Shown piece after piece: positions 1-43,452 of a stretch of DNA of 43,452 nucleotides. Each line of letters starts with the position of its first letter. Within the stretch, counting starts at the first letter, position 1. This DNA comes from Bacteroidales bacterium (GTDB lineage Bacteria > Bacteroidota > Bacteroidia > Bacteroidales > UBA932), in contig JAFYTP010000027.1 of assembly GCA_017558775.1 (NCBI GenBank), forward strand, positions 1 to 43,452, written 5' to 3'. A program made the translations under genes and the position numbers. A model generated the notes under the pieces. It made no database searches. It was not told the origin of the DNA and was given only the letters and a program-made list of their open reading frames with translations.

Positions 1-357
1 ATCCCCGACCTCTGCACCTTCGTGGTCGATGTCCGTTCCAACGGGCTGTATTCCAATGAGGAACTCCTGGAACTGATCCAGGCGGAGGCACCCTGCGAGG
101 TCGTCGCGCGTTCCACGCGGCTGCACGGCTCGGCCATTTCCGCGGACCATCCGCTGGTGAAGCGGGGGCTCGCCCTCGGCCTCCCGGCTGTCGGCTCTCC
201 CACCCTCTCCAACCAGGCCCTCGTCCGCTTCCCCTCCGTCAAGCTCGGCCCCGGCGACTCTCCCCGCTCGCATACCGCCGACGAATACGTGGTCATCGAC
301 GACATCCCCAAGGCCGTGGACATTTATGTGAATCTTTTGGACAATCTGACGCTATGA
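1..357 (+). CDS. M20 family deacetylase, C-terminal part (acetylornithine deacetylase-like)
   Basis: The reading frame is open from base 1 and ends at TGA 355-357, so only the last 118 residues or so are present and the start lies outside the window. The fragment looks like the C-terminal half of an M20 zinc hydrolase: a dimerisation-domain strand with VVDVRSN, then the closing catalytic segment with GSPTLSNQAL and the late GPGDSPRSHTADEYV, where the His is the expected metal ligand. M20 enzymes of the ArgE/DapE type remove acyl groups from amino groups, and overlap with argH (ATGA at 354-357) suggests acetyl- or succinylornithine deacetylation in arginine synthesis. The acyl specificity cannot be read from this part. 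Confidence 0.85.
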   Translation: MPDLCTFVVDVRSNGLYSNEELLELIQAEAPCEVVARSTRLHGSAISADHPLVKRGLALGLPAVGSPTLSNQALVRFPSVKLGPGDSPRSHTADEYVVIDDIPKAVDIYVNLLDNLTL

Positions 358-1685
358 AAATATGGTCGAAGGGCTTTGACAACGCCCCCGAAATAGACGC
401 TTTCACCGTAGGAAAGGACCGGGAACTGGATCTGGTCCTGGCCCCGTGGGACATCCTCGGGACGATGGCCCATATCACGATGCTCTCCGAGGTCGGCCTG
501 CTGGGCAAGGACGAGCTTGCGCAGCTACTGCCGGAGCTCAAGAAACTGCATCAGGAGGCCGTGGAAGGCCGGTTCACCATCGAGGGCGAGGACGTCCATT
601 CGGAGGTGGAAGCCCGGCTGACCGCCGCCCTCGGCGATGTGGGCAAGAAGGTCCATACCGGCCGCTCGCGCAACGACCAGGTGGCCGTGGACATCAAACT
701 GTACACGCGGGCGCGGATTGAACAGACCGTCGGGAAAGTGGTCAAAATTTTTGACCTGTTGCAGGAGAAGTCCGAGGAACTCAAGGACGTCCTGATGCCG
801 GGTTATACACACCTGCAGGTGGCGATGCCCTCTTCCTTCGGCCTGTGGCTGGGTGCTTATGCGGAAAGCCTTGCCGATGACCTCGTCATGCTCAAGGCCG
901 CTTGGGACGTCACGGACGAGAATCCCCTCGGCAGCGCGGCGGGTTACGGTTCTTCCGCGCCGCTGAAGCGCGCCCGGACGACGGAGCTTTTAGGCTTCGG
1001 CGCTCTGGACTATAACAGCATCTATGCGCAGATGTCCCGCGGCAGGGGCGAACGGATGGTGGCCTGGGCGTACAGCGCCGTGGCGGAAACCATCGGCAGA
1101 CTCGCCTACGACGGTTGCCTTTTCTCCAGCCAGAACTTCGGGTTCCTGCACCTTCCGGACGCCTACACGACCGGCTCCAGCATCATGCCCCAGAAGAAGA
1201 ATCCGGACGTGTTCGAACTGGTCCGGGGCCACTGCAACCGCATCCAGGGCATTCCCGGCACGCTCCGGTACATTACCGGCAACCTGCCGTCGGGCTACTT
1301 CCGCGACATGCAGCTCCTGAAGGAAGTGTATCTGCCGATGTTCGACGAACTCGACAGTTGCCTGGACATCCTCGCCTTCGCCCTCCCAGGCATCACGGTG
1401 ACGGAAGGACTGATGGACAATCCCCTGTATGCGCAGGCCTTCTGCGTGGAAGAGGTGAACCGCCTCGTTGAGGCCGGCGTTCCCTTCCGCGACGCCTACA
1501 AGCAGGTGGGCCATGCCGTGCAGGACGGCACCTTCCATTACGAGGACGAACTGCACCATACGCACGAGGGTTCTATCGGCAATCTGTGCAACGCTGAAAT
1601 CAAACTGAAATTCCAGGATCGCCTGGCCGCCTTCCCGTTCGGCCGTGTGGCTCAAGCCGTTGAAAATCTCATCAAGAATGCGTAA
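354..1685 (+). CDS. argH: Argininosuccinate lyase
   Basis: Cleaves argininosuccinate to arginine and fumarate, the last step of arginine synthesis; cytoplasmic homotetramer of the fumarase/aspartase superfamily. The 443-residue product has the family signatures: HTGRSRNDQVA near residue 100 and the flexible catalytic loop GSSIMPQKKNP at residues 274-284. Length is normal and no residue of these motifs is missing. The start ATG overlaps the stop of the preceding M20 deacetylase gene by four bases, so the two are probably translationally coupled in an arginine operon. A possible promoter for the next gene lies over its last codons. Confidence 0.97.
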   Translation: MKIWSKGFDNAPEIDAFTVGKDRELDLVLAPWDILGTMAHITMLSEVGLLGKDELAQLLPELKKLHQEAVEGRFTIEGEDVHSEVEARLTAALGDVGKKVHTGRSRNDQVAVDIKLYTRARIEQTVGKVVKIFDLLQEKSEELKDVLMPGYTHLQVAMPSSFGLWLGAYAESLADDLVMLKAAWDVTDENPLGSAAGYGSSAPLKRARTTELLGFGALDYNSIYAQMSRGRGERMVAWAYSAVAETIGRLAYDGCLFSSQNFGFLHLPDAYTTGSSIMPQKKNPDVFELVRGHCNRIQGIPGTLRYITGNLPSGYFRDMQLLKEVYLPMFDELDSCLDILAFALPGITVTEGLMDNPLYAQAFCVEEVNRLVEAGVPFRDAYKQVGHAVQDGTFHYEDELHHTHEGSIGNLCNAEIKLKFQDRLAAFPFGRVAQAVENLIKNA

Positions 1686-1690
1686 TTTTG
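1660..1690 (+). promoter_or_regulatory. Candidate Bacteroidetes promoter at the end of argH
   Basis: TTG at 1660-1662, 20 bases, then TAATTTTG at 1683-1690, which fits the Bacteroidetes -33/-7 pattern (TTTG, 19-21 bases, TAnnTTTG). It would start transcription about 1697, just ahead of the OPT transporter ATG at 1709, giving peptide transport its own promoter inside the arginine operon. Seen by pattern only. Confidence 0.5.
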
Positions 1691-1708
1691 TGGAAACACA
1701 AAAAACGC

Positions 1709-3682
1709 ATGGAAGACAAGAAACCTGTATCGCTCCCGGAGAACGCGCAGCGTGAGCTGAAGCCCGGCGAGTCGTACAAACCCATCCTCGACCCGGCGAA
1801 AAAGTATGCCGAGGTCACTCCCTATTCCGTCTTTATCGGCATCCTGATGGTGGTGCTCTTCTCCGCCGCCGCAGCCTACCTGGGCCTCAAGGTCGGGCAG
1901 GTGTTCGAGGCGGCGATTCCAATCGCCATCATCGCCGTGGGCCTCACCAGCGCGCTCAAGAAGCACGACGGACTGGCCCAGAACGTGATCATCCAGTCCA
2001 TCGGCGGGTGCTCCGGCGCCGTCGTCGCGGGTGCCATCTTCACCCTTCCGGCCATCTACATCCTGGGCGTGGAGGTGAATTTCTGGCAGATGTTCCTGAG
2101 CTCCCTGCTGGGCGGCGTGCTGGGCATCCTGTTCCTGATCCCGTTCCGGAAGTATTTCGTGAAGGAGATGCACGGGAAGTATCCGTTCCCGGAGGCGACG
2201 GCCACCACGCAGGTCCTCGTGAGCGGGGAAGGCGGCGGTTCGTCGGCGAAGACGCTCGTCGCGGCCGGTATCATCGGCGGTGTGTACGACTTCCTCGTCG
2301 CCACCTTCGGCACCTGGGCGGAGACGCTGACCACGACCGTGATGGGATGGGGCCAGGCCCTGGCCGACAAGGCGAAGGTCGTCCTGAAACTGAACACCGG
2401 CGCGGCCGTGCTCGGCCTCGGCTATATCATCGGCCTTAAATACGCCTTCATCATCTGCTGCGGTTCCCTGCTCGTGTGGCTGGTGATCATTCCGCTGATG
2501 AACCTCATCTGGGGCGGCAGCGTCATCGACCTGATGAACACGGGCGTGATGACGACCATCGGCGAGATGGCGCCCGAGCAGATCTTCAAGGATTACGCGC
2601 GGCACATCGGCATCGGCGGTATCGCGACCGCGGGTATCATCGGCATTATCCGGAGTTTCGGCGTCATCAAGAGCGCCGCGGGGCTGGCGGTGAACGAGTT
2701 CAAGCGCAAGCCCGGCGCGGTGGCCGAGAAGGGCGCCCGCACGGAGGAGGACCTCCCGATGAAGACCATCGTCTGGGGTGTCGTGATTGCCCTGCTCGCT
2801 ATCTTCGCGTACTTTGCTTTCGGCGGCGTTGTGAACAATGTCTGGCAGGCGATTGTGGGCCTGCTCATTGTGGCGATTGTTTCCTTCCTGTTCACGACGG
2901 TGGCGGCCAATGCTATCGCCATTGTGGGCACGAACCCGGTGAGCGGCATGACGCTGATGACGCTGATTATCGCGTCCCTGATTCTCGTGGCGGTGGGCCT
3001 GAAGGGCAATGCCGGTATGGCAGCGGCGCTCATTATCGGCGGTGTCGTTTGCACGGCGCTGTCCGTCGCGGGTTCCTTCATCACGGACCTCAAGATCGGT
3101 TACTGGATCGGTTCCACGCCTAAGAAGCAGGAAGGTTGGAAGTTCCTCGGCGTCGCGGTTTCGGCCGTGACCGTGTGCGGCGTTATGCTCGTGCTGAACA
3201 AGACTTACGGTTTCACGGGCGACCACGCCCTGGTGGCTCCGCAGGCCAATGCGATGGCGGCGGTCATCCAGCCGATGATGAACGGTGGCGGCGCTCCCTG
3301 GCTGCTGTACGGCATCGGTGCGGCTATCGCCCTGATCCTCACCTTCTTCAAGGTGCCGGCCCTTCCGTTTGCCCTGGGTATGTTCATTCCCATCGACCTG
3401 AACCTCCCGCTGCTCGTCGGCGGTGCGATCTCCTGGTACGTGAGCACCCGCTCCAAGGACGCCGCTGTCAATGCGGCCCGCCTGGAGAAGGGCACCCTTA
3501 TCGCCTCCGGCTTCATTGCTGGTGGAGCACTGATGGGCGTTGTGAGCGCTATTCTGAGGTTTGCGAATGTGGATCTGTTCCTGACGGAGTGGAATGCGCA
3601 GTACGGGGAGGCGGTGGCGATTATCCCGTTCGTGGCGCTGATTGCTTACATGATTTACGCTTCAATGAAAGTTAAGAAATAA
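1709..3682 (+). CDS. OPT family oligopeptide transporter
   Basis: Polytopic inner-membrane protein of about 657 residues, probably importing small peptides by proton symport as known OPT members do. After a hydrophilic N-terminus (MEDKKPVSLPENA) the sequence is a series of glycine- and alanine-rich hydrophobic helices to the C-terminus, with loops such as YPFPEATATTQVLVSGEGG near residue 160. An in-frame TTG at 1688 would add seven residues, but the ATG at 1709 is preferred because it follows a -7 box and gives the usual OPT start. Its stop overlaps the start of pepT (TAATG), a direct link of peptide uptake to cytoplasmic peptide hydrolysis. The substrate is inferred from family and neighbour. 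Confidence 0.9.
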   Translation: MEDKKPVSLPENAQRELKPGESYKPILDPAKKYAEVTPYSVFIGILMVVLFSAAAAYLGLKVGQVFEAAIPIAIIAVGLTSALKKHDGLAQNVIIQSIGGCSGAVVAGAIFTLPAIYILGVEVNFWQMFLSSLLGGVLGILFLIPFRKYFVKEMHGKYPFPEATATTQVLVSGEGGGSSAKTLVAAGIIGGVYDFLVATFGTWAETLTTTVMGWGQALADKAKVVLKLNTGAAVLGLGYIIGLKYAFIICCGSLLVWLVIIPLMNLIWGGSVIDLMNTGVMTTIGEMAPEQIFKDYARHIGIGGIATAGIIGIIRSFGVIKSAAGLAVNEFKRKPGAVAEKGARTEEDLPMKTIVWGVVIALLAIFAYFAFGGVVNNVWQAIVGLLIVAIVSFLFTTVAANAIAIVGTNPVSGMTLMTLIIASLILVAVGLKGNAGMAAALIIGGVVCTALSVAGSFITDLKIGYWIGSTPKKQEGWKFLGVAVSAVTVCGVMLVLNKTYGFTGDHALVAPQANAMAAVIQPMMNGGGAPWLLYGIGAAIALILTFFKVPALPFALGMFIPIDLNLPLLVGGAISWYVSTRSKDAAVNAARLEKGTLIASGFIAGGALMGVVSAILRFANVDLFLTEWNAQYGEAVAIIPFVALIAYMIYASMKVKK

Positions 3683-4902
3683 TGGAAAAGATACTTGATC
3701 GTTTTTTGAGATACGTGTCGGTGGACACGCAGTCGAATGAGGAGTCGGAGAGTCAGCCGTCGACGGAGAAGCAGTGGAATTTGCTGCGGATGCTGCGGGA
3801 CGAGCTGCAGGCGATGGGCGTGGAGGTCACGCTGGATGAGTATGGGTATGTGATGGGAAGCATCCCGTCCAACATCGAGGCCAAGGTGCCGGCGGTGGGT
3901 TTCATTGCCCATGTCGATACGGCCCCGGACGCTTCGGGGGCGAATGTGAAGCCGCAGATTGTGGAGAAGTATGACGGCGGCGACATCGATCTGAAGGGTG
4001 TGCCCGGGCTGGCGCTGAAGCCGTCCGAGTTCCCGGAGATGCTGCATTATGTGGGACAGACGCTCATTACCACCGACGGTACGACGCTGCTTGGTGCTGA
4101 TGACAAGGCCGGCGTGGCGGAGATCATGGACGCGGTGCAGTATATCATGGCGCATCCGGAGTTCAAGCATGGACCGTTGCGCATCGGTTTTACTCCTGAC
4201 GAGGAAATCGGCCGGGGCGTGGTAAAGTTCGATGTTCCGCGCTTCGGGGCGGATTTCGCGTATACGATGGACGGCGGCGAGATCGGCGAACTGGAGTTCG
4301 AGAATTTCAATGCGGCATCGGCCAAGATCCATATCCAGGGCCGGAACGTGCACCCGGGGTATGCGAAGGGAAAGATGAAGAATGCGCTCCATATTGGCCA
4401 GGAGCTTTGCGCCCTGCTGCCGGTGGACCAGCGCCCGGAATATACCGAAGGGTACGAGGGTTTCTTCCACCTGATCGCGTTTAACGGGTCGGTCGAAGAG
4501 GCTGATATCGCCTATATCATCCGGGATCATGACCGGGCGAAGTTTGAGGCGAAGAAGGTGCTGATTTCTGACTGCGTCAATTTCATCAATACGAAGTACG
4601 GCGCCGGCACCGCGGTTCTGGTTCTGAAGGACCAGTACTACAACATGCGTGAGCAGGTGGAGCCGCACTACTTCGTTGTGGAGAAAGCGGTTAAGGCGAT
4701 GGAAATGGCCGGTGTCAAGGCCAAGATCCAACCCATCCGCGGCGGCACCGACGGCGCCAACCTCTCCTTCAAAGGCCTCCCCTGCCCGAACATCTTCGCC
4801 GGCGGCCTCAACTTCCACGGCAAAATGGAGTTCGTCCCCCTGCAGAGCATGGAAGCCGCATCGAAGGTAATTCTGAACATCGTTACGCTGTACGCGGAGT
4901 AA
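3682..4902 (+). CDS. pepT: Peptidase T (tripeptide aminopeptidase)
   Basis: Cytoplasmic M20B aminopeptidase releasing the N-terminal residue of tripeptides. The 406-residue product has the two-zinc site in order: HVDT near residue 77, GADDKAG near 138 (bridging Asp), DEEIGRG near 173 with the general-base Glu, an intervening dimerisation domain containing HPGYAKGKMKNA near 224, and the C-terminal His in FHGKMEFVP near 380. The length matches known PepT. The start ATG overlaps the stop of the OPT transporter gene, so imported peptides and their hydrolysis are probably co-expressed. A hairpin with a T run follows within 30 bases. Confidence 0.96.
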   Translation: MEKILDRFLRYVSVDTQSNEESESQPSTEKQWNLLRMLRDELQAMGVEVTLDEYGYVMGSIPSNIEAKVPAVGFIAHVDTAPDASGANVKPQIVEKYDGGDIDLKGVPGLALKPSEFPEMLHYVGQTLITTDGTTLLGADDKAGVAEIMDAVQYIMAHPEFKHGPLRIGFTPDEEIGRGVVKFDVPRFGADFAYTMDGGEIGELEFENFNAASAKIHIQGRNVHPGYAKGKMKNALHIGQELCALLPVDQRPEYTEGYEGFFHLIAFNGSVEEADIAYIIRDHDRAKFEAKKVLISDCVNFINTKYGAGTAVLVLKDQYYNMREQVEPHYFVVEKAVKAMEMAGVKAKIQPIRGGTDGANLSFKGLPCPNIFAGGLNFHGKMEFVPLQSMEAASKVILNIVTLYAE

Positions 4903-4919
4903 TATTCAGAAATAATCCT

Positions 4920-4927
4920 TATCTTTG
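4920..4927 (+). promoter_or_regulatory. -7 box for tRNA-Leu
   Basis: TATCTTTG matches TAnnTTTG and lies about 35 bases upstream of the mature tRNA-Leu. No convincing -33 element is visible. The start site would fall near 4934, inside the first arm of the hairpin at 4931-4955. Confidence 0.55.
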
Positions 4928-4930
4928 CAA

Positions 4931-4961
4931 TCCGTTCCGTTTCCCGCGGAACGGACTTTTT
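4931..4961 (+). terminator. Intrinsic terminator after pepT
   Basis: TCCGTTCCG (4931-4939) pairs perfectly with CGGAACGGA (4947-4955) across a 7-base loop and is followed by CTTTTT. It sits between pepT and the tRNA gene and would stop pepT read-through. Transcription from the -7 box at 4920 would begin within the first arm, so the tRNA precursor could not form the full hairpin. Confidence 0.7.
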
Positions 4962-5046
4962 GCCCTGGTGGTGAAATGGTAGACACGAGGGACTTAAAAT
5001 CCCTTGGCCCGAAACGGCCGTGCGGGTTCGATTCCCGCCCGGGGCA
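4962..5046 (+). tRNA. tRNA-Leu (anticodon TAA)
   Basis: An 85-base class II tRNA. The acceptor arm GCCCTGG (4962-4968) pairs with CCGGGGC (5039-5045), discriminator A at 5046. The anticodon stem AGGGA/TCCCT encloses CTTAAAA with anticodon TAA at 4995-4997. A long variable arm follows, typical of Leu. The T arm GCGGG-TTCGATT-CCCGC occupies 5022-5038. No CCA is encoded. It reads UUA and UUG codons. Confidence 0.97.
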
Positions 5047-5052
5047 CTTGGA

Positions 5053-5087
5053 AACCGCTCTGTAGACATCTGCAGGGCGGTTTTTTT
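5053..5087 (+). terminator. Intrinsic terminator after tRNA-Leu
   Basis: AACCGC at 5053-5058 pairs with GCGGTT, and pairing continues inward (CTG/CAG, AGA/TCT) for up to 14 base pairs, then T7 at 5081-5087. It starts seven bases after the tRNA and is in the right place to end its transcript. Confidence 0.85.
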
Positions 5088-5434
5088 GGTGTAATGGTTT
5101 TTGATACCGGATCCTATGAGGCAGAAAAATCGGTTTTCCCGATTTTTCTACGCAAAATTGTCCTTCCATTAGTACATTGCTTTCTTTTGTTTTTAGATGA
5201 GACCATGTCATGTGGTTATTCGGAAAAACCGAACAACCACACTCCTCAGACAAATAAAACATCGGCCGAGGTATATAGAAGTTTACATCAAACAAATGGA
5301 CAGAATCTTGAGCGGCACAAGAGAATAGCTTCTATCAGATGCTGGCTCTTTCAGTCACAAGCGGGGTATTTAACCGGCGGTGGTGTCCCTAATTTTGGGA
5401 CACCACCGTCACTTGAACGGAAATCTTCCGCTTA
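5088..5434. other. Gene-free stretch with three hairpins
   Basis: No convincing gene between tRNA-Leu and the GNAT gene. It holds AAAAATCGG/CCGATTTTT (5125-5147), an imperfect hairpin GTGGTT-A-TTCGG with CCGAA-C-AACCAC (5212-5240) and the perfect palindrome at 5378-5408. The sequence is less G+C-rich than its flanks, as expected for intergenic DNA or an old insertion next to a tRNA gene. Confidence 0.6.
5378..5408. repeat. Perfect 12-bp inverted repeat downstream of the GNAT gene
   Basis: CGGTGGTGTCCC (5378-5389) pairs perfectly with GGGACACCACCG (5397-5408) around the loop TAATTTT. It lies 26 bases beyond the stop of the minus-strand GNAT gene. Neither strand has a proper T run after it, so it is not a standard intrinsic terminator. 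It could be a mobile-element end, a repetitive palindrome or a transcript-end hairpin. Confidence 0.75.
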
Positions 5435-6058
5435 TCACCACAACTGCCCCGGCAACTTGAGCTTTTTCTTCGGCGGAAACGCCTTATCAAAATCCTCGCA
5501 CGCAGCCTCATCGACAAAATAGCCGGAGGGAGTTGCGTATTCGCCGGTGATGCCAGCCAGATAGCCAGGAATCAGTTCTTTGCAGAGGAAGAAGGAGGCG
5601 TCGGCGCCTTCGGGGAGGCCGTGGTAGCGGATGCCGAAGGTGGAGGCGTAGGTGAAGCCGCTTTTGCCGTAAAAGTCGATGTTGCCTTCGAAACAGACGG
5701 CGCCGAAACCCATGGCCGTCGCGGCCGCGAGGCCGTAATCCAGCAGGGCCTTGCCATAACCCTGGCGCTTGTATTCCGGGAGAATGCCGATCGGGCCCAT
5801 GGTGAGGATGGGAATCGACCTGCCGTCGTCAGACTGGATGGTGGCGTGCATATAGATGCATTGGCCGATGAGTTTTCCATCGACCTCCATCACAAAATCC
5901 AGTTCTGGGATGAAGGCGGGGTCGTCCCGGAGGCAGTGCAGGACATAGTGCTCCAGGCAGCCGGGGCGATAGACGTTCCAGAAGGATTCGCGGGTGAGAT
6001 TTTCAACTTGGAAGTACTCCGATTCCCGCTCGTGGCGGATGATGTATTTTGTGTCCAT
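5435..6058 (-). CDS. GNAT family N-acetyltransferase
   Basis: A 207-residue cytoplasmic protein with the GNAT fold: the acetyl-CoA-binding motif A reads GILPEYKRQGYGKALLD near residues 92-108 (R-Q-G-Y-G-K), followed by the late segment with FEGNIDFYGKSGF, the usual beta-5/alpha-4 stretch. The substrate cannot be predicted. The start ATG lies directly beside the stop of the serine hydrolase gene, so it is the last gene of the GH43-hydrolase-GNAT operon. A perfect hairpin lies shortly after its stop. Confidence 0.88.
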   Translation of the reverse strand: MDTKYIIRHERESEYFQVENLTRESFWNVYRPGCLEHYVLHCLRDDPAFIPELDFVMEVDGKLIGQCIYMHATIQSDDGRSIPILTMGPIGILPEYKRQGYGKALLDYGLAAATAMGFGAVCFEGNIDFYGKSGFTYASTFGIRYHGLPEGADASFFLCKELIPGYLAGITGEYATPSGYFVDEAACEDFDKAFPPKKKLKLPGQLW

Positions 6059-7636
6059 TCAATAGGTCGATTTAATCCGAGACGCAGTGAGGGTGATGTC
6101 GCGCGTAGCGGGGGCGGGCGCCGGATTGCCCTGGAAGCGACGGGGTTGAGGGGCGACGACCGTGATGGTCAGGTCGTTCCGGTCAGGAGAGAAGGTGAAG
6201 CGGAAGCGTTCCTGGCAGCCGTTGTTGAACAGGGAGAGGTAATAGGCGCCCAGTTCATCGGCCCCGGTCCAGGAGCACCAGCCCGCTGTGGTCATCGGCG
6301 TGGTATTCATCGTATTGGCATAAACGGTTCCGCCGAAAAGGAGCGAGCGGTCCGTGCTGCCCATCATCCAATGGTCCAGGCCGAAGGGAATGTTGTGGAT
6401 GGCTTCCCCCGTCTCCAGCGTCAGGAACATATTCCCCTGAGCGTCAAAGCGGAAGGAGATGCCAGTGAGTCCATAGGTGTTCTGGTGCATCCGATAACGC
6501 AGGGTGCGGGAACGATCGGACGGTGCGGCGGTCGGTTCCGGGAAGGGATGCTTGAGTTCATAACCGTCGATGGCAGCCTGCAGGTCAAAGCCCTTGTTCG
6601 GCTTCAGCCGTTTGTCGCTCATCCCGTCCACCAGATTGTAAATCAGCTGATTGAAACCGGCCTCGTCGCCAATCTGTCCGTTGGACGCCACCACCACATC
6701 GGCCTCTGGAATCACCATAATCAGCTGGTTCTGTCCGCCGATGGCGCGCCAGGAATGATGCCGGCCCATCCACACCTGATAGCCATAGCCCTGGCCGGCG
6801 TCGTCCTTGTTGTTTTCCTCTTCGGAAAGTTCCGGACGCTGGTAAATATGCGGCGTGGTCATCGCCTCCACCCATTCCCGGTTCAGCAGTTGCTTCCCCT
6901 GCCACACGCCTTTGTTCTTCAGGAAAATGCCCATCTTCGCCAGGTCGGAGGTCTTGCTGTGCATACCGCCGTTGCCCATGTTCCTGCCGTCCAGGTCCAT
7001 CTCCCACACCACATCGCGGATGCCCAGCGGATCCAGCAAGCGAGGCTTCAGATACTCATACAACGTGAGCCCCGTAACCCGGGTAATAATCTGGGAAAGC
7101 ATGTGGGAACAGGTGATGTTGTAGGCGAACGAGGTGCCCGGCTCATGGGCATAGTCCATTGCCAGGAAGGAGCGGACCTGATCGTCGCCGGAGCCCGGAT
7201 ATTGGGTGCGGGCGTGCCCGGCCGACATCGTAAGAAGATGCTCCACCGTCAGACGTTCCAGTTCCGGAGCCGTCTTTTCGGGCATCAGGTCCGGGAAGAA
7301 GGATGCCACCTTGTCGCTCACCTTCAACAGACCTTCCTGCACGGCAAATCCCACCGCGGCACCGGTAAAGGTCTTTGTGGCAGAATACATTGCGTGCGGG
7401 TACTGCGGCCCGTAAGGAGCCCACCAATGCTCGGCCACCACTTTGTCGTGACGCAGAAGCATCAGGCCATGGACCTCGTAGCCGCCCTCTTCCAAGGCGC
7501 GAAACCAGTCCGCGATGGCTTCCGAGCGGATTCCCTCCGCTTCAGGCGTGCTGCGCACAAGACCGTCGTCATACACCTGTGCGGCCAGGCCGATGCCCAC
7601 AAACGCCGCAACGAACAATACAATCAATCGTTTCAT
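6059..7636 (-). CDS. Secreted serine hydrolase, beta-lactamase/CubicO family
   Basis: A 525-residue exported protein: signal peptide MKRLIVLFVAAFVGIGLAAQ, then a class C beta-lactamase-like domain with the nucleophile motif SATK near residue 84, a tyrosine motif AYNITCSHML near 180, and a late RAIGGQNQLIMVIP segment. Residues beyond about 390 form a beta-rich C-terminal region. Such proteins are mostly esterases or peptidases rather than resistance enzymes. The gene overlaps the end of the GH43 gene by four bases and abuts GNAT, so it probably acts with the glycosidase in the periplasm or at the surface. The substrate is unknown. Confidence 0.87.
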   Translation of the reverse strand: MKRLIVLFVAAFVGIGLAAQVYDDGLVRSTPEAEGIRSEAIADWFRALEEGGYEVHGLMLLRHDKVVAEHWWAPYGPQYPHAMYSATKTFTGAAVGFAVQEGLLKVSDKVASFFPDLMPEKTAPELERLTVEHLLTMSAGHARTQYPGSGDDQVRSFLAMDYAHEPGTSFAYNITCSHMLSQIITRVTGLTLYEYLKPRLLDPLGIRDVVWEMDLDGRNMGNGGMHSKTSDLAKMGIFLKNKGVWQGKQLLNREWVEAMTTPHIYQRPELSEEENNKDDAGQGYGYQVWMGRHHSWRAIGGQNQLIMVIPEADVVVASNGQIGDEAGFNQLIYNLVDGMSDKRLKPNKGFDLQAAIDGYELKHPFPEPTAAPSDRSRTLRYRMHQNTYGLTGISFRFDAQGNMFLTLETGEAIHNIPFGLDHWMMGSTDRSLLFGGTVYANTMNTTPMTTAGWCSWTGADELGAYYLSLFNNGCQERFRFTFSPDRNDLTITVVAPQPRRFQGNPAPAPATRDITLTASRIKSTY

Positions 7637-9141
7637 CTTCGAGATTCGCTATCCAAAGGGAGGTTGGTGAAAGTGGGGGTGGCGACTGCGGGAGGGTCGT
7701 AGCCGTCGGCCCGGCCAAATACGGTAAAGTCGATGACCCCGAGCGGCTGGGCCTTGGGCCAGTCAGTCACGGTCAGGCGCACGAAACGGGCGCGGGCGGG
7801 GGCGAAATCGCTATAGAAAGTGTCACGCGCGGTAGTATTGTCCGTGCAGTCCAGTACGGTGGCATACTGTTCTCCGTCCATCGACACTTCCAGCCGGAAC
7901 TTGTACACCGGCAGCGGACCACCACGCATCCCGAAGCCGCGCCGGGCGCCGCTTCCGAACAGGACGCGCATCCCATCGACCTGAAAATACTGCACGACAT
8001 CAAAGCGGGTGGCCGGGGACAGTTCGATGGTCAACTGCGGCTGAGGGTCATCGGCCGCGGGGCGCCAAAGGGTGCCGCTGAAATCATCGACAGCATAGGC
8101 GGCGGGGAAACCCTCCTGCTGGGAGGAGCACTTGGAGAGGGCGTTCATGGCCAGCATCTTGTTGATGGTCACCGGGATAGATACAGCACCGGCGGGCTGT
8201 CCCGGGGCGGGCTGCGGAGCATCGGTGACGGTGACGCTCATCAGGCCGTCTTCATCGAAATGGACCCTGTCCATGCCGATGCGGCGGCCTCCGGGCGGGT
8301 TGGACAGCACAATCGTGTAGAACTGCCACCATTCGCCGTCCGGGGCCTGGACGATGGAACCGTGCGCCGTACCGGTTACCAGGCCTTCCGTCTTCCGGAG
8401 CAAGGGGTTGTTGGGCGCATAGGTATAAGGTCCCAACGGGGATGTTGCGGTATAATACCCCTCCGCGTAGGTCTTCCATTGGGTGCCGGAAGCGGAATAC
8501 TCCAGATAGTAGATTCCGTTCCGCTTGATCACCCAAGGGCCTTCGATCCACGCCACGCCGGGATACTCGTTCTTCTCGCCATAACGCTCCCAGGCGTGCA
8601 TCGGATTGAAGCCGAACAGATGGACGGGTTTATCGGCAAAACGGGTGAGGTCTTCCGGGTCCAGCTTGACGCCGTAGATGCCGCTGATGCCGCGGCCGGG
8701 CCAGAAGAGGTACGGCTGATTGTCGTCATCGACAAAGATCTTGGTGTCGAAGCCTCCGTTCCAGCCCAGTTCCACCGGACCAGTCTCCTTGAAGGGGCCG
8801 AGGTCCTGGAAAGGTCCCAGCGGGCTGTCGGACACGAACAGGTTGTCGCTGTTGCCCGAAAGGTAGAACTTGCCGTTGTACTTGACGATGTCCGGGGCCA
8901 CCGGGACACCCTGGACGGGATGGAAATCCCAGTTCAGCAAGTCCTCGGACACCCAGGCGCCGCCGCCCGTGCAGTACATGTAGTATTTCCCGCCCTCCTC
9001 AAGGACCGTAACGTCGCCGGAAGCGTTTCCGCCCGGGCCGATGGGCATGGGAAGCGGGTTGCAATAACGGGATCCCTGGGCTGCGGCCGCCAAGGAGAGG
9101 CAGAGAAAGAATAGTGCCGTAAAAAGGTGTTTAGTCCGCAT
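7633..9141 (-). CDS. Secreted GH43-like glycoside hydrolase with C-terminal F5/8 domain
   Basis: A 502-residue exported glycosidase. After signal peptide MRTKHLFTALFFLCLSLAAAAQ comes a five-bladed-propeller type domain with the GH43 features GDVTVLEEGGKYYMYCTG (catalytic base Asp) and IEGPWVIKRNGIYYLEYSA (catalytic acid Glu near residue 190). The last 170 residues resemble a discoidin/F5-8 carbohydrate-binding module (DDFSGTLWRP, YKFRLEVSMDGEQY, ARFVRLTVTDW). GH43 enzymes usually cut arabinose or xylose side chains of plant glycans. An upstream in-frame TTG at 9162 overlaps the -7 box, so the ATG at 9141 is chosen. First gene of the operon. Confidence 0.9.
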   Translation of the reverse strand: MRTKHLFTALFFLCLSLAAAAQGSRYCNPLPMPIGPGGNASGDVTVLEEGGKYYMYCTGGGAWVSEDLLNWDFHPVQGVPVAPDIVKYNGKFYLSGNSDNLFVSDSPLGPFQDLGPFKETGPVELGWNGGFDTKIFVDDDNQPYLFWPGRGISGIYGVKLDPEDLTRFADKPVHLFGFNPMHAWERYGEKNEYPGVAWIEGPWVIKRNGIYYLEYSASGTQWKTYAEGYYTATSPLGPYTYAPNNPLLRKTEGLVTGTAHGSIVQAPDGEWWQFYTIVLSNPPGGRRIGMDRVHFDEDGLMSVTVTDAPQPAPGQPAGAVSIPVTINKMLAMNALSKCSSQQEGFPAAYAVDDFSGTLWRPAADDPQPQLTIELSPATRFDVVQYFQVDGMRVLFGSGARRGFGMRGGPLPVYKFRLEVSMDGEQYATVLDCTDNTTARDTFYSDFAPARARFVRLTVTDWPKAQPLGVIDFTVFGRADGYDPPAVATPTFTNLPLDSESRR

Positions 9142-9143
9142 AA

Positions 9144-9195
9144 TTATGTGGGGTTTGCACAAAGATAATGAACTTCGTGCAAGAACCCCACATAA
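9144..9195 (-). promoter_or_regulatory. Promoter of the GH43 operon inside a large inverted repeat
   Basis: The minus-strand -7 box TATCTTTG occupies 9167-9160. It sits in the loop of an inverted repeat: TTATGTGGGGTT (9144-9155) matches AACCCCACATAA (9184-9195) perfectly, and inner arms TGCAC (9156-9160) and GTGCA (9177-9181) also pair. Transcription would start near 9153. The layout suggests a repressor or activator site straddling the promoter; it could also act as a terminator hairpin for the upstream M56 gene. Confidence 0.65.
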
Positions 9196-9226
9196 TATTG
9201 AGATATTAATTCTGAGAAGACGGAAT

Positions 9227-11140
9227 CTAGGATTTGCCCCTCATTTCCGTTTCCGTAATAATCACCGGAACCAGCTGATGGATCTCGTTCTTTTCCTCCG
9301 TCGATAACTCTTGATAACTCCTGCCATAAACGGATTGGGCTTTCTCGTCCTGGGCTGCGGAAATAATCTGGAGAAGCAGTAACTCCAGATGGATATACGC
9401 ACCAAAGCTGGTTCCACGGTGGCAACGAAGTTCGAAACTGCCGGACCTTCCGTGACTTAAAAGGAAATTCTTTCCGCGACGAATGATCTCCGCGTCATCC
9501 TGATAGGCGTTATCCTCGAAAAAGATTTTGTCGTTGTCATTCAGATAAGCGACACAGACGTTTTTCCGTTCCTCTTTGGGCAAGGCGACGACTTTGCCCT
9601 CTTCGGCTGCCGGCCTTCGAATAATGGGAACTGGCACCACATAGCCCTTTTGAGCCGGCATTTCGTATTTAAGGGGTGACGGAAGCACGCTGCCCAGACC
9701 GGAAGGCAAGGTGTAGCGGATATGGGCCATCGTTCCGCGCAGCATTTCCCGGACCTCGTTGATAACACCCATCTTCACATCGGGCTCTGCGGTGATCATC
9801 ACGGTTGTCTGAGGGGTCACAATGTCCCGCAATTGTCCGAGGGTGAGCGTCTTTCCGCCGGTTTCCATAGTACCATCGGCACTCACGTTCAGGACAATGG
9901 TGTTGGGGTCATCGGACGTCTTTGTGCTGCCCTTCCCGATGGGGACATTGTGCATTAAAGTGGTTTTAACGGGCTTCCCGTCTTTCATCCCGGGGGTCCA
10001 GGCGGGGGACTTGCTGATGACATCGACCACCATCTTGTCCAGCTCTTCACTGAGGCCGCGCATCACTCGGACGTCTCCAACCTTACCTTGCTCGTCCACC
10101 GTAAATGAGACCATAATCTTCCCCTCCAGCGTACAATCCTTCGGGATGACGAGATGATTCTGCACCCAGTCGGCAAAGTTTCCGCTGAAAGAGGCGTATT
10201 TGTTCCCGTCTTGCAGATTTTCGTCGGAAACGATTTTTTCACTATCTTTGTCCACAGGGACATAGACAGTCCTGGCCTGCAGGCCGATGCCCAGGCACAC
10301 GAGCGGGAGCACATACAGCACCCGCAACCCTCTCGCGAGAGGGGATCTGGATTTTGACATCATAGTAATTCGGTTTTTAAGGATACTGTGATTAAAGCTG
10401 TTAGCAACTGAGTAGCCGCTCTTGCTGACAGCTTTTCTTATAAGCAGATACTGGTATTCCCGGATGTCGGCTCCGCCGCGGAGCACAGCGTCATCGGCCT
10501 CATACTCATGCAGTTCCTGCAGGTCGGCGCGAAGCATCCAAATGGCGGGATTGAACCATTGGAGAGCCGAGAGGACATCGACAAGGAGGATCTCGACCGA
10601 ATGCCGGAAGCCGATGTGCGCTTTCTCGTGGGCGAGGATGGGGGCGCAGTCACCCTCCCAGTCTTTTCGGGAAAGGACGATATATTTCATCCAGCTGAAA
10701 GGGTCGATGTCCCTATCCGTCACGATAATCCGGCAGCCATCCTCTTCCCGGACTACTTCCCCACGCCGGACGATGCGGTAGATGCAAAGGATAGAGAGGA
10801 GCACCCGCAGCAGCACGATGGCCACTCCTGCCCAGAACACGATGGCAAGTGCCGTCGGCCACCAGGGTGCCGTCGATGTTGCCAAGGGAGCCTCCACGCC
10901 CATCACCTCCGGCAATCCCGCGTCCATCATGGACGGTGTCGATGTCAACGAAGTCACCTCCACGGGCTTGCGGACCGTGATGATGCAAAACGGCAGCAGG
11001 AACGACAGCATGGCGGTCCCGACCAACACCACGCGATTAAACCGGTGGAAGGTTTCCTTCTTCAGGAGGAAACGATAGAACAGGTAGAACACCAGCAGCG
11101 CCACCGCCACCTTAAACTCATATGTCAACAGGCTGGTCAT
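9227..11140 (-). CDS. BlaR1-type M56 metallopeptidase with TonB- and ExbD-like domains
   Basis: A 637-residue membrane protein. Residues 1-130 hold three hydrophobic segments, then a cytoplasmic M56 zinc protease domain with HEKAH near residue 170 and the downstream Glu in ELHEYEADD. After another membrane segment (near 280) the exported half has a TonB C-terminal-like domain (ASFSGNFADWVQNHL, GKIMVSFTVDEQGKVGDVRV) and an ExbD-like domain (IVLNVSADGTMETGG, TVMITAEPDVKMGVI), possibly a second degenerate copy. The penicillin-binding sensor of true BlaR1 is absent, so the signal is unlikely to be a beta-lactam. The start overlaps the stop of the BlaI-type gene by four bases; it probably relieves that repressor. 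Confidence 0.85.
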   Translation of the reverse strand: MTSLLTYEFKVAVALLVFYLFYRFLLKKETFHRFNRVVLVGTAMLSFLLPFCIITVRKPVEVTSLTSTPSMMDAGLPEVMGVEAPLATSTAPWWPTALAIVFWAGVAIVLLRVLLSILCIYRIVRRGEVVREEDGCRIIVTDRDIDPFSWMKYIVLSRKDWEGDCAPILAHEKAHIGFRHSVEILLVDVLSALQWFNPAIWMLRADLQELHEYEADDAVLRGGADIREYQYLLIRKAVSKSGYSVANSFNHSILKNRITMMSKSRSPLARGLRVLYVLPLVCLGIGLQARTVYVPVDKDSEKIVSDENLQDGNKYASFSGNFADWVQNHLVIPKDCTLEGKIMVSFTVDEQGKVGDVRVMRGLSEELDKMVVDVISKSPAWTPGMKDGKPVKTTLMHNVPIGKGSTKTSDDPNTIVLNVSADGTMETGGKTLTLGQLRDIVTPQTTVMITAEPDVKMGVINEVREMLRGTMAHIRYTLPSGLGSVLPSPLKYEMPAQKGYVVPVPIIRRPAAEEGKVVALPKEERKNVCVAYLNDNDKIFFEDNAYQDDAEIIRRGKNFLLSHGRSGSFELRCHRGTSFGAYIHLELLLLQIISAAQDEKAQSVYGRSYQELSTEEKNEIHQLVPVIITETEMRGKS

Positions 11141-11502
11141 TTCCGATCTCCTTTTTCGACCAGGTCGATGAGTTCCTTCAGCTCCTCGACCGAAATCTTC
11201 TCCTCCTTCACGAGGGCCGACACGGCGCTCAGATAGGAATTGTCAAAATACTTGTCGATCAGACCGATCAGCGAGCGCTGCTTATACTCGTCCCGCGACA
11301 CCTTGGCGAAATACTGGTAAGTCGGGCCATAGGCCTTATGGTCGATGAACCCTTCATCCTGCAGCGTCCTCACCTGCGTGGACAGCGTGGAGAAATGCGG
11401 CCGGGGCTCCGGGTACAACTCCCGTAACTCCCTGACAAACAGTGGCCCATTCTCCCAGAAGTGCTCCATGATTACTTCTTCTTTCTTGGTCAGTCGTTTC
11501 AT
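11137..11502 (-). CDS. BlaI/MecI/CopY-family transcriptional repressor
   Basis: A 121-residue winged-helix repressor. N-terminal TKKEEVIMEHFWENGPLFVRELRE and the recognition region HFSTLSTQVRTLQDEGFIDH match the BlaI/MecI DNA-binding domain; the C-terminal helices (from about residue 75) are the dimerisation part cleaved in known systems. The next gene encodes the M56 protease, overlapping by four bases, the usual repressor-protease pair. A TAGCTAA/TTAGCTA inverted repeat lies between the -33 and -7 elements of its own promoter, so autoregulation is likely. Other regulated targets cannot be identified in the window. Confidence 0.92.
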   Translation of the reverse strand: MKRLTKKEEVIMEHFWENGPLFVRELRELYPEPRPHFSTLSTQVRTLQDEGFIDHKAYGPTYQYFAKVSRDEYKQRSLIGLIDKYFDNSYLSAVSALVKEEKISVEELKELIDLVEKGDRK

Positions 11503-11521
11503 AAGCGTGCTATCTTTATCG

Positions 11522-11551
11522 CAAATATAGCTAAAAAAATTAGCTACGCAA
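11522..11551 (-). promoter_or_regulatory. Promoter and likely BlaI-type operator
   Basis: Minus-strand TTG (11551-11549), 19 bases, then TATATTTG (11529-11522): a complete Bacteroidetes promoter. The inverted repeat TAGCTAA (11528-11534)/TTAGCTA (11540-11546) with a 5-base spacer lies within the spacer and touches the -7 box, so a bound dimer would block RNA polymerase. Confidence 0.8.
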
Positions 11552-11572
11552 CTATTTTGATTAAATATTGCA

Positions 11573-11608
11573 CAAAAAAAAGAGGTGCCCCCAAAAAAGG
11601 AACACCTC
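11573..11608 (-). terminator. Intrinsic terminator after the acyltransferase gene
   Basis: Read on the minus strand, GAGGTG (11608-11603) pairs with CACCTC (11587-11582), with extra CC/GG pairing inside, followed by a T run opposite the A tract 11581-11573. It lies 20 bases after the acyltransferase stop and upstream of the BlaI promoter. Confidence 0.8.
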
Positions 11609-11628
11609 CATAACTTATTAAACAGCCG

Positions 11629-12735
11629 CTACGCCTTCTTCTTCTCCCCCAGCACGGCCCACCGGACGAACGGAATCCGGCGGAGGATTTCGTACAAGAG
11701 CGGGGACAGGGTGAAGACCGCAATGGTCAGGATGACGTACATGGCCCACGGCGGGAGCTGGGTGTACATCTTCATCATGTAGCCAAAACTGGCAATCACC
11801 AGATAATGAACAATGTAGAGGCCGAAACTGCTCTTCGCCATATAGGAGGCAAAGGGGCTGGTGCGGTCGAAGCGGACCTTGAACCAGGCCATCATCGCCA
11901 GGCACATCAGCCAGCCGTAGATGTTATTGAGCGGGCTGCCCATGTACCGGCCCGAGGTATTATCCTGCCCGAAGGTGGTGCCGATGAGGATGCCACCGGC
12001 GATAACGGCACAAGCCAGCAGCGGAATCCAGGCCTTGGCCAACTTCTCCTGCACCTCGTCGTGCGAGAACACGAAGTAACCCAGCAGGAAAGGAACCAGG
12101 TAGAATAGCGGCTTATAGAGATTCAGCAGGCCGTCCGCGGATTCCGGACGCGGGTTCTTGATAAGCGTCTGCGCGCCCAGCCAGTACAGGACGCCCAGCA
12201 GGATGATCCAGACGATATTGGCCTTGCCGCACCAGGTCCAGAACTTGTCATTCTTGTCCAGCTTGCGAACCAGCAGGAGCACGAGGCACAGCAGCCACAG
12301 CAGCTGGATGAACCAGAGCGGGCCGGTGCCGCTGACGGCCATGATCACCCACTTCGCCACGGCAGGGACGCCGTCAAACACGCCTCCCCGCCCCGCCACG
12401 ACGGTATTGAAATAACCGACCATCCAATGGAATACGAACAGGCCGATGGTCGATGGTACCAGCAACTTCCGCGTGCGGGCCTTGAACCATTCCTTCGCCG
12501 GATACTTCGCCAGCGCGTAGCGGGCGCTGATGCCCGCGAGCAGGAACAGGATAGGCATGAACCACGGGTACAGGATGTACATCACCACATCCTGGTACTG
12601 CTTGCACTCCGGCCATTCGCCGAAACCGCCGATGCCGCCGAAGACACCCTTGTTGTTATAGAAGTAAATGACGTGATAGAACAGCACCAGGAGCACCGTC
12701 ACCCAACGCAGGTTGTCAATCCAATGCTTTCTCAT
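11629..12735 (-). CDS. Membrane acyltransferase, acyltransferase-3 family
   Basis: A 368-residue polytopic membrane protein of the acyltransferase-3 (OafA-like) family. The first lines show the typical RKHWIDNLRWVTVLLVLFYH, with the His of the conserved catalytic region near residue 20, followed by about ten hydrophobic helices. Members transfer acetyl or other acyl groups to surface glycans, lipids or antibiotics; the target here is not predictable. The start overlaps the end of the small AbrB-like gene by four bases, forming a two-gene operon closed by a terminator. Confidence 0.85.
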   Translation of the reverse strand: MRKHWIDNLRWVTVLLVLFYHVIYFYNNKGVFGGIGGFGEWPECKQYQDVVMYILYPWFMPILFLLAGISARYALAKYPAKEWFKARTRKLLVPSTIGLFVFHWMVGYFNTVVAGRGGVFDGVPAVAKWVIMAVSGTGPLWFIQLLWLLCLVLLLVRKLDKNDKFWTWCGKANIVWIILLGVLYWLGAQTLIKNPRPESADGLLNLYKPLFYLVPFLLGYFVFSHDEVQEKLAKAWIPLLACAVIAGGILIGTTFGQDNTSGRYMGSPLNNIYGWLMCLAMMAWFKVRFDRTSPFASYMAKSSFGLYIVHYLVIASFGYMMKMYTQLPPWAMYVILTIAVFTLSPLLYEILRRIPFVRWAVLGEKKKA

Positions 12736-12941
12736 TTCGTAAGGTCCCCCATGGCCTGGTCGATAACGTTCTGGAAAATCTGCGTTTTGAGCATGGCCAT
12801 GCCCTTTTCGTCGCCCAACAGAATCAGGGCGTCGCCGGGCTTGATGTCATAGATCTTACGGGCATCCTTGGGGATGACGATCTGTCCCTTGTCCCCCACC
12901 TTCACGACGCCGAAGATGTATTTGCCGTCATTTTCTTGCAT
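12732..12941 (-). CDS. AbrB/MazE/SpoVT-like DNA-binding protein
   Basis: A 69-residue protein with the swapped-hairpin fold signature: GVVKVGDKGQIVIPKDARKIY followed by IKPGDALILLGDE, as in AbrB and MazE. These bind DNA as dimers and often autoregulate. No MazF-like or PIN toxin lies beside it; the overlapping downstream gene encodes a membrane acyltransferase, so a regulator role is more likely than an antitoxin role. An inverted repeat AGTTAGA/TCTAACT lies at its promoter. Confidence 0.88.
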   Translation of the reverse strand: MQENDGKYIFGVVKVGDKGQIVIPKDARKIYDIKPGDALILLGDEKGMAMLKTQIFQNVIDQAMGDLTK

Positions 12942-12951
12942 TTGTAGGAAA

Positions 12952-12978
12952 AGTTAGAAATTTCGCACAAATCTAACT
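12952..12978 (-). promoter_or_regulatory. Promoter with inverted repeat upstream of the AbrB-like gene
   Basis: Minus-strand TAGATTTG (12975-12968) fits the -7 box. AGTTAGA (12952-12958) and TCTAACT (12972-12978) form a 7-bp inverted repeat that overlaps the -7 box and the presumed start site, a plausible operator for the AbrB-like product. Confidence 0.55.
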
Positions 12979-13020
12979 CCATTTTTCCAAATAAACAAAC
13001 GAAACACACCGAAATATTCT

Positions 13021-13028
13021 TATCTTTG
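13021..13028 (+). promoter_or_regulatory. -7 box of the CotH gene
   Basis: TATCTTTG matches TAnnTTTG and lies 25 bases before the CotH ATG. No clear TTTG is visible at -33. It is divergent from the AbrB-like promoter about 50 bases away. Confidence 0.6.
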
Positions 13029-13053
13029 CCCCCCAGTAAACGAACATAACATC

Positions 13054-14592
13054 ATGAAATACCTCCATACCCTCCTTTTGCTGGCCTTCGGCCTGATCCT
13101 GTTTTCCTGCCAGAAAGAAACGCCGGCCGGGGAACTCGTGGAGGGGAAGGTAAAAGTGTCCTACGTCCGGGTGAATGGTGTCAATGCGTACTCGGATTCC
13201 GCGGAGAAGACCTTTACGGCCATCCTGCCCACGGAAACGGATTTTTCTTCCTTGGACCTTGATTTCACCACGGAAGCAACGACCATTAGCGTTGGTAATC
13301 AGCAACTGAGCGGATCTAACACCGGCATCGACCTGTCCCAGCCCCTGACCGTCCGGTTCATCAAAGGCGGCGTGTACGAGGACTACACCATCATCGTCAA
13401 GAACACGGGACTTCCCGTCGTCCGCATCGAGACACCGGGAAAGAAGGCCGTCACCAGCAAGACCACCTGGATGGACGGGGCGACGATCCGGATTGAAAAA
13501 CCGGACGGGAAAGTGGATTACGAAGGGTCGATGGAAATCAAGGGCCGCGGCAACTCCACCTGGAACTATGTCAAGAAACCCTACGCCCTGCGGCTGAAGG
13601 AGAAAGGCGAAATCCTGGGCATGCCTAGCCACAAGCGCTGGGTCCTCCTCGCCAACTGGAAAGACCGTACGCTGCTCCGGAATGATGCCGCCTTCTGGCT
13701 CTCCCGCCACACCGGTCTCCCCTACACCGTCCGCGGCCAGTTCGTGGAACTGGTCTTCAACGGCAGGCATCTGGGTAACTACTACCTGTGCGAGCAAATC
13801 AAACTCAACAAGAAGCGCATCAACATCGAGAAGATGGATGCGATGGAAACCGACCCGGTGAAGATTACCGGCGGCTGGCTCCTGGAAATCGACACCTACT
13901 ACGACTTTCAGGATTATGTCGATGAAAAGCACAAGTTCCGCTACCGGAACCTGTTCAATCTCCCCTGGATCGTCAAGGATCCCGACGATGACGAAATCTC
14001 CCCTGTCGCCTACCAGTACATTCAGAACTGGATCAAGGACCTGGAAACGCTCATGAAGGACAACGCCAAGGTCCAGGCCCATGCCTACGAAGAGTTCCTG
14101 GACGTGGACACGGCCATCGACTATCTCATCGTGGAGGAACTCACCGGGAACAACGACTTCTATAATTACTGGCCCTCGGAAGGCCCCCACAGCACTTATC
14201 TTTACAAGGAGCGCAGCGGAAAGCTATACCACGGTCCCGTCTGGGATTTTGACTACCACGTCTTCTGCCCGGAATATGTCCACCAATGGGTCGGTGCGAA
14301 AAAGAGTATCTTCTACCCCGCCCTCCTCAAGGACGAGAAGTTCCGCAACCGGCTCGTCGAGCGCTGGGAAATGTACAAGGACGAGTTAAAGAAACTCCCC
14401 GAATACATCGACCAGCAGGCGGAGCTGATCCGCCCGTCCGAGCGCATCAATCACACTATGTGGCCCATCGTCAACAATCCGGAGAACGGGGACGAGAACA
14501 TGACATTCCAGGAGTCCGTGGAACGCATCAAGAAGGCTTTTCTGGACAAATGGGAATGGATGGACCAGAACATCCGGAACCTTAGGATGTAG
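13054..14592 (+). CDS. CotH-family lipoprotein (atypical protein kinase fold)
   Basis: A 512-residue lipoprotein: signal MKYLHTLLLLAFGLILFSC with lipidated Cys19. A short beta domain spans residues 25-125, followed by a CotH domain with the conserved GRGNSTW near residue 164, KKPYALRLKEK, LLANWKDRTLLRND, and the DFD-type metal-binding motif WDFDYHV near 397. Bacillus CotH and related proteins are secretory kinases; surface roles in Bacteroidetes are poorly known. Its stop is three bases from the stop of the convergent double-hydrolase gene, leaving no room for a separate terminator. Confidence 0.88.
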   Translation: MKYLHTLLLLAFGLILFSCQKETPAGELVEGKVKVSYVRVNGVNAYSDSAEKTFTAILPTETDFSSLDLDFTTEATTISVGNQQLSGSNTGIDLSQPLTVRFIKGGVYEDYTIIVKNTGLPVVRIETPGKKAVTSKTTWMDGATIRIEKPDGKVDYEGSMEIKGRGNSTWNYVKKPYALRLKEKGEILGMPSHKRWVLLANWKDRTLLRNDAAFWLSRHTGLPYTVRGQFVELVFNGRHLGNYYLCEQIKLNKKRINIEKMDAMETDPVKITGGWLLEIDTYYDFQDYVDEKHKFRYRNLFNLPWIVKDPDDDEISPVAYQYIQNWIKDLETLMKDNAKVQAHAYEEFLDVDTAIDYLIVEELTGNNDFYNYWPSEGPHSTYLYKERSGKLYHGPVWDFDYHVFCPEYVHQWVGAKKSIFYPALLKDEKFRNRLVERWEMYKDELKKLPEYIDQQAELIRPSERINHTMWPIVNNPENGDENMTFQESVERIKKAFLDKWEWMDQNIRNLRM

Positions 14593-14595
14593 GGC

Positions 14596-16308
14596 TTACA
14601 TCCACTCTGCCAGATACTCCCAAATCCGATCGAGCCAGTTGTAGCTTCCCGTGCCCGGGGAGGCCGTCCGCTGGAAACAATGCTCTCGGAGCGCCAGGGT
14701 ATGGAGTTCCGAGGGGATACCCATCGCGCGCAGCTTCTCCCAGGTCTTGACGGAACCCATTGTCGAATAAGGGTCCGCATCCCCGTGGATGAACAGCATC
14801 GGCGCGGTATCAAGGTCGAATGAGAACTCCGGGGCCAGCACGTCGCTGTCCTCGTTGCCATGGTGCTCGTTATAGCCGTCAAAGCCGTCGGAGAGCGCGT
14901 AGGCGGGATAAATGCCGATGCCCCACTGAACCTTGCAGGAGATTTTGTCGATGTCATCGACAGCCAGATAAGAACGGTGCCGGGCGGAGGTCGTGCCCAT
15001 CAAGGTGAGGTGACCGCCGGCGGACGAGCCCATGATGCCGATGCGGTCGGGGTCCAGGCCGTAGCCCTCCGCCTCGCTCCGGACCTTGCGGATGGCCCGC
15101 TGCAGATCCTGCCAGGCGGTCGTGTGCTTCGAAAGTCCCTCCGGGCGCGGGGTGCGGTAACGCATTGTCACGACCGTGATACCCTTCTCATTGAGATAGC
15201 GACGCGCAGGCGTCACTTCGAAGCTATCCGGGCCGTTGCCAATATAGGCACCGCCAGAGTAGATAATCTGGATCGCCTTGGTTTTCAGTTCCTTGGGAAA
15301 ATGCCACTCGATATACGGCGTCCCCTGGGCCTCCTGGGCGTCGGGCATCTTCCCTTCCGGCCAAAGGTCCTCCTTGACATACTGCGCACGGGCGTCATCG
15401 GAAGTAAAACGGTCATACAAGGCCACTTCCGGCTGTACCGGACCCAGGAATCCCATCTGCGTCATGAACTCCACGCCCCGCTCGAAACCGAAGGCCCCGT
15501 GTCCCTTGTTGGGATACAGGTGCAGCTCGGCCGGAATCCCCCGCTTCCGGAGTTCCCGGTAAACCAGGGTGGATCCCATGGGGGTGTACGGGTCGATTTC
15601 CCCGTGATGCAGGCTCATCGGGCAGGTCTTCTCATCGAACTTGAACACCTCGCTGAGCTTCACGTCCGTACCGTATCCCTCCCGCATCGCCGGGGTGCCG
15701 GTCTCGCCGTCCGTCGTCGCATAGGCCGGTGCATTGACAATTGCCCAATTGATATGGCAAGGGATGTCATCGACCTTGTCGATGCGTTCGTAAGCCGGGG
15801 TTTGGGAGCTCGTCGCCAGCAACAGGGCCAGGTGCGAGCCTGCAGACATCGATATAACACCTATCTTTTCCGGGTCGAACCCGCGCTTGGCGGCCTCCTT
15901 ACGGACCATCCGCACCGCGCGCTGGCCGTCTTCCCACGCCGACTGGTAGATGGGCAGTCCCACGGGGCGCGGCGTCCGGTACACGAAATTGACGCACTGC
16001 ACGCCCAATTTCGTGAGCTCCTTGTTCCACTTCTTGATGAGGCTCACGTCGCAGCAGTTCATATAGCTGCCGCCGGAGATGAGGATCATGCAGGTCCCGT
16101 TGGGATTGGCGGGTTTTTCGAACCACTCCAGATAGGGAATGCGGTATTTGTCGGGGTTGAAACCTTCCTGGCTGGTCTCATTCGTCATCGCGGCAATCTG
16201 GTGGGCCTGCGTATCGGGCATCTTGCCCTTGGGCCAGACGGGAACACGCTCCTGCGCCGTCAGGGAAAGAGACAGCAGGAAAAGAAGAAGGGTAAAGGCT
16301 TTTTTCAT
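14596..16308 (-). CDS. Secreted double alpha/beta-hydrolase (esterase-like tandem)
   Basis: A 570-residue exported protein: signal peptide MKKAFTLLLFLLSLSLTAQ, then two homologous alpha/beta-hydrolase domains (about 35-280 and 310-565) of the kind seen in bacterial acetyl and feruloyl esterases. Domain 1 has an oxyanion segment ISGGSYMN, nucleophile SMSAGS near residue 154, and GEIDPY and NKGHG. Domain 2 has YSGGAYIG, GSSAGG near 427, GDADPY and REHCF. Both therefore look catalytically complete. The ATG at 16308 is chosen over an upstream start because it begins the signal peptide. It follows the GH20-like gene by four bases; deacylation plus glycan trimming is a reasonable inference. Confidence 0.87.
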   Translation of the reverse strand: MKKAFTLLLFLLSLSLTAQERVPVWPKGKMPDTQAHQIAAMTNETSQEGFNPDKYRIPYLEWFEKPANPNGTCMILISGGSYMNCCDVSLIKKWNKELTKLGVQCVNFVYRTPRPVGLPIYQSAWEDGQRAVRMVRKEAAKRGFDPEKIGVISMSAGSHLALLLATSSQTPAYERIDKVDDIPCHINWAIVNAPAYATTDGETGTPAMREGYGTDVKLSEVFKFDEKTCPMSLHHGEIDPYTPMGSTLVYRELRKRGIPAELHLYPNKGHGAFGFERGVEFMTQMGFLGPVQPEVALYDRFTSDDARAQYVKEDLWPEGKMPDAQEAQGTPYIEWHFPKELKTKAIQIIYSGGAYIGNGPDSFEVTPARRYLNEKGITVVTMRYRTPRPEGLSKHTTAWQDLQRAIRKVRSEAEGYGLDPDRIGIMGSSAGGHLTLMGTTSARHRSYLAVDDIDKISCKVQWGIGIYPAYALSDGFDGYNEHHGNEDSDVLAPEFSFDLDTAPMLFIHGDADPYSTMGSVKTWEKLRAMGIPSELHTLALREHCFQRTASPGTGSYNWLDRIWEYLAEWM

Positions 16309-16312
16309 GGAA

Positions 16313-17422
16313 TTAACGGGCAAGGTCGGTGAATGTGGCGATGACGGTCTGGAGGGCACGGGCGTCGTCGATGCGCCCCTCCTCCTGCTCGCCGCGGTTC
16401 TTTACGGCGTTGAAACGCCGCAAGAAATGGTCCGCGCCGGACCAGATGGTGTGGATATACCCCTGCAGCCGCTTGGCCGTCTCCGGGGCGGACTGCTTGC
16501 GGAAACGAACCATGTCACGGATCTGCTGCTCGCAGAGGGTCGGGTCCCGGTAGCCGCAGGAGGCCACGGGAAGGCCCTTGGTGGCGAAATAGACACCCGT
16601 CAAGTCCGCCCGCTCATAGTGCCAATCGCAGATAAAGACGTCCTTGGGAATCATGTCGATGGCGCGCCAGGTGTAGTTGTAGCTCGCCTCCCACTCGCCG
16701 AGGCCGGTGGTACGGCCGTCCAACAAGCGGTCGCCCCAGATCATCAGCTGGCGGCCTTTCTCAGCCAGATGGTTGCGGAGAAGCGTCACTTCCCCGGCGA
16801 ACAAATCGGCCTTATCGACGCCGTTGCAGCGGGGGCATTCCTTCTCACCGAGGTAGAACACCTCGTCCATGCCGGCGTGGAATGCATCGGTCTCGAAGGC
16901 ATCGCAGAGCTCATCGACAACATCAAACACCACCTTGTGGACGTCCGGATGCAGCGGGCAGTAGCTCTTGCAATACAGTCCGTCGGGATTTGGCCATTCC
17001 GTATAGTTTTCCACCTTGACGGACGGGTTCTCATCGAACTCGGGATACTCCCGCAGCAGGTTGCCGATCTGCTTGGCCCAGGACTGATGACCCAGCAGGT
17101 TGATGTGCGGCACGAGGCGGATGCCCCGCGTGCGGCACACGGCCACGATGCGTTTCACATCCTCCTTGGTGAGCGGGTTCTCGTCCCGCAGCTCCGGATG
17201 CGACTCATAGGCATAATTCCAGTCCACCCGCAGGATTAGCAGGTTAAAATGGGCCGGGACCAGGTCTCCCTCGATGAACTTCAGGAAATTGTCCAGCCCC
17301 CGTTGCGACGGTGCCTCGATGGCGAGGCCCCGCACGGGGATAAGTTCGTCAATGGGATCGGCTTTAGCGGAAAGGTGGGCGCCCAGCAGCGCCGCGATGG
17401 TCAGGAGTATGAATCGTCTCAT
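16313..17422 (-). CDS. Secreted GH20-like glycoside hydrolase
   Basis: A 369-residue exported protein with signal peptide MRRFILLTIAALLGAHLSAKA and a TIM-barrel domain resembling the catalytic domain of family 20 beta-hexosaminidases: GLDNFLKFIEGDLVPAHFN, RGIRLVPHINLLGHQSW, and HAGMDEVFYL near residues 180-190 with the paired Asp-Glu of substrate-assisted catalysis. A Cys-rich CPRCNG follows. The usual N-terminal GH20b domain is missing, so the protein is short and the substrate may differ from chitobiose. It leads a two-gene operon with the double hydrolase. Confidence 0.78.
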   Translation of the reverse strand: MRRFILLTIAALLGAHLSAKADPIDELIPVRGLAIEAPSQRGLDNFLKFIEGDLVPAHFNLLILRVDWNYAYESHPELRDENPLTKEDVKRIVAVCRTRGIRLVPHINLLGHQSWAKQIGNLLREYPEFDENPSVKVENYTEWPNPDGLYCKSYCPLHPDVHKVVFDVVDELCDAFETDAFHAGMDEVFYLGEKECPRCNGVDKADLFAGEVTLLRNHLAEKGRQLMIWGDRLLDGRTTGLGEWEASYNYTWRAIDMIPKDVFICDWHYERADLTGVYFATKGLPVASCGYRDPTLCEQQIRDMVRFRKQSAPETAKRLQGYIHTIWSGADHFLRRFNAVKNRGEQEEGRIDDARALQTVIATFTDLAR

Positions 17423-17444
17423 CGGTTCGTGGTTCTATCTTCTA

Positions 17445-17484
17445 CAAAATTAATGATTATTCCCGAATTCCCGGCGGCCGGGAA
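17445..17484. promoter_or_regulatory. Divergent intergenic promoter region with palindrome
   Basis: Minus-strand TAATTTTG (17452-17445) is a good -7 box for the GH20-like gene. Upstream, TTCCCGG (17468-17474) and CCGGGAA (17478-17484) form a tight palindrome around CGG. On the plus strand AATATTTG (17489-17496) is a near-match -7 box for the small lipoprotein gene at 17531, so the palindrome could serve both directions. Confidence 0.5.
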
Positions 17485-17530
17485 GGAATAATATTTGCAG
17501 GCTAGCCCATGAACCCAAACACTGATAACT

Positions 17531-17905
17531 ATGTTCAAAAGAATCGCATTCCTGGCCATCGCCGCCCTTCTGATGACGGCCTGCGCCTTCTCCCTCCCGG
17601 GAAAATTCACCCAACTTGCCGACCAGGTGGCCGCCAAGGGCGCCGATTATACGCCTGAGCAGTGGGAAAAGACCAACGCCAAGTTCGAGAAGCTCGTCCA
17701 GCAGTACATCGACAAGTATGACAAGCTCTCCAACGAAGACAAGAAAGAAATCAACGCCGCCATCGGCAAATACACCGCCACCGCCCTCAAATGCGGCGCC
17801 GCCAATGGTCTGAAGCAAATCAACGCCCTCCTCAAGGAGATCCCCAGCGCCATTGACACTGCCGCCGAAGGTGCCCGCGGCTTCCTGGAAGAACTAGGGC
17901 TATAA
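17531..17905 (+). CDS. Small lipoprotein, helical, unknown function
   Basis: A 124-residue lipoprotein: signal MFKRIAFLAIAALLMTAC with the lipid-modified Cys at 18, then a charged, mainly helical domain (EQWEKTNAKFEKLVQQYIDKYDKL, NEDKKEINAAIGKYTATALK). It resembles small Bacteroidales periplasmic proteins of unknown function; I do not recognise a named family with certainty. The next gene starts 13 bases downstream, so the two are probably co-transcribed. Confidence 0.75.
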   Translation: MFKRIAFLAIAALLMTACAFSLPGKFTQLADQVAAKGADYTPEQWEKTNAKFEKLVQQYIDKYDKLSNEDKKEINAAIGKYTATALKCGAANGLKQINALLKEIPSAIDTAAEGARGFLEELGL

Positions 17906-17918
17906 ATCTCTCCATCCG

Positions 17919-18398
17919 ATGAGAATCCTCCTTGTGCTTTTCTCCCTTTTCCTGTTCCTTCCGGCCTCCGCCGGCAAGGAAGTGACGGTGTACAAGGGGG
18001 ATTCCCATTTTATGAGCGACATCATCTGCACCGTCCGGGACGGGAAAGTGTACAAGGGAAGATCGACCTTCAATTCTGACATCCTGTTACGGATTGACAA
18101 AGATGTCATTTACCGTAACGACTCCTCCTTCATGTCGGATATCGTCCTGAATATCGAGGACAAGACTGTCTATCAAGGCCGCCCCAGCTTCCTCTCCGAC
18201 ATCCTCTGGACCATGCGGGACGGTTGCCTCTACCAAGGAAGGTCCACCTTCCGCAGTGACATCATCGCCCATCTGGACGACAACAAAGTCTACCGCGGCA
18301 CCTCCTCCTATCACTCCGACATTCTCTTCACCATCGACGGCCTCCTGACTTTCCAGGAATTCATAGCCGTCTGGTATGCGGTGAATTACATCTACTAA
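17919..18398 (+). CDS. Exported protein of six 20-residue repeats
   Basis: A 159-residue protein with signal peptide MRILLVLFSLFLFLPASAG, then six tandem repeats of exactly about 20 residues with consensus (V/I/L)Y-(K/R/Q)-G-x-S-x-F-x-S-D-I-x(5)-D-x-x, from VYKGDSHFMSDI to VYRGTSSYHSDI, and a short closing helix ending at the C-terminus. The regular strand-turn period suggests a small beta-solenoid or beta-propeller-like surface protein. Function unknown. It follows the small lipoprotein gene, and its stop is five bases from the stop of the convergent HIRAN-like gene. Confidence 0.8.
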   Translation: MRILLVLFSLFLFLPASAGKEVTVYKGDSHFMSDIICTVRDGKVYKGRSTFNSDILLRIDKDVIYRNDSSFMSDIVLNIEDKTVYQGRPSFLSDILWTMRDGCLYQGRSTFRSDIIAHLDDNKVYRGTSSYHSDILFTIDGLLTFQEFIAVWYAVNYIY

Positions 18399-18403
18399 GT
18401 ATC

Positions 18404-19018
18404 CTAGCCCAAGAACCCCACCAGGGCCTCTTCGACGAAGTCGCGGGAGGCGGGGAGGACTATGCGGATGTCCGCGTAGTATTTACCGGTGACACTGATA
18501 TCGACGTGGCCGGCGAAGGGGCAGACGAAGCTGCCAGGGTTGAAGGCCAGGAAGGCGGCGCGGTCCTTCATCGGGAGGTAGCCCATCAGGCGACCGTCGG
18601 GAGAGGCGTGGGCCTCCAGGCCGCCGCCGTTGGGATTGACCTCAATCCAGCCGACGAGGCCGCCCAGGTCCTTATCCGTGCAGTGTCCCTGCAGGCCGGT
18701 GATGAAGGAACTCATCGTCTGTTCCGGCAGGACGGAATGGTATTCGATCCGGTCCAGGAAATGAAAATCCAGGACCGGTTTTTCCATCTCCTGCACGGGG
18801 ACGGTTCCGGGCCGATACGGCCTTTCGGGCTGGGATTCAGCGAACCGGGCCGGTCTCGGGGTATTGCCCTGAGACGCGGCCGGTTTCTGAGATGCGGGTT
18901 TGAAGTCCCGCTGTCTGGTTGGTTGTTTTTCGTTTTTGGTGTAGGAGTTGTCGTGGTCATCGTGAAGGACCAGGAACATTCCCACGGCAAAAAGGATTAC
19001 AATGATGGCAATCAGCAT
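18404..19018 (-). CDS. Membrane-anchored protein with possible HIRAN-like domain
   Basis: A 204-residue protein. An N-terminal membrane helix (MLIAIIVILFAVGMFLVLH) is followed by a proline- and charge-rich linker (about 20-85) and a C-terminal domain of about 110 residues. That domain contains LVGWIEVNPNGGG, HASPDGRLMGYLP and GHVDISVTGKYYADI, which recall the strand pattern of HIRAN domains (a substrate-tip-binding fold usually found in helicases). The match is by eye and tentative. It starts three bases after the OmpA-like gene stops, the last gene of a five-gene envelope operon. Confidence 0.6.
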   Translation of the reverse strand: MLIAIIVILFAVGMFLVLHDDHDNSYTKNEKQPTRQRDFKPASQKPAASQGNTPRPARFAESQPERPYRPGTVPVQEMEKPVLDFHFLDRIEYHSVLPEQTMSSFITGLQGHCTDKDLGGLVGWIEVNPNGGGLEAHASPDGRLMGYLPMKDRAAFLAFNPGSFVCPFAGHVDISVTGKYYADIRIVLPASRDFVEEALVGFLG

Positions 19019-19021
19019 AAA

Positions 19022-20992
19022 CTATGGCGTTGGTGACTCAATCACGTCGTCATTCAGCCGGTATGCTCTGATCAGTCGCGCGATTTCGGGATCCAGGTTG
19101 CCTCGGTGCACGTAGGAGGGTTCCTGGCGGCAGGCGCGGATGTAGTGTTCCACCGCCTCCTGCTCTTCACCCAACCGGGAATGGACAATCGCCAGCAGGT
19201 AGTTCACCTGAGCGGTCGGCTTCAGCTCGGAAAGGATGTCCAGGGCGCTGAAGTTGCGGTCCAGGCCCATGTAGGCGATCGCGGTATTATAATCATGATA
19301 CGGCTGCAGCAGGGAAAGAGCGGCTTCGTAGTCCATGTTCGTCAGCGCCCGGACACCCCGCATGTAGGTGGAGTCGAGCACGGTGGTATGGATGGTGTCC
19401 TTGACCATGTCCTTCCGATGCAGATGGAAGTCGAAGGCCACGGTACGGAGCCTCGGGTACAGGTAGTCGCGCAGGTACGGATAGAACCGCTCGCGGGCCA
19501 GCAGGGCGTCGCGGGAATCCAGGTCCGGAACACGGCGCAGGAGTTCATAGCGGGACTTGTCGCCCTCGGTCAGATAGGTGTCTTCGTCCACGATGAAGTC
19601 CAGACGGTCCCAGTTCTCGCCCTTGTAGCGGCTGATGAACGGAATGCGGACGTGGTTCGTGCGGATGCGGCGGCCCGCTTCGTCGAACACCAGGCCGTTC
19701 TCGCGGTCCATGGAATCGCGCAGGACGCGGATCTGGTCGTCCAGATAGCGGGAGATGGACTCGCTGCGGGAGCGGGAAAGGCGCCAGTTGACGCTTTCGC
19801 GGCCATCCGGCGAGGCCGATGCCGTCACGATGATGGAATCCAGCAGGAAGGTGTCGTTCTCCAGCAGGGAGGCCAGCACCCGGCGGATCCGTCCAAGTTC
19901 GCGGCGGTTGTCGCCCATATCCAGGTCGATGTCGCTCTTGCCCAGGCGGAAATCGATGCGGCTGGTGGTGGAAGCGTCGGCGTGGCGCTCGATGATCTTC
20001 TCCACATAGTGCTCGGTCTGGTCGGCCAGGCCGGAGACGGAGCTGATGTAGAAGGTGAGCGGAGCGCTCTCGGGGATGTCATAGATCTTGTCGCCGGCTT
20101 CGTAGATCTCGCCGGACAGGGTGATGTCCACCTTGCGCAGACGCGGCCGGGTGGAGATGGTCTGGACGTAGTTGTAGATGAAGTCTCCGTTCTTCCCCAC
20201 CATCACGGTATCCAGGCGGATGTTGTCCGTGAAGACCTTCACATACTTGTTGTAGATCTCGTCCAGTTTCCGCTTGCGGCGGTCATTGACGTTGCGGGCG
20301 ATTTTACGCGTGTAGTGCTCTACCGCCTCCTGCTCCGAAACGCCATAGATCGAGTAGAAATGCTCGTCGGAAACGAAGGTGCTGTCCGTCTTGAAAGCAT
20401 ACACCTGCGGGATGTTGCGCTTCAGGAAGATTTCCAGCGCCCGCACGTTCACGAAACGGGTGGGATCGGAGATGATCTTGGCCAGCAGCTTGTTATACTG
20501 CTGATAACCTCTGAGGCGGGCCTTGTCGTAAGCGTTACCGGTGATCAGGACCGGATCCAGACGCTCGACGTCGCCGAGGATATACATGTCGGGATAGAAG
20601 CGGAGCTGCCACTTGCTGTCCTGCATCTCTGCGGGAACGATAATCGAGAAAGCCAGGTCCAGCTTGCCGTGCCGTTCCGCGATGTTGCGGAAACGGGCCG
20701 TCACCTTGGCGGCTTCGAGGGTTTCGGTAGCCACCATATCGCCGGTGACATCGTCCCGGATGGCCTTCATCAGCAGGAGTTCACGGCCGTCGTCGTCCTT
20801 GATCCGGAGCGTGTCGCGCATGACCTTCGCCTGCTTGACCTCCGGAACATACACGTCCTTGCCCAGGACCAGGGAGGCCGAAGGATTGCCGTTCTTGATA
20901 CGGGCAAGCTTCCGCTGCGAGCTGCAGGAAGCAACCAGGGTGAGGGCCGAGACCGCTGCCAGGGCCCCTATGAAAAGAAACTTCGGTTTCAT
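19022..20992 (-). CDS. OmpA-like lipoprotein with C-terminal TPR region
   Basis: A 656-residue lipoprotein (signal ending VASC). Residues 60-180 form a beta domain with KLDLAFSIIVPAEMQDSKWQ and a repeated strand pattern as in DUF3868-type fimbrial accessory proteins. Residues about 330-430 form an OmpA-like peptidoglycan-binding region with DNRRELGRIRRVL, SASPDGRESVNWRLSRSRS. The end (about 550-650) is TPR-like (YEAALSLLQPYHDYNTAIAYMGL, RNFSALDIL). It abuts the DUF3575-like outer-membrane protein gene with no gap. Together they probably tether an outer-membrane complex to the cell wall. The partner is inferred. Confidence 0.78.
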   Translation of the reverse strand: MKPKFLFIGALAAVSALTLVASCSSQRKLARIKNGNPSASLVLGKDVYVPEVKQAKVMRDTLRIKDDDGRELLLMKAIRDDVTGDMVATETLEAAKVTARFRNIAERHGKLDLAFSIIVPAEMQDSKWQLRFYPDMYILGDVERLDPVLITGNAYDKARLRGYQQYNKLLAKIISDPTRFVNVRALEIFLKRNIPQVYAFKTDSTFVSDEHFYSIYGVSEQEAVEHYTRKIARNVNDRRKRKLDEIYNKYVKVFTDNIRLDTVMVGKNGDFIYNYVQTISTRPRLRKVDITLSGEIYEAGDKIYDIPESAPLTFYISSVSGLADQTEHYVEKIIERHADASTTSRIDFRLGKSDIDLDMGDNRRELGRIRRVLASLLENDTFLLDSIIVTASASPDGRESVNWRLSRSRSESISRYLDDQIRVLRDSMDRENGLVFDEAGRRIRTNHVRIPFISRYKGENWDRLDFIVDEDTYLTEGDKSRYELLRRVPDLDSRDALLARERFYPYLRDYLYPRLRTVAFDFHLHRKDMVKDTIHTTVLDSTYMRGVRALTNMDYEAALSLLQPYHDYNTAIAYMGLDRNFSALDILSELKPTAQVNYLLAIVHSRLGEEQEAVEHYIRACRQEPSYVHRGNLDPEIARLIRAYRLNDDVIESPTP

Positions 20993-21559
20993 TTAGAACA
21001 CATAAACAAGGCTGAGTGATACCTGGTCGGGGGCGATGAAGGTCTTGCGACCCTGCTCCCGGACGAACAATTTCTGCGGGCTGCTATAGAAGCCGTACTC
21101 CTGGAACACGCCCGCCCAGCCGCCGATACCGGCTTCCAAGTTGAAGTGCTTGGAAAGCATGAAGGTATAGCCGGCAGCAAGTCCGCCGCCAAAACCGTTC
21201 TTCCCTTCCTGGAGCGCGGCGCGCCAGATTCCCGTTTCGGAGAAAGAGTTCATATACTGCGCCTTGGCGGAAATCCAGAAACCGGAATTGACATACCAGG
21301 GCCAATACTTGACGCCCAGATAGGCAGTCTTCTGCTGAAGCTGGACGAGAGCCTCGGGATTATGCGTGTGGAAATCCCAGGGGTTGTAACGGCCGCCGAC
21401 CATCAGGGAGAAGTGCTGGGAAACAGACATTCCCACCTCCGCGTTGATGGTGCCGAGAGCGGCCCAGTCCAGGAAATTGGTCTGGACCGTCCATTTCTGG
21501 GCGGCGCAGGTCAGGGGCAGCAACAGGCCCAAGACCCCGATGAGGAGCAATCTTTTCAT
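20993..21559 (-). CDS. Small outer-membrane beta-barrel protein, DUF3575-like
   Basis: A 188-residue exported protein: signal peptide MKRLLLIGVLGLLLPLTCAAQ followed by alternating amphipathic strands (WTVQTNFLDWAALGTINAEVGM, FSLMVGGRYNPW, YLGVKYWPWYVNSGFWISAKAQ) and a closing strand SLSLVYVF ending in Phe, the classic outer-membrane barrel end. The pattern fits DUF3575-type proteins that accompany OmpA-like accessory proteins in Bacteroidales. It sits between the lipoprotein pair and the OmpA-like gene, adjacent to the latter. The exact family is inferred. Confidence 0.82.
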   Translation of the reverse strand: MKRLLLIGVLGLLLPLTCAAQKWTVQTNFLDWAALGTINAEVGMSVSQHFSLMVGGRYNPWDFHTHNPEALVQLQQKTAYLGVKYWPWYVNSGFWISAKAQYMNSFSETGIWRAALQEGKNGFGGGLAAGYTFMLSKHFNLEAGIGGWAGVFQEYGFYSSPQKLFVREQGRKTFIAPDQVSLSLVYVF

Positions 21560-21574
21560 CCTGCGTCCTCCTGA

Positions 21575-22858
21575 TTATTCGGCAGAACCGTTTCCGCCTT
21601 CCGCGGGCTTCCCTTTCTGCGTGAACGTGAAGCCTTTCACTTCGAAATCGGGGTGATCTTTCGGATAGACAGCAATGTAAGCGGAACGGTCCTCCGAAGT
21701 TTCATTTGCCTGCACATCGTATTTGACAGAGGTATAAGACACGTTGGAAGTCTCATCCACCTTGTTCACTTCCGTCTTCAAAGTCAGCCAGGATTCCGCC
21801 TCTTCAGGAATAACTTTAATGATCAGTTCGCAATTACCCTTAAAGGTTACGAGAGCCTTATCCGTTTCAGCTTCCGAACCGGCCTCATATACCTGAGGAA
21901 GTGTCGTGGGGTACTGCACTTTGACTTCGCGCTCGGCGAAACGGACCACTTTCACTTTGCTACGACCGTTTCCATCATTGACCGTAATATAGATGTAAGC
22001 ACCCACCGGGAAATCTTTATCCTTGTAGGTCTCAGGGCAGGTCACTTCCACCGTACCGGCATTGGGGTTCTCGGGATCCGGCTTGATGGCCGTCTTGAAG
22101 CGGCCGTCCGTACCGGCAACCAGCAGGGCATTCTCCGCGCCCGCGCCCGTGAGGGTATAGCTGATGGTGAGGGTCTCACCCGGATAGATCAGCACTTCAC
22201 CGTCCAAATCCTGTCCCTCAAGGCTCAGTTCGACATCCAGAGGGCGGTAATAGGGAAGCACGATCGTCTCGCCGGTAGCGGAAAGCACCAGTTCGATCCG
22301 GTCGTCATACACCTGCGGATTCAGGCTGAAAATCTCGTCGGCATCCTTGCCTCTGGCCGGCCAGTCCTTCCGCTGTTCCCAGGTCTCGCCGTTGTCCAGG
22401 GAGATGCACCAGTAACCTTCCTCGTCGATCTTCAACTGGGGAGGGTAATCCACATAGAGGGGATTGTTGTTCACGATGATGATCTCGCCGTCAATCGTCC
22501 AGACCCAGTGGCCTTCCTCGTCCTTGGTGATCGAGATGGCCGGGCCGAAGGCGTCTTCGCCGTCCTTGCCGTCCACACCGCTGTACAGTTTCAGCGTCGA
22601 ATCATCGTTGAAAACCAGGGTATAGCCTCCGCGGCCGTCCTCGTCCTCGAATTCCTTCACGTCCACGACGTATCCGCCGGCGGCCATCTGATCCACGATC
22701 TCCCGGAGGGAGCTGATGGATTCATTCATCTGCGTCACCTTTTCGGAGAGCTGATCAATTTCATTCTGCATGGTGATAAGCTCGTCCCGGACGAACTTGC
22801 CGCAGCCGCTTGCCAAAAGGGCCGCGGCCATGATACCTACTACGATATTCTTTTTCAT
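21575..22858 (-). CDS. DUF4988-type lipoprotein with BACON domain (paralogue 2)
   Basis: A 427-residue lipoprotein, signal MKKNIVVGIMAAALLASGC. A coiled coil (about 22-55, ITMQNEIDQLSEKVTQMNE) leads to a DUF4988-like region with GGYTLVFNDDSTLKLYSGVDGKDGED, GHWVWTIDGE and LDNGETWEQ. A beta domain follows, and a BACON-like domain ends the protein (ESWLTLKTEV, ITVYPK-type strands, FTQKG). Such proteins form trimeric surface stalks; ligand unknown. It overlaps the preceding paralogue by four bases, and the outer-membrane barrel gene follows after 15 bases. Confidence 0.84.
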   Translation of the reverse strand: MKKNIVVGIMAAALLASGCGKFVRDELITMQNEIDQLSEKVTQMNESISSLREIVDQMAAGGYVVDVKEFEDEDGRGGYTLVFNDDSTLKLYSGVDGKDGEDAFGPAISITKDEEGHWVWTIDGEIIIVNNNPLYVDYPPQLKIDEEGYWCISLDNGETWEQRKDWPARGKDADEIFSLNPQVYDDRIELVLSATGETIVLPYYRPLDVELSLEGQDLDGEVLIYPGETLTISYTLTGAGAENALLVAGTDGRFKTAIKPDPENPNAGTVEVTCPETYKDKDFPVGAYIYITVNDGNGRSKVKVVRFAEREVKVQYPTTLPQVYEAGSEAETDKALVTFKGNCELIIKVIPEEAESWLTLKTEVNKVDETSNVSYTSVKYDVQANETSEDRSAYIAVYPKDHPDFEVKGFTFTQKGKPAEGGNGSAE

Positions 22859-24288
22859 TTCGATGATTTTTGGACAATGGTGATTTGGTTGAAATAGGTC
22901 GATCCGCTCATGAGATCGATAGTGCCCTTTCGGGTTTCCGTGCCTTCCGGCAGGGAGGCGACCTGGAAATTGAGCCTCAGGAAGTCACCTTCTGCGACAA
23001 ATCCCTTGTAGGTGATCCAGTCGCCATTGATGTCGCACTTGAACCCAATCGGTGCCGTGAGCCAGACATCGAAGTCGCCGCCTTCTGCGGGAACTTCGAT
23101 CTCGCGGGGATAGGCGCTTAATTCAGGCGTTGCCTGGAGGAGCTGGAACGTCGTGACCACATACTCCGGATTGTTCTTCGGGGAAACGGTGATTTCGCAG
23201 AAACGGATCTCAGAACTGGTATTCGACTCCACCTGGAACGTTACCGCCTTCTCCTCCGGATTCGCCACGGCCGTGGCCCAAGAATCCGATCCAGAAGAAA
23301 CAACATATTCGAAATTAGCGTCGTAAGAGAAAGAGTAGCTACCGGCATCCTTGCCGATAGGGACGATGACCACCGCGTCCGCAGGCTTGGTCACCCGCGG
23401 TTGGAACACGACCATCTTGAGGGCGGAGACGCCGTCGCAAGTTGCCGAGAGGATGATGTAGCCCTCCTCGAAGACTTCCGGCGCCGTGACGGTAACCAGG
23501 CCCATGCCTGTCTCGGCATCATACCTTACTTTCGAGAAATAGGTACCGTCCGTACCCGAGGTGACCACCAGCTGGTCCTCGGTATCGCCTTCAACGACGA
23601 CTTCGAAGGGCACTCTGAGCGTTTCACCGGCGCCGATAACGACGGTGTCCCGGGGCTGTCCCTTGAAGGAAACCTTGACAGGAATATACTTGGCAATCTC
23701 CAGCACGGTGTCGTCCCACTGGACGAGGCAGACCTTGTCCGCCTCCACGATGACATCCTTGAAGACGCCGACGCCGTCCATGTCTTCGGCGTTGGCCAGT
23801 TTCACATACTCTTCCTTATCTTTATCAGGATAGAAGCGCCACTCGCCTTCTTCCACGCGAATGGCGGGTTCGACGAACTCCAAAGTGTCGGTCGCGGCGG
23901 CCACGATGGGGTTGCCGTCGGCGTCGAGCATGAAGGTAAAGTCGACGGTCCAGTAGTAACGGCCGTCCTCGCCAAGCGCCACGCCCACAGGATGGACGAT
24001 ACCATCGGCACCATCCTTACCGTAGGAGATGCGGACCACCTTGCCGTCCCGGAAGGAAAGGTCGTAGCCGTCCGGATCGACGGGCGTGACGGCGCTGACG
24101 GTCTGGCCGTCGTTGAGCTCGGAAACAATTTGTTGAAGGGATACAAGATCCTGATTGACACCGTTGACCAGCTCCTGAAGGGCGGTCAGCTTCTCATGGG
24201 TCTGGTCCAGTTCAGACTGTACCATGCCCGTGCAAGAAGAGAGGAGAGCCAGCATCGCCGGCACTACTCCCAAGAGGCTTCTTCTCAT
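22855..24288 (-). CDS. DUF4988-type lipoprotein with two BACON-like domains (paralogue 1)
   Basis: A 477-residue lipoprotein, signal MRRSLLGVVPAMLALLSSC. It shares the layout of its neighbour: coiled coil (TQELVNGVNQDLVSLQQIV-like heptads, about 22-58), DUF4988-like GYDLSFRDGKVVRISYGKDGADG, YYWTVDFTFMLDADG, then two BACON-like modules (about 315-390 and 392-475). The GTG at 24312 overlaps the -7 box, so the ATG at 24288 is used. It is the first gene of the five-gene operon. Probably surface exposed and trimeric; the bound partner is unknown. Confidence 0.84.
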   Translation of the reverse strand: MRRSLLGVVPAMLALLSSCTGMVQSELDQTHEKLTALQELVNGVNQDLVSLQQIVSELNDGQTVSAVTPVDPDGYDLSFRDGKVVRISYGKDGADGIVHPVGVALGEDGRYYWTVDFTFMLDADGNPIVAAATDTLEFVEPAIRVEEGEWRFYPDKDKEEYVKLANAEDMDGVGVFKDVIVEADKVCLVQWDDTVLEIAKYIPVKVSFKGQPRDTVVIGAGETLRVPFEVVVEGDTEDQLVVTSGTDGTYFSKVRYDAETGMGLVTVTAPEVFEEGYIILSATCDGVSALKMVVFQPRVTKPADAVVIVPIGKDAGSYSFSYDANFEYVVSSGSDSWATAVANPEEKAVTFQVESNTSSEIRFCEITVSPKNNPEYVVTTFQLLQATPELSAYPREIEVPAEGGDFDVWLTAPIGFKCDINGDWITYKGFVAEGDFLRLNFQVASLPEGTETRKGTIDLMSGSTYFNQITIVQKSSK

Positions 24289-24311
24289 AAGTAATACACG
24301 TCTTAGTAACA

Positions 24312-24319
24312 CAAAGATA
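24312..24319 (-). promoter_or_regulatory. -7 box of the envelope operon
   Basis: Minus-strand TATCTTTG (24319-24312), 23 bases upstream of the paralogue 1 ATG at 24288. No clear -33 TTTG. It lies back to back with the plus-strand promoter at 24352. Confidence 0.6.
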
Positions 24320-24351
24320 AAAAAAACAACGCAATTTCCAGCAAGAAATCT

Positions 24352-24386
24352 TATATTTGTGATTCAATATATGGTCGAATATTGAA
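24352..24386 (+). promoter_or_regulatory. Promoter and inverted repeat ahead of the DUF4369-like gene
   Basis: TATATTTG at 24352-24359 is the -7 box. Immediately downstream, TTCAATAT (24363-24370) and ATATTGAA (24379-24386) form a perfect 8-bp inverted repeat at the expected start of transcription, which may be an operator or a 5' leader hairpin for the five-gene unit 24405-29847. Confidence 0.55.
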
Positions 24387-24404
24387 AATATAAATATAAG
24401 GAAT

Positions 24405-25004
24405 ATGAAACGTATCTTATTGTTCCTCGCCGCGGCCGCCTGCCTCGCCACCGGCTGTAATCGCGCCCAGAAATTCACCGTTCAGGGTAACCTGAAGGAC
24501 ATCAATTTTTATAAGGTCGATTCCCTGAGACTGGAGTCCGACCAGCTCGAAAAGCCCATCTTCATCGCTGTGAACGACCGGGATTTCGTGTTCAAGGGAA
24601 GCGTGAAGGAAGCGGCCATCGGCAAAATCTTCCCCGTCGGCATCTCGAAGCGCAACCAGTTCCTGATCCTGGAGAAGGGCACCATCACCTTCAAGGACGG
24701 CCTCGCCTGCGGAACGCCCCTCAACGATTCCACGGCGGCCTTCACCGCCCGGCTGAAAGCCCTGAAGGACAAGTTCCCGAATCCGGAGGACAAGGAACTG
24801 CGGCAAAAGGCTTTCGAAGATGAATTCTTCAAGTTTGTCACCCAGCACAAAGATGATCCCTGCGCCGCCTACGCCATTCTCCTGGCGAAGAACCGGATGA
24901 GCAAGGAATCGCTCTCGAAGCTCATCCAGACCGCGTCTCCCCACATCCAGAACGACGGCGATGTGAGCGCGCTGAAGAAGATCCTTACCATGACCACCAA
25001 CTAG
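24405..25004 (+). CDS. Lipoprotein with DUF4369-like domain only
   Basis: A 199-residue lipoprotein, signal MKRILLFLAAAACLATGC. The domain VQGNLKDINFYKVDSLRL, DFVFKGSV, FLILEKGTITFKDG matches the N-terminal DUF4369 region of TlpA-like thioredoxins, followed by a helical part. The redox domain with its CxxC is absent. Compare the complete version at 33801-34901. The stop is one base before the next start, so it leads an operon with the phosphodiesterase. Function unknown. Confidence 0.78.
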   Translation: MKRILLFLAAAACLATGCNRAQKFTVQGNLKDINFYKVDSLRLESDQLEKPIFIAVNDRDFVFKGSVKEAAIGKIFPVGISKRNQFLILEKGTITFKDGLACGTPLNDSTAAFTARLKALKDKFPNPEDKELRQKAFEDEFFKFVTQHKDDPCAAYAILLAKNRMSKESLSKLIQTASPHIQNDGDVSALKKILTMTTN

Positions 25005-25005
25005 G

Positions 25006-26214
25006 ATGAACAGGATCGCCCGCATCGCTCTCCTCCTCCTTGCCGTCACGGCCTGCAACCGCGCCGGCAACTACACGGTCATCGTCTCCCTGGACGGCAA
25101 CCGTTGGGACTATCCGGAGCTGTATGACATGCCGTTCTTCGACAGTCTGGCCACGGTGGGAGTGAAAGCGGTGATGGAGCCTTCCTTCCCGGCATCGACC
25201 TTCCCGAACCATTACACGATGGCGACGGGGTGCGTGCCGGACCATAACGGTATCGTCCACAACAGCTTCCGGGATCCGGACGACGGCTCGCACTACGCGA
25301 TGGCCGACTCCACGAAGCGTTTCAACCCGAAATACTACCTCAAGGAGCCCATCTGGATCACAGCGCAGAAACAGGGCGTCATCACCGGCAACATCTACTG
25401 GCTGGGTGGCGACGTCCCCATCCAGGGACAGTACCCCACCTATTGGCGCAACTGGAACGAGCAGCCCCACTGGGAGTTTGAGGAGCGGGTCGATGAGGCC
25501 GTGCGCCTCATGAGCCTCCCGAAGAAGGAGCGTCCGCGCCTGCTGATGGTCTATTTCGACGAGCCGGACCACACCGGCCACGTCTACGGGCCCGTCTCCG
25601 CCGAAACCGCGGAAATGACCCACCACATGGACAGCCTGATGCATAGCTTCTACCTCCGGCTGAAGGCGCTCCCCCACGGCAAGAAAATCAACTTCATCCT
25701 TGCGGGCGACCACGGGATGACGGAAATCAGCCCCGACCGCTTCATCTCCTGGGCCGAAGCCCTGGACGACGCCTGGGTCGAGGACATCGCCGGCGCCATC
25801 CCGACGAGCATCTTCTGCAAGGAAGGGATGGTCGATACGGTCTATAACACCCTGTCCAAGATTCCCCACTTGAATGTTTACCGCCACGGCGAGCTGCCGG
25901 ACTCCCTGAACTATGGGACCTCCGACCGCCTGGGCGACATCATCGTGAGTCCGGACCTCGGCTGGCAGTTCAACTACGCCCCGTCCCGGAATCTCGGTAC
26001 CCATGGCTTCGCCCCGCAGGAATCCGACATGCTGGTGTGCTTCCGCGCTATCGGACCGGATTTCAAGAAGCACTATGAAGCCGTCCCCTACCAACCGGGC
26101 CGCCTCGCCGGCTTCAAGAACATCGACCTATACCCGATGCTCTGCCACCTGCTCCGCATCAAGCCCGCCCCCGTGGACGGCGACCTGGAGCGGATCCGGC
26201 AGATCCTGAAATGA
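25006..26214 (+). CDS. Nucleotide pyrophosphatase/phosphodiesterase (NPP family)
   Basis: A 402-residue exported enzyme of the alkaline phosphatase superfamily with a lipoprotein-like signal (LLLAVTAC). Metal and nucleophile motifs are in order: VSLDGNRWDY near residue 30, FPASTFPNHYTMATG with nucleophilic Thr near 65, DEPDHTGH near 185, and GDHGMTE near 235, then a late His (GTHGF). NPP enzymes hydrolyse nucleotide or lipid phosphodiesters in the periplasm. It starts one base after the DUF4369-like gene stops. The substrate is not predictable. Confidence 0.92.
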   Translation: MNRIARIALLLLAVTACNRAGNYTVIVSLDGNRWDYPELYDMPFFDSLATVGVKAVMEPSFPASTFPNHYTMATGCVPDHNGIVHNSFRDPDDGSHYAMADSTKRFNPKYYLKEPIWITAQKQGVITGNIYWLGGDVPIQGQYPTYWRNWNEQPHWEFEERVDEAVRLMSLPKKERPRLLMVYFDEPDHTGHVYGPVSAETAEMTHHMDSLMHSFYLRLKALPHGKKINFILAGDHGMTEISPDRFISWAEALDDAWVEDIAGAIPTSIFCKEGMVDTVYNTLSKIPHLNVYRHGELPDSLNYGTSDRLGDIIVSPDLGWQFNYAPSRNLGTHGFAPQESDMLVCFRAIGPDFKKHYEAVPYQPGRLAGFKNIDLYPMLCHLLRIKPAPVDGDLERIRQILK

Positions 26215-26239
26215 CCAATAACACTAAACACACACTGAT

Positions 26240-27109
26240 ATGAAACTAGACGGAAGACGTGAAAGCTCCAATGTGGAAGACCGCAGAGGAATGAGCGGCG
26301 GCGCTGTCGCCGGACTGGGATTGGGCGGTGTCGCCCTCGTCGCCATCATCACCCTGCTGATGGGCGGCAACCTCGGAGACGTGATCCAGAACGTCTCGAA
26401 TTCGGGCGGCCTCGGCGGCATGACCGAGCAGGCCTCCTATGAACCCACGGCCGAAAACGAGGCCCTCGCCAAATTCTCCCGCCAGATTCTCGCCTCCACC
26501 GAGGATATCTGGACCGCCTATTTCAGGCAGACCGGCATCGGCACTTACCGCGCCCCCACCCTCGTCCTTTACACCGGCTCCACGCAGACCAGCTGCGGCA
26601 CCGGCCAGGCCGCCATGGGCCCGTTCTACTGCTCTGCCGATGAGAAACTGTACATCGACCTGAGCTTCTTCTCCACGATGAAGAGATCCCTCGGCGCCGA
26701 CGGCGACTTCGCCTATGCCTATGTGATCGCCCACGAGGTGGGCCACCACGTGCAGCACCTGCTCGGAACGCTGGACCAGGCCCATCAGCAGATGGCGCGG
26801 ATGAACTCCGCCAACGCGAACCGCGTGAGCGTCCGCATCGAACTCCAGGCCGACTTCCTGGCCGGCGTCTGGGGCCATTATGAGAGCACGAGCTTCAAGT
26901 CCCTGGATGACGGCGACCTGATGGAGGCCATCAATTGCGCCTCCGTCATCGGCGACGACTACCTGCAGAAGAAATCCCAAGGCTACGCCGTCGAGGAGTC
27001 CTTTACCCACGGCACCGCCGCCCAGCGCATGAAATGGCTCAAGAAGGGCCTGCAGACGGGCGACATCCGCCAGGGTAACACCTTCGAACTAAGTGACAGT
27101 CAATTATAA
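26240..27109 (+). CDS. YpfJ-like neutral zinc metallopeptidase
   Basis: A 289-residue inner-membrane protein: one membrane helix (AGLGLGGVALVAIITLLMG, about 28-46), then an exported zinc metalloprotease domain with HEVGHHVQH near residue 164 and ELQADFLAGVWGHY near 202, the third ligand region of the family. A Cys pair (TSCGTGQ, FYCSADEK) may form a disulfide. Family members are known by sequence; their substrates are largely unknown. It lies 25 bases after the NPP gene and two bases before the deaminase-deacetylase fusion. Confidence 0.92.
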   Translation: MKLDGRRESSNVEDRRGMSGGAVAGLGLGGVALVAIITLLMGGNLGDVIQNVSNSGGLGGMTEQASYEPTAENEALAKFSRQILASTEDIWTAYFRQTGIGTYRAPTLVLYTGSTQTSCGTGQAAMGPFYCSADEKLYIDLSFFSTMKRSLGADGDFAYAYVIAHEVGHHVQHLLGTLDQAHQQMARMNSANANRVSVRIELQADFLAGVWGHYESTSFKSLDDGDLMEAINCASVIGDDYLQKKSQGYAVEESFTHGTAAQRMKWLKKGLQTGDIRQGNTFELSDSQL

Positions 27110-27111
27110 AT

Positions 27112-29046
27112 ATGAGCAAACACTTTACTTTACCTTATGAAGGAGGCCTGATCGAAAAAGATCTTCCCCAGGGCATCCTGCACAATTATGAAAAAATCTG
27201 GACGGAGATCTACCCGGAGTCCCGTCCCGCTTCCTATGCCGTCGCCGACCTGATTGTCGACGCCATCAAATCCACTCCGGAAGGGCGCCTGTTCCGCCTC
27301 GGCCTCACGACCGGCGCCACGCCCACGTCCCTGTACAACGAGCTCACCCGCCGCTACAAGGCCGGCCAGGTCTCGTTCCAGAACGTGGAAGTCGTCTCCA
27401 TCGACGAATACTATCCCTCTTCCTCCGACGCGCTCCAGAGCCGCAATCACCGGCTCCACGAGACCTTGCTGGACAAGGTCGATATCAAGAAGGAGAATAT
27501 CTACATCCCGGACGGAACCGTTCCGAAGCAGTTCGTCTCCAGCTACTGCGCCGAGTTCGAGAAGAAGGCCCGCAACCTGGACCTCCTCGTGATCGGTGTC
27601 GGCGAAGAAGGACAGGTCGGTTTCAATGAGGCCGGCAGCAACGAGAAGACCCGTACCCGCACCGTGCGCCTCTCCTATAAGTCCCGCAAGCGCCAGGCCC
27701 GGAACTTCAACCACGATATCAACGCCACGCCGGAAAGCGCCATCACGATGGGTATCGGCACGATGCTCACCGCCGGACGGATCGTCCTGATGGCCTGGGG
27801 CGAGGACAAGGCCGCGGCCGTGAAGGCCATCGCCGAAGGCGAGATGACCTCCTCCTGCCCGGCTTCCCTGCTGCAGCGTCACGACCACATCCACTTCTTC
27901 GTGGACGAGACCGCCGGCAGCCTCCTCACCCGCGTGGTCGCCCCCTGGCTCGTCGGCCCGTGCGACTGGACCCCGAAATTCAAGCGCAAAGCGGTCGTGT
28001 GGCTGTGCCAGACTGTCGGCAAGCCCATCCTGAAACTCACGGAGAAGGACTACCTGGAGAACTCCCTCGGAGAGCTCCTCGAGAAGTTCGGCCCTTACGA
28101 CAAGATCAACATCGACGTCTTCAACGACCTCCAGCACACCATCACCGGCTGGCCCGGCGGCAAGAAGGGCGCCGAGTCCGAAGACGGAACGCGCCCGGTA
28201 TCGGCCACGCCGTATCCGAAGACCGTCCTCATCTTCTCCCCGCACCCGGACGACGACGTGATCTCCATGGGCGGTACCTTCATCCGCCTGGCCACCCAGG
28301 GCCACGACGTGCATGTCGCGTATGAGACCTCCGGTAATGTCGCTGTCCATGACGACGTCGTGCTCCAGCACATGGACGCCGCGTTCCAGCTCGGCTTCGC
28401 CGATCAGTTCGAGGCGGCGAAGAAGCTCGTGGAGAGCAAGCGTCCGGGCGAACCCGAACCGCGCGCCCTGCTCGAGATGAAGGGCGCCATCCGCCGCAGC
28501 GAAGCCCGCGGCGCCGTCCGTTCCTTCGGCCTCAACGACAACACCAACGCCCACTTCCTGAACCTCCCGTTCTACGAGTCCGGCGGCATCAAGAAGAACC
28601 CGCGCACCCAGGCCGACGTGGACATCATCAAGGACCTCATCCTGAAGCTGAAGCCCCACATGATCTTCATGGCGGGCGACCTGGCGGACCCGCACGGAAC
28701 GCACCGCGTCTGCACCGAGGCGGCCCTTGAGGCCGTGGAGCAGCTCAAGGCCGAGGGCAACGCCTGGCTGAACGAAACGCACATCTGGCTCTATCGCGGC
28801 GCCTGGATGGAGTGGGAGCTCGGCCGCGTGGACATGGCCGTCCCGCTGAGCCCGGACGAGGTCGTCAAGAAGCGTCACGCCATCTTCCGCCACCTCTCGC
28901 AGAAGGACATCGTCCCGTTCCCGGGCGAGGACCCGCGCGAATTCTGGCAGCGCGCCGAGGAGCGCACCTCGAACACCGCCAGGCTCTACGACGAGCTGGG
29001 CATGGCGGAATATCAGGCCATCGAAGTATTCTTAAAACTCTGCTAA
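27112..29046 (+). CDS. Glucosamine-6-phosphate deaminase-like/PIG-L deacetylase fusion
   Basis: A 644-residue two-domain protein. Residues 1-270 form a NagB-like domain (TGATPTSLYNELTRRYK, SIDEYYPSSSDALQS); residues about 370-600 form a PIG-L/LmbE zinc deacetylase with PHPDDD near 377 and HGTH near 528. This fusion is known in Bacteroidetes. In the NagB part the catalytic block reads GVGEEGQVGFNEA (residues 162-174): the equivalents of NagB Asp141 and His143 are Glu166 and Gln168, while Glu148 is kept (Glu173). Deaminase activity may therefore be lost or altered, whereas the deacetylase site looks intact. nagB follows after six bases. Confidence 0.9.
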   Translation: MSKHFTLPYEGGLIEKDLPQGILHNYEKIWTEIYPESRPASYAVADLIVDAIKSTPEGRLFRLGLTTGATPTSLYNELTRRYKAGQVSFQNVEVVSIDEYYPSSSDALQSRNHRLHETLLDKVDIKKENIYIPDGTVPKQFVSSYCAEFEKKARNLDLLVIGVGEEGQVGFNEAGSNEKTRTRTVRLSYKSRKRQARNFNHDINATPESAITMGIGTMLTAGRIVLMAWGEDKAAAVKAIAEGEMTSSCPASLLQRHDHIHFFVDETAGSLLTRVVAPWLVGPCDWTPKFKRKAVVWLCQTVGKPILKLTEKDYLENSLGELLEKFGPYDKINIDVFNDLQHTITGWPGGKKGAESEDGTRPVSATPYPKTVLIFSPHPDDDVISMGGTFIRLATQGHDVHVAYETSGNVAVHDDVVLQHMDAAFQLGFADQFEAAKKLVESKRPGEPEPRALLEMKGAIRRSEARGAVRSFGLNDNTNAHFLNLPFYESGGIKKNPRTQADVDIIKDLILKLKPHMIFMAGDLADPHGTHRVCTEAALEAVEQLKAEGNAWLNETHIWLYRGAWMEWELGRVDMAVPLSPDEVVKKRHAIFRHLSQKDIVPFPGEDPREFWQRAEERTSNTARLYDELGMAEYQAIEVFLKLC

Positions 29047-29052
29047 TATATC

Positions 29053-29847
29053 ATGAAAGTCATCATCCGCGACAACGCCAAGGACGGCGGTCTCTGGGCC
29101 GCCCACTATATCGCCGCCAAGATCAAGGAGAAGGCCGCTCGTACGAACGAGCCCTTCGTGCTGGGTCTTCCTACCGGCTCCACCCCGCTGAACACCTACG
29201 CCGAACTCGTGCGCATGGTCAAGGCCGGTGAGCTGTCCTTCAAGAACGTCATTTCCTTCAACATGGACGAGTATGTCGGCCTCCCCGTGGAGCATCCCGA
29301 GAGCTACCACTCCTTCATGCACAAGAACCTGTTCGACCATATCGACGAGCCCAAGGAGAACATCCACATCCTCAACGGCAACGCCCCCGACCTCGCCGCC
29401 GAGTGCGCCGCCTATGAGAAGGCCATCGTCGAGGCCGGCGGCATCGACCTGTTCATGGGCGGTATCGGCGAAGACGGCCACATCGCCTTCAACGAGCCGT
29501 TCTCCCCGCTGGAGTCCCGCACCCGCGTCGTGACGCTCACCCAGGACACCCGCGAGGTCAACTCCCGCTTCTTCGGCGGAGACCCCGAGGCGGTTCCGGC
29601 CCAGGCCCTCACCGTGGGCGTCGCCACTGTCAATGCGTCCAAGGAGGTCATGATCCTCGCTTTCGGTTCCAAGAAGGCCCGCGCCCTGGCGAGCGCCATC
29701 GAAGGTCCGATGTCGCACTACAACACCGTCAGCGCCCTGCAGGCCCATCCCGCCGGCATCATTGTCTGCGACGAGGCCGCCATCGGCGAAGTGAAGGTGA
29801 ACAGCTACCGCTACTTCAAGGCCGTCGAGGCCGCCGAGAACCGGTAA
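29053..29847 (+). CDS. nagB: Glucosamine-6-phosphate deaminase
   Basis: Converts glucosamine 6-phosphate to fructose 6-phosphate and ammonia, feeding amino sugars into glycolysis. The 264-residue product keeps the catalytic set at E. coli numbering: Asp72 region FNMDEYVGLP, then GIGEDGHIAFNEP with Asp141, His143 and Glu148, and the GLPTGSTPL phosphate loop near residue 37. It directly follows the fusion protein with a degenerate NagB domain, so the complete enzyme may supply the activity. The operon ends at a strong terminator 23 bases downstream. Confidence 0.97.
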   Translation: MKVIIRDNAKDGGLWAAHYIAAKIKEKAARTNEPFVLGLPTGSTPLNTYAELVRMVKAGELSFKNVISFNMDEYVGLPVEHPESYHSFMHKNLFDHIDEPKENIHILNGNAPDLAAECAAYEKAIVEAGGIDLFMGGIGEDGHIAFNEPFSPLESRTRVVTLTQDTREVNSRFFGGDPEAVPAQALTVGVATVNASKEVMILAFGSKKARALASAIEGPMSHYNTVSALQAHPAGIIVCDEAAIGEVKVNSYRYFKAVEAAENR

Positions 29848-29869
29848 GCATCGGCACAAACCTGTCATG

Positions 29870-29918
29870 AAAAAAAGAAGGTCCTCCACCTTCCCGGTGG
29901 AGCCAGCCTTCTTTTTTT
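29870..29918 (+). terminator. Intrinsic terminator after nagB
   Basis: An A-rich run and AAGAAGG (29875-29881) pair with CCTTCTT, inside which CTCCACC pairs with GGTGGAG; a T7 run ends it. The stem is long and symmetric, so it could also act in the other direction. It closes the five-gene unit 24405-29847. Confidence 0.9.
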
Positions 29919-29938
29919 GACTAACATACAACCCTGAA

Positions 29939-31891
29939 ATGAAGAAGTTAGTATTCTTACTCGCAGCCCTCGTCGCGACGCTCACCGCCGCGGCCCAGAC
30001 CATTCCCGTCAATCCCAAGTTCGGCGCCGTGTCGGATGAGGAGGTCGATCTGAAAGTATATGAACCCGACACCTCGGCGGTCGCCGTGATGCTGTACCGG
30101 GATTATTCGATGGAACTCTCGATCAGCGACCGGGGAAGCATCCAGAAAGTGATCGACGTCCACGAACGCATCAAGGTGCTCAAGGAAGACGGCAAGAGCT
30201 ACGGCGACTTCAGCTCCCTGTATTACAGTTCCAATACCCTGAAGGAGTTCTTCTCCAACATCAAGGTGGAGACCTTCAACCGGGAGGACGGAAAGGTGGT
30301 CCGAACCAAGATGTCCAAGAAATACGAATTCGACGAGAAGTTTTCCGACGACCTCCGCCGCCGTTCCTGGTCCGCCGAGAACGTGAAGGTCGGCTCGGTC
30401 ATCGAGGTCTCCTACCGGTTCACCTCGCCCCGTTATTACGACATCGACGACATCGACATCCAGCTTTCGATTCCCGTCAATATGACGCATATCGAGGCGG
30501 GTTACGCGGAGTATTTCAGGGTCAACCGCACGCAGCGCGGTTCCGTCTCCACCCAGTTCAAGCAGACCGACCGGGTCGCCCGGCTGGGATCGACCAACTA
30601 CCGGATCGACATCGACAACTACGACGCCGTGGACATCCCTGCCCTGCCGTCCGAGTCCCATAGTTTCTGCCCCGAACAGTACCGGGGCGCGGTCGTGTAC
30701 GACTTGTCCGGCGTCGTCATCCCCGGATCGGTCTATGAGACCATCAGCATGACTTGGCCGGACGTGGACAAGGCGATCCTGGAATCCGACATCATCGCCG
30801 TGTGCAAGAGCAAGTTCCGCGACACCAAGGAACTGGAAGCCTCACTCGCGGGCATCGAGGACGACGAAGCCCGGATCGTCGCGGTCCGGAACTATATCGC
30901 CGACCGGGTGAAATGGGATGAAACCAGCCACCTGGTGCCGGATGGCGCGTCCAAGGTCCTCAAGCAGGGTTCCGGTTCGGACGCGGACATCAACGCCCTC
31001 ACGGCCAGCGCCCTGAACTCGATCGGGTACTATGCGGAGCCGGTGATGATCCGGCGCAGGACCAGCGGAACGCTGCTCGACTATCACATCTCCCTCCGTT
31101 CGTTCGACACCTTCATCCTGCGCGTGACCTCGAAGGACAACAAGTCCTGGTACCTGGACGCCGCCCGCAAGGAAGGATACATCAACGTCCTGGATCCCCG
31201 TTTCCTCGTGAAAAAGGCGCGCCTGATCCCGTTCAGCGGTCCCGGCGACTGGGTGGACCTGACGAACCTGACCCAGAGCCGGGTCGTGGAGGCGGTCCAG
31301 ATGAAGATGGCGGAGGACGGCACCCTGACGGGAAGAGCCCGCATCGTCGGCCAAAACGAGGACGCCTATGACATCAAGGCCCATTACAACAGCTTTGACA
31401 ACGAGGACGCCTTCCTCGAGGACATCGAGTCGGACGAAGGCATCGAAATCACCCGTTTCGAGATCAAGGACGAATACGGTCCCAGCGTGGAACTCGACTT
31501 CGATTTCGAGCAGGAGGTCGATACGGGTAACCTGCTGTACATCAAGCCCATCCTGAGCCCGTTCCACTCCCAGACCGCCTTCCAGAAGGAAGACCGGAAA
31601 CTGCCCGTGGACTTCCCCTATCCCGAGAACCTCAACTACTCGTACTCGCTAGAGATCCCGGACGGATATGTCGTGGAGGAACTGCCCGCCAAGGCGGTGC
31701 TCAACTGCCCTTCCGTGGGCGGACGCATCCAGTTCGGAGCCCAGCAGATCGGGAATGCCGTGAACATCACCTACCGTTTCTCGATGAGCAAGACCATGGT
31801 GCTGCCGGACGAAGAATATGCCGACCTCCGCGCCTTCTGGGAAACGGCCGTAGGTATCGAGAAATCCACCATCGTCCTGAAGAAGCAATGA
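29939..31891 (+). CDS. DUF3857 transglutaminase-like exported protein, no catalytic Cys
   Basis: A 650-residue exported protein: signal MKKLVFLLAALVATLTAAAQ, a DUF3857 beta domain (about 30-270, IQKVIDVHERIKVLKEDGKSYGDF), then a transglutaminase-like domain (about 290-420). The site where a Cys is expected reads GSGSDADIN (near 344), and the expected His stretch is SFDTFILRV, so Cys and His are absent; Asp in WYLDAARK remains. Related Bacteroidetes proteins often have this GSG/GTG variant. It overlaps the next DUF3857 gene by four bases. A non-enzymatic envelope role is inferred. Confidence 0.82.
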   Translation: MKKLVFLLAALVATLTAAAQTIPVNPKFGAVSDEEVDLKVYEPDTSAVAVMLYRDYSMELSISDRGSIQKVIDVHERIKVLKEDGKSYGDFSSLYYSSNTLKEFFSNIKVETFNREDGKVVRTKMSKKYEFDEKFSDDLRRRSWSAENVKVGSVIEVSYRFTSPRYYDIDDIDIQLSIPVNMTHIEAGYAEYFRVNRTQRGSVSTQFKQTDRVARLGSTNYRIDIDNYDAVDIPALPSESHSFCPEQYRGAVVYDLSGVVIPGSVYETISMTWPDVDKAILESDIIAVCKSKFRDTKELEASLAGIEDDEARIVAVRNYIADRVKWDETSHLVPDGASKVLKQGSGSDADINALTASALNSIGYYAEPVMIRRRTSGTLLDYHISLRSFDTFILRVTSKDNKSWYLDAARKEGYINVLDPRFLVKKARLIPFSGPGDWVDLTNLTQSRVVEAVQMKMAEDGTLTGRARIVGQNEDAYDIKAHYNSFDNEDAFLEDIESDEGIEITRFEIKDEYGPSVELDFDFEQEVDTGNLLYIKPILSPFHSQTAFQKEDRKLPVDFPYPENLNYSYSLEIPDGYVVEELPAKAVLNCPSVGGRIQFGAQQIGNAVNITYRFSMSKTMVLPDEEYADLRAFWETAVGIEKSTIVLKKQ

Positions 31892-33744
31892 GATACCGAC
31901 TGATCGTCCCGCTGCTCCTCTGGGCGGGACTTCTCTCCGCCCAGGAGAAATACAACGCCGTGGTGCTGGCCGATGAGGAATCCTTCACGATGACCTCCGC
32001 CACCTCCGGGACCTTCACGGTTCTCCGGTCCGTCCGCGTGTTCAATGACGCCGGCCTGGAGGACGCCGAGTTCAATGAGTATACGGACCAGTTCCGCTCC
32101 CTCACCTCCTTCAAGGGGACCATCGAGAAGGAAGGCGCCAAGCCGGTGAAAATCAAGAAGGACGACCTCGTGACGGTATCCGTCGCGTCCGGCCTCGCGG
32201 AGGACGGATTCATTAACGCCTACCAGCCGACGGCCTCCTACCCTTTCACCGTCACCTACGAATACACGATGTCCTTCCACAAGGGCTTCGCCTCCTTCCC
32301 CGCCCTCTTCCCGGTCACCGGCGAGAAGGTCAAGGTGGAGAAAGCCTCCTACACCGTCCAGGTGCCGTCGGGCACGGAAATCCGGTATATCGCCGCCAAG
32401 GCCGGCGAGCCGAGCCAGAAATCGGGCAAGGTCGATACCTACCGCTGGGACTTCCCCGTCTTCGAAGGATACGCCGACGAGGCCCTGATGCCCACCTGGC
32501 GGGAGATCGTCCCCTTCGTGATGGTCGGTCCCGTCAACTTCACCTATGCCGGCGTCTCTGGCAGCCAGGGCTCCTGGGAAGACGTGGGCGCCTGGTGCTA
32601 TGGACTCAAGCAGGGAACGGAAGACCTTCCGGCCGATGTCGTCACCCGTCTGAAAGCGATGACCGCCGATGCCGGCTCCGACCTGGAAAAGGTGCGGATC
32701 CTGTATGATTACCTCCGGGAACACACGCGCTACGTGAGCATCCAGCTGGGTATCGGCGGCTACAAGCCGTTCCCGGCCAGCCAGGTGAACAAGACCGGAT
32801 TCGGCGACTGTAAGGGCCTGTCCAACTATATGCAGGCGATGCTGGACGCCGTGGGCATCCCGTCCTCCTACACCCTCGTGAACACCAACCGGTCCCAGTT
32901 CCTGCCGGGCTTTGCCGGCATCGGGCAGATGAACCACGTGATGCTGTGCGTCCCGCTTCCCGAGAAGAAGGACACGCTCTGGCTCGAGTGCACGAACCCG
33001 TCCGTCCCGCTGGGTTACCGGCACGAGGACGTGGCGGGCCACGATGTCGTTCTGGTCACCGCCGATGGCGGCATTCCCCACCGGGTTCCCGCCTATGCGG
33101 ACTCCTTGAGCCGGGACTTCCGTGAACTGGAGGTTCTCCTTGAGGCCGATGGTTCCGCGAAGGTCTCCGTCCGGCGCAGCCTCTACCTGGACGAGACGGA
33201 AAGATGGGTCTCCATCCGCGACTGGAAACCCGAAACGCAGCGTTCCAAGCTGACCTCCGGCCTGACCGTCCAGCCGCAGTCCTTCGTCCTGACGGGCGTC
33301 AAGGACAATTTCCGGGATTATGACGGACCGGGCTACTGCCCCTGGATGCAGGTCGATTACACCTTCGACACACGCCAGTACGCCACCGGAGGAAAGGACC
33401 GTCTCTTCGTTCCCGTCAATCCTTACCCGATGGGAGCTAACCTCCAGCGGAGCAAGCGGCAGAACGACCTCGTCTGCCGGCACGGAAGCGTCACCCGCGA
33501 GCGGATCAGCATCCGCATCCCGGCCGGCTATACCGTGGAAAGCCTTCCCAATCCGGTCTCCCTGGATACGGAATGGGGCACTTTCACGGCATCGGCACAG
33601 GAGCAGGACGGAATGGTCACCATCCTCCAGGAACTGCGGTTCAAACAGTTCCGGGAAGGCCCCGACCACTACGACAGCTTCCGGACTTTCATCCGGGCCA
33701 TCAATAAAGCCTATTCGTCCAACATCGTCTTGGTCAGCAAATAA
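31888..33744 (+). CDS. DUF3857 transglutaminase-like exported protein with catalytic Cys
   Basis: A 618-residue exported protein: signal MRYRLIVPLLLWAGLLSAQ, DUF3857 domain (about 20-230), then a transglutaminase-like core with GDCKGLSNYMQAML (Cys308), MNHVMLCVPL (His350), and LWLECTNP near 370, so the Cys-His pair is present; the usual Asp may be replaced by Glu. The rest is beta-rich. It overlaps the preceding Cys-less paralogue by four bases. The pair may form a complex, with this one as the active member. The substrate (a protein or peptide bond) is unknown. Confidence 0.85.
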   Translation: MRYRLIVPLLLWAGLLSAQEKYNAVVLADEESFTMTSATSGTFTVLRSVRVFNDAGLEDAEFNEYTDQFRSLTSFKGTIEKEGAKPVKIKKDDLVTVSVASGLAEDGFINAYQPTASYPFTVTYEYTMSFHKGFASFPALFPVTGEKVKVEKASYTVQVPSGTEIRYIAAKAGEPSQKSGKVDTYRWDFPVFEGYADEALMPTWREIVPFVMVGPVNFTYAGVSGSQGSWEDVGAWCYGLKQGTEDLPADVVTRLKAMTADAGSDLEKVRILYDYLREHTRYVSIQLGIGGYKPFPASQVNKTGFGDCKGLSNYMQAMLDAVGIPSSYTLVNTNRSQFLPGFAGIGQMNHVMLCVPLPEKKDTLWLECTNPSVPLGYRHEDVAGHDVVLVTADGGIPHRVPAYADSLSRDFRELEVLLEADGSAKVSVRRSLYLDETERWVSIRDWKPETQRSKLTSGLTVQPQSFVLTGVKDNFRDYDGPGYCPWMQVDYTFDTRQYATGGKDRLFVPVNPYPMGANLQRSKRQNDLVCRHGSVTRERISIRIPAGYTVESLPNPVSLDTEWGTFTASAQEQDGMVTILQELRFKQFREGPDHYDSFRTFIRAINKAYSSNIVLVSK

Positions 33745-33747
33745 AAG

Positions 33748-33781
33748 ACAGCCCGACAATCTGACTCGATTGCCGGGCTGT
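33748..33781. terminator. Bidirectional terminator between convergent genes
   Basis: ACAGCCCGACAAT (33748-33760) pairs with ATTGCCGGGCTGT (33769-33781) with one mismatch. On the minus strand it is followed by CTTTTATTT, a fair T run for the thioredoxin gene; on the plus strand TTCGTTT is weaker. It lies between convergent stops. Confidence 0.7.
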
Positions 33782-33800
33782 TCGTTTAAAAGGGCCGGGA

Positions 33801-34901
33801 CTACTTGAGAACCTCGGCCAGCTTCTCTTCCAGGGACTCGCCACGGAGACCGCGGGCGACGACGGTGCCTTCCGGATCGATCAGGAGATTGTCCGGGATG
33901 GAATTGACATTATACACATCGGACGCGACGCTCTTCCAGTATTTCAGGTCGGAAAGGTGGATCCAAGGCATCTCCCACTCGGTGATGGCCGCCACCCAGG
34001 GATCTTTGGCGCGGTCGAAGGACAGGCCCACGATATCGAAGCCCTTGTCGTGATACTTCTTATAGGCGGCGACGACATTGGGCATCTCAGCCTTGCAGGG
34101 GCCGCACCAGGAGGCCCAGAAATCGACCAGGACCCACTTGCCCTGACCCACATACTCGCTCAGCTTGTGCATATTGCCGTCCGGGTCGGCCTCCTCGAGG
34201 TCGAGGAACTTCTGGCCGATGATGGCCTGCTTCTTCTCCTCGGCTTCCTTCATCTTGGCCTCGGACTCCTCGATCTTGCGCTTGAGGTTCTGGACATACG
34301 GATGGGAAGCGAACGGAGCATCGGAATTCACCAACTCATTGAACTTGTCCGGACCGGCCATGGAACGGATGGTCTGGATGAAAGCGACGGGCACCAGGTT
34401 GTCCTTGTTGTCCTCCACGACGCTCAGATAGCAGTCGCGGAGTTTGTTGAACTGCTCCCGGTATTCGGGCATCTTAGCCTGCTGCTCCTCCTCGGGGAGA
34501 GCGCTCAGTTCCTGGACGTATGCATTGTACTGCCGATACATCTCGTCGGTCTTGAGGTCGGCCTCCGTCACGCGGTTGTTGAGGTCGGAACCGGAGAGCG
34601 TGTTGTTGGAAAGGTCGGCCTGCACGGGCACGCCGTCATTGAAGAACATGAAGGTCCAGTCGGAACCCTCGACATTCAGGTTCAGGAAGGCCTCCTTCTC
34701 CGCCTTGCCCTTCATCTGGAAAGTTCCGCCGGCGACGACAGCACTGTCGATGCGCTCGGAACTGAGCGCGTCCACCAGGTACACGGCCACTCCGTCCTCC
34801 GGAGCGTTGATACCCTTCACGTTATACTTTACATTGTTTCCGGAGCAGGCGAGCAGCCCCAGGGCGGCAACCGCCAGCGTAAGGATTGAGATTTTTTTCA
34901 T
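33801..34901 (-). CDS. TlpA-like thioredoxin lipoprotein with DUF4369 domain
   Basis: A 366-residue lipoprotein, signal MKKISILTLAVAALGLLAC. An N-terminal DUF4369-type domain (about 25-110) is followed by a helical linker rich in E and K (about 190-215, EESEAKMKEAEEKKQ) and a thioredoxin domain with WASWCGPCKAEMP (near residue 260) and cis-Pro loop SIPDNLLID. It is a periplasmic thiol-disulfide oxidoreductase, probably for cytochrome or general disulfide reduction. The CDF exporter gene lies 21 bases upstream on the same strand. It is the complete counterpart of the DUF4369-only protein at 24405. Confidence 0.92.
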   Translation of the reverse strand: MKKISILTLAVAALGLLACSGNNVKYNVKGINAPEDGVAVYLVDALSSERIDSAVVAGGTFQMKGKAEKEAFLNLNVEGSDWTFMFFNDGVPVQADLSNNTLSGSDLNNRVTEADLKTDEMYRQYNAYVQELSALPEEEQQAKMPEYREQFNKLRDCYLSVVEDNKDNLVPVAFIQTIRSMAGPDKFNELVNSDAPFASHPYVQNLKRKIEESEAKMKEAEEKKQAIIGQKFLDLEEADPDGNMHKLSEYVGQGKWVLVDFWASWCGPCKAEMPNVVAAYKKYHDKGFDIVGLSFDRAKDPWVAAITEWEMPWIHLSDLKYWKSVASDVYNVNSIPDNLLIDPEGTVVARGLRGESLEEKLAEVLK

Positions 34902-34922
34902 ATTAACATTGTTTATTGATAG

Positions 34923-35813
34923 TTATCTACTCTTAACGGGCTCCATATGGATCGTGACGATGGACCCGTGCCCGAAGCGTTCCTTGATCTTATCCTCGAT
35001 GGCGCTCACGATGTCGTGCGCCTCATTCAGGGACATTCCTCCGTCCAGGCGGACGTGCGCCTCGATGGCGATCCTGTTGCCGATTCTCCGCGTGCGGAGG
35101 TTGTGCGGCTCGCTCACCTGCGGGAAGCTGCGGATGATTTCCTCTATCTCCCGCTCGGTTTCTGCCGATAAGGAACTGTCCGTCAATTCCCCGGTACTCA
35201 CCTTCAGCAGGTCCCAGGCGACCTTGACCAGCATGCCGCCCACGACGATGGACGCCAGCGGATCCAGCACCGCCCACCGCTGCCCCAGCAGGATGGCACC
35301 GCCGATGCCGATGGCCGCCCCGATCGACGAAAGCGCGTCGCTGCGATGATGCCACGCATTGGCAATAACCGCCGGAGACTCGAGGGCCTTGCCCTTGGCA
35401 ATCGTGATACGGAAGAGGATTTCCTTGACCACTATCGACAGCAGCGCCGCCCACAAGGCCAGCATCCCCGGGGTTTCCAGCGTCTCCCCCTTCAGCCAGC
35501 GGGCGATCTTCAGCGAGCCGGAAACGATAATGCCGATGGCGGCTCCCACCAGCGCCAGCGCCACGAACAGCGTCGCCAGCGTCTCGAACTTCCCGTGCCC
35601 GTAATCATGAGAATCATCCTGCGGCTTCGCGCCGATGCGCACGAAAACCAGCACAATCAAGTCCGTCAGGAAGTCCGACAGGGAATGGACCGCATCCGCC
35701 ACCATGGCCGAGCTCCCCGCCACGATGCCGGCGACAAACTTGAACGACAGCAGCACCAGATTCCCGATGCTGCCCAACAGCGTTACTTTCGTAAGCTCAT
35801 TTTCGCGTGTCAT
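34923..35813 (-). CDS. Cation diffusion facilitator metal exporter
   Basis: A 296-residue inner-membrane protein of the CDF family, probably exporting Zn2+, Fe2+ or Mn2+ by proton antiport. Six hydrophobic segments precede a cytoplasmic domain from about residue 215. Metal-site motifs: MVADAVHSLSDF near residue 37 and NAWHHRSDALS near 152; YGHGKFE near 71 is the family loop. HxxxD in TM5 and DxxSD-type pattern in TM2 cannot distinguish the metal. The thioredoxin lipoprotein gene lies just downstream on the same strand. Confidence 0.93.
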   Translation of the reverse strand: MTRENELTKVTLLGSIGNLVLLSFKFVAGIVAGSSAMVADAVHSLSDFLTDLIVLVFVRIGAKPQDDSHDYGHGKFETLATLFVALALVGAAIGIIVSGSLKIARWLKGETLETPGMLALWAALLSIVVKEILFRITIAKGKALESPAVIANAWHHRSDALSSIGAAIGIGGAILLGQRWAVLDPLASIVVGGMLVKVAWDLLKVSTGELTDSSLSAETEREIEEIIRSFPQVSEPHNLRTRRIGNRIAIEAHVRLDGGMSLNEAHDIVSAIEDKIKERFGHGSIVTIHMEPVKSR

Positions 35814-35874
35814 GGCCCGTTCTGATCTATTATGCGAATATACTCTTTTTCAACGACATTTCATCTCGGGCATA

Positions 35875-35911
35875 TTGGTATATTGTAGGATTTACACTAT
35901 ATTTGATATAG
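35875..35911 (+). promoter_or_regulatory. Promoter of the small lipoprotein with palindromic -7 region
   Basis: TTG (35875-35877), 20 bases, TATATTTG (35898-35905): a complete Bacteroidetes promoter. CTATAT-TTG-ATATAG (35897-35911) is a palindrome centred on the -7 box, which could be an operator. Transcription would start near 35912, about 35 bases before the ATG. Confidence 0.75.
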
Positions 35912-35946
35912 CATTCAACATGGACCAACCAACCATTAATTACGTT

Positions 35947-36372
35947 ATGAAAAAGACCCTGTTACTTCTGCTGGCCGTCATCGGCCTCTGCTCCTGCAAG
36001 AAGACGCCCGAGGCCGTCTCCGTCCCCTTCGAGCAGGTGGAACACTATTTTGCCAAGGCCGATGGCCCGTTCTCCCGGAAAATCACGGACCAGGCGACCT
36101 TCGACAGCATGTTTTCCCCCACCTACACCATGGAGGTCCAACAAGCCCCGCTGGATTTCGGGAAAGAATTCGTCATCGCCATCGTGAATACCGTCACGGA
36201 TGAAAAGACGACGCTCTCCCCCGTCTCCCTGGTCAAAGAAAACGACAGCCTCGTCTTCACCTACAGCGAGCAAATCGGCGAAAAGGAGACCTACACCTCA
36301 ACGCCCAGCCTGATCATCCGGGTGGACAAACAGTACGACGCTCCCCTCCAGGTCATCAAAGTTCAGAAATAA
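35947..36372 (+). CDS. Small lipoprotein of unknown function
   Basis: A 141-residue lipoprotein: MKKTLLLLLAVIGLCSC with lipidated Cys near residue 17, then a small beta-rich domain (EHYFAKADGPFSRKITDQATFDSMF, FVIAIVNTVTDEKTTLS, ETYTSTPSLIIRVDKQ). The frame is open farther upstream, but the ATG at 35947 begins the signal peptide and follows a good promoter by 41 bases. I do not recognise a family with certainty. A bidirectional terminator lies eight bases after the stop. Confidence 0.8.
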   Translation: MKKTLLLLLAVIGLCSCKKTPEAVSVPFEQVEHYFAKADGPFSRKITDQATFDSMFSPTYTMEVQQAPLDFGKEFVIAIVNTVTDEKTTLSPVSLVKENDSLVFTYSEQIGEKETYTSTPSLIIRVDKQYDAPLQVIKVQK

Positions 36373-36380
36373 AACAAATA

Positions 36381-36409
36381 AATCCGGCTCAGCGGCCGGA
36401 TTCTTTTTT
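36381..36409. terminator. Bidirectional terminator, copy 1 of a repeated cassette
   Basis: AATCCGGC (36381-36388) pairs with GCCGGATT (36395-36402) around TCAGCG, followed by CTTTTTT on the plus strand. Reading the minus strand, TATTTGTTTT follows. It lies between the convergent lipoprotein and BspA-type genes. The same 22-base core recurs inverted at 38487-38508. Confidence 0.85.
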
Positions 36410-36427
36410 CTCTTTTCCCCCTATTCT

Positions 36428-37393
36428 CTATTCCGGAAGAGACTGGATTCTTTTCGCAAATTTACTCCAGAACACGGCACGTTTATAGTTCTCAACGCTG
36501 ACAGCGGGAACATAGATGGGGCAGTTATTCGTGTTATCAAAAGTAAAATCATTGATTGAAGGAGGGGTGACAGGCCGCAGGGTGATGCTGGTAAGACTAG
36601 AACAGCCAGCAAAAGCCGCCACGTCAATTTTGGTCACACGAGATGGGATCGTGACACTGGCAAGGGTGCGACATCCTTCAAAAGCACCATACCCGATGCT
36701 TGTCAAGCTATTGGGCAACTCGACAGTTGTCAAGTTGGGACAATCGTAAAATGTGTAGGGTTCAATGGACGTCACACCGTCGGGAATCTTGATGCCGGCC
36801 AAATTATAACATTTTTCGAAGGCCCACGTTCCAATGGATGTCACGCCATTTGGAATGGAGATCTCCGTCAAGGCGTAACAAAAAGAGAATGCATTTCGCC
36901 CCATGCTAGTCACACTGTCAGGAATAATGACATCGGCCAACTTGGAACAACCGGAGAATGTATAATCCTCAATGCGTGTCACACCATCAGGAATCTCGAT
37001 GCTTGTAAGGCTCGTGCAATTTCCAAATGCCGCCTCTCCAATCGACGTAACACTGGCAGGAATCGTGACACTGGTAAGACTTGTGCAATTTACAAATGCC
37101 TCCTCTCCAATTGATGTCACACCGGCAGGAATCGTGATGCCGGTCAAGTTGAAACATTGACGGAACGCTTGTTTCCCAATGGCTGTTATCTTTTTATCGA
37201 AAGTGATCGTCCCTTTACCATCGACATAGGTAATAGACACTATGTTCGCGTCAAACGCGCCGGTGTTAGGGATTACAACGCTCTCATCCGAACTCGTAAA
37301 GATGATGTAATTTCCCGGCTCCTCGACCGGATTTTTGGAGCAGGATGCCACCAGCACAGCGGCTAAACAAAAATATAAAACAAGGTTCTTCAT
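36428..37393 (-). CDS. BspA-type leucine-rich repeat lipoprotein, nine repeats
   Basis: A 321-residue lipoprotein: MKNLVLYFCLAAVLVASC, a short beta region, then nine tandem 23-residue LRR_5 repeats of type VTSIGxxAFxxCxxLTxITIPxx (about residues 67-273), and a C-terminal part with NNCPIYVPAVSVENYK. Such surface LRR proteins bind host or other bacterial ligands. It is the downstream partner of a six-repeat paralogue only 27 bases away; the C-terminal ends are similar (NDCPIYVPAGSIDAYK). The pair lies in an A+T-richer islet between inverted terminator cassettes. Confidence 0.92.
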   Translation of the reverse strand: MKNLVLYFCLAAVLVASCSKNPVEEPGNYIIFTSSDESVVIPNTGAFDANIVSITYVDGKGTITFDKKITAIGKQAFRQCFNLTGITIPAGVTSIGEEAFVNCTSLTSVTIPASVTSIGEAAFGNCTSLTSIEIPDGVTRIEDYTFSGCSKLADVIIPDSVTSMGRNAFSFCYALTEISIPNGVTSIGTWAFEKCYNLAGIKIPDGVTSIEPYTFYDCPNLTTVELPNSLTSIGYGAFEGCRTLASVTIPSRVTKIDVAAFAGCSSLTSITLRPVTPPSINDFTFDNTNNCPIYVPAVSVENYKRAVFWSKFAKRIQSLPE

Positions 37394-37420
37394 ATCTAAA
37401 TCGTGTACAATACAAGAAAA

Positions 37421-38188
37421 CTAATTCGAGAGGGCCTGAATTCGTTCAGAATAGTCCCCCCATCCCTCTGCGGTCTTATATGCATCAATGCTACCGGCAG
37501 GAACATAGATGGGACAGTCATTCGTATCCGTAAAAGCATCAGCGAAGATCGAAGGGGGCGTTTTTGACAGTATGGTAATACTGGCGAGACCAGAGCATTT
37601 AAAGAATGCCTTTCCCCCGATTGACGTAACGCTGGCAGGAATCGTGATGCTGGTCAGACTAGAACAATTATAAAATGCTCCATAATCAATAATTGTAGCA
37701 CCTTCGGGAATTATGATACCGGGAAGACTTGAACAATAAGCGAAAACCGCAATCCCAATAGTTGTCACGTTATTAGGAATTGTAACGCTGACCAGGCTTG
37801 AACAATCGAAAAAAGCATCTTCCCCAATGGTTGTTACACTTTCCGGAATCGTGATACTGGTAAGATTCGGGCATTTTAAGAACGCCGCAGCCCCGATGCC
37901 TGTCACACTATCTGGAATCGTAATACTGACAAGATTCATACGATTTGAGAATGCATTTTGGCCGATGGTTGATATTTCTTTATCAAAAGCAATCGTCCCT
38001 TTTCCATCTTTATAAGAGATGGATATTATTTTTGCGTCAAGGGCGGAGGCCAGATAAGGGGTGACAATATTATTATCCGAACTCGTATAAACGATGCTGT
38101 TGCTCGGAATCGGCTCCTCAATCGGAGTCTTGGAACAAGAAGCCACAAGCACGGCGGCCAAACCAATTAATAACGCAGGATGTTTCAT
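37421..38188 (-). CDS. BspA-type leucine-rich repeat lipoprotein, six repeats
   Basis: A 255-residue lipoprotein: MKHPALLIGLAAVLVASC, then six 23-residue LRR_5 repeats (from ISTIGQNAFSN to VTSIGGKAFFK) and a C-terminal part NDCPIYVPAGSIDAYKTAEGW. The frame extends upstream to 38287, but the ATG at 38188 begins the signal peptide. A paralogue of the nine-repeat gene 27 bases downstream, so the pair most likely arose by tandem duplication, with repeat number later changed. The ligand is unknown. No convincing TAnnTTTG promoter is visible upstream. Confidence 0.92.
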   Translation of the reverse strand: MKHPALLIGLAAVLVASCSKTPIEEPIPSNSIVYTSSDNNIVTPYLASALDAKIISISYKDGKGTIAFDKEISTIGQNAFSNRMNLVSITIPDSVTGIGAAAFLKCPNLTSITIPESVTTIGEDAFFDCSSLVSVTIPNNVTTIGIAVFAYCSSLPGIIIPEGATIIDYGAFYNCSSLTSITIPASVTSIGGKAFFKCSGLASITILSKTPPSIFADAFTDTNDCPIYVPAGSIDAYKTAEGWGDYSERIQALSN

Positions 38189-38364
38189 ATTGTGATCGAA
38201 ATCTCTGTTTATTCTGTTTATATATTCTAAGTTACGAACTTTTTTCTGATATAGCACTATTCCTAACACATTTTTACAAAAACACATTTTGGCCTTTAAA
38301 TTCCTAAACCAGACAATATTACGCGCTACTCATTGATACACATAGTCTTATATTATTGTATCGC

Positions 38365-38383
38365 CAAAAACGGACCGTTTTTG
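38365..38383. repeat. Nine-bp palindrome with one-base centre
   Basis: CAAAAACGG (38365-38373), A, CCGTTTTTG (38375-38383). A compact palindrome in A+T-rich DNA about 180 bases upstream of the LRR operon; it could be an operator or a short bidirectional hairpin. Confidence 0.6.
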
Positions 38384-38479
38384 TCTAGGATTTTATAACA
38401 TCAAAAAATGCCATGTTTCATCATTAGAAATAATACTACTGATTAAATGCCCGATTCCTCATAGTCTTGCATGCAAAAC

Positions 38480-38508
38480 AAAAAAAATCCGGCCGCTGAG
38501 CCGGATTC
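38480..38508 (-). terminator. Terminator, copy 2 of the repeated cassette
   Basis: On the minus strand AATCCGGC (38508-38501) pairs with GCCGGATT (38494-38487) around the same TCAGCG loop, then T8. It follows the stop of the orphan secreted protein (38538) by 29 bases. Identical 22-base core to 36381-36402, opposite orientation. Confidence 0.88.
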
Positions 38509-38537
38509 CTAGGGTTTCATTTAATCTTGAGTTTCAA

Positions 38538-39092
38538 TTAACAGTCATTGATCCACAGTCCTATCTCCTTGATCTTGCCGTCTTCGTCCAGGATATAATA
38601 ACCGAACGCCCAATCACTCTTACTCCAATAATAGTCATACCTGGACGGATTCTCCTCTCTCTGCTTGAGGATGACACCCTCCTTGTATTTCATGTTGGGC
38701 TTCTGCCCAACTCTCAACCCTCCGTCGAACATATCGGCAGCGACCAGAAATTGGGGAGTAACGATGGTGTAATCATTCAAGCACCCGCTTTCAAAGCAGA
38801 TTTCATCCCCGCCGGCCAGCGTGACAGAAACAAAATGAGTCCCTTGACATTCGTTGAAGCCCTCTTTATATGAGGCGACTTTCCCAAAGGTCCATTCAAT
38901 GCACTCGAGAGCGGCCTCCCGCCGCTCCTTGCTCATCTTGATGTACTCGCCCGTTTCGGGATCGTGGTAAGAATTAACATCCTCCGGCAACCCGGTGCTG
39001 AAAATGCGGTCGCCAAACTTAACCTGCCCGATGGACTGCGCCTGCAGGGCCGCAGGCAAAAGGAAGAGTAATAAAATAAATATCCGTTTCAT
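38538..39092 (-). CDS. Secreted protein of unknown function
   Basis: A 184-residue protein with signal peptide MKRIFILLLFLLPAALQAQ and a mature domain of about 165 residues containing GQVKFGDRIFSTGLPEDVNS, two Cys in NECQGTH and FESGCLNDY, and a final DEDGKIKEIGLWINDC. No family is recognised. Paired Cys suggest periplasmic disulfides. It lies in the A+T-richer islet between small orphan genes and ends at the second terminator cassette. Confidence 0.72.
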   Translation of the reverse strand: MKRIFILLLFLLPAALQAQSIGQVKFGDRIFSTGLPEDVNSYHDPETGEYIKMSKERREAALECIEWTFGKVASYKEGFNECQGTHFVSVTLAGGDEICFESGCLNDYTIVTPQFLVAADMFDGGLRVGQKPNMKYKEGVILKQREENPSRYDYYWSKSDWAFGYYILDEDGKIKEIGLWINDC

Positions 39093-39132
39093 ACGGCCTG
39101 ATTCTTATCAAATACTTCGCCAATCTTTTCTA

Positions 39133-39309
39133 TTAGAATCCTTTTCCCATCACGCTATACTGTTCCAGAACCTTCCCCTCCTTGTACACCGCGAATCCCC
39201 TCTTCCCGCTCCTGAGAACAATCCCCCCATACCAGCATCCCGGTCGCTTCCCGGTCGCCTTGGCTCTCTTCAGCGCTTCCTCGAGGGTATGGAAATAGTA
39301 AGTGATCAT
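39133..39309 (-). CDS. Small protein of unknown function (58 aa)
   Basis: A 58-residue frame, MITYYFHTLEEALKRAKATG..., with a helix-like N-terminus and a basic beta segment GIVLRSGKRGFAVYKEGKVLEQY. Composition and the ATG at 39309 look gene-like, but there is no homologue I recognise and a start at 39354 is also open. The palindrome CGGCGAC/GTCGCCG (39312-39333) sits directly upstream of this ATG. Confidence 0.45.
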   Translation of the reverse strand: MITYYFHTLEEALKRAKATGKRPGCWYGGIVLRSGKRGFAVYKEGKVLEQYSVMGKGF

Positions 39310-39363
39310 CTCGGCGACGAAGGTAGGTCGCCGATGTGCTAAGGTGGGGTACAAGGAAAGAGC

Positions 39364-39759
39364 TTACTTCATCCGTTTCAAAACGGTATCGCCCCACTTT
39401 AACTTGTCTTTACTCAAAACCCGAATTTCCTGAATTCCTTCAATAAATCCTCCTGCCATCAATGCTTTCACAACATCATCCACAACAGGATTATTATTGC
39501 AATTCAACTCTATTACACCATCCTTACGCATAGCCCATTCGCCTTCGCCTGTGTATCTGGACAAATCAAAAGATCTTTCCAACTTGAAGGTGTGATCCGA
39601 ATTTAATTCCAACTCCACATAATAAGCGATTGGATTCTTACGATGTATTCCGCCCTCTCTTCCTCCAAATGTGCCGCAAATAGTAGCATCAGTATAGTAT
39701 TGGCTTTTACAAGAGAGAGCCAATAATAAAATGGCGATGTAGGCAATTATTCTTCTCAT
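39364..39759 (-). CDS. Small lipoprotein of unknown function
   Basis: A 131-residue lipoprotein: MRRIIAYIAILLLALSC with lipidated Cys, then YYTDATICGTFGGREGGIH, VELELNSDHTFKLERSFDL and GEGEWAMRKDGVIELNC. The order of strands (dose-type hydrophobic strands around G-W) recalls small lipocalin-like lipoproteins, but no named family is certain. The ATG at 39759 begins the signal peptide. A clear promoter lies upstream at 39789-39819, so it is its own transcription unit in the islet. Confidence 0.7.
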   Translation of the reverse strand: MRRIIAYIAILLLALSCKSQYYTDATICGTFGGREGGIHRKNPIAYYVELELNSDHTFKLERSFDLSRYTGEGEWAMRKDGVIELNCNNNPVVDDVVKALMAGGFIEGIQEIRVLSKDKLKWGDTVLKRMK

Positions 39760-39788
39760 CTTTGATAATCTTTGAACTGCAACTAATT

Positions 39789-39819
39789 CAAATTTAAGCA
39801 TTAGTTCACACTATTCCAA
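39789..39819 (-). promoter_or_regulatory. Promoter of the small lipoprotein gene
   Basis: Minus-strand TTG (39819-39817), 20 bases, TAAATTTG (39796-39789). Transcription would start near 39782, about 22 bases upstream of the ATG at 39759. It faces the terminator that ends the FISUMP-like gene. Confidence 0.75.
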
Positions 39820-39840
39820 CGACACCCCGCCACCTGGGCA

Positions 39841-39871
39841 TAAAAAAACCGCCGCTATGAAAAGTGGCGGC
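39841..39871 (-). terminator. Terminator of the FISUMP-like gene, copy 1 of a direct repeat
   Basis: Minus strand: GTGGCGG-type arm (39864-39870) pairs with CCGCCGC (39849-39855) around TATGAAAA, then a T7 run opposite 39842-39848. It lies 25 bases after the FISUMP-like gene stop. The same block CCGCCGCTATGAAAAG recurs at 41805-41820. Confidence 0.85.
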
Positions 39872-39896
39872 AGATGAGGGCTTTCTTTTATAGATG

Positions 39897-41447
39897 CTAA
39901 GGACAAACCGCGCGAACGGTCAATCCATCTATTCGATCGGTCCTTTGCATCGGATTGGGGAAACCCGTCAGCTGAAAACCATAAGCACGAACAGGATAAT
40001 CCGGGACAAGATCAGATGTCCAGCAAAATACTGTGAACACAACACGGGTTTGCCAGGTAGCATATCCGGCATAGGGAAACAAGATGTAGTTCCCATTAGG
40101 ACCAGTCACCTTCATAACATGTTCACCTTGACGGAGTATTTCTTCGAAAGTGCACTTATCAAACAGTTCCTTGGCTTCTTCCGTTGTAGGCATTCGCCAG
40201 TTGCCACCCAAAAAGGCATGCGCTGCATCGTCTTCAAGGTCGAGCCGTGTCTTGTTATCCACCTCGCCCCATTTGCTGGCGGTAACGTATTTTGTCAACT
40301 GGCTATAGTCATTGTTGGCTTCATTCACTTCCTTACACAACAGATAGTCTTCCCATCGGTAAAAACCTATCGGCTTGGGAGTCAGTTCTCCCCAGGAAAT
40401 GTAATAGCCGTATTCATCCTCATTACGTGCCCCAATGTTGGCGGATGCCCAGCGAACGGATAATCCAAGATCAACAGCCTTGATGTCACTGGGTTTTGGC
40501 AGCGGTTTGAAATCAATGATAGCCAGACGCAACCGCTTTGCGGCATCGTTGACAGCATTCTGTTTATCCCGGTTTATTCCATCCCGTTTCTCTATATTCT
40601 CTCTTATGTCGACTGCAGACTTGTATGCGTCTTCAAGGCTCTGATAATCATCTGTGCTATAATCCAGAGGGTTTATTGTTGCAAGCAACTGTTTGGCCTG
40701 CCCGATTAAGCAATCAAGGACATTGAATATCAATTCGTTAGCGACTGGAGCCTTTTCGCTTTTTACCGGACGAATGGGCAAACCGAGGTATCTGCATTCC
40801 TTGCCGCCCCATGGGGCACCATGTTCATTAATATCCAGGATAGTTGCTGCTGTGCCGCTGGGACAATCAGAGCACCAATATTTAGCGCCATATTCTTTAT
40901 TGATGATTTCGTCCCAAAGAATATCTCCACAGGCCGGCAGAAATATCGAATTCCCATTGGGACCGATATATTCATAGCCAAAGACGCCATTCTTTACGGC
41001 TCTTCTGTAATCGCATTTGACTAATTCAATCATCTCCTCGAAAGTTGGCGTACGCCAGCCTTCGCCAAGGATAACGGTTGCGGCATCGTCTTCTGGCTGA
41101 AGGAATGCGTAGTCTGGATTATCGAAGCCTAGATAGTAATACTTGGAAAACGTAATCTCGTCATACACATAATGCTCCTCCGTAGTAGGCTCCGCCCACT
41201 TGTATGTTTTCCATTCATAATACGACTTTGGCTTCGTTTCCCCCCACGCAAAGTAATCACCGGAATCCTCCGGACTTTTGGCTCCCACGTTCTTGGTCGC
41301 AAACAATAAACCATCCAAACCAAGATCCACATACTCTTCCGTCTCGACATAAACCGGGACGGTAACAGGCTCCATATTATTCCCCTTCTCACATGACGGA
41401 ATCATACAAATCATCAGAGAGAATAACCAGCAAATATGTTTTTTCAT
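39897..41447 (-). CDS. Lipoprotein with two FISUMP-like domains joined by a FIVAR-like linker
   Basis: A 516-residue lipoprotein: signal MKKHICWLFSLMICMIPSC, first FISUMP-like domain (about 38-230; VDLGLDGLLFATKNVGAKSPED, WGETKPK, GEGWRTPTFEEM), a helical FIVAR-like linker (about 240-305; Y-x-x-L-x-x-A-Y and QNAVNDAAKRLRLAI), then a second FISUMP-like domain (about 315-515; VDLGLSVRWASANIGARNED, WGELTPK, GGNWRMPTTEEA). Each domain ends near an RAVCP or RPVKS strand. Such proteins are surface-exposed in Bacteroidetes with unknown ligand. It ends at the CCGCCGC terminator copy 1. Confidence 0.86.
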   Translation of the reverse strand: MKKHICWLFSLMICMIPSCEKGNNMEPVTVPVYVETEEYVDLGLDGLLFATKNVGAKSPEDSGDYFAWGETKPKSYYEWKTYKWAEPTTEEHYVYDEITFSKYYYLGFDNPDYAFLQPEDDAATVILGEGWRTPTFEEMIELVKCDYRRAVKNGVFGYEYIGPNGNSIFLPACGDILWDEIINKEYGAKYWCSDCPSGTAATILDINEHGAPWGGKECRYLGLPIRPVKSEKAPVANELIFNVLDCLIGQAKQLLATINPLDYSTDDYQSLEDAYKSAVDIRENIEKRDGINRDKQNAVNDAAKRLRLAIIDFKPLPKPSDIKAVDLGLSVRWASANIGARNEDEYGYYISWGELTPKPIGFYRWEDYLLCKEVNEANNDYSQLTKYVTASKWGEVDNKTRLDLEDDAAHAFLGGNWRMPTTEEAKELFDKCTFEEILRQGEHVMKVTGPNGNYILFPYAGYATWQTRVVFTVFCWTSDLVPDYPVRAYGFQLTGFPNPMQRTDRIDGLTVRAVCP

Positions 41448-41469
41448 TTTCGTACTTTTTAAGCGAATG

Positions 41470-41477
41470 CAAAGATA
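41470..41477 (-). promoter_or_regulatory. -7 box of the FISUMP-like gene
   Basis: Minus-strand TATCTTTG (41477-41470), 23 bases upstream of the ATG at 41447. No TTTG is visible at -33. Confidence 0.6.
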
Positions 41478-41796
41478 ATCATAAAAATCCGAAATTTAAT
41501 AGGACTTTGTAGTGATTTGGCGCCCAGAATGTCAGAAAAAAACACTACTCTGACCATTTCACAGATTTGGTTTTTATGTCTTGTCCTGAAAATGACGGGA
41601 AGGGCAAGAGTGAACTTATTTCAGGACGGCACGCACAGGTCTGCGGAAGGACAGCCCGCAACTGGTTATATGTCAATACGTTACAAAACGGCCGTCTGCA
41701 GACCCCAGGAAAAATGAGGGGGTCTGCGGAAGGGCGAAATGCAAGAGGCTCATGATCAGCGACTTACAAATGCACGGTCCGCAGACCCTCACAAAT
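41478..41796. other. Gene-free stretch with repeated GTCTGCGGA blocks
   Basis: No credible gene. GGTCTGCGGAAGG occurs at about 41638 and 41719 as direct repeats, with inverted TCCGCAGACC at about 41776 and the related TCTGCAGACCCC near 41694. GTCCTGAAA (41583-41591) and TTTCAGGAC (41619-41627) form a 9-bp inverted repeat with a 27-base spacer. Repeat density of this kind is typical of mobile-element ends or regulator sites. Confidence 0.6.
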
Positions 41797-41997
41797 AAAA
41801 AAAACCGCCGCTATGAAAAGCGCCGGCAGATATATAGTAGTTTTTTTTAGGTTTGTAAGTGGCTTCGTATCGGCCGCTTACTTATGGTGTAATTCGTAGC
41901 GGGAGTGGGTCACGTACTCACAGACTCACCTCCGCTCTTTTACGACGCTAAAACACCAGCTGAACCATATAGAAAGCTCATAACCGCCGGACTATGA
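41797..41997 (-). ncRNA. Candidate structured small RNA (about 200 nt)
   Basis: Candidate transcript read right to left from a start near 41997 to a T8 run near 41797. In order it contains hairpin CTCATA/TATGAG (41998-41977), a long irregular hairpin with TGGTGT/ACACCA, TCGT/ACGA and an 11-of-13 paired AGCGG arm (41958-41885), a hairpin GTAAG/CTTAC with inner GGC/GCC (41881-41855), and the terminator CCGCCGC...GCGCCGG (41826-41805) followed by T8. Two complete minus-strand promoters lie directly upstream. No protein frame is credible. A role like 6S or Bacteroidales-1 RNA is possible, but it was not compared with any RNA model. Confidence 0.6.
41805..41826 (-). terminator. Terminator of the candidate small RNA, copy 2 of a direct repeat
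   Basis: CCGCCGC (41805-41811) pairs with GCGCCGG (41820-41826) with one C-C mismatch, followed on the minus strand by T8. Shares CCGCCGCTATGAAAAG with the terminator at 39849-39864 but differs on the far arm, so the arms have drifted. Confidence 0.7.
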
Positions 41998-42004
41998 GTG
42001 AGAC

Positions 42005-42036
42005 CAAATATACGCCAATGAACTACTGGTCACAAA
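42005..42036 (-). promoter_or_regulatory. Promoter P1 of the candidate small RNA
   Basis: Minus-strand TTTG (42036-42033), 20 bases, TATATTTG (42012-42005): a full consensus Bacteroidetes promoter. Start expected near 41997, at the foot of the first hairpin. Confidence 0.75.
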
Positions 42037-42062
42037 TAAGTTCAAGAATCTGCGACCGAGAG

Positions 42063-42093
42063 CAAATATAGGATAAAACCGCCGAAATTCCAA
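42063..42093 (-). promoter_or_regulatory. Promoter P2 of the candidate small RNA
   Basis: Minus-strand TTG (42093-42091), 20 bases, TATATTTG (42070-42063). Start expected near 42055, giving a longer form with about 58 extra bases. Same spacing as P1. Confidence 0.72.
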
Positions 42094-42113
42094 CCGCCGA
42101 ATCTTTACCGCCG
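42078..42113. repeat. Three spaced ACCGCCG repeats
   Basis: ACCGCCG at 42078, 42093 and 42107, spaced 15 and 14 bases. Read on the minus strand as CGGCGGT, they cover the -33 element and spacer of P2, on one face of the DNA at about 1.4 turns each. Possible regulator-binding iterons. Confidence 0.6.
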
Positions 42114-42122
42114 TTCCAACAC

Positions 42123-42241
42123 CTTCATCCTCGAGAACAGTCATCGGCTCAAGATAACAGCGCGGATTGTCGGGTAGTCATTCTCCACTCATCTTGGAAT
42201 GGGTTATCGCGCTGAGTCTATGAGCCGGAAGATGCCGTATT
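42123..42241 (+). ncRNA. Plus-strand nested hairpin, candidate second structured RNA
   Basis: CGGCTCA (42145-42151) pairs with TGAGCCG (42221-42227), inside which AGCGCGgAT (42159-42167) pairs with ATCGCGCT (42206-42213) and CATTC (42179-42183) pairs with GAATG (42197-42201). An outer CTTCA/TGAAG pairing (42123-42127, 42241-42245) is possible. The helices run to a plus-strand terminator at 42242. No plus-strand promoter with TAnnTTTG was found upstream, so transcription is not established. Confidence 0.4.
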
Positions 42242-42287
42242 GAAGTCCGCCCCGAGAATGGATTGGGGTGGAGGGGCTTCTTTTTTT
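42242..42287 (+). terminator. Plus-strand terminator
   Basis: GAAGTCC (42242-42248) pairs with GGGCTTC (42274-42280) using one G-T pair, and CCCC (42250-42253) pairs with GGGG (42265-42268). A T7 run follows (42281-42287). It ends the nested plus-strand structure. Confidence 0.7.
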
Positions 42288-42343
42288 CTTTATGATAGAT
42301 TATCACCCAAATAGATGTTCGAGTCATGCCTCTGCTACTACAG

Positions 42344-42373
42344 AGGAAAAATCGAAAGGTTTTTCCTTTTTTT
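42344..42373 (+). terminator. Second plus-strand terminator-like hairpin
   Basis: AGGAAAAA (42344-42351) pairs with TTTTTCCT (42360-42367) around TCGAAAGG, then T6. No gene on the plus strand ends here. It may be a second or bidirectional transcript end. Confidence 0.6.
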
Positions 42374-42596
42374 GTATGGGACCGGAGGAGCCTGGAACTC
42401 ATCGATTTGCAACCACTTGAAGATCAAGCAGTTAAAAGCAGTCTGGTTCCAAGCCTGCCGAAATAGAAGGGGACCAGTGACCAGTCGTTTCGTAACCACC
42501 TGATTATTAGTGACATACAATTGACCTGGTTCCCAGCCTCAGGGGTAAACAGATGTTAGGATGAGTTTACTCCCCACCTTGTGAGTCTAGCGGAGA
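42374..42596. other. Gap after the second hairpin with no recognisable gene
   Basis: No credible gene. Short open frames on both strands have no gene-like features. The stretch has only weak inverted sequences such as GACCAGTGACCAGTC near 42471. It lies between the terminator at 42373 and the stop of the 228-residue protein gene. Confidence 0.5.
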
Positions 42597-43283
42597 TTAA
42601 TCAACCGAATCTGGATCGAGCAGGACTTCCGGCAACATGGATTCGTATGTTTTCAGGAGATCGGCATCCGCAAAACCAACAACGTCAAGAATCCTATAGT
42701 CGTCAATGACAGCACCATTTACAACATTGACCTCATTGACACATATCTTTCCCCAATCACCACGAGGGCCGAAAACCTTAAATACACCATCCTCGGTATT
42801 TAGGATGCTCATCAGCGCATATCCTTCTTGACAGATATCCTTCCAGGTAAGACGAACCGGTATTCTAAGATGAAGAATCGGAGTCCCTTCAACCCCTCCG
42901 GTGATGATCATCTCTTCCTCCCCTATCGACAAAAGACATCGTCGTAGACTACGGTAAGTGTCCTCCTCAAAGATATAGCCGCCAACAAACCCTTTTGCGA
43001 ACAAATGGCTTTGGAACCCGGCAAGAGGATTCCGAATGCTCTCCTCCAGGGTCTGGTTCGTGAAAACTCTGTTATAGACGTCACGCCATTTCACCTCAAA
43101 GGCCTCATCCGAAATCAGGTATTTTTCCAATCGGGCAAAAGACCTGTCCGGGTCATACCATTCTTCCTCACTCATCCCTGCCACATTCCACGGAAGGATA
43201 GGATCATCGCCCACAAAACAACGATACACAAAACCTTGATCGTTATCGTAATCATCAATTATCTGCCGTAATGTAATCTTCAT
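42597..43283 (-). CDS. Protein of unknown function (228 aa)
   Basis: A 228-residue cytoplasmic protein with no signal peptide: MKITLRQIIDDYDNDQGFVY, GMSEEEWYDPDRSFARLEKYL, FKVFGPRGDWGK, and a late VLLDPDSVD. Acidic overall. No family recognised; the composition and orphan position recall immunity proteins of polymorphic toxins, but this is speculative. A short frame (minus strand 43407-43255, GRYYNPFIG) overlaps its start, and a promoter box lies at 43446-43439. The neighbouring upstream gene is outside the window. Confidence 0.68.
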   Translation of the reverse strand: MKITLRQIIDDYDNDQGFVYRCFVGDDPILPWNVAGMSEEEWYDPDRSFARLEKYLISDEAFEVKWRDVYNRVFTNQTLEESIRNPLAGFQSHLFAKGFVGGYIFEEDTYRSLRRCLLSIGEEEMIITGGVEGTPILHLRIPVRLTWKDICQEGYALMSILNTEDGVFKVFGPRGDWGKICVNEVNVVNGAVIDDYRILDVVGFADADLLKTYESMLPEVLLDPDSVD

Positions 43284-43452
43284 AAAATGCTGTATACAGG
43301 TAATTAATACTCGAGTCTATACCAACACCAATAAAAGGATTATAATACCGTCCAAGAGCCGCCTTTGTCCGGGCCTTCTCTTTTAATGAGACCCTCGGCT
43401 GGTGAATTCAATTTAGAAGTGCAACACACTTCAAAAGTCAAAGATATACAAT
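43284..43452 (-). promoter_or_regulatory. Leader and promoter of the 228-residue protein gene
   Basis: Minus-strand TATCTTTG (43446-43439) is a -7 box whose -33 site would lie beyond the window edge; the start would be near 43432 with a leader of about 150 bases. GAAGTG (43432-43427 on the minus strand) pairs with CACTTC around TGTTG. The frame 43407-43255 encodes about 50 residues without a usual start codon and may be a remnant. Confidence 0.45.

Follow-up and report, generated by a model that had tools for sequence, protein, structure and literature searches.

Introduction

Integration into a tRNA gene follows an established scheme, with the restored gene at one end of the inserted element and the displaced 3' end of the gene at the other (PMC4383910). 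The tRNA-gene islands of Islander share with the locus presented here the displaced 3' fragment and, in the related genome G047, a tandem array whose opposite end carries the intact gene. They differ in that Islander filters for an integrase, whereas the G047 islands carry no match to the tyrosine integrase family PF00589, and in that our junction bears a promoter and a pseudoknot-capable module (PMC4383910). Cis-mobilizable elements (CIMEs) are similar in that end repeats are kept, no integration gene is found and elements can stand in tandem at a tRNA gene, as in G047. A shared end module of the present kind does not appear in the portion of the CIME description cited, and the likeness here is one of sequence arrangement only (PMC5704250). 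NBU1 and NBU2, IMEs of the Bacteroidetes, belong to the same phylum and also integrate into the 3' ends of tRNA genes, but their targets are given in the cited section as tRNA-Leu and tRNA-Ser, and tyrosine recombinases are listed for them (PMC5704250).

Here, we analyze a contig stretch of 43,452 nt (hereafter the window) and within it the minus-strand region 41797-42093, for which an unannotated structured small RNA with tandem promoters had been proposed. Judged by comparison with related genomes, the region probably marks the right-hand (attR-like) end of an integrative element, where it joins a tRNA-Met(CAT) gene. This is the most likely reading in view of the tRNA-Met 3' identity, the trailer, the conserved module and the tandem islands of G047.

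Results and Discussion

Layout of the region

No ORF of at least 60 aa overlaps 41797-42093. Read along the minus strand, the order is P1, repeat-rich module, P2, tRNA-like stretch, a 19-nt block, hairpin and terminator. The individual features are as follows:

42115-42343, strand not assigned: adjoining structured block, pieces of which are dispersed through the genus
42079-42112, minus strand: GGCGG repeats, overlapping P1 and continuing upstream of it, with one further repeat at 41990-41984, present in most alignment rows
42063-42093, minus strand: promoter P1, TTG-N20-TATATTTG
42000-42057, minus strand: conserved module, 10 copies aligned (9 distinct), pseudoknot-capable with an alternative 3' hairpin
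Boxes of the module, minus strand: GGTCGC 42057-42052, GAACT 42043-42039, GTGACC 42033-42028, AGTTC 42024-42020, GGTCTC 42005-42000
42005-42036, minus strand: P2, a second promoter-like box inside the module, with a full match in the window only
41915-41966, minus strand: degenerate tRNA-like stretch with GGTTCAGCTGG, GCGTCG and CGGAGG, containing the AGCGG 5' arm
41896-41914, minus strand: displaced tRNA-Met(CAT) 3' end, CGTGACCCACTCCCGCTAC, comprising the 3' part of the T-arm and the 3' strand of the acceptor
41855-41881, minus strand: trailer hairpin, stem GTAAG..CTTAC, loop TACGA
41797-41826, minus strand: rho-independent terminator, CCGGCGC...GCGGCGG followed by T8, part of a tRNA-Met-type trailer

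The contig ends at 43452, 1.1 kb beyond the conserved block. The block at 42115-42343 holds nested inverted repeats (GGCTCA/TGAGCC and CAGCGCG/CGCGCTG), folds well on the minus strand (z-score of -2.6), and parts of it reappear in other members of the genus. Two intergenic repeats, 42246-42290 and 43398-43452, are found five and three times, respectively, on one contig of a relative (G003:C8, L095); the latter carries a promoter-like box, and the window contig terminates inside it. To the left of the region, 41638-41736 contains the repeated GGTCTGCGGAAGG and the inverted pair CGGCCGTCTGCAGACCCC / GGGGTCTGCGGAAGGGCG, while a second copy of the terminator stretch, 94% identical, lies at 39842-39875 after a gene for a 516-aa lipoprotein-like protein. 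An integron-like cassette array, suggested by the recurring tRNA-fragment and other repeats, was considered as well and was dropped when the stretch in question turned out to be the 3' end of a tRNA; a bridge-RNA-type (IS110) or retron RNA was entertained as an idea only.

The tRNA-Met 3' end and its trailer

When 200 genomes of the genus were searched, 197 of the 314 matches started at one sharp query position. This position falls within a tRNA sequence, since tRNA-Met(CAT) ends in CGTGACCCACTCCCGCTAC, and 41896-41914 is identical to this 3' end in the relatives compared. ARAGORN placed a tRNA-Met(CAT) in 16 of the 22 loci scanned, 14 times together with tRNA-Gln(CTG), and found none in the window or in the module loci G191:C53 and G003:C8; no tRNA at all was called within 41797-42093. 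The contiguous identity to tRNA-Met in the window is only 19 nt, shorter than at other junctions, and its own genome holds one exact copy of CGTGACCCACTCCCGCTAC, that of the window, as well as two others with 3 mismatches. A 26-nt pattern of the tRNA end matched 92 of 151 genomes, ten of which had at least two copies, some on separate contigs. Beyond the exact block, tRNA-like positions can be followed back as far as the D-arm, and two elements of the degenerate stretch (CAGCT.. and GCGTCG) recur beside the tRNA 3' fragment at other junctions.

The sequence that follows, 41797-41895, resembles the 3' trailer of tRNA-Met, and the terminator occupies the same place after tRNA-Met in relatives. 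Out of 51 flanks found, 39 were prepared and 29 aligned; the ten omitted comprise eight without the hairpin and two with other changes. The aligned set consists of 19 flanks after a tRNA with an anticodon arm (assigned by a script test) and 10 after fragments, including the window. Across these 29 flanks, 88.2% of the terminator stem cells are paired, with a G-C/A-U exchange at one pair, and hairpin and terminator together show 28 double-changed cells versus 6.8 in shuffles, a covariation that speaks only for hairpin-bearing flanks because those without the hairpin were left out. The trailer hairpin is also present in single-sequence folds. A covariance model of the trailer found matches in 44 of 151 genomes of the genus, a single one in 38 of these.

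Junctions and islands in related genomes

On contig C79 of G047, an intact tRNA-Met (35068-35142) has two displaced 3' fragments downstream in the same orientation, one at 40771 (5.7 kb from the gene) and one at 61855 (26.7 kb). The module precedes each fragment, tandem islands are thereby bounded, and the two intervals hold different genes. The cargo includes SLFN_AlbA_2 (Schlafen-like), NERD, Tubulin_2 and Endonuclease_NS domains and a ZorB-like protein. PF00589 has two matches in this genome, on C7 and C24, and none on C79. Since no integrase was found, the repeats are kept and the arrangement is tandem, G047 fits the description of a CIME, as far as covered by the PF00589 search (tyrosine integrase) and a Pfam scan of 10 of the 22 listed island ORFs. 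The larger, 21-kb island (approximately 41-62 kb; L097/L098), with its tubulin-like, ZorB-like and nuclease genes, is possibly an undescribed defence cluster; it also contains what we take, by eye, to be MotA- and actin/Hsp70-like genes.

Shorter distances were observed in three other genomes. The displaced fragment lies 2.0 kb after tRNA-Met in G092 (C1, L131), 4.5 kb after it in G168 (C14, L132) and 1.65 kb away in G055 (C106, L143), where the left tRNA copy looks near-complete by sequence and was not called by ARAGORN. These intervals hold one to several genes, among them a match to PDC-S22 in G092 and, in G055 and G168, genes that we presume by eye to be HipA/HipBA-like; the name KilA-N used in our annotation is likewise assumed by eye. 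In the fragments of G168 and G055, identity to the tRNA sets in again at the anticodon loop. G191 has its intact tRNA-Met on C14 and the junction on C53. G394 carries the same junction as the window, adjoining six window genes in the same order, with different DNA between these genes and the junction. G003 has one copy that is cut off within the fragment and one located upstream of a tRNA-Met whose sequence differs.

No match to the module was obtained at the junctions in G232, G055, G092, G168 and G119, and the module is thus not needed for tRNA-Met junctions in general. In G232 the junction is present, and P1 and the module are missing between the GGCGG repeats.

The module at the putative element end

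The wider stretch 41905-42300 matched 27 of 400 genus genomes, its own included, mostly as patchwork pieces. For the core module (approximately 41915-42118), nine copies were counted in 7 of the 400 genomes. The raw tally was 9/400, from which G198 and G274, each with two mismatches, were discounted as chance matches because a backward control also gave two hits. A collection of named genomes contained 9 module stretches on 8 contigs. As seven of these contigs agree in length with contigs already encountered in G191, G003, G047, G394, G307 and G200, only L117 was added. This contig, binned as Fibrobacter, shares 99.7% identity with the G394 contig along 3080 bp and is, on that resemblance, probably a misbinned Bacteroidales contig; it was retained as a row in the module and junction alignments, where it adds no independence (10 copies, 9 distinct). 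Neither viral contigs (exact pattern) nor phages and plasmids (blastn, E 1e-5) matched the module, and searches of an open-access literature collection, by means other than the module sequence, turned up no paper with an evident description of it.

The two stems that could form the pseudoknot are paired in 97.9% of cells, versus at most 52.6% when the pairing is slid. All changes in these stems are one-sided, with no two-sided change in the 10 copies (9 distinct). For the alternative 3' hairpin, 88.9% of cells remain paired, again with no two-sided changes across the aligned copies. With RNAalifold, the covariation term of the module came close to zero, and the single two-sided change belongs to a different, weak helix. 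Upstream of the module, the DNA differs between genomes.

This lack of RNA-type covariation in the module stems, together with the repeats and inverted repeats flanking the junction, would suit an explanation in which the conserved end is DNA architecture only, i.e., a set of binding repeats (GGTCGC/GCGACC, GGCGG) for a recombinase or accessory protein without any functional RNA. Such a role, which is compatible with an integration junction, is quite possible, if somewhat short of an even chance: the P1 box and its spacing are kept in 8 of 10 copies, and the five junction genomes named above show no match to the module.

Promoters, folding and the small-RNA proposal

The consensus of Bacteroidetes promoters is TAnnTTTG. 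On the minus strand, P1 is composed of TTG (42093-42091), 20 nt and TATATTTG (42070-42063), and P2 of TTTG (42036-42033), 20 nt and TATATTTG (42012-42005), so both TTG-N20-TATATTTG boxes of the original prediction are in place with the spacing it gave. In the 43-kb window as a whole, the pattern TTG-N20-TAnnTTTG has four minus-strand and two plus-strand occurrences. When the 1150-bp intergenic region was simulated 2000 times with a first-order Markov model, 1.7% of the copies contained at least one promoter match and none at least two, and hence the boxes and spacings are unlikely to arise from composition alone. P1 (TTG-N19..21-TAnnTTTG) is complete in 8 of the 10 aligned module copies (7 of the 9 distinct ones). 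P2, complete in the window alone among the 10 copies, was rejected as a conserved promoter, and of the proposed tandem pair only P1 is retained.

The hairpins and terminator described for this gene-free interval were recovered, too. A G+C-rich hairpin followed by eight T stands at 41826-41797, a terminator that was not among the calls of an automated terminator scan. Folding gave a z-score of -2.09 for 203 nt (7 of 200 shuffles equally good) and of -2.59 for 263 nt (3 of 200), and the stability is moderately above that of shuffles. Rfam yielded no match at the gathering threshold in the region and none up to E 5 across 41450-42600; no 6S, Bacteroidales-1, tmRNA, RNase P or SRP model therefore matches. 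The AGCGG arm, which had been expected to persist among homologues, forms 9 of 9 pairs in five copies that are nearly identical and for this reason say little; in four diverged copies only 2-4 of the 9 pairs remain, and this arm consequently fails the expectation set for it beforehand.

A discrete transcription unit is plausible, with P1 kept and a covarying trailer hairpin and terminator behind it. The 3' part of the RNA as described is a tRNA-Met remnant with a tRNA-Met-type trailer, at what looks like an integration junction. A stand-alone regulatory small RNA gene, whose likeness to a tRNA would reflect descent from a tRNA gene, could account for the complete P1 in 8 of 10 copies, the terminator downstream, the folding z-scores of -2.1 and -2.6 and the 97.9% of pseudoknot pairs kept. 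We nevertheless regard it as unlikely, in light of the sequence beyond the module, which consists of a tRNA-Met 3' end with trailer, the loss of the AGCGG arm in 4 of 9 copies, the absence of an Rfam match, module stems that show no two-sided covariation, and the G232 junction that lacks P1 and module.

A decayed tandem duplicate (pseudogene) of tRNA-Met, arisen without a mobile element, would agree with tRNA-like positions from D-arm to 3' end and with no integrase being seen nearby, but is highly improbable, as it leaves P1 and the module unexplained, the DNA upstream of the module differs between genomes, and kilobases with genes separate tRNA-Met and fragment in G047, G092, G168 and G055.

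The probable integration junction

For the attR-like junction, sequence comparison established what fragment and trailer are, that the module recurs at other such junctions, and that the tandem islands of G047 lie behind an intact tRNA-Met. Counted against it were the identity of only 19 nt, the G003 copies, the G232 junction without P1 and module, and the lack of two-sided changes in the module. The window's assembly, which is 87.7% complete, yielded no intact tRNA-Met with this 3' end within the allowed mismatches. Because the contig ends at 43452, the left end, the cargo and any integrase of the window copy lie out of sight. The left-hand genes of the window were absent beside tRNA-Met in nine loci from nine genomes (approximately 4-19 kb downstream each), except for two paralogue-level matches; as the first window gene shared with G394 is 12 kb from the junction, the shorter of these loci could not show them. 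With the contig stopping and these genes not found near tRNA-Met, the trailer at 41797-41895 could belong to the native site or instead mark where another element starts on the left.

Along the minus strand, the element end would thus come first (the 42343-42115 block, GGCGG repeats, P1, module and tRNA-like stretch), followed by the displaced tRNA-Met 3' end and then by a tRNA-Met-type trailer hairpin and terminator. Site-specific recombination would have joined them, with a crossover at or near the anticodon loop, as suggested by the G168 and G055 fragments that resume tRNA identity there. The absence of a PF00589 match from the G047 islands would place the recombinase in trans or imply its loss, as in cis-mobilizable-like elements. 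With less certainty, transcription from P1 may leave the element end, run through the tRNA remnant and finish at the terminator, yielding a predicted chimeric RNA of approximately 260 nt with the pseudoknot-capable module at its 5' side and the tRNA 3' end and terminator at its 3' side. Its role, at a guess, would most likely be local to the element, in control of the element end or cargo. A bolder extension, which we consider a long shot, is that integration itself completes this chimeric RNA gene, the element supplying promoter and pseudoknot module and the host tRNA-Met the 3' end and terminator, and that the putative RNA signals or governs the integration status of an integrase-less cassette family, with defence-like or toxin-antitoxin-like genes, sharing tRNA-Met as a docking site.

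Conclusion

The apparent small RNA is probably an insertion scar in a tRNA gene of a gut bacterium, where a broken tRNA end and its terminator were joined to the end of an element. A displaced tRNA end with its own terminator can thus mimic a new structured RNA gene. What looked like an orphan RNA instead flags tRNA-Met as an integration site within a large Bacteroidales genus, at which small islands carry defence-like genes, some of them without a tyrosine integrase.
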